Below are positions 1-64,000 of a DNA stretch of 64,000 nt, piece after piece. Position 1 is the stretch's first letter, and each line of letters begins with the position of its first letter. Source of the DNA: Olleya marilimosa CAM030 (GTDB lineage: Bacteria > Bacteroidota > Bacteroidia > Flavobacteriales > Flavobacteriaceae); assembly GCF_000518485.1 (NCBI RefSeq), contig NZ_JADR01000001.1, positions 620,001-684,000 on the forward strand, read 5' to 3'. A program made the position numbers and the translations under genes. The notes below the pieces were generated by a model. The model was not told the DNA's origin, ran no database searches, and worked only from the letters and a program-made list of their open reading frames with translations.

Positions 1-2
1 AT

Positions 3-1118
3 GTACAATTATTAATTTTAGTACCTTCTAGAGAGCTAGCTATTCAGATAGAACAAGTGATTCGTACCATGGGAACAGGTTTTAAAGCCAATGCTGTCTA
101 TGGAGGAAGACATTTTAGTAAAGATAAAATTGATTTAGCCCACACACCAGCTATTCTAGTAGGTACACCAGGACGTGTCGCTGACCATTTAAGACGCGAA
201 ACCTTTTTAGTAGATGATATTAGTACTCTAGTTTTAGACGAATTTGATAAGTCTTTAGAAGTCGGTTTTGAAAAAGAAATGAGTGAGATTATTGCTAGTC
301 TACCACATATTAAAAAACGAATATTAACTTCTGCTACGCAAGACATGGAAATTCCACGTTTTGTCGGTCTTGAAAATGAATTAATTATTGATTATTCAGA
401 TACTAAGGTTTCAAATTTAGAAATCAAGCAAGTGATATCACCTGATAAAAATAAACTTCAAACTTTAGTCGATTTATTACATGATATTGGTAATAAGCCA
501 GGTATTATATTTTGTAATTACAAAGACACTATTCAATTTGTAAGCGATTTTTTAAATAAAAATAACATTCCTCATGGTTGCTTTCAAGGCGGAATGGAGC
601 AAATTGATAGAGAACGTGCATTAATAAAATTTAGAAACGGAACTCACCAAATTATAATTGCCACAGACCTTGCTGCTCGTGGTTTAGATATTCCAGAATT
701 AAATTATATAATACATTATCAATTACCTTTAAAAGCAGAAGAGTTTACACATCGTAACGGTCGTACTGCACGTATGAATGCAGAGGGAACATCTTATGTT
801 ATACAATGGGAAGGAGAACGTCTACCTGATTTTATTAATTTTGATGCTACTGTAACACCAAAAGGAACGGTAAATACTTTAGCTACAGATTGGGCAACTC
901 TATTTATTTCTGGAGGACGTAAAGATAAAATTTCAAAAGGTGATGTTGCTGGTGTATTGTTTAAACAATGTCATCTAGAAAAATCTGAAATTGGAACTAT
1001 AGAGCTTAAACAAGACTGTGTGTTTGTAGCTATTCCAAAAAACAAAGCATCTATTATCGTCGATAAAATTAATAATACTAGATTAAAAAAGAAAAAGGTA
1101 AGAGTTTACACTATTTAA
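3..1118 (+). CDS. DEAD-box ATP-dependent RNA helicase, DbpA-like (5' end outside window)
   Basis: The reading frame is open from base 3, so the start and the Q motif and Walker A lie upstream. In this frame the first residues contain motif Ia (PSRELA), followed by the TPGR motif, a DEFD form of the DEAD box, SAT, and the C-terminal helicase motifs ATDLAARGLD and HRNGRTAR. The last ~70 residues resemble the DbpA RNA-binding domain, which in E. coli DbpA targets 23S rRNA hairpin 92. The expected role is RNA unwinding in ribosome assembly or cold adaptation. DEFD instead of DEAD at motif II is a modest variation. A weak hairpin follows the stop codon. The helicase family is certain; the DbpA subgroup is inferred from the C-terminal domain. 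Confidence 0.9.
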   Translation, partial: VQLLILVPSRELAIQIEQVIRTMGTGFKANAVYGGRHFSKDKIDLAHTPAILVGTPGRVADHLRRETFLVDDISTLVLDEFDKSLEVGFEKEMSEIIASLPHIKKRILTSATQDMEIPRFVGLENELIIDYSDTKVSNLEIKQVISPDKNKLQTLVDLLHDIGNKPGIIFCNYKDTIQFVSDFLNKNNIPHGCFQGGMEQIDRERALIKFRNGTHQIIIATDLAARGLDIPELNYIIHYQLPLKAEEFTHRNGRTARMNAEGTSYVIQWEGERLPDFINFDATVTPKGTVNTLATDWATLFISGGRKDKISKGDVAGVLFKQCHLEKSEIGTIELKQDCVFVAIPKNKASIIVDKINNTRLKKKKVRVYTI

Positions 1119-1119
1119 C

Positions 1120-1153
1120 TAATACACTTAACTTATCTAACTTTAGTGTATTA
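1120..1153 (+). terminator. Possible weak terminator hairpin after the helicase gene
   Basis: The arms taatacact and agtgtatta form a 9-bp perfect stem around a 16-base loop just after the stop codon. There is no strong T-run, so termination strength is uncertain. Confidence 0.35.
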
Positions 1154-1258
1154 TTTAACCTAAATTTAATTCCACTTATTGTTTAATCATTTTTAAGTCT
1201 AATAATTAACAATTTATTAATAAAACAGTTAAAAATTTTAATATTAATATAAAACCTT

Positions 1259-1288
1259 TATATTTGGTCAACCAGTTTGGTAAACCAA
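1259..1288 (+). promoter_or_regulatory. Promoter -7 box with twin GntR-type operator, lyase operon
   Basis: A Bacteroidota -7 box TATATTTG (1259-1266) runs directly into two palindromes spaced 13 bp apart: TTGGTCAACCAG (1264-1275) and TTGGTAAACCAA (1277-1288). The arrangement is nearly identical to that upstream of the SusC gene (9695-9724). No clear -33 TTTG is seen at the right distance. The likely ligand-responsive repressor is the FadR-family GntR protein encoded at 16413. Binding here would block RNA polymerase. Confidence 0.7.
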
Positions 1289-1312
1289 TTTGTAAAGTTT
1301 TATATTTTAATA

Positions 1313-2236
1313 ATGAAATTCGCTATTTCTTCAAACGCATTTATATTAAAAACAGCATTGTTTTTAACACTATGGATGTCATGCTCGTCTACTGATAATC
1401 AGGAGGAAAGCATAGCAAATATACCAACGACGGTAAACTCACCTCAAACAGTAAACAATAGTGCTATAATAGATTTTAGTAACTGGAAATTGACTTTACC
1501 AGTTGACCAAAACAATAATGGCTCTCCAGACGAGTATCAACCAAACCAACTAGTAAATTTTGGATATCAAAATATAGAAGCGGTACAACCTTATTTATAT
1601 AATGATTTGTCAAATACTGCTTTAGTATTTTACACATTTCCAGAAATTTCGACCTCAAATAGTTCATATTCCAGAACAGAACTTAGAGAATTAATCAATC
1701 CTAATAATGCCAAGCAAAATTGGTCTTTATCTGATGGAGGAGAAATGATTGGCAGACTGCAATTAGAATCTATATCAGAGGATTTAGAGACAAATGCTAA
1801 TTACCATAAAGTCATTGTAATGCAAATTCACGGAATTATAACAGAAGAGGATATGGCTAGTCATGGATTGTCTTCTAATAATGGACCTCCTTTAATTAAA
1901 ATATATTGGAAGGACGGTTACCTATGGTCTCATAAAAAATCTTTAGTAGACCAAACCACTTCAGGTGATGCGCTTCTTGACACGTCTAGTGCAACATGGT
2001 TTGACATAAAAGATAATTTAGGTTACGTTGGATTTGAAGCATTTGATTTTAGGATTTCGGCTTCAACAGGTAGAGTAGAAGTACAGTTAAATAATCAAGA
2101 ACCACTTGTGTATACTGACATTAGTTTAAATAAATGGCCTTTTCACAACTATTTTAAAGCTGGAAATTATTTAGGTACGACAAGTCCAAATGGTTTTGCG
2201 TACATCAAATATTTTAGTTTAAACGTGACACATTAA
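1313..2236 (+). CDS. Alginate lyase, polysaccharide lyase family 7, lipoprotein
   Basis: The 307-residue protein has the three hallmark PL7 motifs: RTELRE (R121), QIH (Q171-H173), and YFKAGNY near the C-terminus. PL7 enzymes cleave alginate by beta-elimination through the conserved Gln, His, Arg and Tyr. The N-terminus has a hydrophobic stretch ending in WMSC (C24), a probable lipoprotein signal, so the enzyme is probably anchored in the outer membrane. The start at 1313 (MKF) fits this signal; the longer frame from a TTG at 1277 would overlap the operator. It is the first gene of the lyase unit, 25 bp before the PL6 gene. The alginate role is supported by all its neighbours. Confidence 0.92.
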   Translation: MKFAISSNAFILKTALFLTLWMSCSSTDNQEESIANIPTTVNSPQTVNNSAIIDFSNWKLTLPVDQNNNGSPDEYQPNQLVNFGYQNIEAVQPYLYNDLSNTALVFYTFPEISTSNSSYSRTELRELINPNNAKQNWSLSDGGEMIGRLQLESISEDLETNANYHKVIVMQIHGIITEEDMASHGLSSNNGPPLIKIYWKDGYLWSHKKSLVDQTTSGDALLDTSSATWFDIKDNLGYVGFEAFDFRISASTGRVEVQLNNQEPLVYTDISLNKWPFHNYFKAGNYLGTTSPNGFAYIKYFSLNVTH

Positions 2237-2261
2237 TAATTATAATTTAATCAATTTATAG

Positions 2262-4565
2262 ATGAAAAAAATAATAACGCTTTTTGTATTGTCTTTAATA
2301 TTAGTTTCTTGCGGAAACTCTGACACCTTAAACAATATCAAAGTAAATTCAATTGAAGCATTGCATGAAGCTATTAAAAATAGTAGTGCTGGAGATAATA
2401 TAATATTAGCAAATGGCGTCTATAAAGATGTTGAAATTGAATTTTATGGTCATGGGACTGCAAATAAACCAATCACATTAAAAGCTGAAACTCCAGGAGA
2501 AGTAAGTATAGAAGGAGTTTCTAATTTAAAAATTGGTGGAGACTATTTAGTAGTAGAAGGCCTACATTTTAAAAATGGATATACACCTTCAAAAAATGTT
2601 ATTCAATTTAAAATAAATGACACTTTAATAGCTAATCACAGTACAGTAACTAATTGTGTAATTGATGCTTTTACACAACCAGATAGAGATGTTAGTGATC
2701 ATTGGGTTGAGTTTTGGGGACGTCATAACCAATTAAGTAATAATTATATTACCGGAAAATCAAATTTTGGTCCAACCGTAATGGTAAGATTGGATGGTAA
2801 CCAACATATAAAAAACTACCATCAAATAATAAATAACCATTTTGGACCTAGACCAAGAAAAGGAGGTCCACATGGTGAGACAATGCAAATAGGAGATAGT
2901 GGTACATCTATGACACCATCACATACCAATGTAGAAAACAATTTATTTGAACGTTGTAATGGTGAAGTTGAAATTATCTCAAGTAAATCTAATAACAATA
3001 CTTTTAAAAACAACGTGTTTTTTGAAAGCGAAGGCTCTTTAGTTTTACGTCACGGAAACTATGCTACAATTGATGGAAACATTTTTATAGGTAATGATAA
3101 TTCTGAATTTATTGGCGGAATTAGAGTTATTAATACAGGACATTGGATTACAAATAATTACTTCTATAAATTAAAAGGATCAACATTTAGAGCGCCTTTA
3201 GCAATAATGAATGGAATTCCTAAATCACCTTTAAATCGTTATAATCAAGTAACAGACGTTGTTATAGCACATAACTCCTTTATAGATACAAAAACACCTT
3301 TTCATTTTAGTGTTGGATCAAATGTTAGTCAAAGCGAAGTATTACCTAAGTCCGAAATCCGTTCGGCACGACCAATAAGAACTGTAATTGCTAATAATAT
3401 ATTATATAATCAAACGCCTTTTGATTTTCCTATTAAAAATTACGACAAGGTAGATGGTGTTTTATTTAAAAACAATTATACAAATAGTGCTAATAAAAGT
3501 GAGGTTAAACCAAAAGGTTTAATAACAGCAAATATGGATGTTACCAAAGTGTCGTCTCAATTAATGGTACCAAAAATAGATAATAGTAATGTGTATTTAG
3601 GTTTTGATTTTGAAACGATTGACACTGACCTTTTCGGGAATAAAAGAACTTCAGAAAATAATGCTGTAGGAGCTATAATCAATACAGGAGATTATAAAGC
3701 ATTATACGATTCATCAAATTACGGAACGGATTGGTTTGATACTAAAAAAGCAAAAACTGAAGCTAAAACAATTAAAGTAAGTACATCAACTCAATTAATA
3801 GAAGCTTTAGCAAAAGCAAACTCAGGAGATACAATAAGCTTACAAGCTGGAGATTACCAAATTAATGAAGCTTTACCAATTTCTAAATTAATTACATTAA
3901 AGTCTTCAGATAAAAATAATAAAGCAGAAATAAGCTTCACATCTAATACTACAGCTTTTTCAATGCAGCCAAAAGGCGTGTTACATATTGAAGACCTTAT
4001 TTTAAAAGGAAACCAAACGCAAGCTGCTTTTAAAACATTAGATAAAAATATGAGTAGCGCTTATGGCTTGTGGCTAAATAATACTGAGGTTAGTGAGTTT
4101 AACAGCGTATTAGAAGTATCTAAAGGGTCTTTTGCAGATACCGTTTCGGTAGCTAATTCCATTATTAAAAACTGTAAGAGTGGGATTCAATTAAATAAAG
4201 AAACTAACGACAAAGGTGATTATAACAGTGAGTTTGTTTACGTAACTAATAATACTTTTAGTAATGTAGATGCTAATGTTTTAAATTATTATCGTGGTGG
4301 TTATGACGAGTCTACTATTGGCGGAAACTTAGTATTTAAGGATAATACAGTAACAAATTGTGGAACAGCAGAAACCGAAAATATCTTAATTAAAAACAGA
4401 GGTATTGTTAATGTTGAATTTGCTAATAATACCTTTAAAAATAATCCAGTTAAGGTTGTAGCTGTCCTTTGGGGAGAAAAAGATCAAAAACCTGAAAATA
4501 ATACTATTACTAATTCTGGTGAAATTAAAGTTGTACAGAATTTAAAACTGAAATTAATGTATTAG
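2262..4565 (+). CDS. Alginate lyase, polysaccharide lyase family 6, lipoprotein
   Basis: The 767-residue protein has a lipoprotein signal (LVSC, C17) and a long right-handed beta-helix pattern of short N/T-rich strands, in two halves (about 25-480 and 500-760). This matches two-domain PL6 alginate lyases such as AlyGC. The pocket is recognisable: E235 and E237 fit the Ca2+ ligands, and K242 and R263 lie 21 residues apart, the spacing of the catalytic Lys/Arg pair in AlyGC. The predicted reaction is exolytic or endolytic beta-elimination on alginate, often G- or MG-rich. The gene lies one base before the next gene, so it is co-transcribed and probably translationally coupled. Confidence 0.9.
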   Translation: MKKIITLFVLSLILVSCGNSDTLNNIKVNSIEALHEAIKNSSAGDNIILANGVYKDVEIEFYGHGTANKPITLKAETPGEVSIEGVSNLKIGGDYLVVEGLHFKNGYTPSKNVIQFKINDTLIANHSTVTNCVIDAFTQPDRDVSDHWVEFWGRHNQLSNNYITGKSNFGPTVMVRLDGNQHIKNYHQIINNHFGPRPRKGGPHGETMQIGDSGTSMTPSHTNVENNLFERCNGEVEIISSKSNNNTFKNNVFFESEGSLVLRHGNYATIDGNIFIGNDNSEFIGGIRVINTGHWITNNYFYKLKGSTFRAPLAIMNGIPKSPLNRYNQVTDVVIAHNSFIDTKTPFHFSVGSNVSQSEVLPKSEIRSARPIRTVIANNILYNQTPFDFPIKNYDKVDGVLFKNNYTNSANKSEVKPKGLITANMDVTKVSSQLMVPKIDNSNVYLGFDFETIDTDLFGNKRTSENNAVGAIINTGDYKALYDSSNYGTDWFDTKKAKTEAKTIKVSTSTQLIEALAKANSGDTISLQAGDYQINEALPISKLITLKSSDKNNKAEISFTSNTTAFSMQPKGVLHIEDLILKGNQTQAAFKTLDKNMSSAYGLWLNNTEVSEFNSVLEVSKGSFADTVSVANSIIKNCKSGIQLNKETNDKGDYNSEFVYVTNNTFSNVDANVLNYYRGGYDESTIGGNLVFKDNTVTNCGTAETENILIKNRGIVNVEFANNTFKNNPVKVVAVLWGEKDQKPENNTITNSGEIKVVQNLKLKLMY

Positions 4566-4566
4566 T

Positions 4567-6852
4567 ATGAAAGTCTTTTGCTTCAATTTAATAATATGTT
4601 TAGGTTTTGTGCACATTTTAGGTGCTCAAAATATTCCATCTGATAAAGTTTTAACTATCCAAGAGCTGAGTAATTATTTAACTAAGCCTGTAAAAAAACA
4701 ACTTAGTGTAAATGGTGAAATTTCAGAGCAACGATTGGCTGAGTATTTCAGAGAAAAATTCTCAGAACGTTATTTTTATGATTGGAAAACTAACGAAGCA
4801 AGATTTAAAGAATACAAAAATTTGTATCCAGAAGCTGAAGCTGGTCATACAGAACGTGCGTTAGACCATTTAGCAAAATTCCCATCTAATGCACAATGGA
4901 AACTACCTTTTAATTATCAAAATGGTCAACCCGTAAATACCTATGCTTTAAGGCATTTGGCTAGACAGCACAAAATGGTAGATATAGGCTACTATTACTT
5001 TTATCAAAATAAAGACATAACATTTTTAGACTATTTTACTCAGCAATTAGCATCGTTAAACAAAGCATTATCAAATAATCAATTTGAAATTATTGCAGAT
5101 GGTAATGGTGTTTACGAAGCCTTTAGGTCTGGTTATCGTGTAATTAATTGGTTAAAGTTACATAGTTTGTTTTTAGGACAATCGGGTTATTCTGATCAAG
5201 AGCAACTGGTAACCATCGCTACTTTTTTGCAGCATGCACAACATTTATTTGAAAACAATCAAGAATTTGTACCTGGTAATCACCAAACTAGAGGATTAAC
5301 CGCTTTAGCAATGATTGCAATTATTTTAAAAGATTTTGAAGGTGCAGATCAATGGTATAATCATGCTATGAGTCTTTTAGGAGTGCATTTAGATAAGGAA
5401 ATTAATAATGACGGTTTCCAGTTTGAACGTACAGTGCATTACCACATTAGCGACATTGGGACTTATTATTATGTCTATCAATTAGCTAAAAAAAGTAATC
5501 TACCAATACAAGCGGTGTGGGAAAGCAAACTAAAATCTTTGTTCACAACGCTTTCAAAAATTGCTTTTCCAGATAAATCTGCTCCAGTGTTGTCAGATGA
5601 TACAGATACACCTTGGTCAGAAACAAACGATATTTCTGGAGCAATGACTTTAGGATATCTTCTTTTTGAAAATCCAGAAATCGGTTATTTTGCTAATGAT
5701 AAATTAAGCACTAAGTTTTATTGGACAGCTAGCCAATCTCAATTAGATAAACTTAAAAACAAGCAAACATCAGCTCCAAAAGCATTATCGTTAGACTTTC
5801 CTGATACTGGTTATTATTTTATGAGAGAAGGTTGGGATAAAGATGATACTGTCATGGTTATTTCAGCAGGAGTAGACCCAATTAAACCAGACCATCAACA
5901 TGGTGATATATTGGGAATACAAGCAATGGCTAATGGAAAAGTTGTTTTACCTAATTATCAGGTTAGATATTCTCTTTTAGATTTAGAATTATTTAAAAAC
6001 TCCATGACCAAGAATGTTGCTTTGGTAGATAATCAACTACTTGGTAAACAATATACAAGTAACAAAGGAGGTAGCGGTTTTGGAAAATTTAAAAAATTAC
6101 CAAAACCAAAAACATTAACATGGTCTACTAATAAGGCGTTGGATGTTTTTGTAGGCAGTCATGATGGTTTTAGTAATATTGGTGTTGATTATACAAGACA
6201 AGTTATTGCTTTAAACAAAGAGTTTTGGATAGTAAAAGATAATTTTGAATCACAAACTAATCATACCTATAAACAGGTATGGCAAGGTCATTATAGTCAA
6301 GAAAATGGTCCAAACTTGTTACGATCTTCGTTTGATGATGGTTCTGGTTTAGATATTTTACAACTACATACAGTTGATAGTGTACAAACAGATGGAGCAA
6401 GAGGTAAGCAATGGTCTGTGGTTTCTAAAAACAGTGACAAGTCATTCAGTTTTATAAGTGTAATTTTTCCTTTTAAAACTTATGATAAGCGTATTGACGA
6501 AACGCTTAGTGTTCCAGAATTGAAAGGTTGGATATTAAATCAATCTAACTGGAAAACTAACAACAAACAATCTGTGTCGTTAACTAAAGCAGAGACTTCA
6601 TTATTATTTTCTGTTCAAACCATAACGGATAAACAAGTATCGATTTCATTTTCAAAAACTTCAGATGTTTATATTACTCGCAATAATAATACGATAACAA
6701 TACAATTATTATCTCAACCATATAATGATTTAAATATGCAAGTAATGGTAGATGGTAAACCCTTCAAAATAGTAAATAAAACAGTTTATAATTCTGGTAA
6801 AATCCCTGTAAATGGAAATCAGGAATATATATTAGAGTTTGCCAAAAATTAA
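4567..6852 (+). CDS. Heparinase II/III-family polysaccharide lyase, probable alginate lyase
   Basis: The 761-residue protein has a signal peptide (MKVFCF...GAQ), an alpha-rich toroid N-terminal half and a beta-sandwich C-terminal half typical of heparinase II/III-type lyases. Candidate catalytic residues are N238/H239 in a GNHQTRG motif, Y292 in HYHISD, and the C-terminal DHQHGD motif. It differs clearly from the adjacent PL17 protein, so it is not a simple duplicate. The CAZy family cannot be fixed by eye: PL17_2, PL15, PL39 or a neighbouring class are possible. Its position between PL6 and PL17 lyases makes alginate or its oligomers the likely substrate. It starts 1 bp after PL6 and ends 6 bp before PL17. 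Confidence 0.75.
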   Translation: MKVFCFNLIICLGFVHILGAQNIPSDKVLTIQELSNYLTKPVKKQLSVNGEISEQRLAEYFREKFSERYFYDWKTNEARFKEYKNLYPEAEAGHTERALDHLAKFPSNAQWKLPFNYQNGQPVNTYALRHLARQHKMVDIGYYYFYQNKDITFLDYFTQQLASLNKALSNNQFEIIADGNGVYEAFRSGYRVINWLKLHSLFLGQSGYSDQEQLVTIATFLQHAQHLFENNQEFVPGNHQTRGLTALAMIAIILKDFEGADQWYNHAMSLLGVHLDKEINNDGFQFERTVHYHISDIGTYYYVYQLAKKSNLPIQAVWESKLKSLFTTLSKIAFPDKSAPVLSDDTDTPWSETNDISGAMTLGYLLFENPEIGYFANDKLSTKFYWTASQSQLDKLKNKQTSAPKALSLDFPDTGYYFMREGWDKDDTVMVISAGVDPIKPDHQHGDILGIQAMANGKVVLPNYQVRYSLLDLELFKNSMTKNVALVDNQLLGKQYTSNKGGSGFGKFKKLPKPKTLTWSTNKALDVFVGSHDGFSNIGVDYTRQVIALNKEFWIVKDNFESQTNHTYKQVWQGHYSQENGPNLLRSSFDDGSGLDILQLHTVDSVQTDGARGKQWSVVSKNSDKSFSFISVIFPFKTYDKRIDETLSVPELKGWILNQSNWKTNNKQSVSLTKAETSLLFSVQTITDKQVSISFSKTSDVYITRNNNTITIQLLSQPYNDLNMQVMVDGKPFKIVNKTVYNSGKIPVNGNQEYILEFAKN

Positions 6853-6858
6853 AAAATC

Positions 6859-9147
6859 ATGACTAATAAAATAGATTTAATATTAAAATACAGCTTGTTT
6901 TTACTGGTTTTTATCATGTTATCTTGTAATAACAAGGAAACAACTGTAATAAAAAACAAAATTCTTAAAGATAATTCTAATGCTAAAGAAGCGCATCCAA
7001 AATTGATTTTGACTGCTCAAGGCGTTAAAGAAATTAGAGCCCAATTAGGTAGTATCCCAATTTTTGATAAAACCTTACAATCAGTAAAAGAAGAAGTAGA
7101 TGCCGAAATTGTTTTAGGTATAGATACACCAATTCCTGTAGACTATTCTGGTGGTTACACACATGTACGTCATAAAAGCAATATGATGGTCATGCAAAAA
7201 GCTGGTGTGTTGTATCAAATTTTAGATGATGAAAAATATGCTAAATATGTAAAAGATATGTTGATGCAATATGAAGCGCTTTATAAAACGTTACCATTAC
7301 ATCCCAAAACAAGATCTTATGCAAGAGGTAAATTATTTTGGCAATGTTTAAATGACTCTAATTGGTTAGTATATGTCAGTCAGGCTTACGATTGTATTTA
7401 TAATTATTTAACCAAAGAAGAACGTGATACATTAGAAACCAACTTATTTAAACCATTTGCAGATCATATCTCTGTAGACAGTCCGCAATTTTACCAACGC
7501 GTCCACAACCATAGTACTTGGGGTAATGCAGCTGTTGGTATGATAGGTTTAGTGATGGACGATCAAGAATTAATAGATCGTGCTTTATACGGAATTAAAG
7601 ACTTAAAGTTAGATACTAATAAAAAAGACGATGATGGTGGCTTTTTAAATAAAGATGGTAAAGCTGGTTTTTTAGCAAACATAGAAGAACCATTTTCTCC
7701 AGATGGATATTATAACGAAGGACCTTATTACCAACGTTACGCCATGTATCCTTTTTTAATTTTTGCTGAAGGATTGCATAACGTGAAACCAGAATTAAAA
7801 ATATTTGAATACAAAGATGGTGTTTTACTTAAATCCATTAATGCTTTATTGAATTTATCTGATGCAGATGGCGATTTTTTTCCTTTAAACGATGGTCAAA
7901 AAGGCATGTCTTATTACACTAGTGCTTTAGTTACTGCTGTAGATATTTCTTATCATTTTGGGACTCAAGATCCAGGTTTACTTAGTATTGCGCAAAAACA
8001 AGATCGTGTGTTATTGGACGACTCTGGATTAGCTGTTGCACTAGGTATTAAAAATAATCAAGCAAAACCGTTTACTAAAAAATCAATAAACCTATCAGAT
8101 GGTCCAAACGGAACACAAGGAGGAGTGGCTATTTTAAGAAACGAAGCAATAGAACTAGTCTTTAAATATGCAGCACAAGGTTCTAGTCATGGTCATTACG
8201 ATAAGCTATCCTATTCTTTGTATGAAAAAGGTGAAGAAATTCTTCAAGATTATGGTTTATCAAGATTTGTAAACATCGAGCAAAAAGGTGGTGGAAATTA
8301 TTTAAAAGAAAACAAAACTTGGGCAAAACAAACCATTGCACACAATACGGTAACTCAAAATGAAACGTCACATTTTGATGCAAAATATGAAGTTGGTAGT
8401 CAACATCATTCGGTTTTAAATTACTTTACTTCAGATAATGATAATGTACAAGTCGCTAGTGCAAAAGAGACTAATGCCTATCCAGGTACAGAGCTATTAC
8501 GTACTATGGCTATTATTAAAGATCAGGATTTTGAAAAACCTTATGTGTTAGACATCATGAAAATTACTTCAGATAAAGCTAATAAATATGACTTTCCGTA
8601 TTACTTCTTAGGTCAACTTATACAAACTAATTTTGACTATAAAGTACCAGCTACACTAAACCCATTAGGCACCAAAAATGGTTATCAACATTTATATGTA
8701 GAAGCAACAGCAAATGCAACTAGTGAAAACACTCAGTTATCATGGTTAAATAAAGGCAAGTTTTACACCTTAACCACTTTAACAGACACTAATGATCAAT
8801 TGTATTTTACCAGAATTGGAGCAAATGATCCAGACTTTAATTTAAGACGTGAAGCTGCGTTTATGTTAAGACGAAAAAATGCTAAAAACACAATTTTTGT
8901 ATCAACCATTGAAGCCCATGGAAGTTATAGTCCAGTAACAGAGTCTGCTATTAACTCTAACAGTAACATAAAACAATTAGAAGTGGTATTAAATACCGAC
9001 GCGTATACAGCAATTTTAATTACAAACATAAAAGGTAATACCAAACTGTTTATAACATCAAATACAAATGCTTCAAAAACAGGTAAACACAATGTAACAA
9101 TCAACGATAAGAATTATGAGTGGTCAGGTTCTTATTATTTCAAATAA
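6859..9147 (+). CDS. Oligoalginate lyase, polysaccharide lyase family 17
   Basis: The 762-residue lipoprotein (signal ending LSC, C23) matches PL17 exolytic oligoalginate lyases such as Alg17c. The HPKLILT start of the mature domain, GGYTH (98-102), N217/H218 in HNHSTW, and SPDGYYNEGPYYQRY (280-294), with its Tyr cluster, are all recognisable; Alg17c uses an Asn/His/Tyr set for catalysis. A heparinase II/III-like beta domain follows (GSSHGHYDKLSY). The product would be the unsaturated monouronate, which non-enzymatically or with KdgF becomes DEH. KdgF is the next gene, 25 bp downstream, a sensible functional order. Confidence 0.92.
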   Translation: MTNKIDLILKYSLFLLVFIMLSCNNKETTVIKNKILKDNSNAKEAHPKLILTAQGVKEIRAQLGSIPIFDKTLQSVKEEVDAEIVLGIDTPIPVDYSGGYTHVRHKSNMMVMQKAGVLYQILDDEKYAKYVKDMLMQYEALYKTLPLHPKTRSYARGKLFWQCLNDSNWLVYVSQAYDCIYNYLTKEERDTLETNLFKPFADHISVDSPQFYQRVHNHSTWGNAAVGMIGLVMDDQELIDRALYGIKDLKLDTNKKDDDGGFLNKDGKAGFLANIEEPFSPDGYYNEGPYYQRYAMYPFLIFAEGLHNVKPELKIFEYKDGVLLKSINALLNLSDADGDFFPLNDGQKGMSYYTSALVTAVDISYHFGTQDPGLLSIAQKQDRVLLDDSGLAVALGIKNNQAKPFTKKSINLSDGPNGTQGGVAILRNEAIELVFKYAAQGSSHGHYDKLSYSLYEKGEEILQDYGLSRFVNIEQKGGGNYLKENKTWAKQTIAHNTVTQNETSHFDAKYEVGSQHHSVLNYFTSDNDNVQVASAKETNAYPGTELLRTMAIIKDQDFEKPYVLDIMKITSDKANKYDFPYYFLGQLIQTNFDYKVPATLNPLGTKNGYQHLYVEATANATSENTQLSWLNKGKFYTLTTLTDTNDQLYFTRIGANDPDFNLRREAAFMLRRKNAKNTIFVSTIEAHGSYSPVTESAINSNSNIKQLEVVLNTDAYTAILITNIKGNTKLFITSNTNASKTGKHNVTINDKNYEWSGSYYFK

Positions 9148-9172
9148 AATAAAAACGACAAATTAATAGATT

Positions 9173-9544
9173 ATGAAAAGATTTAGTGAAAAGTATGTCA
9201 TTACAAAAGACATGGAATGGGAAGCACTTGGAGGAGGAGTGTCAAGAAAATTTTTAGGATATGACAACCAAATCATGATGGTAAAAGTAAAATTTGAAAA
9301 AGGTGCATTAGGTGCTCCTCATCAACATTTTCACACACAAGCTACCTATTGTGTTTCAGGAAAATTTGAATTTGAAATTGATGGAGTAAAACAAATTATT
9401 GAAGCTGGAGATGGTGTATATATTCAGCCTAATTTATTACACAGTGCAGTTTGCTTAGAGGAAGGTATTTTAATTGACACATTTAGTCCAGTAAGAGAAG
9501 ATTTTTTAAGCGGAGGAGAGGTCTCATATTTTGGACATAAATAA
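9173..9544 (+). CDS. kdgF: KdgF-like cupin, unsaturated uronate linearisation
   Basis: The 123-residue protein is a single cupin domain without a signal peptide. The metal motif fits the cupin pattern, with H50, H52, Q56 and H90, including G44-x5-H-x-H-x3-Q-x6-G63. KdgF converts 4,5-unsaturated monouronates from pectin or alginate into the linear keto sugar (DKI or DEH) for the downstream reductase. The location immediately after the PL17 exolyase gene supports this role. It is the last gene of the lyase unit; the region after it holds the next promoter. Confidence 0.85.
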   Translation: MKRFSEKYVITKDMEWEALGGGVSRKFLGYDNQIMMVKVKFEKGALGAPHQHFHTQATYCVSGKFEFEIDGVKQIIEAGDGVYIQPNLLHSAVCLEEGILIDTFSPVREDFLSGGEVSYFGHK

Positions 9545-9672
9545 TTTTTTTTCTACAAACCTTAAGCCTTAGGACATTAGCTAATAGTAGTAAAACCAAT
9601 ACATAGAGATAAAGATGTTTGTTATTTTAACTCAAACATCTTCTATTTTAACATATAAAATTTACGAAAACG

Positions 9673-9702
9673 TTGTAATTAACAAAATTTTATATATATT
9701 TG
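9673..9702 (+). promoter_or_regulatory. Bacteroidota promoter of the susCD alginate operon
   Basis: A GTTG element (TTG at 9673-9675) stands 19 bp before TATATTTG (9695-9702), matching the Bacteroidota -33/-7 consensus (TTTG, N19-21, TAnnTTTG). The -7 box overlaps the operator that follows, so repressor binding should exclude polymerase. The start of SusC is ~210 bp downstream, giving a long leader. Confidence 0.7.
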
Positions 9703-9724
9703 GTAAACCAGATTGGTAAACCAA
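9700..9724 (+). promoter_or_regulatory. Twin GntR-type operator of the susCD operon
   Basis: Two copies of TTGGTAAACCA(G/A) lie 13 bp apart (9700-9711 and 9713-9724), each a palindrome. The same pair, with one base changed, sits at 1264-1288. FadR-subfamily GntR proteins bind palindromes with TGGT/ACCA half-sites, and such a protein is encoded at 16413. The assignment is an inference from sequence symmetry and gene context. Confidence 0.7.
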
Positions 9725-9753
9725 TTGTAAATCTGGTATTTAATGTATAAAAA

Positions 9754-9808
9754 AAAGGACAGGTGTTACGACCTATCCTTTTAAAAAATACTTCTTCGAC
9801 GGGAAGTA
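9754..9808 (+). promoter_or_regulatory. Leader hairpins upstream of susC
   Basis: Downstream of the promoter lies an 11-bp stem with one mismatch, aaaggacaggt (9754-9764) and acctatccttt (9771-9781), ended by four T. A second small stem, tacttc/gaagta, spans 9789-9808. The rest of the 9725-9914 leader has no gene. The first hairpin could be an attenuator or an mRNA-stabilising structure. Confidence 0.4.
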
Positions 9809-9914
9809 ATTATGTAAAAACATAACATTACAAAAGTAACAAACATATTGGTACTTGCCTAATATTTATGTTTTTAGTGAAACAAATTAATTAACTAAAA
9901 CTTAAAAATTAATT

Positions 9915-12900
9915 ATGAATTTAAAAGCTAAATCGGCACTATTTGCAATGCTCTTTATATGTATTGCAGCTTTTGCGCAAGAAAAGTTAACAGTAAAAGG
10001 GGTAGTGGTTGATGCAGACTACAATATGCCATTACCTAACGTTAATGTTATTATTGTTGGAACCAATACAGGAGCAAGTACAGATTTTGATGGTAATTAT
10101 CAAATTGATGCTAAATCTGGAGACGTACTACAGTTTTCATATATTGGATATGCTGCTCAATCAGTAATAATAGATAAGCAAACTCAAGTAAATATATCTT
10201 TAACTGTTGATGCCAATACTTTAGAAGAAGTAGTTGTAGTAGGTTATGGTACTCAAAAGAAAAGTCATTTAACAGGATCAATATCTAAGGTTGTTAATGA
10301 TGATTTAGATCAAATTGCAGTGCCAAGGGTTGATGATGCGTTAATTGGTCAAGTATCAGGTGTAAATATACAAGCAACATCTGCTGAGGCTGGAGCTGCA
10401 CCAACAATACGTATTAGAGGAACAGGATCTATTAATGCTAGTTCTGGTCCTGCTGTTGTAGTGGACGGAATTGTTGTTAGTTCGGACTTTCTTGGTAGTA
10501 TAGATATGAATGATGTAGAATCTTTTGAGGTTTTAAAAGATGCGGCATCTGCAGCAATATATGGTAGTGAAGGGTCAAACGGAGTTATAATTATTACTAC
10601 AAAAAGTGGTAAGGATGGGAAAACTAAGTTTAGCTACGATACTTACACTGGTTTTAAAGAAGCGCACGACAGTGACAATTATAAAAAAAGCGTAAGTGAT
10701 TGGGCTGCTAAAGAATTAGCTGAAACTGGAGAACTTTCTGAAAGAACACAATACATGCAACTATTAGTTAGCACATTAGGTGTTGATAGAGATTGGCAAG
10801 ATGTATTTTTTGATGGTGGTAAAATTACAAGTCACTCGTTATCAGCTAGAGGTGGTAACAAAAAAACAAAATTTAGTACAGCACTAAGATACTCTCATGA
10901 TGAAGGAGTAGTATTAACTGATGATTATAAAGTGTACAGCTTTAAACTAAAAGTAGATACTAAGCTTAACGATAAATTAAAATTTGGTGCTAGTCTTACA
11001 CCTTCATACTCTAAAAGAAGAGCATTACCAACGTCAATCCACAATCCAATAAGACAATCACCTTGGTTGCCAATATATCACACAGAAGAGTCGCTTCAAT
11101 TTGTAAACCAAGACGATCCTTCTGCAAATTACTATTTTCCAGACTTACAAGTTGGAGATTACTTTTTAGAAGACCATTTAATGGAGCTTGATTTAGATGG
11201 AGACGGTAGTGCAACTAGGCCACGTACATCTGGAGATGCTAATGCTTATGCACAATATGCAGAGAGAGAACACTATGAGTTTAATAATAAACTATTAGGT
11301 TCTACTTTTTTAAGTTATGAAATCATAGACGGTTTGACTGCAAAAACATCACTTGGTGTAACTTTAGAAGGCAGAAAAAGAACACGTTGGAATGGTACTA
11401 AACACCACCAAAATGGAGCAAGTAGAGCATCTTACGAGTTACAAAACAGAGAGTCTAGACGTATAATATCTGATAATACTTTATCGTATTCCAAAGATTT
11501 TGGAAACCATGAATTTGATTTCCTTGCAGGTTTTACAGTTCAAAACCGTAGAATTGAAAATAGTGCTGTAGAAGGTTCTGGTTATACTAATGATTTAATC
11601 AAAAACTTAAATGCTGCGACTACTATTGCAAGTTATGGAGAATATAATATCGAAAAAAATAAGATAGGATATTTTGGAAGAGTAAACTATGCTTACAACG
11701 ACAAGTATTTGGTATCAGCATCATTTAGACGTGATGCAAGTTCTGTATTTGGAGCTAGTACAAAATGGGGTAACTTCCCAGCATTATCTCTAGGTTGGAA
11801 TGTTTCAAACGAAGACTTTTTAAGCGAAAGCGATATTGTAAATAATCTAAAATTAAGAGTAAGTTACGGTCTTACAGGTAACGAAAACTTTGATACTGGT
11901 AACGATCTTACAGATTGGTACGCATATTTATCTTTATTAAACGATTCTAATGCGATTATTGATGGTAATGTAACAACAGGTTTTTCTCCAGCTAACATTG
12001 CTAATGCAGAGTTAAGATGGGAAGCTTCAAAAGAGTTTAATCCAGGTATTGACTTTGGATTATTTAATAATAAAGTTAGTGGTTCTTTAGATTATTACAA
12101 GAGAACTAGTAATGACTTATTATTAAACAACCCAGTATCTTATACAACAGGATTTTCTGAAGGTATTGTAAACTTAGGAGAGGTTGTTAATAGTGGTTTT
12201 GAGTTAGAGTTTAGAACAAAAAATATCTCGACAGAAAACTTTAAATGGAATACAACTTTAATTGCTTCAACAAATAAAAATGAATTGACGGATTATGGTG
12301 ATTCAAATGGAGCAACACCAGAGGATACTTTTGGTAGAAATTCTCAATGGATAAACTTAGTTGGTAATCCAATATCATCGTTTTATGGTTATGTAGTTGA
12401 CACAGAATTAGCCAACCAATATTGGGAGTCTCCATACTTCCCAATAAATGGACAATCACAAGACGTAATTGTAAAAGATTTAAATGGTGATGGTTTAATT
12501 ACAGAGGAAGATAAAGCAATATTAGGTAACCCTTACCCAGAATTAGTCTGGAGTTTAACTAACGAGTTTAGTTATGATCAATTTGATTTTTCATTCATGA
12601 TTCAAGGTAGTCATGGTGCAGAAGTTAAAAACATTGGAGACCAATATTTTGCTACACATTGGCAAGGTGCAACGACTAGTCCTCAAGAGGTAGTAGATGC
12701 AGGAATTATACCAGATGTTTCGTTTTTACAAGAAAGAGTATTAACAGATGACGTTGTACAAAGTGCCTCTTACTTTTCTTTAAGAAACATCAACTTAGGT
12801 TACACATTACCAGATAATATTACAGAAAGAATAGGATTATCTAAATTAAGAGTGTATGCTACTGCTCAAAACTTACTTTATATTACATCAAGCGAGTATA

Positions 12901-13013
12901 ATGGATTTAATCCAGAGTTTGTAGACGATGAAACACCTACACAATATGGTGCGCAAAGAGCAGGTACACCTATTTTCAAAACCATCTCTTTTGGTTTAAA
13001 CGTTGACTTTTAA
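9915..13013 (+). CDS. SusC/RagA-family TonB-dependent transporter (alginate oligosaccharides)
   Basis: The 1032-residue outer-membrane protein has a signal peptide ending in FAQ, an N-terminal carboxypeptidase-regulatory-like domain (about 25-105), the VVVGYGTQ TonB-box region, a plug with SGVNIQ and the DAASAAIYG motif of SusC proteins, and a large C-terminal barrel ending in Phe. It would import alginate oligosaccharides into the periplasm, energised by TonB-ExbBD, working with the SusD-like lid encoded next. It is the first gene of the second alginate transcription unit. Confidence 0.95.
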   Translation: MNLKAKSALFAMLFICIAAFAQEKLTVKGVVVDADYNMPLPNVNVIIVGTNTGASTDFDGNYQIDAKSGDVLQFSYIGYAAQSVIIDKQTQVNISLTVDANTLEEVVVVGYGTQKKSHLTGSISKVVNDDLDQIAVPRVDDALIGQVSGVNIQATSAEAGAAPTIRIRGTGSINASSGPAVVVDGIVVSSDFLGSIDMNDVESFEVLKDAASAAIYGSEGSNGVIIITTKSGKDGKTKFSYDTYTGFKEAHDSDNYKKSVSDWAAKELAETGELSERTQYMQLLVSTLGVDRDWQDVFFDGGKITSHSLSARGGNKKTKFSTALRYSHDEGVVLTDDYKVYSFKLKVDTKLNDKLKFGASLTPSYSKRRALPTSIHNPIRQSPWLPIYHTEESLQFVNQDDPSANYYFPDLQVGDYFLEDHLMELDLDGDGSATRPRTSGDANAYAQYAEREHYEFNNKLLGSTFLSYEIIDGLTAKTSLGVTLEGRKRTRWNGTKHHQNGASRASYELQNRESRRIISDNTLSYSKDFGNHEFDFLAGFTVQNRRIENSAVEGSGYTNDLIKNLNAATTIASYGEYNIEKNKIGYFGRVNYAYNDKYLVSASFRRDASSVFGASTKWGNFPALSLGWNVSNEDFLSESDIVNNLKLRVSYGLTGNENFDTGNDLTDWYAYLSLLNDSNAIIDGNVTTGFSPANIANAELRWEASKEFNPGIDFGLFNNKVSGSLDYYKRTSNDLLLNNPVSYTTGFSEGIVNLGEVVNSGFELEFRTKNISTENFKWNTTLIASTNKNELTDYGDSNGATPEDTFGRNSQWINLVGNPISSFYGYVVDTELANQYWESPYFPINGQSQDVIVKDLNGDGLITEEDKAILGNPYPELVWSLTNEFSYDQFDFSFMIQGSHGAEVKNIGDQYFATHWQGATTSPQEVVDAGIIPDVSFLQERVLTDDVVQSASYFSLRNINLGYTLPDNITERIGLSKLRVYATAQNLLYITSSEYNGFNPEFVDDETPTQYGAQRAGTPIFKTISFGLNVDF

Positions 13014-13033
13014 TTAAAAAAAACATATAAATT

Positions 13034-14464
13034 ATGAAACATATAAAATATATAGCGGTCTTAGTTTCAGGAATGATGTTATTTTCTTGTAACGACGATT
13101 TTCTAAATCCAGTACCAGACTCAGTAGTAGTAGTTGATCAGTTTTTTAATAACGACGACGATGTACTTGCTGGAATTATCGGAATTTACGATGCTATTCA
13201 AGGCGTAAATGAAGATACCGAAACGAATTCTTCAAATTTTAATAGAGGCGTACAGTTTGAATATCTTTTAACAGAAATGAGAACTGATAATACTAGATCT
13301 GCAACAACAGAAGGGTCTAAAGCAGATTTTCATAGATATTTAGTTGATGCTAATAATGTAGAAGTAGAGGATTACTACGCAAGTTCCTACGAAATCATTT
13401 TTAGAGCAAATACAGTTTTAAAATTTATAGATAAAGCAGATGCTGCTAATAGAGCTAAATATACTGCCGAAGCTAAATTTTTAAGAGCATACGCTTACTT
13501 TAACCTAGTACGTTTATTTGGTGATGTGCCATTAATTACCTCTGTAGTTGGTCCAGAAGAAACAGATGTACTTTTTACAAGAGTAGATACAGCAACTATC
13601 TATAATTTAATTATTGAAGACTTACAAGAAGCAATTTTAAACTTAGATAGTACTTATAAATCAAGAGCTTCTACTGCTGCAGCACAAGCATTATTAGCAA
13701 AAGTATACTTGACTAAACAATCACCAGATTATTTAGGTGCACAACAATTATGTGAGGCTATAATTGGTAGTATGCAGTTTTCATTAATGCCAAACTTTCA
13801 TGATGTATTTTATTCAGAATTAAACGATGAAATACTATTTGCAATAGGTTATGTAGCAGGTAACACTGCAGAAAGTCAAGGATTTTCATCAGAGTTTACA
13901 ACATCTGTAGGTAGACAAGATGGATTAAATGTTATAAACGATAATTTAATTGCAGACTTTGGACTTTACGGAGGAGATAGAACAGCTGAATCTTATATTA
14001 CAGTTGGTTCTTTTTACGAAGTAGCTAAGTTTTTGCCTAACGGTTTTGGATTAGCAGACAATTATGGTCCAAACCCACGTCAAGCAGGAAACGATTGGAT
14101 TGTATCTCGTTATGCAGATGTATTATTAATGCATGTAGAAGCCATCATGGCTGGTGGTACGCAAACAACAGTACAAGCAGCAAGAGACTCTTTTAACGAA
14201 GTTAGATTAAGAGCTAATATGCCAACTATAGATGCTCCAGATGCCATTACTAAACAAGATTTAATTAACGAAAGACGAGTAGAATTAGCTTTTGAAAATC
14301 ACAGATTCTTTGATTTAGTAAGATTTGGAATTGCAAATTCAGTATTAAGCGCTCATGCTACAGAAATGGATTATACGTTTAATACAAGAGATTTATTATT
14401 ACCTATTCCAGCCAGAGAAATTAATATAAGTAATGGACTTTTAAGTCAAAACCCAGGATATTAA
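13034..14464 (+). CDS. SusD/RagB-family glycan-binding lipoprotein
   Basis: The 476-residue lipoprotein (signal ending FSC) has the SusD pattern: DDFLNPVPDS at the mature N-terminus, an alpha-helical TPR-rich core with AEAKFLRAYAYF, and the C-terminal ERRVELAFENHRFFDLVRFG motif. It would form the lid of the SusC transporter and bind alginate oligomers. The gene starts 20 bp after SusC and ends 12 bp before the PKD protein gene. Confidence 0.95.
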   Translation: MKHIKYIAVLVSGMMLFSCNDDFLNPVPDSVVVVDQFFNNDDDVLAGIIGIYDAIQGVNEDTETNSSNFNRGVQFEYLLTEMRTDNTRSATTEGSKADFHRYLVDANNVEVEDYYASSYEIIFRANTVLKFIDKADAANRAKYTAEAKFLRAYAYFNLVRLFGDVPLITSVVGPEETDVLFTRVDTATIYNLIIEDLQEAILNLDSTYKSRASTAAAQALLAKVYLTKQSPDYLGAQQLCEAIIGSMQFSLMPNFHDVFYSELNDEILFAIGYVAGNTAESQGFSSEFTTSVGRQDGLNVINDNLIADFGLYGGDRTAESYITVGSFYEVAKFLPNGFGLADNYGPNPRQAGNDWIVSRYADVLLMHVEAIMAGGTQTTVQAARDSFNEVRLRANMPTIDAPDAITKQDLINERRVELAFENHRFFDLVRFGIANSVLSAHATEMDYTFNTRDLLLPIPAREINISNGLLSQNPGY

Positions 14465-14476
14465 AACATAAAAAAT

Positions 14477-15334
14477 ATGAAAAACAAAGTTAATATTATT
14501 CGTACGACTACGTTTTTACTTGTAAGCATGATAATGTCATTTACTTTTACAAGTTGCGAAGATCAATTTGATTTTGAGTTACCAGATTCAAATTCAAAAG
14601 CAGACACCGTTTTACCTTCAGCTAATTTTACATATATAGCAGATATTGATGATTTCAAGAAAATTTATTTTTCAGATTTATCATCAGAATCTACAATGTA
14701 TTTATGGGATTTTGGTAGTGGTGTAACATCAACAGAGCAAGATCCTACTTATACTTTTGAAGCAGGAGAAGGGACTTACCCAGTAACTTTAACAACAAGT
14801 GATGCCAATGGTGCATCAGATACAATAACTATAGATGTTGTAGTTTTTGAACCAGAAGTGCCTTTAGCTATTATACCTGTTATTTTAGAACCAAGTTTTG
14901 AAGACAATACATTGCCTGATGGCTCAGGAGATGGTCGTGATTCTTGGAAAAACTCTAACTTAGGTGGTGTTATTCAAATTAACACAAGTAGCTCTGTTCC
15001 AGATGGTGGACAAGCAGCTAAGTTTCCTGGAGCAGGTGACAGAATTGGATATCAAGAGATAGAAGTATCACCAAATACAGATTACGTAATTTCTTACTCT
15101 TATAGACTAGAAGCTGCTGGTGGATCTTGTACAGTTGCAATACTTGCAGGTGGAGGATTTACAACTCAAGCAGAAACTGATGCAGCAATCATACAATCAT
15201 TTACAGGATCTGCTGAAGCTTACACACCAGTAAACATACTATTTAACTCTGGTGCTAATAGTACAGTAAGTATTTACATTACAAATCAAGGTGAAGAAGC
15301 AAGAGTAGATAATTTTACAGCTGATTTACAATAA
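14477..15334 (+). CDS. PKD-domain surface lipoprotein, probable alginate-binding protein
   Basis: The 285-residue protein has a lipoprotein signal ending in TSC, a PKD domain (about 45-130, with YLWDFGSG and YPVTLTTSD) and a C-terminal beta-sandwich, probably a carbohydrate-binding-type domain. Proteins of this type are placed after SusD in alginate loci of Flavobacteriia, and are thought to bind the polysaccharide at the cell surface. No catalytic motif is visible. Binding to alginate is inferred from context. Confidence 0.75.
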   Translation: MKNKVNIIRTTTFLLVSMIMSFTFTSCEDQFDFELPDSNSKADTVLPSANFTYIADIDDFKKIYFSDLSSESTMYLWDFGSGVTSTEQDPTYTFEAGEGTYPVTLTTSDANGASDTITIDVVVFEPEVPLAIIPVILEPSFEDNTLPDGSGDGRDSWKNSNLGGVIQINTSSSVPDGGQAAKFPGAGDRIGYQEIEVSPNTDYVISYSYRLEAAGGSCTVAILAGGGFTTQAETDAAIIQSFTGSAEAYTPVNILFNSGANSTVSIYITNQGEEARVDNFTADLQ

Positions 15335-15370
15335 TTAATAACAATCAATAAAAATTAAAGACTGAAACTT

Positions 15371-16270
15371 ATGCGTATAAAACTTAAATTAATAGTCTTG
15401 TTTGTTTTTGTTTCAGTCTTCAATGCTAACTGTCAATCCAACAAAGTTGTAACAGAAACTAAAATTGAATCTAAAAAGAAGAAGAAAAAAAGAAAAAAGT
15501 ATAAACTTCCTAATATAGATTTAACGCATTGGAAAGTAACAACTCCAGCTGGAGATGGTAAAAAGCCTCAAGAAGTAGCTCCACCAGAGATTTTTGATTA
15601 TGCTACAAATGCCTCGTTAAAACCATATATGTATAACGATTCTACAAAAGGAGCATTAGTATTTTATGCATATCCAAGTAGTGCGACAACTGCTAATACT
15701 AAATATTCTAGATCAGAGCTAAGAGAACAAATGGTCTCAGGAGAAAACAATGTTAATTGGACATTTGAGCAAGGTGGTTACATGAAAGGTAAATTAGCAA
15801 TAGATGATATTTCAAAAGATAGTGATGGTAAATACCATCGTACTATTATTATGCAAATACATGGTAGATTAACCAATGAGCAAAGAGATTTAATTGGAGA
15901 AAAAGATAATAATGCACCTCCAATTCTTAAAATTTATTGGGACAAAGGTAAAATTAGAGTAAAAACAAAAGTTCTTAAAAATTTAGATGCAACAGAAGAA
16001 GAAATGCTGCATGAAGATGCTTGGGATGATGACGAAGGATTTAATTTTGAACAAGAAGTTGGATTTAAAAAATTCACTTTAGAAGTAAAAGTTACCGACG
16101 GAAAAATGGTGGTTATTTTAAATGAAAACGAATACAAAGTTTACGAAAACATACATATGAAAAAATGGGGAATTTTTGAAAACTATTTTAAAGCAGGAAA
16201 CTATTTGCAGACCAGAGATGAAGGGGCTTTTGCTAAAGTTAGATATTATGATTTAGAAGTCTCTCATTAA
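15371..16270 (+). CDS. Alginate lyase, polysaccharide lyase family 7 (second copy)
   Basis: The 299-residue protein has the PL7 motifs RSELRE (R114), QIH (Q162-H164) and YFKAGNYLQ. The signal ends at NANC (C21), a poor but possible lipobox. A very basic linker follows (residues 35-43, nearly all Lys/Arg), which is unusual for a secreted enzyme and could bind the polyanionic substrate or the cell surface. It shares fold but not close sequence with the PL7 at 1313, so the two may have different specificity. It is co-oriented with susCD, 37 bp after the PKD gene. Confidence 0.9.
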   Translation: MRIKLKLIVLFVFVSVFNANCQSNKVVTETKIESKKKKKKRKKYKLPNIDLTHWKVTTPAGDGKKPQEVAPPEIFDYATNASLKPYMYNDSTKGALVFYAYPSSATTANTKYSRSELREQMVSGENNVNWTFEQGGYMKGKLAIDDISKDSDGKYHRTIIMQIHGRLTNEQRDLIGEKDNNAPPILKIYWDKGKIRVKTKVLKNLDATEEEMLHEDAWDDDEGFNFEQEVGFKKFTLEVKVTDGKMVVILNENEYKVYENIHMKKWGIFENYFKAGNYLQTRDEGAFAKVRYYDLEVSH

Positions 16271-16298
16271 AAATATTTGATTAGTCTTTTTTATTAAG

Positions 16299-16341
16299 TT
16301 AAGCTTTAAAGGTTGCAAAAAGACCTTGAAGTTTAGCTTAA
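16299..16341 (+). terminator. Intergenic hairpin before the GntR gene
   Basis: The stem uses ttaagct/agcttaa (16299-16305 and 16335-16341) with an inner aaggt/acctt pair (16309-16313 and 16323-16327). It lacks a clear T-run, so it may be a partial terminator or mRNA 3' end structure between the PL7 gene and the regulator. Confidence 0.4.
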
Positions 16342-16412
16342 TAATTAAATAAAAGTCTACTCAGATTTAGTAAATTTGACATGAAAAATTAAATAAATAA
16401 AACATTATTTAT

Positions 16413-17114
16413 ATGAAATTGGAAATCCTTACAAAAAACGAAAATTCTAATATTCAGAAAACTATTATTGCTAACATTCGAGATTTAATTAATAAAAAAA
16501 ATCTTGAACCTGGTGATAAATTACCAGCTGAACGTATGTTATCCGAAATGTTTGAAGTTTCTAGAAGTAATGTAAGGGAAGCCATTCAAAAATTAGAGTT
16601 TTATGGATTATTAAAATCAATTCCACAAAGTGGAACATTTGTAGCAAATATCGGAGTCATAGCACTTAATGGGATGATTGAAGATATTTTAAGATTAGAG
16701 GATCCAGATTTTAAATCATTAGTTGAAACTAGAATTTTACTAGAATTAAAAACAGTAAGATTAGCTGCCTTAAGACGTACTGATGAGGATTTAGAAAAAA
16801 TGAAAAGTGCTTTAGATGCTTATAAAAATAAAGTGATTAATAAAGAAGATGCAGTTCAGGAAGACTTATTGTTCCATTTAGCTATTGCAAGAGCTAGCAG
16901 AAATAGTACCATGAACACGTTTATGTTAATCATCACACCAGAAATAATTACAAATTTTGAAAAATATCATGTTTGCGATAAAAATCTATCTCAAACTGCT
17001 ATTAAAGAGCACGAATTAATTTTTGAAGCAATAAAAAATCAAGATCCTGTTGAAGCTAAACAAGCAATGAAAAATCACTTTAACGAACTGTATAAATACT
17101 GTTATAACTTATAA
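16413..17114 (+). CDS. GntR-family (FadR subfamily) regulator of the alginate locus
   Basis: The 233-residue protein has an N-terminal winged helix-turn-helix (about 10-80, with PGDKLPAERML and SRSNVREAIQKLE) and a C-terminal all-helical FCD domain. The FCD metal-binding pattern is visible: D/H in EDLLFH, H in KEHELIF and H in MKNHFNE. It probably senses a pathway intermediate, such as KDG or a DEH derivative, and releases the TTGGTNAACCA operators at 1264 and 9700. A -7-like TAAATTTG at 16371-16378 may give it its own promoter. There is no operator copy just before it. Confidence 0.88.
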   Translation: MKLEILTKNENSNIQKTIIANIRDLINKKNLEPGDKLPAERMLSEMFEVSRSNVREAIQKLEFYGLLKSIPQSGTFVANIGVIALNGMIEDILRLEDPDFKSLVETRILLELKTVRLAALRRTDEDLEKMKSALDAYKNKVINKEDAVQEDLLFHLAIARASRNSTMNTFMLIITPEIITNFEKYHVCDKNLSQTAIKEHELIFEAIKNQDPVEAKQAMKNHFNELYKYCYNL

Positions 17115-17253
17115 TAAACCAGACTAAAATTTAAGATAATTTAATCTTAAATTATTTTCAATCAAAAATAATATAAATTAAGTTAATCAACTGATAATGA
17201 GTAGTTACTTGTTATTCGGTTTAGACTTTTATTTTTTAAAAATTAAAATAAAC

Positions 17254-18555
17254 ATGAAATTAAAAGGACTTAGATGGTGGGTAGTGGGACTTGTAGCTTT
17301 AGCTGCAGTAATTAACTACATAGACAGACAAGCTTTTGGAGCACTATGGCCAGAAATTGCTAAAGATCTATTTCCAGACATGGATCAAGATGGTCACAAA
17401 TTAATATTTGGTACCATATCAACAGTATTTATACTGTCATATGCTGGTGGTCAAGCTTTATTTGGTAAAATCTTTGATTGGATTGGTACCAGAATGGGAT
17501 TTGCACTTTCCATAGGTGTATGGTCAGTAGCAACTATGTTTCATGCATTTGCACAAGGAATGCTAAGTTTTTCAATTTTCAGATCTATTTTAGGTTTAGC
17601 AGAAGCTGGTAACTGGCCAGGAGCAGCTAAAGCTAACGCAGAATGGTTCCCTACAAAAGAGCGTGCTTTGGCACAAGGTGTATTTAACTCTGGAGCTGCA
17701 ATTGGTGGTATTGTAGCGTATCCTGTGATTGGATTATTATCTGCATATTTAGAGTGGAAAGCTATATTTATTGTTGTTGGTGCTCTTGGATTATTATGGT
17801 TAATTCCTTGGTTATACATTGTTAAATCAGGACCAAAAACACACCCTTGGTTATCAGAAGATGAAAGAAAATACATTCTTTCTGGACAAAAAAATCAAGA
17901 TATTGATGAAGATGGTAATTATGATGATGGTTACGTACCAACTACTACACAACTTCTTAAACACAAAGAAAGTTGGGGAGTAATTATTGCTTCAGCAGCT
18001 TTAGACCCAATTTGGTGGTTATTTATAGTTTGGATACCAATTTACTTATCAGAAGTATTTGGATTAAACGTAAAAGAAATAGCCTTTTCTGCATGGTTGC
18101 CATATGTTGGAGCAATGATTGGAGCTTGGGCTGGAGGACTTATAGCACAAAATAGACTTACAGCAGGATGGTCAGTTGATAAAACAAGAAAAATGGTAAT
18201 TACTTTAGGATGTTTAATTATGATACCATGTTTCTTTCTATTAAAAGCACCTGGATCTGCTACAACAGCAGTAATAATAATGGCTGTTTTACTTTTTGGA
18301 TTTCAGATTGCTATCGGAAATATACAAACATTACCTAGTGATATGTTTGGTGGTAAAATAGTAGGGACATTATCAGGATTTGCAGGTATGGCAGCTAAAC
18401 TAGCAGCTGCAGGATTAACTATTTTAGTAACATTTATTACAACAGGAGGTAATTATATTCCTGCATTTTTAATAGGTGGTGCATTGGCTATTATAGCCTT
18501 ATTATCTATTTGGGTATTATGTCCTAAAATAGAACCTTTAAAACCAAAAAGTTAA
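17254..18555 (+). CDS. MFS transporter, hexuronate type (ACS family), probable DEH importer
   Basis: From the start at 17254 (MKLKGLRWW) the protein has 433 residues and about 12 membrane segments. The WWVVGLVALAAVINYIDR opening is typical of anion:cation symporters of the ExuT/hexuronate type. It would carry unsaturated uronate or DEH from the periplasm into the cytoplasm. The longer reading frame from 17197 adds a non-homologous extension, so I prefer 17254. It is flanked by the GntR regulator and the DEH reductase, supporting the role. Confidence 0.85.
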   Translation: MKLKGLRWWVVGLVALAAVINYIDRQAFGALWPEIAKDLFPDMDQDGHKLIFGTISTVFILSYAGGQALFGKIFDWIGTRMGFALSIGVWSVATMFHAFAQGMLSFSIFRSILGLAEAGNWPGAAKANAEWFPTKERALAQGVFNSGAAIGGIVAYPVIGLLSAYLEWKAIFIVVGALGLLWLIPWLYIVKSGPKTHPWLSEDERKYILSGQKNQDIDEDGNYDDGYVPTTTQLLKHKESWGVIIASAALDPIWWLFIVWIPIYLSEVFGLNVKEIAFSAWLPYVGAMIGAWAGGLIAQNRLTAGWSVDKTRKMVITLGCLIMIPCFFLLKAPGSATTAVIIMAVLLFGFQIAIGNIQTLPSDMFGGKIVGTLSGFAGMAAKLAAAGLTILVTFITTGGNYIPAFLIGGALAIIALLSIWVLCPKIEPLKPKS

Positions 18556-18614
18556 TTAAAGACTCATAACATTTTCAAAAAAAATAAGAATTTAAATAAT
18601 AAAAACAATTAGAA

Positions 18615-19379
18615 ATGAGTAATACAAACGGAAAAGTAGCTATAGTAACAGGTGCCACAGGAGGTATTGGTTTTGAAGTAGCAAAAAGATTAGGAAAAGA
18701 TGGTTATACTGTTATATTAAATGGTATTCAAGATGATTTAGGAGCAGAGCGAGTAAAAGAGCTTACAGCTGAAGGTATCACTGCTGAATATTTTGGTTTT
18801 GATGTTACTAATGAAGAGCAAGTAACGTCTAACATCGTTAAAATTGGAGAAAAATTTGGTCGTATTGATGTGCTTGTAAATAATGCAGGTGGTTTAGGTG
18901 GTCGTTCTAGATTTGAAGAAATGACAACTGAGTTTTATAGAAATGTAATGGCCCTAAACTTAGATTCTGTGTTTTTTGCATCTAGAGCAGCGATTCCTTT
19001 TCTTAAAAAAGGAGAACATCCTTCAATAATAAACTATACATCAAATGCAGGATGGACAGCAGGTGGACCAGGAGCAGGAATATACGGTACGTCTAAAGCT
19101 GGTGTACATGCCATTACTAGAGCATTGGCTAAAGATTTAGCAGAATACGGAATCCGTGTTAATGCAGTATCTCCAGGTACTATTGATACACCTTTCCATG
19201 CGCAAATTAAAGCAACTAAACCAGAAGTATTTGCGTCTTGGGCTAATAATATTATGTTAGGTAGATTAGGTCAACCAGAAGATGTTGCTGGTGTAATCTC
19301 ATTTTTAGCTAGCAAGGATGCGTCATTTATCACTGCAGAAACTATCCAAATTGGTGGTGGTCAGGCATTAGGTATTTAA
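18615..19379 (+). CDS. SDR-family oxidoreductase, probable DEH reductase
   Basis: The 254-residue protein has the nucleotide-binding TGATGGIG motif (12-19), NNAG (89-92), and the catalytic set S143, Y157 and K161. In alginate pathways an SDR of this type reduces DEH (4-deoxy-L-erythro-5-hexoseulose uronate) to 2-keto-3-deoxygluconate, using NADH or NADPH. Its position between the uptake transporter and KdgK makes this the most likely reaction. The Asn36-Gly region after strand 2 has no obvious Arg for NADPH preference, so cofactor choice is open. Confidence 0.85.
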   Translation: MSNTNGKVAIVTGATGGIGFEVAKRLGKDGYTVILNGIQDDLGAERVKELTAEGITAEYFGFDVTNEEQVTSNIVKIGEKFGRIDVLVNNAGGLGGRSRFEEMTTEFYRNVMALNLDSVFFASRAAIPFLKKGEHPSIINYTSNAGWTAGGPGAGIYGTSKAGVHAITRALAKDLAEYGIRVNAVSPGTIDTPFHAQIKATKPEVFASWANNIMLGRLGQPEDVAGVISFLASKDASFITAETIQIGGGQALGI

Positions 19380-19392
19380 TAACCTAAACTTA

Positions 19393-19469
19393 TAAAATCA
19401 GATTGTTTTGTTTGATGATTTAATTATCTTAAAGGTATTTAAACATTTATGCAAAACAATCTGATTTTA
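19393..19469. repeat. 18-bp perfect inverted repeat between the SDR gene and kdgK
   Basis: The arm TAAATC-type sequence taaaatcagattgttttg (19393-19410) is perfectly complementary to 19452-19469, with a 41-base loop. No T-run follows, so it is not a standard terminator. It may protect or process the operon mRNA or mark a site of rearrangement. Confidence 0.7.
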
Positions 19470-19503
19470 ATACAAAAAATAGAATAGTAATCAAATTTAT
19501 AAA

Positions 19504-20526
19504 ATGAGTAAAATTGTCACATTCGGAGAAATCATGCTAAGGCTTTCAACAGAACGTCATTTAAGATTTTCTCAAGCAAAAACATTTGCTGCCTCATATG
19601 GTGGTGGAGAATTTAATGTAGCAGTATCATTAGCAAATTACGGTATTCCTGTCGAGTTTGTAACTAGATTACCTGATAACGAGATTGGAGCTTGTGCACT
19701 TAAAGAGATGCGCAAATTTAATGTAGAGTCTAAAAATGTTATCTATGGTGGAGAGCGATTAGGCATTTATTATCTAGAAACAGGAGCAGGTACACGTGGT
19801 AGTAATGTAATTTATGACAGAGCGCACAGCTCGATGTCAACCATTCAAAATGGATCGATAGACTGGGAAGCTGTTTTAAAAGATGCGACTTGGTTTCACT
19901 GGAGTGGTATTACTCCTGCAATATCACAATCTGCTGCAGATGAGTGTTTAATTGCTTTAAAAGTTGCACATAAATTAGGGATTACAATTTCTTCAGATTT
20001 AAACTATAGATCTAAACTTTGGCAGTATGGTAAAACACCAGATCAAATTATGCCAGAACTTTTAAAATATAGTAATGTCATATTAGGAGATATTGATACT
20101 GCATTTTTTATGTTAGGAAAAGATAAAGTAAATCCTAATTATCAAAACGAAAAATCATTACCAGCATTATACGATCAACTATTTAAATTATGTCCTAATT
20201 TAAAAACAGTGGCGACTACGTTAAGGTATTCGGTTAGTGCATCACACCAACGTATTGGAGGAATTTTATATGATGGTAAAACCATTTTTAACGCAGATGT
20301 TAAAGAGGTAACACCTGTTGTAGATAGAGTAGGAAGTGGTGATGCGTTTATGGGTGGATTAATTTACGGTTTAGTAAAGGACGATACAGATAAACAAAAA
20401 GCTTTAAATATTGCAGTAGCAGCTTGCTGCTTAAAACACACCATTTCTGGTGATTATAATTTAATTACACTTAATGAAATCGAAAAATTATTAAGTGGTG
20501 ATGCTTCAGGAAAAGTTTCAAGATAA
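19504..20526 (+). CDS. kdgK: 2-keto-3-deoxygluconate kinase (PfkB family)
   Basis: The 340-residue protein is a PfkB-family sugar kinase with a GGGEFNVA substrate motif near 35, a central FHWSGITPAIS segment, and the catalytic DRVGSGDAFMGGLIYG motif near the C-terminus. It would phosphorylate KDG to KDPG with ATP in the cytoplasm. The next gene is the matching aldolase, whose start lies 10 bp downstream of this stop. The assignment rests on motif and operon order. Confidence 0.92.
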   Translation: MSKIVTFGEIMLRLSTERHLRFSQAKTFAASYGGGEFNVAVSLANYGIPVEFVTRLPDNEIGACALKEMRKFNVESKNVIYGGERLGIYYLETGAGTRGSNVIYDRAHSSMSTIQNGSIDWEAVLKDATWFHWSGITPAISQSAADECLIALKVAHKLGITISSDLNYRSKLWQYGKTPDQIMPELLKYSNVILGDIDTAFFMLGKDKVNPNYQNEKSLPALYDQLFKLCPNLKTVATTLRYSVSASHQRIGGILYDGKTIFNADVKEVTPVVDRVGSGDAFMGGLIYGLVKDDTDKQKALNIAVAACCLKHTISGDYNLITLNEIEKLLSGDASGKVSR

Positions 20527-20536
20527 AAACAATAAC

Positions 20537-21205
20537 ATGGCACAATATTCAAGAATAGAAGTCGCAACAGTAATGCAAAATACAGGTTTAGTACCTTTAT
20601 TTTATAATGATGACCTAGAAGTCAGTAAAAAAATATTAAAAGCATGTTACGATGGAGGCGCAAGACTTTTAGAATTTACAAGTAGAGGAGACTTTGCTTT
20701 TGAAATCTTTGCACAACTTAACAAATATGCTATAACTAACTTACCAGGAATGATTCTTGGAGTTGGATCAATTACAGATGCTGCAGCTGCTTCTTTATAT
20801 ATGCAATTAGGTGCAAATTTTATTGTAACTCCTGTATTAAGAGAAGATATTGCTTTAGTTTGTAACCGAAGAAAAGTATTGTGGTCTGCAGGATGCGCAA
20901 CACTAACAGAAATTGCTAAAGCAGAAGAGTTAGGTTGTGAGATAGTAAAATTATTTCCTGGTAATGCCTATAATCCTAGTTATGTTAAAGCTATAAAAGG
21001 ACCATGTAGTTGGACAAGTATTATGCCAACTGGTGGAGTAGAACCTACACAACAAAGCTTAGAGTCATGGTTTAACGCAGGCGTTACTTGTGTTGGAATT
21101 GGATCAAAATTAATAGCAAAAGATAAAGATGGTAACTATGATTTAGAGACCATTACAGACCTTACTAAAACAGCAATTAATATTATTAAAACGCTAAAAA
21201 AGTAA
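20537..21205 (+). CDS. kdgA: KHG/KDPG aldolase
   Basis: From the start at 20537 (MAQYSR) the protein has 222 residues. The class I aldolase residues are visible: E46 in LLEFTSRG and the Schiff-base lysine K138 in VKLFPG. It would split KDPG into pyruvate and glyceraldehyde-3-phosphate, closing the alginate pathway. The longer frame starting at 20495 overlaps kdgK by 32 bases and is unlikely. A good hairpin follows the gene. Confidence 0.92.
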   Translation: MAQYSRIEVATVMQNTGLVPLFYNDDLEVSKKILKACYDGGARLLEFTSRGDFAFEIFAQLNKYAITNLPGMILGVGSITDAAAASLYMQLGANFIVTPVLREDIALVCNRRKVLWSAGCATLTEIAKAEELGCEIVKLFPGNAYNPSYVKAIKGPCSWTSIMPTGGVEPTQQSLESWFNAGVTCVGIGSKLIAKDKDGNYDLETITDLTKTAINIIKTLKK

Positions 21206-21252
21206 CGGTTTACTATATTAAAACAGAGCATTTAAAATTATAATTGCATTTT

Positions 21253-21278
21253 AAAGCAGCTTTTAACCAAGCTGCTTT
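21253..21278 (+). terminator. Terminator of the alginate metabolic operon
   Basis: The stem aaagcagctt/aagctgcttt (10 bp) with a 6-base loop, ending in ctttta, lies 48 bp after kdgA. Confidence 0.7.
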
Positions 21279-21316
21279 TATATGATGTTAAAATTGATAG
21301 TCTAAATACTATTTGT

Positions 21317-22156
21317 ATGCAAAAAAAAGCAATATTTTACATGACTATCAGTGCATTAGCATTTGCGCTTTTAAATGTTTTAGTCAAACAATCTGGAAAT
21401 TTTAATGTCAATCAAGTCGTTTTTTTTAGATCTATTGGGACATTATTTTTTACTATTCCGTATTTAATCAAAAATAAAATCAATTTTTTAGGAAACAAAA
21501 AACAACTATTAATCGCTAGAGGAGTGGTTGGCTGTGTTGCTATGACTTTGTTTTTTATGTCACTAAATCACTTGTCTATGGGATCTGCTGTGTCCATCAG
21601 GTATATTTCACCAATTTTTGCAGCCTTTTTTGCAGTTTTTCTAGTTAAAGAACATATCAAGTATTTCCAGTGGTTTTGTTTTTTATTAGCATTTATGGGA
21701 GTTGTTATTTTAAAAGGATTTGATAGTAATATTGATACCATTGGATTATTATATGCTTTATTATCAGCAGTTTTTACAGGATTAGTCTATATTATAATTC
21801 GTAAAATTGGTAATAGTGACCATCCAATAGTAATTGTCAATTATTTTATGATTATATCTGCTATAATTGGTGGTGTTTTGAGTATTAAGCATTGGACAAA
21901 TCCTCAAGGATTAGAATGGTTATTGCTATTAAGTCTTGGTATATTTGGATATTTTGGACAAGTTTACATGACTAAAGCTTTACAAACCACTGAAGTTAAC
22001 CAAGTAGCACCTTTAAAATATATTGAAGTTGTTTTTACTATGTTAATTGGCGCAATTTGGTTTAAAGAAATCTATACACTAATTAGCTTATTAGGAATTA
22101 TTTTGATTATTGTTGGATTAACTTTAAATATTGTTTTAAAAACAAAATTGAAATAA
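21317..22156 (+). CDS. EamA-family (DMT) transporter
   Basis: The 279-residue protein has about ten hydrophobic segments in two related halves, typical of drug/metabolite transporters of the EamA type. It starts 38 bp after the alginate operon terminator and has its own direction-matched position. The substrate cannot be told from the sequence. It is the last gene before the large non-coding mosaic and accessory island. Confidence 0.85.
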   Translation: MQKKAIFYMTISALAFALLNVLVKQSGNFNVNQVVFFRSIGTLFFTIPYLIKNKINFLGNKKQLLIARGVVGCVAMTLFFMSLNHLSMGSAVSIRYISPIFAAFFAVFLVKEHIKYFQWFCFLLAFMGVVILKGFDSNIDTIGLLYALLSAVFTGLVYIIIRKIGNSDHPIVIVNYFMIISAIIGGVLSIKHWTNPQGLEWLLLLSLGIFGYFGQVYMTKALQTTEVNQVAPLKYIEVVFTMLIGAIWFKEIYTLISLLGIILIIVGLTLNIVLKTKLK

Positions 22157-22306
22157 CTACAGGCTAATATATTATTCTTATCAACTTCGTAATTAATAAG
22201 TCATTATAACTTCTATAATTATTACTTGACCTAATTTCTAAATAGAATTATTATCTATATGGCGTTAAAATATTTGTTTAATCTTACAGAAACGTAAGAG
22301 GTTTTA

Positions 22307-22448
<142 letters not shown>

Positions 22449-22832
22449 ATCCCAGAAACATCACATTTCATTAGAGTATTAAGAACTTGGGCAATTAAAC
22501 AATAATCGGTTTGCTTCGCAGTGTTTATAAAACATTTGTATCTATAATTAGCCGTTATGTAAAATAGCCGCTACCAAGCGCTCGATTGTTTTATAAAATC
22601 AAATTGCTCTGGCAATTTATTTTACACACAATTTCCAACCGCATGCCAGCGCAATTTAAAAGCTAGCCTTTTTGCTTCGTTATAAAAATGGCGTATTCGA
22701 TAAAATTGTACGTAATAAAAAAATTTAGACGATTCTCGTGGATTGCCACAAGAGCATAAATTTTAAGAAAAATAAAATTCTATGCACTTGTTATATTTAG
22801 AACTTCAATTAATCTTCTTTTTAATGTTTCAT

Positions 22833-22858
22833 TTTCTTTTGTCTTGAAACAAAAGAAA
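22833..22858. repeat. 10-bp perfect inverted repeat tttcttttgt/acaaaagaaa
   Basis: A 10-bp stem with the loop cttgaa. From memory, similar sequence recurs in intergenic regions of marine Flavobacteriia; this cannot be verified here. Confidence 0.45.
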
Positions 22859-23068
22859 CAAAAATTCAAGGCTACATATAATTTAAGAAACAATTAACGG
22901 CTCATTCGCTATATTTTAGGAAACATTGGAACTCATTAACATTGTTTTGAAATACCTTGTATAATTGAAACTCTTAAGAAACTGTATTACTATACCCCTA
23001 AAATATGGACGCTCATTTCTCCTATTGTTTTAGCCAAAATTTTATGAGGCCAAACGTAACACATCAAG

Positions 23069-23085
23069 ATTCTATTTTACATAAT
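23069..23085 (+). repeat. Island repeat attctattttacataat, copy 2
   Basis: An exact copy of the word at 22311, ending two bases before the stop codon of the protease gene. With the inverted near-copy at 31038 it brackets an ~8-kb interval holding four of the accessory genes. Confidence 0.6.
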
Positions 23086-23087
23086 AA

Positions 23088-25547
23088 TTAAATATCAATA
23101 GGTATTGATACTCTAATCTGATTCAATACATTGTTATATATATCAATATCAGCTTCGTTTGTTTCAATAGAAATAATTAAACTATATCTAACCGATGAAT
23201 CATAACGATTGAGTTTTTTTCTATTTTTCCACCATCCACCTAATGGATAAACCGCAATTTTATTTCTTAATGCTAAATCAGCAGCTGCACCAACCCAAAT
23301 ATCCTTGTGAATACTACCTTTATCTCTAACTTGACTGCCTAATATCCAATTCTCACTACCTTCAGCTACATAATCGTCTTGTTCATCTTTGATAGCTTTA
23401 CTAACTCGAGCTTGAAAAGCTCCTTGGCTTTCATTTTTATCAATCATTTTAAACCTCAATCCATGTGATTTGTATGATTGGTCACTAGCATATCTTTTAT
23501 TTCCAGGATTTGGTTCAATAAAGTATGATAACGTTACTATTAATTTCACATCCAATTCAGCTAAATCAGACAAAATATCTGTAGGCCAGGGTAAATCAAA
23601 TAAATGAAAAACATTAGTTTTAACTCTACTATCTTCAAATTTAAAAGGCTTTAGAGTTCTTTCTGCTATTATACTTAATGAATTTTCAGCACTATATTTA
23701 GCTTTGCTCAAATTAGGTATACCATAGCCTACTCTCGCTAAAAGTTTAGATTTTTCTTCTGAAGAGAAACTATTTATATTCCTATTATTCAGCATTATAC
23801 CATTCCAATCTGCAGAATGAATTATTAAGGCACGAATAGTTTCAGGTAAATAGCTTGGGTATTTTTGATATAATTCAGCAGCAAATTTAGAAGCAAGTGC
23901 AGTAGCTGCACTTGTATCTGCCATTGTTGAGAGCCATGATCTTCCTATACCTCCTACTCCTGTAGACAAAAGTTTTAATGATTCTTCATCTAATATACCA
24001 GAATTAAAGATACCATCATTTCCTCCTTCAAAAACTATATCTGGTTTTTTTGGCCATTTTTTATTCCAACTTATGGAAGTTGTGTTACATGGAGACATTT
24101 GTCCTCTTTGAGCCAATAGTTGTGCTCCAGGATAAGTTACAACATCCAATCTGTCCTTGTTTGTATAAGCTCCTACAGTTATAGCATTAAATGCTTGAGC
24201 TGGATCTTCTATTGATAGATCATCATTTGAGATAGGGTAATTTAATCTATCTGCAAAGGATAGGTTTCCACTTGAAACTAAAATTACAGTATTATTATTT
24301 CTATCCTCAATTGACCCAAACATTTTTTGATCAACTGCAGCGGACCACGAAGATGGTCTGCCTAAATATTTATTATCAGGAGAAGTTACTGCCAAACAAA
24401 CGACTCTTTTATTTTCAGGGTTCATAATTTCACCAATAGCTATGGCTTCAAGTGTTATTTGGCCATATAAATCTGGGTCATTCGCTGTACGATCAACAAT
24501 TTTAATACTCTCAATATTATTAGAAACATTGATTGGTGTACTAGAACTCAATGGGTCAATCAAATCCCCATAGATAATAAGACCAGCCATTGGAGTACCA
24601 TGTCCTTGTCTGTAAGAGTCAGAATTTGTCCAAGTTGGATTTACTGAATCTAAATTTCTTTCCGGGATTAAATCTACCAATAGTGGATTTACTCGATTGA
24701 CTCCAGAATCTAATAAACAAACTGAAACATTATTCATTTCTATTTGATTGTTAATTCTATCACGTAAATCATTAATGAAATCTCCTTCCCAATCTTTATC
24801 AAGATTTGTAAAAAAATCAGCGGTTTCAATAGGTTTTCTTATTTCTGCTAAATTATCTACATAAAGTAATCTTTCTCCTAATTCTTCTGGAGTAGCTTTA
24901 ATTAAACCAACAATATTTTCTGGAAAAACAAGAAGTCTACTATTAGTTAAAACAGTATCTGTAGTTAAAGTATTTAATGTTTCTACTACTGTTTCTTTAT
25001 TAGCACCACTAAACCAAACTTCCCACCATACACTAACATTTGAGCTAGGAAAATCTATTTCTGGTTCTTGCCAAAAACTTTCTAGAGTAGCTGCTCTAAT
25101 ATTTTCAATATTCGCTATTAAATTTTGGTTTTTTGGTTTACCTGTTATAGTTTCCTCTGTTAAGTATTTTTCAACTTTATTTAAAAAATTGGAAACAGCT
25201 TTCTTATTTAAATAAACCGCAATTTTGTATACAATTTGCTGATTACCATTAGAATCAGTGCTAAATTCAGCTTTACAAGATGCAAGTCTGTAATTTCCAG
25301 CAGCATCTTCAAAACTATCGAAAGCTAATTCAAAATTTAATGCAGATTCAAACTCTATATATACAAATTCATATTCTTCATTTCCGTCAGTAAACTTAGA
25401 TACAGCAGAACTAAAAGAACTTTTTATACCTCTTCCATGCCCTGTTCTATCCCTACCGTCTTTATGATGAAATTTTCCACCACCATAAGTGCTATATGGT
25501 AAAGAAGAATTATTTCCATTAAGAAAAATGTGATTTAAGTCAGACAT
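23088..25547 (-). CDS. Subtilisin-like (S8) serine protease, IetS-like
   Basis: The 819-residue protein has a ~270-residue N-terminal region of unknown fold followed by an S8 peptidase domain. The catalytic triad is D280 (LLDSG), H316 (GHGT) and S546 (ADTSAA), with the oxyanion Asn N428 in SSGN. There is no signal peptide, so it acts in the cytoplasm, unlike most subtilases. It follows a small AAA ATPase gene by 6 bp. This pairing is the layout of IetAS, first described as a plasmid incompatibility module in Agrobacterium and later reported as an anti-phage defence system. The defence role here is inferred from architecture; the N-terminal 270 residues would be the part that recognises a target. 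Confidence 0.82.
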   Translation of the reverse strand: MSDLNHIFLNGNNSSLPYSTYGGGKFHHKDGRDRTGHGRGIKSSFSSAVSKFTDGNEEYEFVYIEFESALNFELAFDSFEDAAGNYRLASCKAEFSTDSNGNQQIVYKIAVYLNKKAVSNFLNKVEKYLTEETITGKPKNQNLIANIENIRAATLESFWQEPEIDFPSSNVSVWWEVWFSGANKETVVETLNTLTTDTVLTNSRLLVFPENIVGLIKATPEELGERLLYVDNLAEIRKPIETADFFTNLDKDWEGDFINDLRDRINNQIEMNNVSVCLLDSGVNRVNPLLVDLIPERNLDSVNPTWTNSDSYRQGHGTPMAGLIIYGDLIDPLSSSTPINVSNNIESIKIVDRTANDPDLYGQITLEAIAIGEIMNPENKRVVCLAVTSPDNKYLGRPSSWSAAVDQKMFGSIEDRNNNTVILVSSGNLSFADRLNYPISNDDLSIEDPAQAFNAITVGAYTNKDRLDVVTYPGAQLLAQRGQMSPCNTTSISWNKKWPKKPDIVFEGGNDGIFNSGILDEESLKLLSTGVGGIGRSWLSTMADTSAATALASKFAAELYQKYPSYLPETIRALIIHSADWNGIMLNNRNINSFSSEEKSKLLARVGYGIPNLSKAKYSAENSLSIIAERTLKPFKFEDSRVKTNVFHLFDLPWPTDILSDLAELDVKLIVTLSYFIEPNPGNKRYASDQSYKSHGLRFKMIDKNESQGAFQARVSKAIKDEQDDYVAEGSENWILGSQVRDKGSIHKDIWVGAAADLALRNKIAVYPLGGWWKNRKKLNRYDSSVRYSLIISIETNEADIDIYNNVLNQIRVSIPIDI

Positions 25548-25553
25548 ACTATT

Positions 25554-26531
25554 TTAGAAAGATCTTTTTCTTGAATTAATAATTTCAAATAAAAACTCTA
25601 AACTTGACTCTTCCTTTCCGTAAACGATAATATTTTTTAGAAAATCTTGACAAATTTTTTCTAAGTCTGAAAAATTTAGTCCGATAGAATTTTTTGAAAG
25701 TTCAATTAGATTTTTTTCGCTTATTAATTCATTTTTTAAAAGTTCTCTTTTATAGTATTTGAAGATTTGCTCTTCATTAGGTAATGGATAATTTATAATA
25801 TCATCGAATCGTCTAAATAATGCTTCATCTAAATTTTCAGGCATATTAGTTGCCGCAATTATTAAACTATTTGAATCATCTTTTTCAATTTGAAGTAAAA
25901 AACTATTAAGCACTCTTTTTATTTCTCCAACCTCATTTCCTTGACTTCTAGTTGTTCCAATACTATCAAATTCATCAAATAAATAAACAGCTCTAAATTC
26001 TTTCATTGTATCAAAGACCAAACGAAGTTTCGCTATAGACTCTCCCATATACCTACTTATTAGACCATCGAGTCTTATTACGAAAAGAGGAATACTTAAT
26101 TCATTAGATATCACTCTTGCCGTCATTGTTTTTCCACAACCTGGAGGTCCAGTTAATAGTATTTTTTTTCTAGGAAATAAATTGTGTTGTCTTAACTTTT
26201 CTATTTGACGTTGTTCATCTAAAATTCTTTGAATAATTTTTTTTAGTTTAATAGATAAGACCATATCTTTCAATTTATCATCAGGTCTAGAGAATTCTAA
26301 TAAATCATTAAGCTCTTTTTGTGCCGCATTTACTGGTAATCTTTTTAGAGTATTTTCATTAATCTTAGATTTTTTCGAATCTTGAATTAATTTTTTCAAC
26401 TCTTCTGCGAGATCTTGATGTCCTTTACGTGCTTCTGCAGCAGCAATTTGCATAGCTGTAGCATAGAAGCGTGAATCGTCACCTTCACTGAATGATTTAA
26501 TTAAACTTTTTATTTGATCAGCAGCAGCCAT
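25554..26531 (-). CDS. AAA-family ATPase, IetA-like
   Basis: The 325-residue protein has a short helical N-terminal part (1-115) and one AAA domain: Walker A GPPGCGKT (128-135), Walker B with D186 and E187 (YLFDEFDS), sensor N229 (AATN) and Arg fingers R240/R241. Such single-domain ATPases pair with cytoplasmic subtilases in IetAS-type modules, where the ATPase probably activates or feeds the protease. Start MAAADQ at 26531 is preceded by the repeat-bearing spacer at 26599-26822. It is transcribed ahead of the protease gene as one unit. Confidence 0.85.
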   Translation of the reverse strand: MAAADQIKSLIKSFSEGDDSRFYATAMQIAAAEARKGHQDLAEELKKLIQDSKKSKINENTLKRLPVNAAQKELNDLLEFSRPDDKLKDMVLSIKLKKIIQRILDEQRQIEKLRQHNLFPRKKILLTGPPGCGKTMTARVISNELSIPLFVIRLDGLISRYMGESIAKLRLVFDTMKEFRAVYLFDEFDSIGTTRSQGNEVGEIKRVLNSFLLQIEKDDSNSLIIAATNMPENLDEALFRRFDDIINYPLPNEEQIFKYYKRELLKNELISEKNLIELSKNSIGLNFSDLEKICQDFLKNIIVYGKEESSLEFLFEIINSRKRSF

Positions 26532-26598
26532 TTAGTATTATAGTATTTGACGTAAAAATATACAAAATAAATCATTAATTATGAAATAATTTTCCTTT

Positions 26599-26822
26599 CC
26601 ATACACATTACGCTTCCCTCCTACGTCGTCGCATAAAAAGTGTTCCATTAACATTGTAGAAGAAACATTTTAGAATAATTTTTTTAAAGAAACTGTAGCA
26701 ACAACTTTGCCCTACTCCGTCTCGCTCCTACTTCAAAAGGTCTAGTAGACCATTTTCATTCGGTCGTAACCAAAGGTCAGGTCACATAATGCAAGAACAT
26801 TAAAACAGTTTGTACAATAACG
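26599..26822 (-). repeat. Cassette-spacer repeat, copy A
   Basis: This non-coding stretch is homologous to 30607-30790. Shared identical words include tgttccattaacattg (26641-26656) and a 19-base word at 26680-26698. Copy A carries an extra ~40 bp near 26715-26760. On the minus strand it lies just before the AAA ATPase gene, as copy B lies before the metalloprotease gene. Confidence 0.75.
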
Positions 26823-26842
26823 TTTATTGGTATTTAAGTTTG

Positions 26843-28342
26843 CTATCCTTTATTAAAAGACACGCCAACTAAAAGAGATTCAGTATCACCAGCAACCGAA
26901 ATACTATTACCTTCATATAATTCTGGTAATAGGTTATCTAAAGGATCTAAATCTATAACTTGATAACTATTTTTATTAATTGTGCTTTTAATAACTGATG
27001 TAAATTTGTCTTTTAGCTTTTGCTTAATATTTCGTGCAATGATACGGTCCAATTCATCAGTTACCCAAGATGTAACAATACCAAGGGAACCTAACCATCT
27101 ACCAAATACTCTAGCTTTTACTTTCATTGTTGACTGACCCATAGACTCAAGTGTTGAGTACATCCCTATTGTTGAATTCTTTAGGTCAAATCCAACTTTT
27201 AGCTTTATCGATGTAGGTAAGCCTTTAACACTTGCTGTTCCAATAAGAACTTTACCAACGCAAGGCACCTTACCATATAATCGAATATTACTGGAAATTT
27301 GATAGGTTAAATCTGCTGTACCTCGAGGATCTGGGTATGGTGGAAAATCAATTCTAATTTTTTTACATCTAAAGCTTACACTCGTTGACATTTTAAAGCT
27401 TATACCTCCTCCTCTAGAATCATTATAATTAAAGTCTCTACCTATAGCTTTACAAATTTTATCAAAAATAGATTGTGTTATGTATAATGAGGCAAATCCT
27501 GGGTCATCAGTTGTTCTTGGAGGTGTAATTGGAGGTATCCCTGTATGAGAAACATTCAATTCGTATTCTCCATTTGGTAACTGTACTTGCGTAATTTGAG
27601 TTTGAAGTTGAGGAACTCTATCTACAAATGTGCATTCTTGACGCGACAGTAATTCAATACCACCTTCTGGGATAATAATTAAATTACTATTGACCAATTT
27701 AATATTCCAGCCACCTTTTAATTTAATGGAGTTAAAATGTTTACTAACATCAATATCTTCAACAGTTGCTAATGCTGCATTTACTATCTTTCTAGGTAAT
27801 GTATACGCAATACCACCTTCAATTCTAAAAACAGTTTCACTATCTATATTTATACTTTGCATTGCAGCTTGTCTAGTAGGACTTTCAATAACTTCTGAAT
27901 CATAGATATCTATTTCATAATCTGAAAACGTCAAAAGTGGTGCAGCGATGTTAATTTTTGTTGAAACGGAATTTACCTTTATTACAATATTACTAAAGCT
28001 TTCATTTACATTATTAGTGGGATGAACCATTAAGGATAATTCAAAATTTGGGATAATATCACATTGAATTTCACCATTATGTTCTCTAACATCCACATCA
28101 AAATCCCGTGTATCAACTGATAAGTTCATATATGTTACGCTAACGTCAGGTTGACCTTCTATTGGAAATGTCATTTTCCCAATTTTTGCACCTGTCTCAT
28201 GGATACTAGTTAAAAATAAAAGCCTAAATGCTTCTTTAGAAAATACAATTGCTGGTTTTTCCCCAGCTAATGGTTTAACATCAGCATGAATGTCTTTTTG
28301 GGATATTCTAGGAGAATTGAATGCCGTTTTTTTTGAAGTCAT
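26843..28342 (-). CDS. Unknown beta-rich protein, possibly lipid-binding (TULIP-like)
   Basis: The 499-residue protein has no signal peptide and no motif I can name with confidence. It is made of many short alternating hydrophobic beta-strand segments, with long-range amphipathic patterning, and ends with an amphipathic helix (VTDELDRIIARNIKQKLKDK) before a short tail. This pattern is reminiscent of BPI-like or TULIP lipid-binding proteins, including the P47/OrfX group, but the resemblance is weak. The gene follows the M4 metalloprotease gene by 27 bp and is probably co-transcribed with it. It is followed by the repeat spacer and the AAA/protease pair. Confidence 0.5.
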   Translation of the reverse strand: MTSKKTAFNSPRISQKDIHADVKPLAGEKPAIVFSKEAFRLLFLTSIHETGAKIGKMTFPIEGQPDVSVTYMNLSVDTRDFDVDVREHNGEIQCDIIPNFELSLMVHPTNNVNESFSNIVIKVNSVSTKINIAAPLLTFSDYEIDIYDSEVIESPTRQAAMQSINIDSETVFRIEGGIAYTLPRKIVNAALATVEDIDVSKHFNSIKLKGGWNIKLVNSNLIIIPEGGIELLSRQECTFVDRVPQLQTQITQVQLPNGEYELNVSHTGIPPITPPRTTDDPGFASLYITQSIFDKICKAIGRDFNYNDSRGGGISFKMSTSVSFRCKKIRIDFPPYPDPRGTADLTYQISSNIRLYGKVPCVGKVLIGTASVKGLPTSIKLKVGFDLKNSTIGMYSTLESMGQSTMKVKARVFGRWLGSLGIVTSWVTDELDRIIARNIKQKLKDKFTSVIKSTINKNSYQVIDLDPLDNLLPELYEGNSISVAGDTESLLVGVSFNKG

Positions 28343-28369
28343 TATAATACTATTTTAGGTGATTGAAAT

Positions 28370-30316
28370 TTAATTGCTTTGCGATATTTTTTTCCAAGCA
28401 TCTTCATATGTTAAGCCAATAAGTGAAGGAAAATCTATTCTTTTAATTTCATTTCTAATTTCTTGTGAAAGGTCAGAACTGCCATTAGTGCCATCTGCAA
28501 TAATAAATTTATTCAAAAATTTTAATGATGCATCAATGATTTTTTGATCCACACGATTATCAGAGTTAGTTCCTAAAGATTGAATTCCAGGTTTTAAGTC
28601 AGTTAACAACTGAGAAGCATCAGAAAGTAATTGATTATCTTTTGCAAATAAATAAACCATTCTAAAAGAATGTTTATCGTATAATGCCTTATATTTCATT
28701 CCTTCTGAAGACGTTTCTAAGTATTTTTCTTTAAACTCTTGAATGACTTCGATAACCGTATTTTCATCGGTTTTGTTTTCATTCATTACATAATTTACCG
28801 CACATGTTCTATCCTGTCTTCTATCACTGCAAGTCTGTCGACTAGGTCTAAAAGATCCAATTATACCTACTTCTGCAAAACCATTATTTACAGCATTAAA
28901 CTCATTTGAACCGTTACCAAATAAATCTCTTACAGCTTGTAAACATCCAGCTCGGGATTCTTCAAAGGTGGCATTTGGATGTAAATAACGGACTAAACTT
29001 CTATAAAAAACACGAACTGCAGGTTGTAAACCAATGTCTTGCGCTATATTAAAAAAGGCTCTATTATGAATACCACTATTTGTATGCACGCCTTCTGAAT
29101 CATCACATGTACTAACCCAATTATCAGCATTGTCTGGTTGACGATATGTTGTGGGAGATGATATACTTCGTATAATTCCTAATGCGCTACCTTCGCCAAC
29201 AGTCCAATCATCATCATCAACAGCCATAGCCATAATATCACTGTAGCTTTCACTTAGGGCACCAGACTGCCATGCATATATTAAATCTGCTTGAGAATTA
29301 TCTGTTATTGCATGAGTAAACTCATGAGCCACAATGTCTAAAGTGCCCATATTATCGCCATAGACAAGCCAACCACTAGTCCAATAAGCATTTCGATAAT
29401 TAGTTCTATAATTAGTCACAGAATTAATCTCTTCTCCATTACCATTATAACTATCTCTTGAATGCGTATTCATAAAATAGTTATACACTAACCCAGAATT
29501 ATCATGGACTTCGTTAATATCGACATCTGCACTCGGATTAGAAGATTCATTACGTACAAGTACTCCTGGCAGATTATTTTGGTTTTGAGCACTATATGTA
29601 TTTCTGTATCTAATATCCTTTATCTTATTAATAACTTCAATTAACACACCATTAGTTGCATCTACAATTAATTCGTTCCAACTAGGAATACTATCATTAG
29701 CACGTTCTTGTATCCAGACTAGCCTAGCATTTTCTCCTGAAATAATACCTTCTTTATCAACAAATAATGCTAAGTAAGGCTCATTTACTTCATATGATTC
29801 TGGCATAGCTAATTCACCAATAAAACGAGCTTCATTAAGGTCAATATTAATTGGATTTAATTCTTCTCTAAGAGAAGGAATCAAATTTGAACTAATAGCT
29901 GTAACTATATCCTCTTTATCAATGTGCAGTCTTAAAAATGATTTATACACAGGGTAACCTTTATGATGTTGATGAAAATTATGGTTATGCATCCCAATTT
30001 CATCGATAAAAGTAGTGTCTAATACTAATTTAGTTGTTTCAATATTAACTTTAAAAATTTCTCCATGTTCCTTTATAAGACTGTTTCCAATTAATTCAAT
30101 ATTTAAGTCCGAATCCTTTTTATTTAAAAGTTCAGCAATTGGTATTTGACATGAAATAAATGAAGGAACATTTCGATACATGTTCATTGTAACCAAAAGA
30201 CTATCATTAGACTTCATTTCTAATTTTAGAAGTGGTGTAATTTCTTTTTTTCTAGCACAAGTAGTTAAAAATATGCCACTCAAAATAAAAATGAGAATGT
30301 ATTTTAAATTTTTCAT
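28370..30316 (-). CDS. M4 thermolysin-like metalloprotease, lipoprotein
   Basis: The 648-residue protein has a lipoprotein signal ending in TTC (C20), an FTP-type propeptide region (about 90-220), and the M4 zinc site HEFTH (331-335) with the third ligand E356 in SGALSESYSD. Downstream GVHTNSGIHNRAFF gives the transition-state His. A C-terminal extension of ~150 residues after the catalytic domain is not recognised. It would be anchored outside the cytoplasm, unlike the neighbouring subtilase. In this minus-strand unit it is transcribed first, ahead of the unknown beta-rich protein. Confidence 0.85.
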   Translation of the reverse strand: MKNLKYILIFILSGIFLTTCARKKEITPLLKLEMKSNDSLLVTMNMYRNVPSFISCQIPIAELLNKKDSDLNIELIGNSLIKEHGEIFKVNIETTKLVLDTTFIDEIGMHNHNFHQHHKGYPVYKSFLRLHIDKEDIVTAISSNLIPSLREELNPINIDLNEARFIGELAMPESYEVNEPYLALFVDKEGIISGENARLVWIQERANDSIPSWNELIVDATNGVLIEVINKIKDIRYRNTYSAQNQNNLPGVLVRNESSNPSADVDINEVHDNSGLVYNYFMNTHSRDSYNGNGEEINSVTNYRTNYRNAYWTSGWLVYGDNMGTLDIVAHEFTHAITDNSQADLIYAWQSGALSESYSDIMAMAVDDDDWTVGEGSALGIIRSISSPTTYRQPDNADNWVSTCDDSEGVHTNSGIHNRAFFNIAQDIGLQPAVRVFYRSLVRYLHPNATFEESRAGCLQAVRDLFGNGSNEFNAVNNGFAEVGIIGSFRPSRQTCSDRRQDRTCAVNYVMNENKTDENTVIEVIQEFKEKYLETSSEGMKYKALYDKHSFRMVYLFAKDNQLLSDASQLLTDLKPGIQSLGTNSDNRVDQKIIDASLKFLNKFIIADGTNGSSDLSQEIRNEIKRIDFPSLIGLTYEDAWKKISQSN

Positions 30317-30606
30317 TAGTAGAGGTGTATATTAAAGTTTTGCTTATAATTATAAACGTAATATTATATCATTCTTGTAAAATAGAATAATTCATTTTTT
30401 AGTTCATAAATTAATTTAATCTCACTTTTAATTATATGATATAGGAATATGATATTTAATAATGAAAACTAATAAAATAGCTAAAACCAAAACATACCCA
30501 ATAGTGAGTAATTCATAAAATTTGCAATTGTAATTCTTAAACAGAGAAACTTTAATTACTAATAATAAGTGATTACGTAAATATAATAAAACTATTTTAA
30601 TATAAC

Positions 30607-30790
30607 CCATTCCACACACATTCCACTACGCTCCTATCGTAGCTTCGTAAAAAGAGTGTTCCATTAACATTGCAGAAGAAACTTTAGAGAATAAATTTTT
30701 TAAAGAAACTGTAGTAACAACTTTCGCTTTTAACCAAAGCTCAAGTTACATAACGCAGAACATTATAGTACATTTTGCAACAATTAGCGA
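30607..30790 (-). repeat. Cassette-spacer repeat, copy B
   Basis: Homologous to 26599-26822 in the same orientation, with the words tgttccattaacattg (30657-30672) and a 19-base identity at 30696-30714. It lies ~290 bp upstream of the metalloprotease start. Two homologous spacers, each ahead of a gene pair, suggest cassette-like assembly of the island. Confidence 0.75.
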
Positions 30791-31037
30791 AATAGTGCTT
30801 TTGGGTAATATTTGACATAATTACAGATATAAAGGCTTAACCTTGTATATATAGTAATTATGTTAAGCTAATTATTACTTCATTAGAATAATTTAGAACT
30901 CTAGCTTTTATATTTATGCTATTTGTAAAAATTAAATATTCTGTACAATCATTCAATATTTTTTAAATACGCGATTCTCAGGAGTATGAATTTTCATACA
31001 ATAAATAGCGTGTCAAATTTTAATAGATTTGTTACAA

Positions 31038-31053
31038 ATTATGTAAAATAGAA
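31038..31053 (-). repeat. Island repeat, inverted near-copy
   Basis: The sequence attatgtaaaatagaa is the inverse of the first 16 bases shared with attctattttacataat at 23069. It sits at the right edge of the repeat-rich interval, 43 bp before the next gene. Confidence 0.55.
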
Positions 31054-31095
31054 ATAAACGATATGTTCTTCAAAAATTATCAAACAAATTGCTGA

Positions 31096-31695
31096 TTAAT
31101 AATACAATCTAAAATCAAGTAGTTTACACAATTTGTAATGTCTTTGATGTAATTCTTCCACAACATCAAACATATTATCGTCTTCTTTAAATAAATTAAA
31201 AAAGGCAATATCAAGATTAGAACTGGTTATTCCGTTATATTCATAACCATAACCTGAAATAGCTTTTGCTCCAGTAATATCTAAAAAATATTGAGCTTCT
31301 TCTTCGTCTAAATCTAAAACTTTTATATTAGAAAAATGTAGAATTTTTCCTTGTAGACGACCTTCAAAAAGTTCGGCAACTTCTTGTAAACTATAGTTAT
31401 AATCGTTTAAAGTAATACTATTAGCTTCACCAGTTATAACTAGGTAAATTATTTCGTAATCATTAAAATTATGATCATCAAGTACTAACGTATTTATGTT
31501 ATTTTCTAAACCTTCAATAGAGTCGCATGTATTATAAATACTAGCAACACCATACTGTGAGGTTAATTGGTCTAGTTTGTTTTGCGTTTCTGTAATTGTT
31601 TCTACTTCTACATCTTCAACTGCTTCTAAACAGTAAATAAAATAGTCTGTATCTACAACATGTGTTTGTGGTAATTGCTGTTTTTTTTGTAACAA
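31096..31695 (-). CDS. Hypothetical acidic protein, possible CHAT/caspase-like fold
   Basis: The 199-residue protein is acidic and has no signal peptide or membrane segment. The pattern of hydrophobic strands followed by LVITGEANSI, a helix, GKILHFSNIKVL and ITGAKAISGYGYEY resembles a caspase-like or CHAT-like Rossmann fold. The positions where an active His and Cys would stand (around ITGEANS and HFSNIKV) hold other residues, so it would be inactive if the fold is right. It may belong to a Bacteroidota DUF family such as DUF6642, which I cannot confirm. It borders the accessory island. A -7-like TATTTTTG on the minus strand lies at 31727-31734. Confidence 0.6.
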   Translation of the reverse strand: MLQKKQQLPQTHVVDTDYFIYCLEAVEDVEVETITETQNKLDQLTSQYGVASIYNTCDSIEGLENNINTLVLDDHNFNDYEIIYLVITGEANSITLNDYNYSLQEVAELFEGRLQGKILHFSNIKVLDLDEEEAQYFLDITGAKAISGYGYEYNGITSSNLDIAFFNLFKEDDNMFDVVEELHQRHYKLCKLLDFRLYY

Positions 31696-31810
31696 ATCTT
31701 AATTATTATGCTTTAAATATGGACTACAAAAATAATATATAACTTTTGTTTTTGGGTTGATTTTAACTTAGTCATAGGATTATGACTTATTTAAAAAATT
31801 AAAGGTTTGT

Positions 31811-33049
31811 CTATAAATTGTCTAATACACCAAGTGCAGCCTTCTCTCCTGCTATCATAGCTGCATTTAATGATCCATTTAACTGTAGGTCTCCAGCTAG
31901 AAAAATAGTATCTGTTAATCGTGTTTGGGATGGTAATGCATTGTATTTTAATTCTTTTAATTTTGGTAACGACATTGGTATGTTGTAATGCTTGATTAAT
32001 TTACTGGTATTAATACCACAGTACTGTTTTAATTCGGTTTGCACACGTTGTATTAATTTGTCTGAAGGCAAGTTTTGATTATCTACAACAGTAACTGATA
32101 GTAACTCCTTATTGCCTTTTAAATCGGAATCAAGGCTAGTGTGATAAAAAATGTTATTTATTACTGCATCTTTTTCAGGAATTAAACCAATTAACGGTTT
32201 ATTAATAACTCTGTTTTCAGTTTCAAAATATAACGTATCACAGCTTTGCCATTCTGTTACTTTTTTGTTTACTGTATTTACCAACTTCCTCGGTTCGGTT
32301 GCTATTATGGTAAAATCACTTTTAATCTTTTGTCCATCAACAAGAATTATTTCACTATCATTAACAGATGCCACTTTTGTGTTAAATTTAAACGTGGTAC
32401 GCTTTAGATTATTTGATAGTTGTTTTGGTATAGCTTGCATACCTCCTTTTGGTAATGCAGCCTGACCTTCTCCAAACATTTTGTACACAAACTCAAACAT
32501 TCTGCTGGAGGTTTCTAGCTTGTTCTCTAAAAATATTCCGCTAAAAAAAGGATTAAAAAAGTTGTCTATAATTGAATTTGAAAAACCAAATGCCATTAAA
32601 TATGATTTTGTGGTTTGCTCTTGAGTTGAAAATATTTCAGATAGTGATTTTTTCTTTAATTTATTATTGAGCTTCAATATTTTAAATTTATCAGAAAGGG
32701 TTCCTACCCTAGCAAATACTGTAGATAATAATAAAGACTTATCCCTTAAAGGATCGCCAATAATTTGTTGTTTACCGTTTTTAAAAATTGAAGCTCCTGG
32801 TATAAACGATTGTAATTGTAAAGCTTCTAGATTAAGATATTTTTGAGCAGCAGGATAAGCAGTTAATAATACCTGAAAGCCATGGTCTAATTGATAACCG
32901 TCTACAATATCTGTTTTTACTCGGCCTCCAATACTGTCTGTTGTTTCAATAATAACAGGAGATAACCCATTTTTTTCTAAAACAGTTGCAGCAATTAAGC
33001 CACTAATTCCAGCTCCAACAATGTGTATTTTATAATCCTGTTTATTCAC
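31811..33049 (-). CDS. FAD-dependent amine oxidase/phytoene desaturase-like protein
   Basis: The 412-residue protein opens with a dinucleotide-binding motif (VGAGISGLIAATVL) and the GGRVKT motif of the flavin amine oxidoreductase family, and ends with a FLAGDLQLNGSLNAAMIAGE-type FAD-binding motif. Related proteins include protoporphyrinogen oxidases and phytoene desaturases. The substrate is not evident. The gene is divergent from the DoxX-like gene at 33152. Confidence 0.85.
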   Translation of the reverse strand: MNKQDYKIHIVGAGISGLIAATVLEKNGLSPVIIETTDSIGGRVKTDIVDGYQLDHGFQVLLTAYPAAQKYLNLEALQLQSFIPGASIFKNGKQQIIGDPLRDKSLLLSTVFARVGTLSDKFKILKLNNKLKKKSLSEIFSTQEQTTKSYLMAFGFSNSIIDNFFNPFFSGIFLENKLETSSRMFEFVYKMFGEGQAALPKGGMQAIPKQLSNNLKRTTFKFNTKVASVNDSEIILVDGQKIKSDFTIIATEPRKLVNTVNKKVTEWQSCDTLYFETENRVINKPLIGLIPEKDAVINNIFYHTSLDSDLKGNKELLSVTVVDNQNLPSDKLIQRVQTELKQYCGINTSKLIKHYNIPMSLPKLKELKYNALPSQTRLTDTIFLAGDLQLNGSLNAAMIAGEKAALGVLDNL

Positions 33050-33074
33050 TTTATATTTTTTTTGTTTAATTATT

Positions 33075-33107
33075 TTTGTGTAAAGATAAACAAAATTAGT
33101 ATTTTTG
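33075..33107 (+). promoter_or_regulatory. Promoter of the DoxX-like gene
   Basis: TTTG (33075-33078) stands 21 bp before TATTTTTG (33100-33107), ~45 bp upstream of the start at 33152. On the other strand, CAAAATTA at 33091-33098 reads as TAATTTTG, a possible -7 for the divergent oxidase gene. Confidence 0.5.
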
Positions 33108-33151
33108 AGAGTAGTTATTTAAAGTTATAAACCAATAAAGCCATCATTATC

Positions 33152-33514
33152 ATGAATTATTTAATTATTGCACTTCAAATTATAGTAGGTATAAGTATAC
33201 TTAACGTATGGCTAATACAGTATAACAAGGCCACCAAATGGCGAGGTGGAAAGGCTAAAACCTTAATGGAAGAGTTTCGCGTTTATGGATTATCAAAGCA
33301 AATGTGTTACGTTATTGGTTTTTTTAAGATAACACTTGCTGTTTTATTAATTTGTGCTATTTGGTTTCCTGTTTTAAAACAACCAGCAGCTTTAGGTTTA
33401 GCTTTACTTTTATCGGGATCTGTTGTGATGCACTTTAAGATAAATGATCCATTGATTAAGTCTTTTCCGGCAGCTTTGTTTTTAATGTTATGCCTAGTTA
33501 TTGCATTTGTATAA
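33152..33514 (+). CDS. DoxX-like small membrane protein
   Basis: The 120-residue protein has four hydrophobic segments and the pattern of DoxX-like family proteins (VGISILNVWL, YGLSKQMCYVIGFFKI, FKINDPLIKSFPA). Function is not established; related proteins occur near redox genes. It is convergent with, and distantly similar in layout to, the minus-strand gene 6 bp downstream. Confidence 0.7.
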   Translation: MNYLIIALQIIVGISILNVWLIQYNKATKWRGGKAKTLMEEFRVYGLSKQMCYVIGFFKITLAVLLICAIWFPVLKQPAALGLALLLSGSVVMHFKINDPLIKSFPAALFLMLCLVIAFV

Positions 33515-33520
33515 TACTGA

Positions 33521-33874
33521 TTATGAGACTATTTTGTAATAATATTGTACGCTTATATATAAATTTATAACTGCGAATAATAGAGATGGTAGGGATTGTA
33601 ATATACTATCCTTAATCTTTATTCTAACTAAAAAGCCTAAAAACATTAAAATTGATAATCCTGCAGCAGCTATTACTGTTACTATTGGAATTAAGAAATA
33701 ACCTAAAATTAGACCTAAAGCGCCTAACAATTGTAATATACCTGTTAGCTGTCTTTGTTTGTCTAAACCAAATCTGACAAACTCGTCTTTCATTGTTTGA
33801 GAAACAAGGCAATTAATACCGTAAAATAAAAAGGAACAACTAGATAATAGTATTGCTAAATTTAAAAGACTCAT
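33521..33874 (-). CDS. DoxX-family small membrane protein
   Basis: The 117-residue protein has four hydrophobic segments, with FVRFGLDKQRQLTGILQLLGALGL in the DoxX-like position and RIKIKDSILQSLPSLLF at the C-terminal side. It shares the layout of the neighbouring plus-strand protein, including the K-D/N-D..L-S-P motif. Function is unknown. Its 3' end nearly touches that of the neighbour. Confidence 0.7.
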   Translation of the reverse strand: MSLLNLAILLSSCSFLFYGINCLVSQTMKDEFVRFGLDKQRQLTGILQLLGALGLILGYFLIPIVTVIAAAGLSILMFLGFLVRIKIKDSILQSLPSLLFAVINLYISVQYYYKIVS

Positions 33875-33900
33875 TTAAAGTATGTTATAAGATGTTTAAT

Positions 33901-33942
33901 AAAAAAAGCTACAAACCTTATTTAAGGTTTTCTAGCTTTTTC
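33901..33942 (-). terminator. Intrinsic terminator overlapping the end of the small gene
   Basis: On the minus strand a 16-bp stem (9 outer and 7 inner pairs; outer arms 33903-33911 and 33933-33941, inner arms 33913-33919 and 33924-33930) with a 4-base loop is followed by a run of seven T. The 5' arm and the stop codon of the 54-residue gene overlap it. Confidence 0.8.
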
Positions 33943-34082
33943 ATAACTTCTTCAGCTTCAAATGTTTTTTGGTCACTTAGTTTTCTGTTGGTAGTAGATA
34001 ACGAGTGGGCTTCTTTTAAAAGCTTTTCATACTGAGCTTGTAATTTTTCTTTTTCTGTTTTCTTTTTAAATATTCCGAACAT
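33918..34082 (-). CDS. Small conserved protein, Lacal_2735 family
   Basis: This 54-residue frame is shorter than most gene-finding cut-offs. It begins MFGIFKKK and continues as a highly charged amphipathic helix (EKEKLQAQYEKLLKEAH, then STTNRKLSDQK and EEVMKKLENLK). From memory it matches the small flavobacterial Lacal_2735 family, common in Bacteroidota, of unknown function. Its stop codon is within an intrinsic terminator, so transcription should end at this gene. A minus-strand -7 candidate (TACTTTTG) lies at 34168-34175, ~86 bp upstream. Confidence 0.8.
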   Translation of the reverse strand: MFGIFKKKTEKEKLQAQYEKLLKEAHSLSTTNRKLSDQKTFEAEEVMKKLENLK

Positions 34083-34230
34083 AGATTTTAATCTTTTATA
34101 CTAATAACACCTTTTATATTATTGTATAAAGATACAATATGTTTAACTATACTTTGTTAAAGTTAAACAAAAGTATTGAATAAAATTTCTGTTTTTTTAG
34201 TAGACCCTCTGCTCTTATATTTTTAAGACC

Positions 34231-35226
34231 TTAATAAACCATAATTTTCTTAACTAATTGCTTGTTTCCATGTTTTATTTTTACAAAATATAGTCCATTT
34301 GATTGGTTTTTAAAGTCGATCAATGTATCCTTTATTTCTGTAATGGTATTTATTACTTTAATGGATTTACCAGTTATTTCAAATATTTCTAATTGAGATA
34401 ACTTATTATCAAATTGTTTATTTAAAAGTTTAACCACTCTATCCGTTGGACTGTATACTATTTTTAATGCATCTATTGTAAATTCAGTATTGCTTAACGT
34501 ATAATTACAAGCATTAAATATATCGTATATGTTCTCTCCTGAAGTGTTAACCGTTATTAACCTATTACCTCCAGATACTGTTGCACAAGAGTCTTCAGGT
34601 CCTGGTGTTTCGTCATTTCCCCAACCTGCTGCACTTAAGTATTTATATTCAAATGTTATTGGATAGTCTGCAGGTGTTGGAAGACGTAATGTAGCACTAT
34701 GAATATTTCCATTAGCATTTGGAAATGACAATACGCTAGGATTCCAGTCAGTTAACCAACCTGCCATATGTACATTTCCGGCAGCAATAGTCCCTTCACT
34801 TGCCATATCTACATTAAAAGTTACTTCAAATCCTGTTCCTGATGTATTACAACCGTTAAAAGGTACTGCTTCTAAAACAACATCTTGGTTAGAATTATTA
34901 ATATACAAGTATCTATCACCATTTGATGGCGCACATGGATAATTTGCAGTTTCTTCTGTACCCCAAGTATTACCATTTAAAAATTTGTAACGATGCCAAC
35001 CTTCATTTAATGGTATAGTTACAGAATAAATACCTGTTGCGCCTTCTTCTGTAAGTATTGTTGCATTTGTAGACCATCCATTAATTGTTCCTACAACATG
35101 AATTCCGTCTGCATTTATTGTCTGGCCAGTCATATCTACTTTTAGAGTTACATTAACTTGAGAAAAACTTGGTATTGACAATAGAATGGTTAGAATTATT
35201 AATCCTGTGAAGTAATTTTTTTTCAT
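34231..35226 (-). CDS. Secreted protein with two carbohydrate-binding-like modules and T9SS sorting domain
   Basis: The 331-residue protein has a signal peptide (ending in FSQ), two tandem immunoglobulin-like modules (about 22-128 and 130-240), both with V-D-M, a G-WS/W-NP segment and a YKF/YKYL strand, similar to starch-binding-type beta-sandwiches, and a C-terminal type IX sorting domain (about 258-331, with EIFEITGKSIK, FVKI and VKKIMVY). It would be secreted to the surface by the T9SS. The gene is the last of the minus-strand polysaccharide unit, so it probably binds the same glucan. No catalytic domain is evident. Confidence 0.8.
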   Translation of the reverse strand: MKKNYFTGLIILTILLSIPSFSQVNVTLKVDMTGQTINADGIHVVGTINGWSTNATILTEEGATGIYSVTIPLNEGWHRYKFLNGNTWGTEETANYPCAPSNGDRYLYINNSNQDVVLEAVPFNGCNTSGTGFEVTFNVDMASEGTIAAGNVHMAGWLTDWNPSVLSFPNANGNIHSATLRLPTPADYPITFEYKYLSAAGWGNDETPGPEDSCATVSGGNRLITVNTSGENIYDIFNACNYTLSNTEFTIDALKIVYSPTDRVVKLLNKQFDNKLSQLEIFEITGKSIKVINTITEIKDTLIDFKNQSNGLYFVKIKHGNKQLVKKIMVY

Positions 35227-35244
35227 AATTATAAATTATTTAGG

Positions 35245-36747
35245 TTAATAAATTAGTGTCTGCATAGCATGTGGTAATATTGTATTTTGAATTTGATAGC
35301 CACCTACAAGTAATTTATAATCAATTGGACTGTCTGTTTTATTCATTAATACTGTTACAATTTGCCCATCAGGGTTTTGAAACGACGTGCTTTCAATGGT
35401 ACTTCTGCTAGTAGTTGTACTAATACGTTTTGCTTTTTGTTTAATAAATTTTGAAAAATGACCTATGTAATAATACGTTGGAGTATATATAAGTTCGTTA
35501 TTTTTAGTGTCTGCATGTATTGGTGCAAAGCAAAAATTTTGAACATGGTTTGGTCCACCTTTTTCATTTAATAGGATGTTCCAATCGGTCCAACCTACTG
35601 TTCCACTATTAAAATCATTAATCATAGAGTTACCATAACGCTCTGCATTAGACCAACGATTGTATTGAGTAGGATCAAATTTTTCTTGACACCCTTCAGT
35701 GAATAGTAAATTCATTTCAGGAAAAGAGGCTTTAATATTTTTTAAATTATCGTATTTAGGTTCTCCACCAGTCCATGTTTCATACCAATGAAAACCAATT
35801 CCCCAAGCGTATTTTATAGCTTCTGGATCTTCAAAAATCGTATTAGCTCTATGCGATATTAAATCTCTATTATGGTCCCAAACTACAATGTTTTTATCAC
35901 CTAAATTGTTTTTTTCAAATGTTGGTCCTAAATTATTTTTTAAGAAATCACGCTCCTCCTCTGCTGTATAAATACAAGATTCCCAGCGTTGTTTAGCCAT
36001 GGGTTCATTTTGGATTGTTACACCCCAAACAGGTATACCTTCTGCTTCATAGGCTTGAATAAATTTAACAAAATAGTTGGCCCAAGCTTGGTAATATTCT
36101 GGTAATAATTTTCCTCCTTCCAGCATGTGATTATTAGATTTCATAAATGCTGGAGGACTCCATGGACTAGCATAAAACACAAGATCGTCTTTAATTATTG
36201 CTTGTGCTTTTTTAATCATAGGAACACGTTTTACTAGATCTTTTTCAATAGAGAACGTCTTCAAATCACTATCGCCTTCTTCTATATAGGTATGGCTTCC
36301 CAATCCAAAATCGCTACTATGAATACTAGTTCTAATAATATTATAGTTAATACCTTCTTCTGAATAATAGGCCTTAAGCAGCTCATCTTGTTTATCTTTA
36401 CTTAATAATGAAAACACTTCTGCAGACCCATCTGTAATAGCGCCACCAATACCTAAAAATTCTTGAAATTGTTTTTTAGGATTAACAAATATGGCAACTT
36501 GCGTTTCTAAAGGTTGTTGCGCGTTATTAAAAGTCTTTAAACTATCTAAAGACAACCTTTTATCTGTGTTTTCTGCGGTAGTATAAACTTTTACGTCTTT
36601 ACCCAATAAATTAATTTGCTGCTTAGCAACAGCTTCTTTTTTAATCGATTGAGTGTTATCATTTTGACTTTGACTATCTGCGTCTACGTTTTTGCAAGCA
36701 AATACAGTAACGACTACAAATAATATATAAAAACAGTTTTTAATCAT
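35245..36747 (-). CDS. Glycoside hydrolase family 30, lipoprotein (GH30 copy 1)
   Basis: The 500-residue protein has a lipoprotein signal (VFAC) and the GH30 pattern GIGGAITD, the acid/base Glu in QNEP and the nucleophile Glu in LFTEGC. GH30 members include beta-glucosylceramidases and endo-beta-1,6-glucanases; in Bacteroidota loci with SusCD they often act on beta-1,6-linked glucan or laminarin branches. It starts 15 bp after the second GH30. The exact subfamily is not determined. Confidence 0.88.
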   Translation of the reverse strand: MIKNCFYILFVVVTVFACKNVDADSQSQNDNTQSIKKEAVAKQQINLLGKDVKVYTTAENTDKRLSLDSLKTFNNAQQPLETQVAIFVNPKKQFQEFLGIGGAITDGSAEVFSLLSKDKQDELLKAYYSEEGINYNIIRTSIHSSDFGLGSHTYIEEGDSDLKTFSIEKDLVKRVPMIKKAQAIIKDDLVFYASPWSPPAFMKSNNHMLEGGKLLPEYYQAWANYFVKFIQAYEAEGIPVWGVTIQNEPMAKQRWESCIYTAEEERDFLKNNLGPTFEKNNLGDKNIVVWDHNRDLISHRANTIFEDPEAIKYAWGIGFHWYETWTGGEPKYDNLKNIKASFPEMNLLFTEGCQEKFDPTQYNRWSNAERYGNSMINDFNSGTVGWTDWNILLNEKGGPNHVQNFCFAPIHADTKNNELIYTPTYYYIGHFSKFIKQKAKRISTTTSRSTIESTSFQNPDGQIVTVLMNKTDSPIDYKLLVGGYQIQNTILPHAMQTLIY

Positions 36748-36762
36748 TTTATTTATTTTTAA

Positions 36763-38202
36763 TTACCAAACAAAAGTTGCTACAGCACCTGCAGGCATGG
36801 TTACAGATATTGGTTGAGTTTCTACGTTTATATTAAGGGATTTTTGTACATCAGAGTTATTTAGTACAATAACAACAATCTTATTATCAGGAGTTTTATA
36901 AGCAACATTAGGAAATTCAAAAGACGTATTAGATTCTATTCTAACAGAACCTGCTGGTACAAATTTTGAAGCATGTGCAATAATATAATATCCAGGATTA
37001 CGTTGTACTGAATTCCCATCGATAGTAATGGCACCTAAACATTCTGTACAACCTCCATCAGTATGAGGGTTATTGTTTGGATCTGCAGCTAAATTCCATT
37101 GTAACACGTTTTTACTCCAATGTCTTGGTGCTCCAACTATTAACTCTCTAACATGCCAACGTATATCAGTATAGAAGTCTCCAGGTGCTTGTATCCACTG
37201 CTCTGTGAAATACACATTTTTGTCAGGATGTGCGTTGTGAACAAGAGACATATTACTTATTTGACCTGCATATAAATGAAACGCTGAACCATCAACATAA
37301 CTTTTTGCTGAAGCATCATTTAAAATAGAAATCGGGTAATCGGGATTATCTAAATTATGATCAAATAGAATAATTTTAGTAGAGATGTTTTCCGTTTGAA
37401 ATACAGGTCCTAAGTTATTTTTAATAAAATCTTTTTGTTGGTCAGCACTCATTACCATACTTGGATTATTGTATGGGTTTTCTGGTTCGTTTTGTATTGT
37501 AATGGCATCTATAGTAATGCCTTGAGCAGCCATAGCCTCTATGTATTTTACAAAGTAATTAGCATACGTATTATAATACTGTGGTAATAATGCTCCTCCT
37601 ATTGTAGAGTTGTTGTCTTTCATCCATGTTGGTGCAGACCAAGGTGTTGCTAGTATTTTAATATTAGGATTTATAGCTAAAATCTCATTTAATACCGGAA
37701 CTAAATTTGACATATCTGGATTTATTGAGAAATTATCTAAATTCTCATCCGTTTGACCACTTGGCAAGTCATTATAACTAAATGTGGTTGCATCCAAATC
37801 TGAAGCTCCAATACTAATTCTTAAATAACTAATACCAATACTATTATCTCCTGTACCAAAAAGTTCTTGTAATAATTCAGATCTTGAACTAGTGGACATA
37901 TTGTTAATTAACATAGCACTTCCTCCTGTTAATGTATATCCAAAACCATCCATTTCTTGATAGCTTGTACTTTCTGTTACGTTAATAGTAAAGTTAGAGT
38001 TTGTTACCATTGGAAACAACCCATTTGTAGTTGCTTTAAGTAGATTAGCTTGGTCTGGTGAAGTTAAATAAAAATTAACGTTAACATCTGCTATTGTAGG
38101 TGGTGGATACGTTTTATTATCATCTTCGTTGCAAGCTTGAAAGGCAACTAGAAGAAGCAAAGTAAAGTAAAATTTCAAATTATATCGTTTTAATAAATTC
38201 AT
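36763..38202 (-). CDS. Glycoside hydrolase family 30, lipoprotein (GH30 copy 2)
   Basis: From the start at 38202 (MNLLKRYN) the protein has 479 residues with a lipoprotein signal (LVAFQAC). GH30 motifs are GFGYTLTGGSA, QNEPENP with the acid/base Glu and YFTEQW with the nucleophile. The longer frame from 38256 would overlap the SusE-like gene and is unlikely. It is related to, but clearly divergent from, the other GH30, suggesting complementary specificities. Probable target is beta-1,6-linked glucan. Confidence 0.88.
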   Translation of the reverse strand: MNLLKRYNLKFYFTLLLLVAFQACNEDDNKTYPPPTIADVNVNFYLTSPDQANLLKATTNGLFPMVTNSNFTINVTESTSYQEMDGFGYTLTGGSAMLINNMSTSSRSELLQELFGTGDNSIGISYLRISIGASDLDATTFSYNDLPSGQTDENLDNFSINPDMSNLVPVLNEILAINPNIKILATPWSAPTWMKDNNSTIGGALLPQYYNTYANYFVKYIEAMAAQGITIDAITIQNEPENPYNNPSMVMSADQQKDFIKNNLGPVFQTENISTKIILFDHNLDNPDYPISILNDASAKSYVDGSAFHLYAGQISNMSLVHNAHPDKNVYFTEQWIQAPGDFYTDIRWHVRELIVGAPRHWSKNVLQWNLAADPNNNPHTDGGCTECLGAITIDGNSVQRNPGYYIIAHASKFVPAGSVRIESNTSFEFPNVAYKTPDNKIVVIVLNNSDVQKSLNINVETQPISVTMPAGAVATFVW

Positions 38203-38215
38203 AAGTATTATCTTT

Positions 38216-39940
38216 TTATTGTGCAAATTCGTAGGTTCCTGTTTGATAATCATCATTTAAAATTATGGTTACCGTATAAGATCCATCTGTATTAATATTA
38301 AGTAGATTGGATCCACCTCCATTTATAAGGTTTCCGGTTAATGCTGTTGGATTATCACTACCAAAATCTAAATCCCATGGACTTATAAATTTGCTATCAT
38401 ATCCTGCTGTAAGATTTGTAGTTACAGTATATGTATTAGGATGATTATAAGTCATTGCAATCTCTTGGCGATCATCCCAAACTTGCCAATGAAACAATTT
38501 AATGTTATAATACGTCCACGTCAAAGTGGGAGCACTAAAATCTAAACTAAATTGTAAAGCTCTGTCAGTGATGACTGAAAAAGTATTATTACTCTCTATC
38601 AGAGTTAAAGTATCAGAAACTAAATCGCCATCTGGTGTCGTACTATCTGCAAGAGGTTGGTTAATCGTATAGGAAGTTCCGCTACCATCTGCTGCACTAT
38701 TTAAACTGTAAACATTGCTAGCTTGCATGGGTATGTAATGGTTTGAACTAAAGGTGTCACCATCTAATAAAAATTCTTCTATCATATTTCCGTTTTCAAA
38801 TAAAAACAATTGAGTTGGCGTTACTATTGGCTCTATAATTGTATCATCTATTTCAAATGAATAATTATAATTGTCTGCAGATAAATCTAACGTCACAAAA
38901 TATAACCCTACTGGATTGTTTGATATATCTTCAACTGATACTCCTTGACTACTAGCATCTGCTTCTAAAACAAGCGTATTGGTTGTACCAACAATTTGTT
39001 TTAATAAATACGACCAATCTCCGTTAGCTCTAAATACAAATCCACCAGATTCTATAAGGCTTATTGAAGCTTTCCATACACTATTACCTTGATATTCCAA
39101 AGGTTGGTCTCCTCCCCAACCACCAGAAATAGGTGTACCAACCATACTCCAAAAATTAATTTGTAACAACTCGTAAGTGTTTGTGTCAAGATCTACTTTT
39201 ATTCTAAATTGTCCAGAAGTGCTCGCTACTATCGCATCACCAAACGGAACTATATTACCTTCATTACCACCAAATTGTAAAGCAGGAAGTGAGCGCTCAC
39301 TATAAAATTTATAGTTTTCTCCAGCAATTAAACTGGTGTAAACCTCATAAATATTAGTTAAAGCTCCATCACTATTTGTTAAACGCTTTAATGCAATTGC
39401 TTGAGATAAATCATTATTATTCTCGGTTGCTGTTCCTGAAATATACAAGCTTTGTGGTAGCATATCGTTTTCAAAACGCGTCATATTAACAGTAGTAAAT
39501 GCTACACTAGTTTTACTTAAACTACTGGCTTGCACAGCTAAGGTTAATGATGCGTATTCGTTAGCAGGAAAACCTGAAAAAGCTAATGCTTGATCTAATG
39601 CTTCATAACTAATGGATAATGAAGTGTTAATTCCGTTATTTGAGGATTCTGAAATAAAAATTGGTTCAGAAAAATCCACTGTACCTTCTTGTAATAACAT
39701 TACCTTATAGGTAACAGCGTAACCTAATGAAGACTCTGCTGCTTCCCAACTAAAAGTAACGGATTCAGAAGGTGTGTCTTGATCTAAAACAATACTTTGC
39801 TCAGATGTTGGTGTTAAAATTACAGGAGCACTTAGGTCCCATTCTCCCTCAGGTTGTAAGTTTCCATCAGTTTCACAGGAATAATATGTAAAACTAAGTA
39901 GTATGCTAAATATTACAATACATAGGTTTTTTGTTTTCAT
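38216..39940 (-). CDS. SusE/SusF-like outer-membrane glycan-binding lipoprotein
   Basis: The 574-residue lipoprotein (signal ending YSC) has a SusE-type N-terminal domain (ESVTFSWEAAESSLGYAVTY) followed by three or more beta-sandwich repeats with GWGGD, NGDWSYLL and YNHPNTYTVTTNLTAGY-type strands typical of SusE/SusF starch-binding modules. It would bind glucan at the cell surface. The gene follows SusD by 9 bp, the usual order. Confidence 0.85.
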   Translation of the reverse strand: MKTKNLCIVIFSILLSFTYYSCETDGNLQPEGEWDLSAPVILTPTSEQSIVLDQDTPSESVTFSWEAAESSLGYAVTYKVMLLQEGTVDFSEPIFISESSNNGINTSLSISYEALDQALAFSGFPANEYASLTLAVQASSLSKTSVAFTTVNMTRFENDMLPQSLYISGTATENNNDLSQAIALKRLTNSDGALTNIYEVYTSLIAGENYKFYSERSLPALQFGGNEGNIVPFGDAIVASTSGQFRIKVDLDTNTYELLQINFWSMVGTPISGGWGGDQPLEYQGNSVWKASISLIESGGFVFRANGDWSYLLKQIVGTTNTLVLEADASSQGVSVEDISNNPVGLYFVTLDLSADNYNYSFEIDDTIIEPIVTPTQLFLFENGNMIEEFLLDGDTFSSNHYIPMQASNVYSLNSAADGSGTSYTINQPLADSTTPDGDLVSDTLTLIESNNTFSVITDRALQFSLDFSAPTLTWTYYNIKLFHWQVWDDRQEIAMTYNHPNTYTVTTNLTAGYDSKFISPWDLDFGSDNPTALTGNLINGGGSNLLNINTDGSYTVTIILNDDYQTGTYEFAQ

Positions 39941-39949
39941 AGCTAATTA

Positions 39950-41425
39950 TTAAAGTGGGTTTTGTGTTAGAGCTGGGTTTCTATCTAATTCTTGTTGCGG
40001 AATTGGTAATAGTTTTTTAGCATCAGTCATGTTATAATTTACCTGATTACCAGTTCTTAAGTCAATTTCTACTAAGGTATTCATTGTTGTAATTAAAGCA
40101 TTATACCTAGCAAGATCATCCCAACGTTGACCTTCTTGAAATAATTCTAATCGTCTTTCTTTAAGTATAGTTTCTCTTAAAACTTGTTGAGAGTTACTTT
40201 GTGCATTAGTTAAATCAGGTAATTCAGCTCTAGATCTTATTCTATTTACTTCTGTTATTGCAGCTTGAAGTTGATTGGTTTCATTCAAGGCTTCAGCTTT
40301 AAGTAAAACAATATCACCATAACGAATGAGATAGGTATTATCAGAACTTGCAAAACCATTGGCATTTTTCCATTTATAACTAAATGGAATTACAGATCCT
40401 TGTGTATTCCCCCAAAATTCGTCAACCCATTGGACTGACTCAAATAAAATAGAAGCATTTTTTCTAACAATATCACCTTCAGTGTCAAAAGCATTAATTA
40501 GGTCTACAGATGGTGTAACAAATTTTCTCCAGGAATCTCCACTTACAGATGGTGGTAATAATAATTGTGGTCCATAATTACCTTCATTACCTCCAAGATA
40601 TTGCACCTCAATTATTGATTCTGCATTATTATAGTTATTACCACTAAACAAATCGTTATATACTATTAATTGATAGTTAGCGCTACTAGTCTCTACAGCT
40701 TGTATGTGTAATAATACAGCATTATAATCTGGATTAGGTTGTTGTGCATATGCTTTAGCTGCTAAAGCATGAGCAGCACCAGATGTCGCTCTAGCTTTAT
40801 TTATACTAGCATCATTACTATAGGTTTCAGGTAATAAGGTTGCTGCTAGCTCTAAATCTGCTATTATTTGTGCATAAACGGTTTCTTGTGTTGCTCTTGG
40901 GATATTAACAGCATCTGCATCTGTTGATGTTATTGTATTAGTAATTAATGGAACGCCTCCCCATAATTTAACTAAGGTAAAATAATGGTAAGCACGTAAA
41001 AAAATGGCTTCACCTTTTATTTGGTTTTTGCGTGCTTCAGTAAGTAAAGGGTCAGAAATATTACTAACACGCTCAATTACTAAATTAGCTTTTGAGATTG
41101 CATTGTATAGATTAGACCAATGTGTAAATATTCTAGAATGTGTAGCAGGAATTGTAATATTATCTATTTGAAAAACCTCTGGATTGTCACCACCTGCATA
41201 ACAATTATCCGAACGTACATCTTGAAACAATAAATAATCCCAAACATAATACTCTGATGATTGAAAGGACTCATAAGCACCAACTAATGCTGCCTCTATT
41301 TGGCTTGCTGTTTCATAGGCATTACCACTAGTTTCCTCTGAAATAGGTTGAAGGTCTAAAAAGTCTTCACAACCAACCATTGTTGTTAGAAGTAATCCTA
41401 AAGTTAATATTTTAAATAGTTTCAT
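39950..41425 (-). CDS. SusD/RagB-family glycan-binding lipoprotein (locus 2)
   Basis: The 491-residue lipoprotein (signal ending VGC) has the SusD pattern EDFLDLQPISEET, EAIFLRAYHYFTLV, and ERRLELFQEGQRWDDLARY near the C-terminus. It pairs with the SusC protein encoded upstream (11 bp gap) for uptake of glucan oligosaccharides. Confidence 0.95.
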   Translation of the reverse strand: MKLFKILTLGLLLTTMVGCEDFLDLQPISEETSGNAYETASQIEAALVGAYESFQSSEYYVWDYLLFQDVRSDNCYAGGDNPEVFQIDNITIPATHSRIFTHWSNLYNAISKANLVIERVSNISDPLLTEARKNQIKGEAIFLRAYHYFTLVKLWGGVPLITNTITSTDADAVNIPRATQETVYAQIIADLELAATLLPETYSNDASINKARATSGAAHALAAKAYAQQPNPDYNAVLLHIQAVETSSANYQLIVYNDLFSGNNYNNAESIIEVQYLGGNEGNYGPQLLLPPSVSGDSWRKFVTPSVDLINAFDTEGDIVRKNASILFESVQWVDEFWGNTQGSVIPFSYKWKNANGFASSDNTYLIRYGDIVLLKAEALNETNQLQAAITEVNRIRSRAELPDLTNAQSNSQQVLRETILKERRLELFQEGQRWDDLARYNALITTMNTLVEIDLRTGNQVNYNMTDAKKLLPIPQQELDRNPALTQNPL

Positions 41426-41436
41426 AACTGTAATAA

Positions 41437-44385
41437 TTAAAATGTTGCGTTTATACCAAAAATTAAGTTTCTTGTTTGAGGATAGGTTCCAAAGTCTATA
41501 CCTTGTACTGTATTACTTCCACCAAAAGCATTAACCTCTGGGTCAAAACCAGAATAATCTGTTATAGTAAAAATGTTTTCTCCTGTACCGTAAATTTTTA
41601 GGGCAGTTATACCTAGCTTGTCAATTAGATTTTTAGGCAAATCGTAACTTAAGGTTATGGTTTTAAATCTTAAATATGAAGCGTCCTCGATAAAACGTGT
41701 TGAGACCCTAGAATTATCACTATTACCAAAACTAGCTCTTGGTATATCTGTAATATCTCCTGGTTGTCTCCAACGATCTAAAACTGCAGTAGATTGATTT
41801 TTAGGATCTATCATACCTTCGGTTTCAATTCGTGTGACATTTAACATATCGTTACCCTGAGATCCTTGAAGAAAAACAAATAAACCAAAGCCTTTATAAT
41901 TTAAAGTATTAGTTACACCATAGTAAAAATCTGGATTAGCATCACCAATAATTGTACGGTCTTCTGGTGTAGGATTGAAGGTGGAGTTACCCTCATTGTC
42001 AATATAATAAGCGTTACCAGATGCAGGATCAACACCACCAAAAATATAACCATATAAAGTACCCAAAGGTTCGCCTTCTCTTACTAGACTAGCTTCACCT
42101 CTACCTCCTGTTATACCACCTTGTAATAATTCTTGTCCAACAAGACTAACCACTTCATTACGATTAAAGGATATATTAAATCCAGTATTCCATGAAAAGT
42201 TATCAGAATTAACGTTTACCGTATTTAAAGCTAATTCTATTCCTTTATTTTGTATTTCTCCAATATTTCTAATTGCATTATCAAAACCAGAAGTCGTTGG
42301 CAATGGTGCGTTTAACAATAAGTCATTAGTTTTTTTTATGTAGGCATCAGCTGTAACAGATAGTCTGTTATTTAACATAGAAAGGTCAAAACCTATATTT
42401 GTTTGTTCCGACTCTTCCCATTTTAATGTTAAGTTTTCAATAGATCCCGGAAATGTACCAGGTTGCGTGACACCACCAAATGGGTAATTTGCTCCAGATC
42501 CAACACGACCTAAATAACTATAAGCGTTAATATTATCGTTACCAACAAGTCCCCAACCTGCCCTAAGTTTAAGGTCATTAATTAATCCGTCTTTATTAAT
42601 AAATTTTTCGTTTGAAACTCGCCATCCTAAAGAGAATGATGGAAAATAACCCCATCTTTTATTAGGTCCAAAAACACTTGATCCATCTGCTCTAAAATTA
42701 GCAGTTAACAGATATTTATCGTCAAAACTATAATTAACTCGACTTAAAAAGGAAGCATTCGCTCTTTCTGATTTCCAAGCAGAAGCATCAAAAATTTCAG
42801 AGCCTCCATTTGGTGTTGTTACGGATGCACTAGCAAAATTTCTAGTCTGAATAGAACTGTTTTCAAATGTAAACTTTTGTGTGACAGATCCCACTAAGGC
42901 TTCAACAGTATGTTTATTAAATGAATTATTATAACTAAGTGTATTTTCAACAATATAATAAGATTTTTTATCTGTATTATTAATACCTTGACCACCAATT
43001 GCAGCACCAAAACCTGTTCTGAAAGGATCTAAAAACGAATCAAATACGCCATTACTATTATCAATCCCATAGTTAAACTTGTATTTAAAATTTTCAATAA
43101 ATTTAGCTTCTAAATAAATATTTCCTAAAAAACGGTTGTTATTATATTCTCTATCTAAACCGTCTGTACTAGCTAATGGATTTTCCCAATTTTGAAACGG
43201 GTTACTAGTAAACATACCAGCGTCATTATATACACCAATTATAGAAGGTGTGGTTAATGCACCCAAAAGGACACCTCCTTGATTTACGTTGTTATTGTCA
43301 TTAATATCCACATCCTTATAAGATGTATATGCTATTCTGGTACCAATTTTTAACCAATCATTAATGTCTTGATCGATATTAATTTTAAAATTACTTCTTT
43401 CAATTTCAGACGTTCTTACTGCTCCTTCTTGGGTTAAATGACCTCCTGAAATAAAATAACTAGTTCCTTCAGTTTTACCAGATACTGAGGCTTGATAATT
43501 TTGAGAAAATCCATTTTGAAATATCTCTTCTTGCCAATCAGTACGTGCTGTAAAGCTGTCCCAATCTGTTGACAATCCCATTTCTGTCATTAAATCTCTA
43601 TATTGTTCACCATTTAATACTGGTAAAGTGTTCCAGACTTGTGACACTCCGGAATAGATATCTAAACTTACTTTTGGTTTAGAAGTTGTTCCACGTTTAG
43701 TAGTAATTAAAACCACACCATTTGCTCCTTGAGCACCATAAATAGCAGCCGAAGAGGCATCCTTTAATACGGTTATTGTATCGATATCACTAGGATTAAT
43801 TGATCTTGTGTCTGTTGTAGGTACACCATCAACCACATATAATGGTTCGCTGCTGGCATTAATTGAATTTGTACCTCTAATACGTACACTAAATCCACCT
43901 GATGGTTTACCTGATCCAGATATGACTTGTACACCTGCTGATTGTCCTTGTAATAAAGAACCTACTTGAGTGTTGGGTCTAGATTCAAAAGAATCGCTGT
44001 CAATTGTAGAGACCGATCCTGTTATATCTTTTTTAAGTTGCGATCCATAACCAACAATTACAACTTCATCTAAAACACTTGTATCTTCTTGCAAATCAAC
44101 ATTAATAACAGACTGTCCTTTTACTAAAATCTCTTGTGTTTTAAATCCAATATAACTAAATACTATCACTGAATTTTGATTTACACCTTCACTTAATGTG
44201 TATTTACCATCAAAATCTGTACTAACACCAATTGTAGTTCCTTTTAATATCACGGAAACTCCAGGTATAGGTAATCCATCATTCTCTGTTACAACACCTG
44301 TAACTTTATTTTGTGCTACACTTTTACTTGTACACAATAATGAAATGAAAATTACCGTAATGAAAACTAATTTTTTATAAATCAT
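41437..44385 (-). CDS. SusC/RagA-family TonB-dependent transporter (locus 2)
   Basis: The 982-residue outer-membrane protein has a signal peptide (ending VAQN), the carboxypeptidase-regulatory-like domain, VVIVGYGSQ, and the plug motifs PLYVVDGVP and DASSAAIYGAQGANGVV. It is the first gene of the minus-strand polysaccharide unit (SusC-SusD-SusE-GH30-GH30-T9SS). Transport of beta-linked glucan oligomers is inferred from the GH30 genes. Confidence 0.95.
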   Translation of the reverse strand: MIYKKLVFITVIFISLLCTSKSVAQNKVTGVVTENDGLPIPGVSVILKGTTIGVSTDFDGKYTLSEGVNQNSVIVFSYIGFKTQEILVKGQSVINVDLQEDTSVLDEVVIVGYGSQLKKDITGSVSTIDSDSFESRPNTQVGSLLQGQSAGVQVISGSGKPSGGFSVRIRGTNSINASSEPLYVVDGVPTTDTRSINPSDIDTITVLKDASSAAIYGAQGANGVVLITTKRGTTSKPKVSLDIYSGVSQVWNTLPVLNGEQYRDLMTEMGLSTDWDSFTARTDWQEEIFQNGFSQNYQASVSGKTEGTSYFISGGHLTQEGAVRTSEIERSNFKINIDQDINDWLKIGTRIAYTSYKDVDINDNNNVNQGGVLLGALTTPSIIGVYNDAGMFTSNPFQNWENPLASTDGLDREYNNNRFLGNIYLEAKFIENFKYKFNYGIDNSNGVFDSFLDPFRTGFGAAIGGQGINNTDKKSYYIVENTLSYNNSFNKHTVEALVGSVTQKFTFENSSIQTRNFASASVTTPNGGSEIFDASAWKSERANASFLSRVNYSFDDKYLLTANFRADGSSVFGPNKRWGYFPSFSLGWRVSNEKFINKDGLINDLKLRAGWGLVGNDNINAYSYLGRVGSGANYPFGGVTQPGTFPGSIENLTLKWEESEQTNIGFDLSMLNNRLSVTADAYIKKTNDLLLNAPLPTTSGFDNAIRNIGEIQNKGIELALNTVNVNSDNFSWNTGFNISFNRNEVVSLVGQELLQGGITGGRGEASLVREGEPLGTLYGYIFGGVDPASGNAYYIDNEGNSTFNPTPEDRTIIGDANPDFYYGVTNTLNYKGFGLFVFLQGSQGNDMLNVTRIETEGMIDPKNQSTAVLDRWRQPGDITDIPRASFGNSDNSRVSTRFIEDASYLRFKTITLSYDLPKNLIDKLGITALKIYGTGENIFTITDYSGFDPEVNAFGGSNTVQGIDFGTYPQTRNLIFGINATF

Positions 44386-44637
44386 TTGCCTCTATATGTA
44401 TTAAATTATGAAGTCAATAAAATGGTTTAGCAAATTACCCTGAAATAACAGCAACTACAATAGAGAAATCTGTAAAAGTGGATTTTATAGCGTGTAAATA
44501 TTTGTTAAAATATTTAAAATCAACTACTTATAAGATTTAATCAGAATACGAAAAGTGGATTTTATTGGATGATTACAGAGTTTTATATCCGAAATCAGTA
44601 ATTTATAGAGGGTGTTTTTGATAATATTATTTAATTT

Positions 44638-46266
44638 TTAGATAGATTTTATCATCTTCTCAAAATTTGTTTTATCAATTGCAGATTTATTAATAGCTGA
44701 TCTGTAATTATAAATGGTATTTACAGAATACCTTAAAATTTTTGCAATTCTTGAACTATTATCAATTCCTAATTTGATAAGTGCCAAGATTCTTAATTCT
44801 GTATTTAATTGGTTTAAATCTGTTAATTCAATTTGATGGTCTGGTTTTAGTAACTTATTGACTTCTGACAAAAAATTTGGATAAATATGTAAAAATGAAC
44901 TATCAAAATTGTTGTTAAAAATTTCTAATTCTTCATCAATTAGTCTTTTAGATTTTGATAATTTAAGCAACGCATTCATTTGATTTGCATTAACATATTT
45001 GCTTACCAATTTTCTGTAAACATCTAATTTGGTGATGTATTCTGAATACAGATTTACAAAATTACCAATGTAATGTTCCTTAATTTTATCTACTTCTGAG
45101 AGCTCTAAATAAAGATTTTTAAGTTCTTGATTAGATGTATTAAGCTTTTTATTAAAAACTAGAAGTTGATTATTAGCAATTTTAAGTTTATCCTTGGCTT
45201 CTGATACTTTTTTGACTTGCTTATAAACCATATAAATTGCGATTAGTAAAAAAACAGCTAAAACACTAATAAAAACTAAAGAGTATTCTAACTTTTGCTT
45301 TTGCTTTGCAGTTTTTTGTTCATAGGCTTTTGTAATTAAAGGCATATTATTAGCAATATCTACAAAACGTAAACGCGAATTATAAAACTCAGCATCATTG
45401 TAAGAAAAATTAATGTATTTATGTGCTCTGTCAATATCACCTTCAGAAAAAAGTATTTTAGCTAAAGTCCCCATTGATGCGTTATCCTTTACAGACGCTT
45501 GAATATCTGATATTGCAGAGTGTATTAAATACTCTTTTTGTTTAGTTAATTGGTTATTTAACTCATACAACAAGGATCTTTCAAAAGTTATTAAAGAGTA
45601 TAAACGAGAACCTAATTTAACTTTACCAAGTCTTTGTGAATTGACTTTAAAAGCCTTGTCCAAATTTCGTTTATCTCTATATTCCTTTTCTTTAAGTCTT
45701 AAGGCTTCCTCAGTGTCAGGTTTAAGTCTATCATATAATGAGTCTTGATAGGCTTTGTATAGCTCTAAATATATTAATTTATTGCTATTTACTGCTGTAT
45801 TATAGGATAGGCCAGAATAACCTTCTTTATGAGCAATAAAATAATTATTTAGTAAAGATTTTGGTAGTGAGTTTCTTTTTATTTTACTTAATGCATCAAT
45901 TGATTCTTTAAATCGTCCTGTGTTAACTAATAATAATCCCATTTTTAGGATAGCTTTATCTAGTAACTCATCATTATTAAGCAATTTTCCAATCTCTATG
46001 TTTTTTTCTATATATTCTAATGCTTTATTAAAACTGTAAAATTGATACTCCTCAAAAATAGCATTGTTAATTATGTACTGGTCATTGAGGTTAGAAGTAT
46101 TACTTACTTTTTTAATTAAGCTATCTATTTGTGCTTCCTTTTCTAAATCATACATTTTATAATTACGCATCTTAAATTCTAAACTACTAATAATAGAATC
46201 TAGATTTTGAGACACAAGGTTATTTTGAAATAACAATAGAAATAAGATACAAAAAATCAACTTCAA
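44638..46266 (-). CDS. Membrane TPR-HTH transcriptional regulator (DUF6377-type)
   Basis: The 542-residue protein has a signal peptide, a periplasmic TPR-like region (about 25-310), a transmembrane segment near 328-348, a coiled coil (about 350-395) and a cytoplasmic C-terminal domain ending in a LuxR-like HTH (RIAKILRYSVNTIYNYRSAINKSA). Such single-chain membrane regulators are typical beside Bacteroidota polysaccharide loci. It lies 252 bp upstream of the susC start and in the same direction, so it probably senses the glucan signal and regulates locus 2. The DUF number is from memory. Confidence 0.8.
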   Translation of the reverse strand: MKLIFCILFLLLFQNNLVSQNLDSIISSLEFKMRNYKMYDLEKEAQIDSLIKKVSNTSNLNDQYIINNAIFEEYQFYSFNKALEYIEKNIEIGKLLNNDELLDKAILKMGLLLVNTGRFKESIDALSKIKRNSLPKSLLNNYFIAHKEGYSGLSYNTAVNSNKLIYLELYKAYQDSLYDRLKPDTEEALRLKEKEYRDKRNLDKAFKVNSQRLGKVKLGSRLYSLITFERSLLYELNNQLTKQKEYLIHSAISDIQASVKDNASMGTLAKILFSEGDIDRAHKYINFSYNDAEFYNSRLRFVDIANNMPLITKAYEQKTAKQKQKLEYSLVFISVLAVFLLIAIYMVYKQVKKVSEAKDKLKIANNQLLVFNKKLNTSNQELKNLYLELSEVDKIKEHYIGNFVNLYSEYITKLDVYRKLVSKYVNANQMNALLKLSKSKRLIDEELEIFNNNFDSSFLHIYPNFLSEVNKLLKPDHQIELTDLNQLNTELRILALIKLGIDNSSRIAKILRYSVNTIYNYRSAINKSAIDKTNFEKMIKSI

Positions 46267-46442
46267 ATTAAAAAGGTGTTTTAGAAAAAATTATAGCGAA
46301 TTTACCTCTAAAATAATGATAAAAAAGGATCTTTTAATATTTTAAAATGTAGCTACTACTTTTTGAAAAGCACCATTATTTTAAAATATTAAGATTATGA
46401 CTAAACTATAGACATGAAAATCGCTTAGTTTTTAAATTACAA

Positions 46443-46865
46443 TTAATCCACAATAACAGCATCAATACAAATCCATCCTAAGGAGTTAACATCTTTAATA
46501 TCTGCTGTTTCATCCGTAAATTTTTCAACCGTTATTGTTTGATTTGGTTTTATAGTATCAGATATTTTAATAAGCGTTTTATGTATAATCGTGTTGGTTT
46601 TGGAATAATATTGCACTTCAATTGTACAATCCTTATAAGTTGTATATTTAGAGGTGTTAGTAAGCATCAAGCTTAATTGGTAACCAGCTTGTGTTTGCCT
46701 CTTACGATAGCTACCTGTGGCTTCAATTTTAGGTTTAATCAACTCTTTTTCGGAAGCCATTTCAAGTTGTATTTGTGCTGCCTCTAATTGTTGTTGTTTT
46801 GATTTTTCACTTTCGCAATTGCATAATATAAGTGCAAGTAGTAATAGCGTAATGGCTTGCTTCAT
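46443..46865 (-). CDS. Small hypothetical lipoprotein
   Basis: The 140-residue protein has a lipoprotein signal (ILCNC), a Gln-rich helical stretch and a beta-sandwich-like domain with YKDCTIEVQYYSK and IKPNQTITV, as in proteins with immunoglobulin-type folds. I do not recognise the family. No neighbour suggests a function. Confidence 0.65.
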   Translation of the reverse strand: MKQAITLLLLALILCNCESEKSKQQQLEAAQIQLEMASEKELIKPKIEATGSYRKRQTQAGYQLSLMLTNTSKYTTYKDCTIEVQYYSKTNTIIHKTLIKISDTIKPNQTITVEKFTDETADIKDVNSLGWICIDAVIVD

Positions 46866-46995
46866 AAAAAATAACTCGAGTTAATTATAATTAGGTGTTT
46901 TTTTAGTGTAAAAATAATACACAAGAGTTATATTAAACAATAGATTTACTCATAATAATAGCACAGCTTATATAATTCTTGGTCTACAATTTAGA

Positions 46996-48336
46996 TTAGT
47001 TTTTGAATAACGTAAAATAAAACGTGGTACCACTACCCTCTTGACTATCTACCCAAATAGAACCTTTATAATAAGTAATTATTTTTTTTACAATAGATAA
47101 GCCAATACCAGAGGACGATCCTGTGCTTTCTAATTTAGTAAAGACTTTAAAAATCTTGTCGTAATAATCAGATTTAATTCCAATACCATTGTCTTTGACA
47201 AAAAACTGATAATGATCCTCTTGATCTGTATAACCAACTTGTATAGTTCCTTTTTCTGGATTACCATATTTTATGGCATTTTGTATCAAGTTTTGAAACA
47301 CTTGTTTAAAACGCCAAGCGTTACCATATATACTTGGTAAATTATCTTGTACTGTTATAGTAACGTGGCTTGGTACTAATAATGTTTGAATAACCTCGTC
47401 CACGATAAGATTAAAATCAATAGATATATCTTCTGTCTCAAGCCTGTCAATGGTAGAGTAATCTAAAATTCCTTTGATTAAAAAATCCATCTTCTCTACA
47501 TTAAAAATCACTTGATGTAATGGTGTTAATGCTGCATCATCCAAAACCTCTTTGTTATCATCCATAAACCAACTTATTAAAGTGTGGATATTAATTAATG
47601 GTGCTTTTAAATCGTGAGATACAACATGAGCGTATTCATTTAACTCTTCATTTTGACGGGATAAAAACTGTAATAACTCTTCCTTTTTAGCTTCTTGCGC
47701 TTTAATGCGTTCTTCATTTTCTTTTCGCTGTATAATGTTGACTAACATATTAGCAAAAACAAATAAGATTTCTTTTTCGTGGTCATTAAACTTATTAATT
47801 TGTTTTACCGAGTCAAAACCTATAAAGCCAATTAATTCATTATTTTTAAACTTAGGTATGGTAATCAAACTTTTTATGCCTTGTGGCTCTAAAACAGCAC
47901 GCAAACCGTGTTCTCCATCCTCTGGTAGTAAACTAACATCTTCAACAAAAAAGGCCTCTCCTTTTTTATGAGCTTCTACCCATTGCGGAAAGTAATCTAA
48001 AGGCACTTGCTGTAAATTATCTATTTCAGGCTCTACGTCTTTCGCGCACCACTCATAAGTATTGGATGTTGTATTGCTTATAAAATCGTATGAAAATATA
48101 TAACTTCTATCAGACTCTACAAACTCACAAATCTGTTGTAAGGATTTATTAATCAAGTTATTAATGTCTGATAAATCCGAATTAATATACTGTGTAGAAA
48201 TACTAATTAATAATTCTTGAAAACGTATTTGTCTTTCAATAATTTTATCTTTTTCTAACTGTTGTAAGTAATTAATTTTATTAGTTTTAAGTTGTTCTGA
48301 GTGGGTTCCTAAAAGGTCTTGATAATCATTATTCAT
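46996..48336 (-). CDS. GAF-domain sensor histidine kinase (soluble)
   Basis: The protein has 446 residues from MNNDYQ at 48336. A coiled N-terminus is followed by a GAF domain (about 40-200), a HisKA helix with H241 (VVSHDLKAP) and a HATPase domain (QNAIKYGN, DNGIGIK, GIGLSIV). There is no transmembrane segment or receiver domain, so it is a cytoplasmic kinase with an unknown partner. The GAF ligand is not evident. Confidence 0.88.
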   Translation of the reverse strand: MNNDYQDLLGTHSEQLKTNKINYLQQLEKDKIIERQIRFQELLISISTQYINSDLSDINNLINKSLQQICEFVESDRSYIFSYDFISNTTSNTYEWCAKDVEPEIDNLQQVPLDYFPQWVEAHKKGEAFFVEDVSLLPEDGEHGLRAVLEPQGIKSLITIPKFKNNELIGFIGFDSVKQINKFNDHEKEILFVFANMLVNIIQRKENEERIKAQEAKKEELLQFLSRQNEELNEYAHVVSHDLKAPLINIHTLISWFMDDNKEVLDDAALTPLHQVIFNVEKMDFLIKGILDYSTIDRLETEDISIDFNLIVDEVIQTLLVPSHVTITVQDNLPSIYGNAWRFKQVFQNLIQNAIKYGNPEKGTIQVGYTDQEDHYQFFVKDNGIGIKSDYYDKIFKVFTKLESTGSSSGIGLSIVKKIITYYKGSIWVDSQEGSGTTFYFTLFKN

Positions 48337-48552
48337 AGCAAAAATCAAAATTTTAAATACGGTTAAGTTAATTTGGATTTACTAATATAATATATACATT
48401 TTTAAAATTAATATTTATGACAGTTCAAATTAACATTTTTTTAAACAATCATTTAAACACCATTGGTAACATAAGTATTTGATTAGCAAATTAGTCAGTG
48501 TTTATAGTTATAGTTTACATGTTTTATTAGGCTAAATTGTTTAAAAATCAAG

Positions 48553-48560
48553 TATATTTG
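48553..48560 (+). promoter_or_regulatory. Candidate -7 box of the outer-membrane beta-barrel gene
   Basis: TATATTTG lies 80 bp before the start at 48640. A good -33 element is not visible, so the promoter is tentative. The rest of 48349-48639 holds nothing else I can name. Confidence 0.35.
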
Positions 48561-48639
48561 TTGGGATTGAAATTGGAGTTTATTGACTCTAAATTCAATC
48601 TTTCTTTTTTACATAAAATAATTTTCAAATCAAACAATT

Positions 48640-49503
48640 ATGAAACAATTTGGAATAGTGTTAACAGCGCTATTAATTAGTAGTTTATCATTTGCTCAAG
48701 TAGAAGTCTCTTTAAGTACAGGTTATGCTGTTGGAAGTGCAGGAATGAAATTAGGAGAATCAATTAACTTATCAGAAACAGAAAACTCTTATGGTAGTTA
48801 TGGTGAAGGTGCAAACGTACAACTAAGAGGGACTTATTATTTTAATGAGTCTTTTGGTGTAGATTTAGGTTTAGGATATTTACATGGTACAGACCAAACA
48901 ATATCGGAAGTTAATGTTCCAAATCGTGAAGTAGATGCTGTTGCTAGAGCACGTGCTTTTGGAGCATCAACATCTATCGTATATAAATTTACAAACAATA
49001 TTTATGGTCGTTTTGGTGCTTTATTAAAATTAGGAGGAAAAACCGAAGCTGTAGTATATGATAAATCAGTACTTTCTCAGGCAGAAGCTGATGCTTTTGG
49101 AATCCCTTTAGGGTCTTATTCTGAGACAAATTATAAAGAAGATTTTCATGGACATTTTCCATTAGGATTTGTAGGTGCTTTAGGTTATAAATTTAACCTA
49201 AATGATAACTTAAATTTATTTGTTGAAGCTGAGTATTACGGAATTAGCTTAAAACGTAAAGACTCTGAAATTACAGAATTTAATACAGACGTAGTTTTAC
49301 CTGATGGTACTGTTGCATTTGCTGGTTTTTATAATATAGATAATTTGCCAAACGGTTATAATAAAGAAACAACTTATGTAGATAATTTATCTAATTCAAA
49401 TACGGATTCGTCAAGAAAATTATCTCAAAAAGTACCATACTCTTCTTTCGGGATTAATTTTGGTATCACTTATAGATTTAAATCTTCTAGTAAAAAACAA
49501 TAA
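48640..49503 (+). CDS. Outer-membrane beta-barrel protein
   Basis: The 287-residue protein has a signal peptide (ending SFAQ), alternating amphipathic strands with aromatic girdles and a C-terminal FGINFGITYRF barrel-closing strand. It resembles small outer-membrane barrels of Bacteroidota. Function is unknown. A perfect bidirectional terminator follows. Confidence 0.8.
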   Translation: MKQFGIVLTALLISSLSFAQVEVSLSTGYAVGSAGMKLGESINLSETENSYGSYGEGANVQLRGTYYFNESFGVDLGLGYLHGTDQTISEVNVPNREVDAVARARAFGASTSIVYKFTNNIYGRFGALLKLGGKTEAVVYDKSVLSQAEADAFGIPLGSYSETNYKEDFHGHFPLGFVGALGYKFNLNDNLNLFVEAEYYGISLKRKDSEITEFNTDVVLPDGTVAFAGFYNIDNLPNGYNKETTYVDNLSNSNTDSSRKLSQKVPYSSFGINFGITYRFKSSSKKQ

Positions 49504-49530
49504 GGGTTTTTAATTATATCCTTAATATAA

Positions 49531-49570
49531 AAAAAAAGCCTCTAAAACTTAAGTTTTAGAGGCTTTTTTT
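49531..49570. terminator. Bidirectional intrinsic terminator
   Basis: A perfect 20-bp palindrome (49531-49550 with 49551-49570), flanked by A- and T-runs, separates the beta-barrel gene from the convergent LLM oxidoreductase gene. Confidence 0.9.
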
Positions 49571-49608
49571 ATGTTTTAAAACTATTTTTGAAAAAGTTCC
49601 ATTCAATA

Positions 49609-50616
49609 CTAATTGTTTAGTTCGTCCATTATTTGGGCAAAATACTTATACGATTTTATACGATCATTAATATCATAAATATTTGATACAGCTATAAACT
49701 CGTCCGCTTTAGTTTGATCCATAAATTCCTTAATTTTAGGCTTTACAGTGTTTTTACTACCAACAAACGTATATTTTAGCATTTGATGTACTTGTGGATT
49801 TTTTAAAATTTCTCTGTAATTTTCTGTCATATCTGTTGGTGGTTGTACTGCTTGTCTTTTACCTGTAAATAAACCAACAATCATACTAATTAAAGAGGTA
49901 AATAAGCGCTCTGCTTCTTCATCTGTATCTGCAATAATAATATTTAATCCAACAATCACATAAGGATTTTGTAACACTGATGAAGGTTGAAACTTACTTC
50001 TATATATTTCCAAAGCATCCCATAAGTGGCTTGTAGCAAAATGACTGGCAAATGCATATGGTAATCCTTTTTTAGAGGCTAAATGTGCACTATCTGTACT
50101 AGATCCTAAAATATAAATAGGCACTGAGACACCTTCTGCTACTGTAGCTCTTACTTTAGACGTTGCATTATCTACTGAAAAATATTGTTGGATTTGTCCT
50201 ACCATATTAGGAAACGCATGTGCAGCTTCCATAAAGTCAGACCGAATCGCTTCTGCTGTTTCACGATCTGTTCCAGGTGCTCTACCTAAACCTAAATCTA
50301 TACGATTTGGATATAGTGTTGCTAAAGTCCCAAATTGCTCTGCAACTATTAAAGGAGAATGGTTTGGTAGCATGATTCCACCAGAACCGATGGTGATTGT
50401 AGTTGTACCCTGAGCAACATAACCAATTAATATGGAGGTTGCAGTACTACCAATATTTGTAGAGTTGTGGTGCTCTGCTAACCAATATCTTTTATAACCA
50501 AAGCTTTCGGCTTGTTGTGCTAAATGTAACGCGTTAGTATAGGTTTGCTTTAGTGTGTGATCTTGAGATACTAACGCCAAATCTAATATAGAATATGATG
50601 TTTTGTGAGTATTCAT
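49609..50616 (-). CDS. LLM-class flavin-dependent oxidoreductase
   Basis: The 335-residue protein has the luciferase-like pattern: FGYKRYWLAEHHN, TIGSGGIMLPNHSPL, LGLGRAPGTDRET and a later PIYILGSS. These are the hallmarks of bacterial luciferase-like monooxygenases with unknown substrates. It ends 38 bp from the bidirectional terminator. Confidence 0.9.
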   Translation of the reverse strand: MNTHKTSYSILDLALVSQDHTLKQTYTNALHLAQQAESFGYKRYWLAEHHNSTNIGSTATSILIGYVAQGTTTITIGSGGIMLPNHSPLIVAEQFGTLATLYPNRIDLGLGRAPGTDRETAEAIRSDFMEAAHAFPNMVGQIQQYFSVDNATSKVRATVAEGVSVPIYILGSSTDSAHLASKKGLPYAFASHFATSHLWDALEIYRSKFQPSSVLQNPYVIVGLNIIIADTDEEAERLFTSLISMIVGLFTGKRQAVQPPTDMTENYREILKNPQVHQMLKYTFVGSKNTVKPKIKEFMDQTKADEFIAVSNIYDINDRIKSYKYFAQIMDELNN

Positions 50617-50842
50617 AAATTTTATGTGCTAATATAAGTCTAATTAAGACCATACATATTACTATTACAAAGTTACATAACCTAGTAATGCAAAGCCTAA
50701 ATACAGCTATTAAACTTTTGCTAAAGCCTTCATAAAAAACTATAATATTTTGAGTATGATAAGATACACTCAGGTCTTTATAATAATTGTATTTTTGCAC
50801 TTTACTTACCTGTCAATCGTTGTAACTATAAGTCTTAAATAC

Positions 50843-51487
50843 ATGATTATACCTAAATTACATTATATAACACAAGGCGATTCCCCTAAACAAATTTTGG
50901 AAAATGTCCAGAAGGCATGCACCTCTGGAGCAGAATTAGTACAATTGCGTTACAAAAATGTATCTGAAAAAAAGTTTTTAAAATTAGCAGAAGAGGTTAT
51001 AAAGATAACATCTCATTTTCAAACTAGACTAATTATTAATGACCATTATAAAGTAGCTAAAACAATTAAAGCTGATGGTGTACATTTAGGTCCATCAGAC
51101 GTGAGCCCTACAATTACTAGAAAACATTTATATACTTGGCAAAGTATTGGTGGTACTGCTAACACTTTACAAGATTGTGAAGCTTTAATAGCTCAGGATG
51201 TTGATTATATTAGTTTAGGTCCTTTTAGATTTACTGATACTAAATCAGAATTAGGTCCAATTTTAGGTTTAGAAGGTTATACAGCAATTATCGACGTATT
51301 AAATACAACAACGCCAGTTATAGGTGTTGGAGGTATAAATACAGCAGATATTGAAGCCATTTTAAAAACAGGTATATCTGGTGTAGCTGTGTCAACTGAG
51401 ATTACTAAAAACTTTGACTCAATTAAAACCTTTAACCAATTACTAAAAGCATCTGTTATAGCAGAGCAACGTCATACTTTTGAATAA
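50843..51487 (+). CDS. thiE: Thiamine-phosphate synthase
   Basis: From the start at 50843 (MIIPKLHYIT) the protein has 214 residues. ThiE motifs are visible: QLRYKN, INDHYKVA, DGVHLG, SLGPFRFTDTK and GVGGINTADI. It couples HMP-PP with HET-P to make thiamine phosphate. The first 31 codons of the longer frame are hydrophobic and out of place. The ancestral RTK near the phosphate site is changed to FRFTDTK; as with related TenI proteins this could reduce activity. There is no TPP riboswitch upstream. Confidence 0.85.
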   Translation: MIIPKLHYITQGDSPKQILENVQKACTSGAELVQLRYKNVSEKKFLKLAEEVIKITSHFQTRLIINDHYKVAKTIKADGVHLGPSDVSPTITRKHLYTWQSIGGTANTLQDCEALIAQDVDYISLGPFRFTDTKSELGPILGLEGYTAIIDVLNTTTPVIGVGGINTADIEAILKTGISGVAVSTEITKNFDSIKTFNQLLKASVIAEQRHTFE

Positions 51488-51541
51488 CTAGCTATTAAAA
51501 CACTATACTAAATCGCATTAAAAAGCTAAATATTATAAAAC

Positions 51542-51579
51542 AAAAAAGCTATCATAATTAAAATTATGATAGCTTTTTT
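51542..51579. terminator. Intrinsic terminator (bidirectional)
   Basis: A perfect 18-bp stem (51542-51559 with 51562-51579), two-base loop and T-run, between thiE and the convergent OmpA-family gene. Confidence 0.9.
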
Positions 51580-51605
51580 TATAAGCTGAAATTAAAGTTA
51601 ACTTA

Positions 51606-53468
51606 TTAGTTAATCTTAATAGTTAATACACCTCTTCTATTTTCTGCTCTACCAGCTGCAGTAGTATTAGAAGATGCAGGTTGCGTCTCTCCTACTCCTG
51701 TAGTTGTAATAGTATCTGAAGCTAATCCTTTAGAAACTAAGTAAGCTTTAATAGCCTGAGCTCTTTTTACAGAAAGATTGTAATTATAATTTACACCACC
51801 TTTATTATCTGCGTGACCAACAATAGATACGTTATAAGTTGCATCTTTAGTCATGTTAGACGTTAATTGATCTAATATTATTTTAGCATTTAAATCAAGT
51901 TCGGCACTATCATATGCAAAGTATACTTTTCTTTCTCCTTCAATTGGATTAACAACAGGTTCAACTTCTTTAACTACTAAAGGACAACCGTTATCTGTAC
52001 CTTTTACATCAGGACAGTTATCTTTATTATCAGGGAAACCGTCTCCATCAGTATCAGGACATCCACCAAATTCAACGCTACCTTTAACTTCTGGACATAA
52101 ATCGTCTTTATCAGCAACACCATCTCCATCAGTATCAGGACATCCACCAAGACTAGCTACTCCAGCAACTTCTGGACATACATCATACTCGTTTGGTACA
52201 CCATCTCCATCAGTGTCATTATTTACTTCTTCTTTTTCAGTTCCATTACCTAATTTATACACGATACCTAAGCTATGTGCAAAATGTTTTGGTAAGTAAT
52301 CTTTAAAAGCATGCTTATAAGTAGTTTGCAAGTTTAATCCAAAATCATCATTGATGCTATATTTTAAACCAACAGCTCCATTAACAGTTCCTGCACCTAC
52401 TAAATCTGAACCGTTTGCTGCATAAGAGGTATTATAAGGACCTTCTTCAATCCAAGTATAACCTCCACCAACTGCTAAAAATGGTTGTAAATCGTTTTTA
52501 CCAAATGCATAGTTAATCATACCATCTAAACCATAATACTTAAGATTGTCTACTAATACGCTTTCATCTGCACTTCCTAAATCTCCCCATTTAGTTAACT
52601 CGTTTAAAGTACCTCTTGCTGTAATAGATAAGTTTTTGTTGAAGTTTTTAGTAACACCAACATACACACCTAAGTTCCAGTGATCGTTAAGGTTAAAAAA
52701 TTCGTCAAAATAATCGCCTTGAGGTGCATTTTCTCCAACAGGATAAACGTCAATAGCGCTTACACCAGTTTCAAAAGACCAACGGTTATCTTTTTTAGAA
52801 GTTGTAACTGACATATCAGTACTGTTTTCTTCTTTAATAGTGTCTTGTCCTAAATTATAAACTAAACCTAAACTGTGTGCCCAATGTTTAGTTAAATAGT
52901 CTTCAAATGAATGTTTATAAGTGGTCTGTAAGTTAATACCAAATCTATTAGAAACGTTATAACGTAAACCTAAAGCACCATTTGCTGTTCCTGCACCAAC
53001 TAAATCAGATCCATTAGCTGCATAAGATGTATTATATGGACCTTCTTCAATCCAAGTATAACCACCACCAACTGCTAAAAATGGTTGTAATTTTCCTTTA
53101 CCAAAAGCATAATTGATCATAGCATCTAAACCATAATATTTAAGGTTATCAACTAAGACACTTTCATCAGCAGCACCTAAATCACCCCATTTGCTAATTT
53201 CGCTAAAAGTACCTCTAGCAGAAAGTGATAAATTGTTATTAAAGTTTCTTGCAATCCCAACATAAACTCCATAATTCCAATGGTCGTTAAGATTTAAAAA
53301 TTCGTCTAAATATTCACCTTGAGGAAAATCTTCTCCTACAGGATAAACATCAATTGCAGCAAAACCAGTTTCAAAAGACCAAGTCTTTTCTGTGTTTTGT
53401 GCAAAAGAAAATTGCATACTAAATACTAGTATAAGGGTTAATGATAAAATGTTGTAAAACTGTTTCAT
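51606..53468 (-). CDS. OmpA-family protein with duplicated barrel domain and TSP3 repeats
   Basis: The 620-residue protein has a signal peptide (ending SFAQ), two tandem copies of a ~178-residue barrel domain (residues 30-207 and 230-407), three thrombospondin type-3 DTDGDG repeats (about 425-490) and an OmpA peptidoglycan-binding domain (YFAYDSAEL, GHADNKG, N-R). The two barrels share about 79% of residues by hand count, so the duplication is recent. It probably links the outer membrane to peptidoglycan. Most OmpA-family proteins of this class have one barrel. Confidence 0.9.
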   Translation of the reverse strand: MKQFYNILSLTLILVFSMQFSFAQNTEKTWSFETGFAAIDVYPVGEDFPQGEYLDEFLNLNDHWNYGVYVGIARNFNNNLSLSARGTFSEISKWGDLGAADESVLVDNLKYYGLDAMINYAFGKGKLQPFLAVGGGYTWIEEGPYNTSYAANGSDLVGAGTANGALGLRYNVSNRFGINLQTTYKHSFEDYLTKHWAHSLGLVYNLGQDTIKEENSTDMSVTTSKKDNRWSFETGVSAIDVYPVGENAPQGDYFDEFFNLNDHWNLGVYVGVTKNFNKNLSITARGTLNELTKWGDLGSADESVLVDNLKYYGLDGMINYAFGKNDLQPFLAVGGGYTWIEEGPYNTSYAANGSDLVGAGTVNGAVGLKYSINDDFGLNLQTTYKHAFKDYLPKHFAHSLGIVYKLGNGTEKEEVNNDTDGDGVPNEYDVCPEVAGVASLGGCPDTDGDGVADKDDLCPEVKGSVEFGGCPDTDGDGFPDNKDNCPDVKGTDNGCPLVVKEVEPVVNPIEGERKVYFAYDSAELDLNAKIILDQLTSNMTKDATYNVSIVGHADNKGGVNYNYNLSVKRAQAIKAYLVSKGLASDTITTTGVGETQPASSNTTAAGRAENRRGVLTIKIN

Positions 53469-53899
53469 ATTTAAATTATTTTTTATTTTAAAAATTAATT
53501 AAGCCGGCAAATTAACAACAATTGTAATCAATAAAAAACAATTGTTTTAACTAAATAAATAGCTGTCAAAACTAGGCATTATTGATATAATAATGTTTTT
53601 GCATAAGATTATTGAATCGTTAAATAATTGTATATAAATATGTTTTAAGTCCAATGTTTTTAATACTTAACTAGTAAATCTATAAAAGTTAAATTCGTCT
53701 TAAAACTTAAAAAAAGTGTTTTTAATATCAGTCAGAAAATCTACTCAAACGTTTATCAGTAAAAAAGTCCGTTGTAGTAAAAATCTTATCGAATTTAAAT
53801 TGTAGAATTTTGATTGAAGTTTCTTTTTTTTGACTGTGAAAAAAAATTAAAAATTAAATTTTAATATTTCAAAATCTCTTAAAAAACTATATTCGCAAC
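53469..53899. other. Non-coding AT-rich interval
   Basis: No gene or named repeat is seen. It must hold the divergent promoters of the OmpA-family and EamA genes. Confidence 0.5.
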
Positions 53900-54799
53900 A
53901 TGTGGATGTATTTAGGCTTATTAGCAGCACTTTTTTTAGGATTACATAACTTATGCAAAAAACACGCAGTACAAGGTAATGAAGTGTTTCCTGTACTTTT
54001 AGGTACCATAGGTTCTGGTTTTTTGTTTATTCTTCCTTTTTTTATTGGCTCTGTTTTTTTTCCGCAGGCAACCAAAAATTTAGGATTTTATATCAATAGT
54101 ATTCCTTGGCAAACGCATGGTTTTATAGTTATAAAATCAATGATTATGGCTGCATCTTGGATATTAGCCTACCAAGCTTTAAAACATTTACCTATAACTA
54201 TTGTAACACCCATAAGATCTGCTGGACCATTTTTTACTTTTATTGGCGCCATAATAATTTATAATGAAACACCTAAGTTTTTGCAATGGATAGGCTTTTT
54301 TCTTATAATTTTTTCAGTAATCTTATATTCTAGAATTGGTAAAAAGGAAGGAATTATATTTAAGAGTAATAAGTGGATATTTGCTATTGTTGGTGCTACT
54401 TTTTTAGGTGCCTCTAGTGGATTGTATGATAAATTTTTGATTCAAAGTTTAAACCTAAACCCACAAACTTTACAGTTTTGGTTTTGCTGGTATACCATAT
54501 TAATTTTGCTAGTTATCTTATCCATAACATGGTTTCCGTTTAAAGCTAAACGTCAAGCGTTTAAATGGCGTTGGACTATTATTGCGGTTGGAGTATTATT
54601 ACAAGCTGCAGATTATTTTTACTTTAAGGCTTTACAAGATCCAGACGCTTTAATCATGCTATTGTCTGCCATAAAAAGAAGTCAATTAATAATAGCTGTA
54701 GTTATTGGAGGTATAGTCTTTAAAGAACAAAATAAACGCAAAAAACTAATCCCTTTATTTGGGATTTTATTAGGTGTCTTTTTGATATTATATTCTTAA
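53900..54799 (+). CDS. EamA-family (DMT) transporter
   Basis: The 299-residue protein has about ten hydrophobic segments in two halves, with the ITIVTPIRSAGPFFTFIGA and ALQDPDALIMLLSAIKRSQLIIA patterns of EamA transporters. Substrate unknown. Its 3' end is convergent with the racemase-like gene, 22 bp away. Confidence 0.85.
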   Translation: MWMYLGLLAALFLGLHNLCKKHAVQGNEVFPVLLGTIGSGFLFILPFFIGSVFFPQATKNLGFYINSIPWQTHGFIVIKSMIMAASWILAYQALKHLPITIVTPIRSAGPFFTFIGAIIIYNETPKFLQWIGFFLIIFSVILYSRIGKKEGIIFKSNKWIFAIVGATFLGASSGLYDKFLIQSLNLNPQTLQFWFCWYTILILLVILSITWFPFKAKRQAFKWRWTIIAVGVLLQAADYFYFKALQDPDALIMLLSAIKRSQLIIAVVIGGIVFKEQNKRKKLIPLFGILLGVFLILYS

Positions 54800-54810
54800 T
54801 GAAAGTTTAT

Positions 54811-54827
54811 ATTTAGAAACTCTAAAT
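54811..54827. terminator. Small hairpin between convergent genes
   Basis: The 7-bp stem atttaga/tctaaat with a 3-base loop overlaps the end of the racemase-like gene and may end both transcripts. Confidence 0.35.
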
Positions 54828-55478
54828 AAAATCTACAGCTTCTTCAAGCTGAATCTGAGCCATATCATAAACCAATTTATTTTTGGAATTTTGTATTACA
54901 GACAACTCTGTACATGCCAAAACCACGACTCCGTTTGTTGTATATTTTTTAAGCAGATTATTAAAAATCATTAATTGCTCTTGGGTTTGTTGATTATTAT
55001 AAACCGAAATTCTTAAATTATCAATTTGAGACATTTCTTTTACGTTTGGTTGCAAAACCATTATATTTTCCGCTTCAAATTTGGATTTAATATAGTCGGA
55101 CTGCATGGTATGTCTTGTTCCAAAAAGGGTCACTTTAGCGTGTTTATTCTTTAGTATTTTAGCTATAGTTTTGGTTATAGGATGAATTATTTTGGTTGAA
55201 ATATTTAACCTGTCAATGGTTTCATGTAAGGTTATATTTGGGATTAAAATAGCGTCTATTTGCAGTTCTTCTAGGTTTTTAATACATGATTTTACAATTA
55301 TATCTAATTCTGTAGAAGTATTTGGAAGTAAATTATTTATGGTATTAAAATCTACATTTAGCATTTTAAAAGGACACGTACTAAATCCGCCATACTTTGT
55401 ATTATAAAAGGTGTTAAGCTTTTGTATATAATACAAGGTTGAAAAACTTCCTAATCCTAATAATCCTAATGTTTTCAT
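54822..55478 (-). CDS. Aspartate/glutamate racemase-like protein lacking the first catalytic Cys
   Basis: The 218-residue protein aligns with Asp/Glu racemases such as YgeA (GLLG at the start, GTRHTM and the second catalytic site ACTEL with C189). The first site, normally C-x-N-T-x-H, reads PNITLH (80-85), so the first catalytic Cys is replaced by Pro. The GGMS phosphate/substrate loop at the N-terminus is also altered. It may be an isomerase or lyase with one-Cys chemistry, or a non-catalytic relative. The start overlaps the EgtD stop by 4 bases (ATGA), so it is translationally coupled to the ergothioneine genes. Confidence 0.75.
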   Translation of the reverse strand: MKTLGLLGLGSFSTLYYIQKLNTFYNTKYGGFSTCPFKMLNVDFNTINNLLPNTSTELDIIVKSCIKNLEELQIDAILIPNITLHETIDRLNISTKIIHPITKTIAKILKNKHAKVTLFGTRHTMQSDYIKSKFEAENIMVLQPNVKEMSQIDNLRISVYNNQQTQEQLMIFNNLLKKYTTNGVVVLACTELSVIQNSKNKLVYDMAQIQLEEAVDFI

Positions 55479-56422
55479 ACTATTTCAAGGATGTAATTAG
55501 CAAAATAGTTGTTACTATCCTTTAGTTTATTTTTAATACAAAATTGTGTGTTAGCAATAATCTGATTTAAAATATCATCATTATATTTTCTAGAAATTTC
55601 TAAATGAATTTTTTCGTCTTTTGCAAAATGAAAGGTTTTATCTATAGCCTTAATATATACCTCTTGGTTTTTAATGCTTGTTAGGTAACTTTTAGCAATA
55701 CCTTCTTTTTCATTATAAGTTGGCGTATGCACAAAATTGTTTGGGTTAAAATCACCCTGTAATTCGTTATTAATTCGGTCTAATAAATTTAAATTAAAAG
55801 CAGCTGTGACACCTTGACTGTCGTTATAAGCTGGTAAAACTATAGCTTCGGGTTTTATTAAATCTACACCTAAAAATAGTTTGTCACCTAAGTTTAAATT
55901 AGCACTTAGGTTTTGCATAAATATTGATGCAATAGCATCATTCATGTTGCCAATATTAGAACCTAAAAATAGTATTACTTTGGGATGATTACTATGCTTT
56001 AAAGATTCTAAAACCTCAAAATAATCACCTTGTTTTGTTTTAACTGAAACAAAGGGTAATTCTGTTTTTAAATTGTTTTCAAGATTATCTAAGGCATTCT
56101 GAGAAATATCGACAGGTAAATAATCAAAATTATAACCTTCTTTGCTTAACAATTTAAGTAGCTCTTTGGTTTTTGTGCCATTACCAGCACCTAATTCTAT
56201 CAGTTCAAAATAGGTGTCTTTCTCTAATTTTAAAGATGCTATGATATTAGACGTTTGGTTTTTAAAAATATCATGCTCTGCTCTAGTCAAGTAATATTCT
56301 GGCAGACCCATTATTTTAACAAAAAGCGCATCTCCTTTTTTATTGTAAAAATATTTAGATGGTAAATTTTTATGTGGTGCGCTTAAACCGTTGTTTACAG
56401 CCTCTTTAAATTGTTCTATCAT
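55475..56422 (-). CDS. egtD: L-histidine N-alpha-methyltransferase (EgtD-like)
   Basis: The 315-residue protein belongs to the EgtD methyltransferase family: LPSKYFYNKKGDALF, the SAM motif ELGAGNGTKT, FLGSNIGNM and the C-terminal HLEISRKY. It would trimethylate histidine to hercynine, the first step of ergothioneine biosynthesis. EgtB is encoded 3 bp upstream and the racemase-like protein overlaps its 3' end. Confidence 0.88.
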   Translation of the reverse strand: MIEQFKEAVNNGLSAPHKNLPSKYFYNKKGDALFVKIMGLPEYYLTRAEHDIFKNQTSNIIASLKLEKDTYFELIELGAGNGTKTKELLKLLSKEGYNFDYLPVDISQNALDNLENNLKTELPFVSVKTKQGDYFEVLESLKHSNHPKVILFLGSNIGNMNDAIASIFMQNLSANLNLGDKLFLGVDLIKPEAIVLPAYNDSQGVTAAFNLNLLDRINNELQGDFNPNNFVHTPTYNEKEGIAKSYLTSIKNQEVYIKAIDKTFHFAKDEKIHLEISRKYNDDILNQIIANTQFCIKNKLKDSNNYFANYILEIV

Positions 56423-56425
56423 AAA

Positions 56426-57574
56426 TTATTTTACTAATCTAATTCCTGTGTATTGCCAGCGCTCTAATGGACTGAAAAAATTTCTATATGTATTCCTGCT
56501 ATGGTTTTGTGATGTTGCAACAGATGCGCCACGAAGGACCATTTTGTTGCTCATAAACTTTCCGTTATACTCGCCTACTGCTCCATTTGCTTTCTCAAAG
56601 TTTGGATAAGGAAGGTATGCACTTGCGGTCCATTCCCAACGTTTTCCCCAATCAAGGTTTTTAGAAGCGACTTCCCATTCAAATTCTGTTGGTAATCGCA
56701 TCCCTTTCCATTCTGCGTAAGCATTAGCTTCATAAAAGTTAATATGACCTAATATGGCGTTTTTATCCACAAGTTGTAAACCTGCTAAAGTGTAGTAATG
56801 CCATTCTTGGTCCATTTTATACCAATATAAAGGTGCATTTACCTGGTTTTTATTTACCCAAGACCAACCTTCGTCTAACCAAAGATTAAAATCTGAATAA
56901 CCTCCAGCTTCCATAAATGCAATGTAATCTCCATTGGTTACTAAAAAGTTGTTTATTTCAAAGTCATTAATAAAGACTTTATGTACTCCTAACTCGTTAT
57001 CGTAACAAAAGTCATTTCCTTTATAGCCAATCTCATAAACACCTTCCTTTATTTGAAAGGTTTCTTTAGATTGATTATGATTTTTTAAAAGGTTCTCATC
57101 CTTTTTATAAACCGGAAATAATGGATTGTGACCAAACATATATTTAACATCTGTAACCAATAATTCTTGATGTTGTTGCTCGTGGTTTAATCCTAAAATG
57201 ATTAAATTGGTTAATTCTTTATTTGAATTTTGAGCTAATAATTTTAAAACATGTTCATCTACATAACTTCTATAATCCAATACTTCACTAGTAACAGGTC
57301 TAGACATATTACCTCTATTAGATTGTAATATGCGTGATCCTAAAGTATTGTAGTAACTATTAAATAGGAAACTGTAATTATTGTTAAACTCTTTATAATC
57401 AGGTAAAAATTGTTTTAAAATAAACTCTTCAAAAAACCAAGTGGTGTGTGCTAAATGCCATTTTGGTGGACTTGCAAAAGCAACCACTTGAATTGAATAA
57501 TCTTCAACATTTAAATGACTGCAAAACGATACTGTTTGCGCTCTTACCTGTTTAAAATGTGTTACAATATTCAT
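56426..57574 (-). CDS. egtB: Hercynine sulfoxide synthase-type protein (EgtB-like)
   Basis: The protein has 382 residues from 57574 (MNIVTHF); starts at 57589 or 57613 are also possible. It has a DinB-like domain with the iron ligands H (WHLAHTTW) and HEQQHQ, and an FGE-sulfatase domain ending in the RNTYRNFF and RWQYTGIRL motifs. EgtB joins a sulfur donor to hercynine with O2 on a 3-His iron site. Neither EgtA nor EgtC is nearby, so cysteine is a likelier donor than gamma-glutamylcysteine, but this is inferred. A separate C-S lyase (EgtE) is not seen in the window. Confidence 0.87.
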   Translation of the reverse strand: MNIVTHFKQVRAQTVSFCSHLNVEDYSIQVVAFASPPKWHLAHTTWFFEEFILKQFLPDYKEFNNNYSFLFNSYYNTLGSRILQSNRGNMSRPVTSEVLDYRSYVDEHVLKLLAQNSNKELTNLIILGLNHEQQHQELLVTDVKYMFGHNPLFPVYKKDENLLKNHNQSKETFQIKEGVYEIGYKGNDFCYDNELGVHKVFINDFEINNFLVTNGDYIAFMEAGGYSDFNLWLDEGWSWVNKNQVNAPLYWYKMDQEWHYYTLAGLQLVDKNAILGHINFYEANAYAEWKGMRLPTEFEWEVASKNLDWGKRWEWTASAYLPYPNFEKANGAVGEYNGKFMSNKMVLRGASVATSQNHSRNTYRNFFSPLERWQYTGIRLVK

Positions 57575-57613
57575 ATTTAGATTTGCCATTATCATCAAAT
57601 TTAAACAATCCAT

Positions 57614-58232
57614 TGTAACGTAGTGGTCATTATATGGCCAAATTTGATGTGTGTGTGTTTATATCACTAAGTCGTTTTCTGCCACAATTCTTACAAAATT
57701 GATAGACTTTTCAGGAAATTTTTATGTATGCGATTAAAATAATCTGTTTTGAAAAATGCAATTGTGCTTTTATGTGTTTTACTATAATCTTTAATGTAGG
57801 TTTATCTAATCTGCCTTTAGCCTGTTTATAACTTGAATTTACATCATATATGATTTAAAATACCTTCTTAAACAATTGTCCAATCCAATCCTGAATTTTG
57901 AATATCTATTTCTGTTTGGTGATTATTTTTAACAATTGGACTAAAAGCAATTTATATCCATCTGCGATTAAAACTAAATTTTAATCAATTTAAAGCTCGT
58001 ACAAGTTGTTATTTTAAAAATAGATCAAAAATTTGAATACTAAAACACATATAAAACCTAATTGTTAAGCCTTACTAAAATTGATTATGATTGATTAAAA
58101 CTGAATATCAATAATTTAAGTAAAACCATATTATAGATTGATTCTAAATTGAAAATTTAAATTTTTATTAATCTATTTATCTATATTTATAGTCAAACAA
58201 CAAATTTTGAGTATTAAACATGAGTATTAAAC
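57614..58232. other. 620-bp non-coding AT-rich interval
   Basis: No gene is seen. It holds the divergent promoters of egtB and the membrane-protein gene and, at its right end, a 13-bp tandem repeat. Confidence 0.5.
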
Positions 58233-58246
58233 ATGAGTATTAAAAA
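58208..58246 (+). repeat. 13-bp tandem repeat spanning the start codon
   Basis: The unit tgagtattaaaca is present at 58208-58220 and 58221-58233, with a third near-copy at 58234-58246. The duplication creates an upstream ATG (58220) whose 7-codon frame ends at 58243, and the true start at 58233. Confidence 0.8.
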
Positions 58247-58973
58247 ATTGGTCTCATATAAAATTAGGAAAAACACGACTGTTTTTGATCTTCTATTTTT
58301 TTTAGTGTTTATAACTACAATAATATTAAGTATTACGCTTAAAGAAAAAAAGAATTTAATTTACATTTCTCCAATTGTTATATTAACAATAATCATTAAG
58401 TATTTTAGTGTTGTAAAAAAGAAATTAGACCCTTTATTTATAATAGCTTTACTAGCTTTTCTTTTTCTTAACGTGATAAGTTTTTATGCTTATAATAAAT
58501 ATTTTAATACCATTAGTTTACTAACATCAACCTATTTAATACTTTTTTCTTTAATACTTAAAAAATATCTTATTAAAAGTAGGCTCAAGTCCTTTTTATC
58601 TTTATCAGTTGTTTTAGGTGTTTTATTAGTGGGTTATGTAATTTATGCTGTTGTGGACTTATTAATTGGTCAAATGCCCAATTCTAACTTGATTTTTATT
58701 CTAATTTGTGCTGTATGCTTATTTATATACTCCATCACATTTGCTATAATTTATATTAGTGATAATTATGAAAATGCTACTATTTTATTAGCTTCAGGAG
58801 TAGCAACTATTTTTAATCTATGTTTATCTCCTATAAATGAGTATTTTTTATACAATCAAACATTTAGTGTTCTAATATTATTCTGTCATTACATGTCTTT
58901 ATACCTTTTCATGAAGTTTATTACAACAACTAAAATCATTAATCCCGATGATGTAAAAAATAAATATTTTTAG
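58233..58973 (+). CDS. Integral membrane protein of unknown function
   Basis: The 246-residue protein has about seven hydrophobic segments and a basic N-terminus (MSIKKLVSYKIRK). The layout and a late CHYMSLYLFMKF segment vaguely resemble YhhN-like lysoplasmalogenases, but I cannot confirm that. The start codon is embedded in a 13-bp tandem repeat. Confidence 0.6.
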   Translation: MSIKKLVSYKIRKNTTVFDLLFFLVFITTIILSITLKEKKNLIYISPIVILTIIIKYFSVVKKKLDPLFIIALLAFLFLNVISFYAYNKYFNTISLLTSTYLILFSLILKKYLIKSRLKSFLSLSVVLGVLLVGYVIYAVVDLLIGQMPNSNLIFILICAVCLFIYSITFAIIYISDNYENATILLASGVATIFNLCLSPINEYFLYNQTFSVLILFCHYMSLYLFMKFITTTKIINPDDVKNKYF

Positions 58974-59115
58974 AGTTTATTTAATATGTTTTTAAACAAG
59001 TAACAATTTAAATAGAGTTTAAAAATTTTTATAGAAGACTAATACTACTTTTCTTCTTTTAGCTTTAAAATTTACAGATGTTATATTTTTAAGAAATTTT
59101 AACGTATTTTAATAT

Positions 59116-59143
59116 TTTGGTATGGCTTTATGCTATACATTTG
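59116..59143 (+). promoter_or_regulatory. Promoter of the riboswitch-transporter transcript
   Basis: TTTG (59116-59119) and TACATTTG (59136-59143) are separated by 16 bp, a little shorter than usual. The start of transcription would fall just before the RNA element at 59158. Confidence 0.5.
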
Positions 59144-59157
59144 CCGACTTAAATTAA

Positions 59158-59299
59158 TTATCAAGAATCTCAATAAAAGGAGATAGCAACCTGCAATAAC
59201 AAGCAAGGTGCTAAATAGATAAGCCAATTAATTGGAACAAATGTTAACTCATACTTCTTTTTACTTGTTGCTATTTCCTTTAAAAAATGAAAAGGAAAC
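59158..59299 (+). ncRNA. Compact SAM-I (S-box)-like riboswitch with translational expression platform
   Basis: The aptamer region 59158-59222 has P1 ttatc/gataa (59158-59162 and 59218-59222), the AAGA after it, a short P2 (59167-59171 and 59180-59184), GCAACC, a P3 with a bulge (59189-59194 and 59203-59209) and GGTGCTAAAT. These are the core S-box words, but P2 has no kink-turn, no GGGA/CCC pseudoknot partner, and there is no P4. Downstream, 59267-59281 can pair over 15 positions with 59176-59190 (one G-U), or 59274-59281 can pair perfectly with the ribosome binding site 59291-59298. The two are exclusive, giving a clear on/off switch. The next gene is a MetT-type transporter, a known target of SAM riboswitches. 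Confidence 0.7.
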
Positions 59300-60613
59300 A
59301 TGGCAAATTCAAAAACAATTACTCCAAAATTTTCAGCATTAATACCACTATTCGTATTTGTATTTACGTTTTTAGGAGTAGGTATTTATCAAAACGATTT
59401 TTACGCACTTCCAGCTCCAATTGCAGTTATAGTTGGTATAATTGTGGCGTTTTTAATGTTTAGACAATCTATAACCTCTAAAATAAATACGCTGCTTAAA
59501 GGTTGTGGTGACGACAAGATCTTAACCATGTGCCTTATTTATTTATTAGCAGGTGCATTTGCTACCATTACTAAAGCAACAGGAAGTGTAGATGCTATTG
59601 TTAATTTAGGGCTAGATTATATTGCAATACAATATATCTATTTTGGTGTATTTATAATTGCAGGATTTTTATCGGTTTCTACAGGTACATCTGTTGGAGC
59701 TATAGTAGCTTTAGCTCCAATTGTGATTGGTTTTGCAGATAAAAGCAACGTAGATTTAGGTATATTATGTGGTGCATTATTAGGTGGTAGTATGTTTGGA
59801 GATAATCTTTCTGTTATTTCAGATACTACTATTGCTGCAACACAGTCTTTAGGTTGCAAAATGAGTGACAAGTTTAAGCAAAATATTAAAATTGCTTTTC
59901 CAGCAGCTTTAATTACTATTGGTATTTTAATTGTTCAAGGTTTTGGCTTAAAAGAAGTAAAATCAGAAGCTATCATTTATACGTATTCAGTAGTTAAAAT
60001 TTTACCTTATTTATTAGTTATCATATTATCAATAATAGGTATTAATGTGTTTGTTACGTTACTATTAGGTGTTATTGCTGGTGGTTTGTTAGGTATTATT
60101 TATGGAGATTTTACATTAATCGAATCCACTAAAATTGCATACAATGGTTTTACTAGCATGACCGAAATCTTTTTATTATCTCTTTTAACAGGTGGCTTAG
60201 CTGCTTTGGTTGAAAAAAATGGAGGTATTGATTTTATTTTAAATAAAATTAAAACTTTAATTAAAAGTAAACGCTCAGCTCAGCTAGGTATTGCTACATT
60301 GGTTGGTACTATTAATATGGCTATTGCTAATAACACAGTATCTATTATCATAGCTGGTCCCATAGCAAAAACAATCAATGATCAATATCATTTAGATAAC
60401 AAAAAAACTGCTTCAATTTTAGATATTTTTGCCTGTATTATCCAAGGAATCTTGCCTTATGGTGCACAAGTATTAATGATACTTAGTTTTGCTAATGGTA
60501 AAATTGATTATTTAGATTTAGTATCTAATACCTGGTATTTATTACTATTATTTATTTACACAATACTATTAATTATGTTTAAACCTTTTGTTTTAAAAAC
60601 AAATCTCATTTAA
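59300..60613 (+). CDS. NhaC-family transporter, probable methionine transporter (MetT-like)
   Basis: The 437-residue protein has about eleven hydrophobic segments and the NhaC-type motifs SVSTGTSVGAIVALAPI, GGSMFGDNLSVISDTT and IANNTVSIIIAGP. Members of this family controlled by SAM riboswitches were assigned as methionine transporters (MetT), and the compact S-box-like RNA just upstream supports that role. A Shine-Dalgarno AAGGA, rare in this phylum, is at 59292-59296 and lies within the switchable hairpin. Ordinary Na+/H+ antiport remains possible. Confidence 0.8.
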   Translation: MANSKTITPKFSALIPLFVFVFTFLGVGIYQNDFYALPAPIAVIVGIIVAFLMFRQSITSKINTLLKGCGDDKILTMCLIYLLAGAFATITKATGSVDAIVNLGLDYIAIQYIYFGVFIIAGFLSVSTGTSVGAIVALAPIVIGFADKSNVDLGILCGALLGGSMFGDNLSVISDTTIAATQSLGCKMSDKFKQNIKIAFPAALITIGILIVQGFGLKEVKSEAIIYTYSVVKILPYLLVIILSIIGINVFVTLLLGVIAGGLLGIIYGDFTLIESTKIAYNGFTSMTEIFLLSLLTGGLAALVEKNGGIDFILNKIKTLIKSKRSAQLGIATLVGTINMAIANNTVSIIIAGPIAKTINDQYHLDNKKTASILDIFACIIQGILPYGAQVLMILSFANGKIDYLDLVSNTWYLLLLFIYTILLIMFKPFVLKTNLI

Positions 60614-60889
60614 CTATATATCAATACATTATTAAAAATTAATACTACATTAATCTCTTTAAATATTCTATGTAACATTCAGGTCATGGTAAACAAAAAG
60701 CATCTTTATTCCAATTTAATAAATCAATATTATTTTTAAAACATTCTACTAAATTTGTATTAAAAATAAATAGTTTTCTGTAGGCTACTAAATCGATATC
60801 AATTGTTTCTAAAACTTAATTTCAATCTAGTGTATTTAAAATTATTAATTTCAAAAAAATAGTATATTGCATATAAACACCATTAGTTT

Positions 60890-62092
60890 ATGATTGCTCC
60901 AAAAAAACACATAAAAGAAGCTGAACGGTTAGCAGAATTAAAATCGTATAATATTTTAGACACTTTACCTGATCAAGATTATGATGGTTTGACTAAAATC
61001 GCTGCCCAAATATGTGATGTGCCAATTGCATTAATTAGTCTTGTGGATAATGATAGACAATGGTTTAAATCAAGTTTTGGTTTAGAAGCTACAGAAACCC
61101 CCAGAGACCTATCCTTTTGTGGTCACGCAATTAATGATAAAGATAATGCGCTAATTGTTGAAGACGCTAGAAAAGACCAACGCTTTGTTGATAATCCTTT
61201 AGTTGTTGGAGGACCAAAAGTAATTTTTTATACAGGTGTCCCTCTAAAATCCTCAAATGGCTTACCATTGGGTACTTTATGCGTTATTGATTCTAAACCA
61301 AGAGTATTGTCAGATAGTCAAAATGAAGCTTTAACTGCCTTATCTAAACAAGTCGTAAACCTACTAGCTTTAAGAAAAAAGAATTTTAAACTAAATGATT
61401 TAGTGACGCAATTGGAAGAAAAAAATTCAGATTTAGAGCAATTTGCTTATGCAGCATCCCATGATATAAAATCTCCTTTATCAAATATATCTAATTTAGC
61501 AGGCATGTTTTTAGCCGATTATAAAGACAAAATTGACTCTAAAGGCATTAACATTATTGACTTGATTATAAAATCTACAGAACAATCGTATAAATTTTTA
61601 GACCGTTTAATGGAATATAGCACAAAGTTAGACCAACTTTCAGACCTTAAAGAAGATCTTACGATTACAGCCTTTAAAAAAGATATTTTGGATTATTATG
61701 CTAACGATCAAATTTTAAAACTAAGCTTTTCCACAACTTTAAAAAAATTACATATCAATTCAGTCATTGTTGGTCAAATTTTAACCAACCTTATTAATAA
61801 TGCCGAAAAATATACTGATAAACCAACCGTAAATGTCAACATTGATATTTCTGAAACAGATACTCATTACAGATTTAATGTTAGCGATAATGGACCAGGA
61901 ATTAAAAAAGAGTACTTAGAAAAAATCTTCAAAATATTTGTCAAACTATCCAAGACAGATAAATATGGTAATGAAGGTGCTGGTCTAGGATTACCAATTG
62001 TCAGCAAACTAGTTAGCAAATTAGGAGGTACCATTGAAGCAAATTCTGAGATTAACAAAGGATCCTCATTTATATTTACCATTTTAAAATAG
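60890..62092 (+). CDS. GAF-domain sensor histidine kinase (soluble)
   Basis: The 400-residue protein has an N-terminal GAF domain (about 20-160, with VPIALISLVD, FCGHAI and PLGTLCVID), a HisKA helix with H191 (AASHDIKSP) and a HATPase domain (NNAEKYTD, DNGPGIK, GAGLGLPIV). There are no membrane segments and no receiver domain. The GAF type with F-C-G-H is common in light- or redox-sensing kinases, but the ligand is not determined. The kinase at 46996 has similar architecture but distinct sequence. Confidence 0.88.
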   Translation: MIAPKKHIKEAERLAELKSYNILDTLPDQDYDGLTKIAAQICDVPIALISLVDNDRQWFKSSFGLEATETPRDLSFCGHAINDKDNALIVEDARKDQRFVDNPLVVGGPKVIFYTGVPLKSSNGLPLGTLCVIDSKPRVLSDSQNEALTALSKQVVNLLALRKKNFKLNDLVTQLEEKNSDLEQFAYAASHDIKSPLSNISNLAGMFLADYKDKIDSKGINIIDLIIKSTEQSYKFLDRLMEYSTKLDQLSDLKEDLTITAFKKDILDYYANDQILKLSFSTTLKKLHINSVIVGQILTNLINNAEKYTDKPTVNVNIDISETDTHYRFNVSDNGPGIKKEYLEKIFKIFVKLSKTDKYGNEGAGLGLPIVSKLVSKLGGTIEANSEINKGSSFIFTILK

Positions 62093-62185
62093 TTTCTATC
62101 TACTTTGCACTCACCTATTCATCGTTGTTAGCATAAGTTAATTTTATGATTTTCGGTAAAATATAAATCTTTGTTAAAGAAAAAG

Positions 62186-62213
62186 AATGAACGTTCATTT
62201 TTACATATCTTTG
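62186..62213 (+). promoter_or_regulatory. TetR-type operator and -7 box
   Basis: The perfect 14-bp palindrome AATGAACGTTCATT (62186-62199) precedes TATCTTTG (62206-62213), a TAnnTTTG -7 box, and the TetR gene starts at 62232. The palindrome covers the -33 position, so the TetR protein probably represses itself and the genes behind it. Confidence 0.75.
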
Positions 62214-62231
62214 TATCAGATATAAAACAAA

Positions 62232-62816
62232 ATGGCTAAACTTCAAAAAAGCATAGATAAACGTAACGCATTGGTAAAAGCAACAATCGAGCTGGTAAAC
62301 AACAACGGTTTTCATGCAACACCAATGAGTAAAATAGCTAAAATGGCTAACGTCTCTCCTGCTACAATTTATTTATATTTTGAAAATAAGCAGGATTTAG
62401 TTAATCAAACTTACATTGATGTTAAGGCTGAATATACCAAATACGCCTTTGCGACTTACGATCCAAAAATGTCTGTTGAAGCAGGTTTTGAGTTAATCTG
62501 GAAACGTATTGCAGATTTTAAGCTTAAAGAGTGCGAAAATGCAATGTTTTTAGCACAATGTGACAACACACCAATGATTGACGATCAAAGCAGACAACAA
62601 GGTATAATGCATCTACAACCGTTATTAGACCTTTGGGCTCGCGGAAAAAAAGAAGGCATTATTAAACCAATGTCTGACTACTTACTGTATGCTTATTCCA
62701 TAAACCCATTATCCTTTTTAATGATTATTCAAAAAAGAGGCGATTTTCAGCTAGATGAAAGACATCTAGAAGAAGCTTATCAATCTGCTTGGAGCAGCAT
62801 AAAAGTGTGTCAATAG
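62232..62816 (+). CDS. TetR-family transcriptional regulator
   Basis: The 194-residue protein has the TetR N-terminal HTH (LVKATIELVNNNGFHATPMSKIAKMANVSPATIYLYFENKQDL) and a helical ligand-binding domain. It probably binds the palindrome just upstream. It overlaps closely with an operon (1 bp to the next gene) of an NAD(P)-binding protein and a nitroreductase. Confidence 0.9.
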   Translation: MAKLQKSIDKRNALVKATIELVNNNGFHATPMSKIAKMANVSPATIYLYFENKQDLVNQTYIDVKAEYTKYAFATYDPKMSVEAGFELIWKRIADFKLKECENAMFLAQCDNTPMIDDQSRQQGIMHLQPLLDLWARGKKEGIIKPMSDYLLYAYSINPLSFLMIIQKRGDFQLDERHLEEAYQSAWSSIKVCQ

Positions 62817-62817
62817 A

Positions 62818-63483
62818 ATGAATAAAACAGCAATAATATTAGGAGCAACAGGTTTAACTGGAGGTATTTTACTTCAAAAGTTAATAGATGATCAAGATTA
62901 TTCAAGTATCAAATTATTTTCAAGATCAAAAATAGAAGGATTACCTAGCAAAGTAACTCAGTATATAGGAGATTTACTAAAGTTAGAGGATTTTAAAGAC
63001 GACTTTACTGCACATCAAGTGTATTGTTGTATTGGTACCACTAAAAGTAAAACACCAGATAAAACACTTTACAAAAAAATAGATTATGGCATTCCAGTGA
63101 CTGCTGCAAAATTAGCAAAAGCTAATGCTATAGATACATTTGTGGTAATATCTGCAATGGGAGCAAATGCTAACAGTTCAATATTTTATAATAAAACTAA
63201 AGGCGAAATGGAGCAAGAGGTCCTAAATCAAGACATCAACCGAACCTTTATTTTAAGACCTTCATTAATTGGAGGACAACGCGAAGAGAGACGCACACTT
63301 GAAAAAATAGGAATCTCAATATTTGAAGCCTTAAAACCGCTATTTATTGGTGCTTTAAAAAAATATAAAATTATTCAACCAGAAACCATTGCACAAGCCA
63401 TGTTAAACTTAGCTAATAGCACTAATCATGCTAAAACTATTATAACATCAGACGCAATACAACGTATTACAAAAAACAACTAA
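62818..63483 (+). CDS. NAD(P)-binding Rossmann-fold oxidoreductase
   Basis: The 221-residue protein has an NAD(P)-binding start (ILGATGLTGGIL) and the extended-SDR-like pattern VVISAMGANANSSIFYNKTKGEMEQEV with Tyr-x3-Lys. It resembles small NmrA/HTATIP2-like oxidoreductases. The substrate is not known. It follows TetR directly and precedes a nitroreductase gene by 16 bp. Confidence 0.8.
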   Translation: MNKTAIILGATGLTGGILLQKLIDDQDYSSIKLFSRSKIEGLPSKVTQYIGDLLKLEDFKDDFTAHQVYCCIGTTKSKTPDKTLYKKIDYGIPVTAAKLAKANAIDTFVVISAMGANANSSIFYNKTKGEMEQEVLNQDINRTFILRPSLIGGQREERRTLEKIGISIFEALKPLFIGALKKYKIIQPETIAQAMLNLANSTNHAKTIITSDAIQRITKNN

Positions 63484-63499
63484 AATAAAAATTAAAACT

Positions 63500-64000
63500 A
63501 TGGAATTATTAGACAAATTAAATTGGAGATATGCTGCTAAGGCAATGAATGGTAAAGTCGTACCAGAAGAAAAAGTAGAACGTATTTTAGAAGCTGCACG
63601 CTTAGCTCCTACATCATCAGGTTTACAACCTTTTGAAATATTTGTTGTAAAAAACCAAGACGTTAAAGAGAAGATTAAACCTGTAGCTTGGAATCAATCT
63701 GTAGTTACTGATTGTTCTCACCTACTTGTATTTGCTGCTTGGGATACTTACACGCCAGAGCGTATCAACTATATGTTTGATTTAACAAATAAAATTAGAG
63801 GTTTTGAAAACGAAGGATGGGAAAACTACCGTCAAATGTTATTAAACTCTTATCCTCAAAAAGATGCTGAAGAAAACTTTAATCACGCTGCAAAACAGGC
63901 TTACATAGCTTTTGCTGAAGCATTAACTGCTTGTGCTTTTGAAGGTGTAGATGCAACTCCAATGGAAGGTTTTGATCCGGAAGCTGTAGACCAAATATTA
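63500..64000 (+). CDS. Nitroreductase family protein (3' end outside window)
   Basis: The frame opens at 63500 with MELLDKLNWRYAAKAMN and runs to the window end; 167 codons are visible. R-Y-A-A-K, APTSSGLQPFEIFVV and AAWDTYTPER match flavin-dependent nitroreductases such as NfsB, which reduce nitro compounds or quinones with NAD(P)H. It lies in the TetR operon, which fits an electrophile or quinone stress role, though this is inferred. Confidence 0.88.
   Translation, partial: MELLDKLNWRYAAKAMNGKVVPEEKVERILEAARLAPTSSGLQPFEIFVVKNQDVKEKIKPVAWNQSVVTDCSHLLVFAAWDTYTPERINYMFDLTNKIRGFENEGWENYRQMLLNSYPQKDAEENFNHAAKQAYIAFAEALTACAFEGVDATPMEGFDPEAVDQIL

Follow-up and report, generated by a model that had tools for sequence, protein, structure and literature searches.

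Bacteroidota are reported to be naturally without Shine-Dalgarno (SD) sequences, with secondary structure tuning initiation (work on Flavobacterium johnsoniae, PMC6847099), and how translational riboswitches work in this phylum is therefore a fair question. The 64,000-nucleotide stretch of Olleya marilimosa CAM030 DNA analysed here (the window) raises it directly, as a SAM riboswitch-like leader stands ahead of a transporter gene. An original prediction took this leader for a minimal SAM aptamer, perhaps a new variant, joined to a two-state switch that hides an SD sequence. Which aptamer is it, and what does the switch act upon?

A SAM-I/IV aptamer ahead of the gene

By cmscan, positions 59153–59251 (forward strand) matched SAM-I/IV (RF01725) over model positions 1–99 of 99 with 62.3 bits (gathering threshold 41.1). 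This was the sole match above gathering within the 64-kb window and the best of its clan there (one overlapping clan match scored lower), and a whole-genome search at E ≤ 0.001 found this one RF01725 match in the genome. The leader was aligned with those of 62 related loci (alignment A1, 63 metT leaders; L112 was removed, its leader being identical to that of L099). The parts of the aptamer were as follows.

59153–59251, forward strand: SAM-I/IV riboswitch aptamer (cmscan with RF01725; the whole-genome search agrees)
59158–59162 with 59218–59222, forward strand: P1 helix, around P2 and P3 (Rfam alignment; 98.7% of cells paired, 63 leaders)
59167–59184, forward strand: P2 hairpin, five uninterrupted pairs without a kink-turn internal loop (Rfam alignment; 99.7% of cells paired, 63 leaders)
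59185–59212, forward strand: P3 hairpin (Rfam alignment; 99.8% of cells paired, 63 leaders)
59197–59201 (UAACA, P3 loop) with 59242–59246 (UGUUA), forward strand: PK-2 pseudoknot, five pairs (pairing; alignment A1)
59224–59235, forward strand: P5 hairpin (Rfam alignment; 98.8% of cells paired, 63 leaders)

The Rfam alignment and the sequence bore out the predicted P1-P2-P3 order, the five-pair P2 and the absence of a kink-turn loop and of P4. The pseudoknot had also been thought missing. This was right for PK-1, absent here as in the class, and wrong for PK-2, which is present along with hairpin P5: in A1 the aptamer helices and PK-2 held standard pairs in 99.4% of cells, against 17–40% in slid registers. 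One PK-2 pair varied (A-U in 31, G-U in 19, G-C in 12 and unpaired in 1 of the 63 rows); most aptamer pairs never varied and for that reason carried no covariation, and most core columns were invariant.

SAM-I riboswitches have PK-1. The P2 of the window element lacks the internal loop that forms the kink-turn in SAM-I (RF00162), and the element agrees with SAM-I/IV in the full-length model match, the P2 without internal loop, PK-2, P5 and the absent PK-1. That class was reported in 2010 as the SAM-I-IV-variant, with SAM-I and SAM-IV features, no P2 internal loop and a distribution given as several phyla, marine (PMC2864571), and its structure 4L81 is described in PMC5393176. The SAM-IV cryo-EM paper (PMC6890682) describes it with an undivided P2, without PK-1 and with P4. 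The window element differs in the last point: no P4 lies between its P3 and the 3′ strand of P1. P4 is absent also from the Rfam consensus structure, and it was therefore not treated as defining the class, though that paper gives it. SAM-I, SAM-IV and the window element have a common SAM-binding core; SAM-I has a kink-turn and P4 and SAM-IV has PK-1 and PK-2 (PMC6890682), and the window element has only PK-2 of these.

A short P2, an absent kink-turn and an absent PK-1 are thus features of a known class and do not make a new minimal form. The idea of a new minimal aptamer was given up in view of the full-length RF01725 match and the intact PK-2; as judged from its sequence, the aptamer is a further example of SAM-I/IV, and it would be expected to bind SAM. 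A search of the same genome with Rfam SAM-II (RF00521) gave 0 matches, which does not imply absence, as the search controls likewise gave none.

The downstream gene and related leaders

The leader lies between a promoter-like motif and the transporter gene.

59136–59143, forward strand: probable promoter −7 box, TACATTTG (TAnnTTTG), read from the sequence
59300–60613, forward strand: metT-type transporter gene, 437 aa, NhaC family (open reading frame; PF03553)

Flavobacterial sigma-A promoters have the consensus TAnnTTTG at −12 to −5 (PMC9723704), and from this box a transcript start at about 59148 would be expected. The gene product, predicted to be of the MetT type, was placed in the NhaC family of transporters by PF03553 (E 1.7e-27) and scored 94.3 with TIGR00931, under its cut-off of 370. 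MetT is a predicted sodium-dependent methionine permease of Vibrio and Shewanella (PMC4239095). The gene at 59300–60613 is probably a methionine transporter, a substrate consistent with the SAM riboswitch. Upstream of the riboswitch, 58233–58973 (forward strand) encodes a 246-residue hydrophobic protein that matched neither Pfam nor NCBIfam families at E ≤ 0.001.

Within the genus, RF01725 was detected in 7 of 10 genomes (that of CAM030 counted). Among 299 family genomes it was detected at E ≤ 0.001 in 42 and over the cut-off in 41, and a phylum sample had it in 34 of 395 genomes (30 over the cut-off). A MetT protein search of named genomes yielded 142 relatives, of which the best 80 were kept; the aptamer core stood upstream of the start in 63 of the 65 closest of these 80 (L084–L148, MetT identity 73–90% except L142 at 58%). 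The two loci without a core, L110 (98 nt upstream, at the end of a short contig) and L142, were left out. All 20 metT loci submitted to Rfam, drawn from the 63 with a core, scored above gathering, and 0 of 17 other loci did so (L110, L142 and 15 distant relatives, L149–L163, at 40–44% identity). Sets of 64 leaders given below consist of the window and the 63 loci, the duplicate L112 counted.

A downstream strand complementary to P2/P3

Three further segments were defined by complementarity and folding.

59176–59190, forward strand: aptamer strand predicted to be open to invasion (P2 loop, P2 3′ strand and P3 5′ strand), the 15-bp complement of 59267–59281
59267–59281, forward strand: candidate switch strand, pairing with 59176–59190 or with the start region (duplex energies, folds, alignment A1)
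59291–59306, forward strand: start region in the proposed OFF hairpin, 59291–59297 plus AUGGCAA at 59300–59306 (leader fold, alignment A1)

The predicted complementarity of 59267–59281 to 59176–59190, 15 bases with one G-U, was exact. The window duplex came to −21.8 kcal/mol, whereas dinucleotide-shuffled platforms averaged −8.6 (z −5.6), and none of 100 shuffles equalled it. Among 64 metT leaders the mean z was −3.24, with 43 below −2 and 21 at −2 or above (start positions of L120, L128 and L131 were misplaced in this run and right in the partner-swap and start-pairing run). Conservation among homologous leaders, by which the original prediction was to be judged, was therefore found for this pairing. 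Own partners paired better than swapped ones (mean −15.9 vs. −14.3; matched in 0 of 5000 permutations, which took no account of relatedness). The platforms of L104 and L126 were started about 11 nt too early in the z and partner-swap tests and partly in the transcript folds.

In A1, 78.0% of the cells of the anti-aptamer helix were paired, against 43–65% in slid registers. Thirteen cells were changed on both sides, a number reached by 0 of 500 shuffles; three pairs had two-sided change, reached by 168 of 500. On the MetT protein tree, the pairs listed (six tested) had 0.9–1.5 independent co-changing row pairs vs. 0.0–0.1 for two offset controls, too few for a sign test.

Transcripts of different length were folded. 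When the window transcript ended just past the switch strand, the invading helix had a probability of 0.90, and the invaded state was about 9.4 kcal/mol better than a forced aptamer reckoned without ligand or pseudoknot energy. For such transcripts of 63 leaders the mean invading probability was 0.59 (39 above 0.5) vs. 0.11 with shuffled platforms, and in 59 of 63 the forced aptamer was less stable than the invading state. With the full-length window leader the two states were nearly equal, the invading helix having a probability of 0.00–0.01 at equilibrium.

Predicted pairing of the same strand with the start region

As predicted, 59274–59281 is perfectly complementary to 59291–59298. In the fold of the window leader, the switch strand paired with 59291–59297 and then with AUGGCAA at 59300–59306, over the start codon and codon 2. 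The start hairpin had 63.5% of its cells paired in A1 (63 leaders), against 46–56% in slid registers, and 6 of 500 shuffles reached 63.5%; as for pairs with two-sided change, 415 of 500 shuffles had at least as many.

When the downstream region was folded alone (64 leaders; platform starts of L104 and L126 reset here and in the platform-shuffling control), the mean probability of an unpaired start codon was 0.23 vs. 0.45 for platform shuffles; the corresponding values for a comparison set of 40 window open reading frames were 0.47 and 0.44. Masking of the switch strand raised the mean for AUG to 0.43 (64 leaders). In the window itself it fell from 0.18 free to 0.10 masked because other bases took over the pairing. 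AUG was unpaired with a mean probability of 0.23 in the aptamer state vs. 0.49 in the invaded state (63 leaders), being more open when invaded in 49 and no more open in 14. On passing from aptamer to invaded state in the window, AUG rose from 0.18 to 0.49 and positions +4 to +9 from 0.36 to 0.77 unpaired, and −12 to −1 stayed at 0.40 in both.

Composition controls gave smaller margins. Pairing up to AUG had a mean z of −0.47, with 5 of 63 leaders below −2; when codons 2–3 were included and the switch strand was shuffled, the mean was −0.75 (−1.33 for the 34 AUGGC leaders, −0.09 for the 30 others). The alternative hairpin of the predicted structure takes in the start codon, a result that is weak against composition controls in relatives without AUGGC, and the start pairing is less well supported than the pairing of switch strand and aptamer. 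The start region itself matched an aptamer 11-mer at best in 6.5 of 11 positions (64 metT leaders), against 5.0 (30 leaders of other SAM-I/IV genes) and 5.5 (41 window open reading frames), but the metT and control 11-mers were one base apart in error, and the comparison is given no weight.

These small z values, together with the A-rich start regions, would suit control exerted by the aptamer and PK-2 only. The switch strand would then owe its complementarity to base composition, as a pyrimidine-rich segment opposite an aptamer rich in purines and a start region rich in A. Yet PK-2 alone does not cover the start codon, because its 3′ strand ends 53 nt upstream, and the anti-aptamer pairing both exceeds composition-preserving shuffles and is specific to metT leaders. 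We regard such a by-product of composition as quite unlikely.

What, then, is covered? In the window AAAAGGAAAC precedes AUG, as concealment of an SD sequence by a new minimal aptamer would have it. Against that reading, the aptamer is of an existing Rfam class with PK-2, an SD-like 4-mer (GGAG, GAGG, AGGA or AAGG) occurs at −20 to −4 in only 3 of 64 metT leaders, the window included, and the phylum is reported to be SD-less (PMC6847099); concealment of an SD in this way is very improbable. An SD sequence as the conserved sequestered target was rejected on the 3 of 64 count. The predicted two-state switch thus survived in its general idea and in its first pairing, conserved in relatives, and lost its proposed target. 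With the phylum reported to be SD-less, no SD conserved in these leaders and both the start codon and codon 2 covered in the fold, the ribosome-binding-site part had to be changed, and the start codon region, 59291–59297 plus AUGGCAA, is the better reading of the second partner.

An extra AUG was seen at −25 to −5 in 20 of 63 metT leaders and in 4 of 40 window open reading frames. Of 22 such AUGs in metT leaders, 16 stood at −13 or −14 and 19 were out of frame; that of the window (59287–59289) would lie within the OFF hairpin as proposed, in its loop. It is possibly a decoy start.

A proposed kinetic switch at the start codon

From these structures we think it probable that the SAM-I/IV riboswitch shuts off translation of the methionine transporter when SAM is plentiful, by way of a switch strand between the aptamer and the start region. 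We infer the direction of control, the sequence of co-transcriptional events and the effect on translation to be as follows. The switch strand (59267–59281) would be transcribed ahead of the start codon. Without SAM it would invade the aptamer at P2/P3, and the start region would stay open. With SAM, P1, P2, P3 and PK-2 would be locked and the switch strand would remain free; it could then pair with 59291–59297 and with AUGGCAA, over the start codon and codon 2, so that ribosomes would be blocked from starting. The decision would be kinetic, invasion occurring unless SAM has already locked the aptamer. The model needs co-transcriptional kinetics because the full-length window leader disfavours the invaded state at equilibrium.

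Many SAM riboswitches terminate transcription, and Rho sites could become accessible in a leader that is not translated; were SAM to cause termination, intrinsic or by Rho, upstream of metT or early within it, the start hairpin would be incidental. A scan of 59000–59420 for an intrinsic terminator (hairpin plus T run) found none, however, and the proposed OFF hairpin ends within the coding sequence. Transcriptional control is therefore considered unlikely, and control at the start codon is preferred.

Leaders of other genes and other layouts

The metT leaders were compared with SAM-I/IV leaders of other genes. In the set L001–L083, eight loci were without a core by pattern, L023 was dropped (pattern match elsewhere), and repeated platforms were dropped in this contrast. 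A strand against P2/P3 (z < −2) was found in 51 of 79 metT leaders vs. 1 of 44 leaders of other genes, and a strand against the P1 5′ strand (anti-P1, z < −2) in 1 of 79 vs. 19 of 44. The metT leaders thus have a different expression platform from the SAM-I/IV leaders of other genes in this comparison, and there are at least two expression platforms on the SAM-I/IV aptamer in this phylum, the P2/P3-invading one going with metT. Burial of the start codon in leaders of other genes was unsupported (0.37 vs. 0.415 for shuffles; 30 leaders, 14 loci without a usable open reading frame excluded). The two platforms offer a natural comparison of anti-P2/P3 with anti-P1 switching on one aptamer class.

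The metT platform is a conserved variant, with the start codon as its likely target in an SD-less phylum. We are somewhat inclined to go further and see in flavobacterial metT leaders a distinct conserved SAM-I/IV platform without any SD, in which one strand would choose, kinetically and before the start codon is transcribed, between GAGAUAGCAA, the aptamer P2/P3 strand, and the start region (GAAACAUGGCAA in the window, GAAAUGGCAA in some relatives). Elsewhere in the phylum, ahead of other genes, the SAM-I/IV aptamer would often be joined to an unrelated anti-P1 platform.

Start-codon burial by a SAM riboswitch already has a precedent. In the SAM-I riboswitch of the Xanthomonas campestris met operon, the start codon is hidden within a hairpin of the expression platform when SAM is bound, and control is mainly translational (PMC7270179); the window leader would resemble it in both respects, as proposed from predicted structure. 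Unlike the window element, the X. campestris riboswitch has a SAM-I aptamer, also employs an SD and an anti-SD, and senses uncharged initiator tRNA (PMC7270179); the metT leaders conserve no SD, and their switch strand targets P2/P3. Our search of a collection of open-access papers found no description of SAM-I/IV expression platforms in Bacteroidota, and the available excerpts of PMC11477058, PMC3766115 and PMC12452182 contained no treatment of them. To the question of how a translational riboswitch may work without an SD, the metT leaders offer a concrete, testable answer: the start codon itself would be covered.

Some metT leaders were without an anti-P2/P3 strand (e.g. L066, L068, L070 and L072). 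In L066, L068 and L070 (about 62% protein identity), GUCAUAA folds onto UUAUGAC, which holds the start codon, and by eye the GUCAUAA strand nearly complements the P1 5′ strand. A second layout, GATTCTG...CAGATTC or similar just before ATG, was seen in Winogradskyella and Gelidibacter metT leaders (L121–L125, L127, L128 and L131). The anti-P1 strand was common in leaders of other genes (e.g. L026, L037, L047 and L059). Ten small open reading frames (102–242 aa) following such leaders gave 0 Pfam matches at E ≤ 0.001, and one 40-residue fragment gave no Pfam family. Four RF01725 matches were found in one genome (G059), with about 1.8 kb between two of them; another (G591) had two, separated by about 1.5 kb.

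On the reverse strand of the window, 54822–57613 holds genes of the EgtB type (TIGR03440, above cut-off), the EgtD type (SAM-dependent histidine methyltransferase, TIGR03438 at 283.6 against a cut-off of 290.9) and the Asp/Glu racemase family in a row, probably an ergothioneine cluster adjoining the SAM-riboswitch gene.
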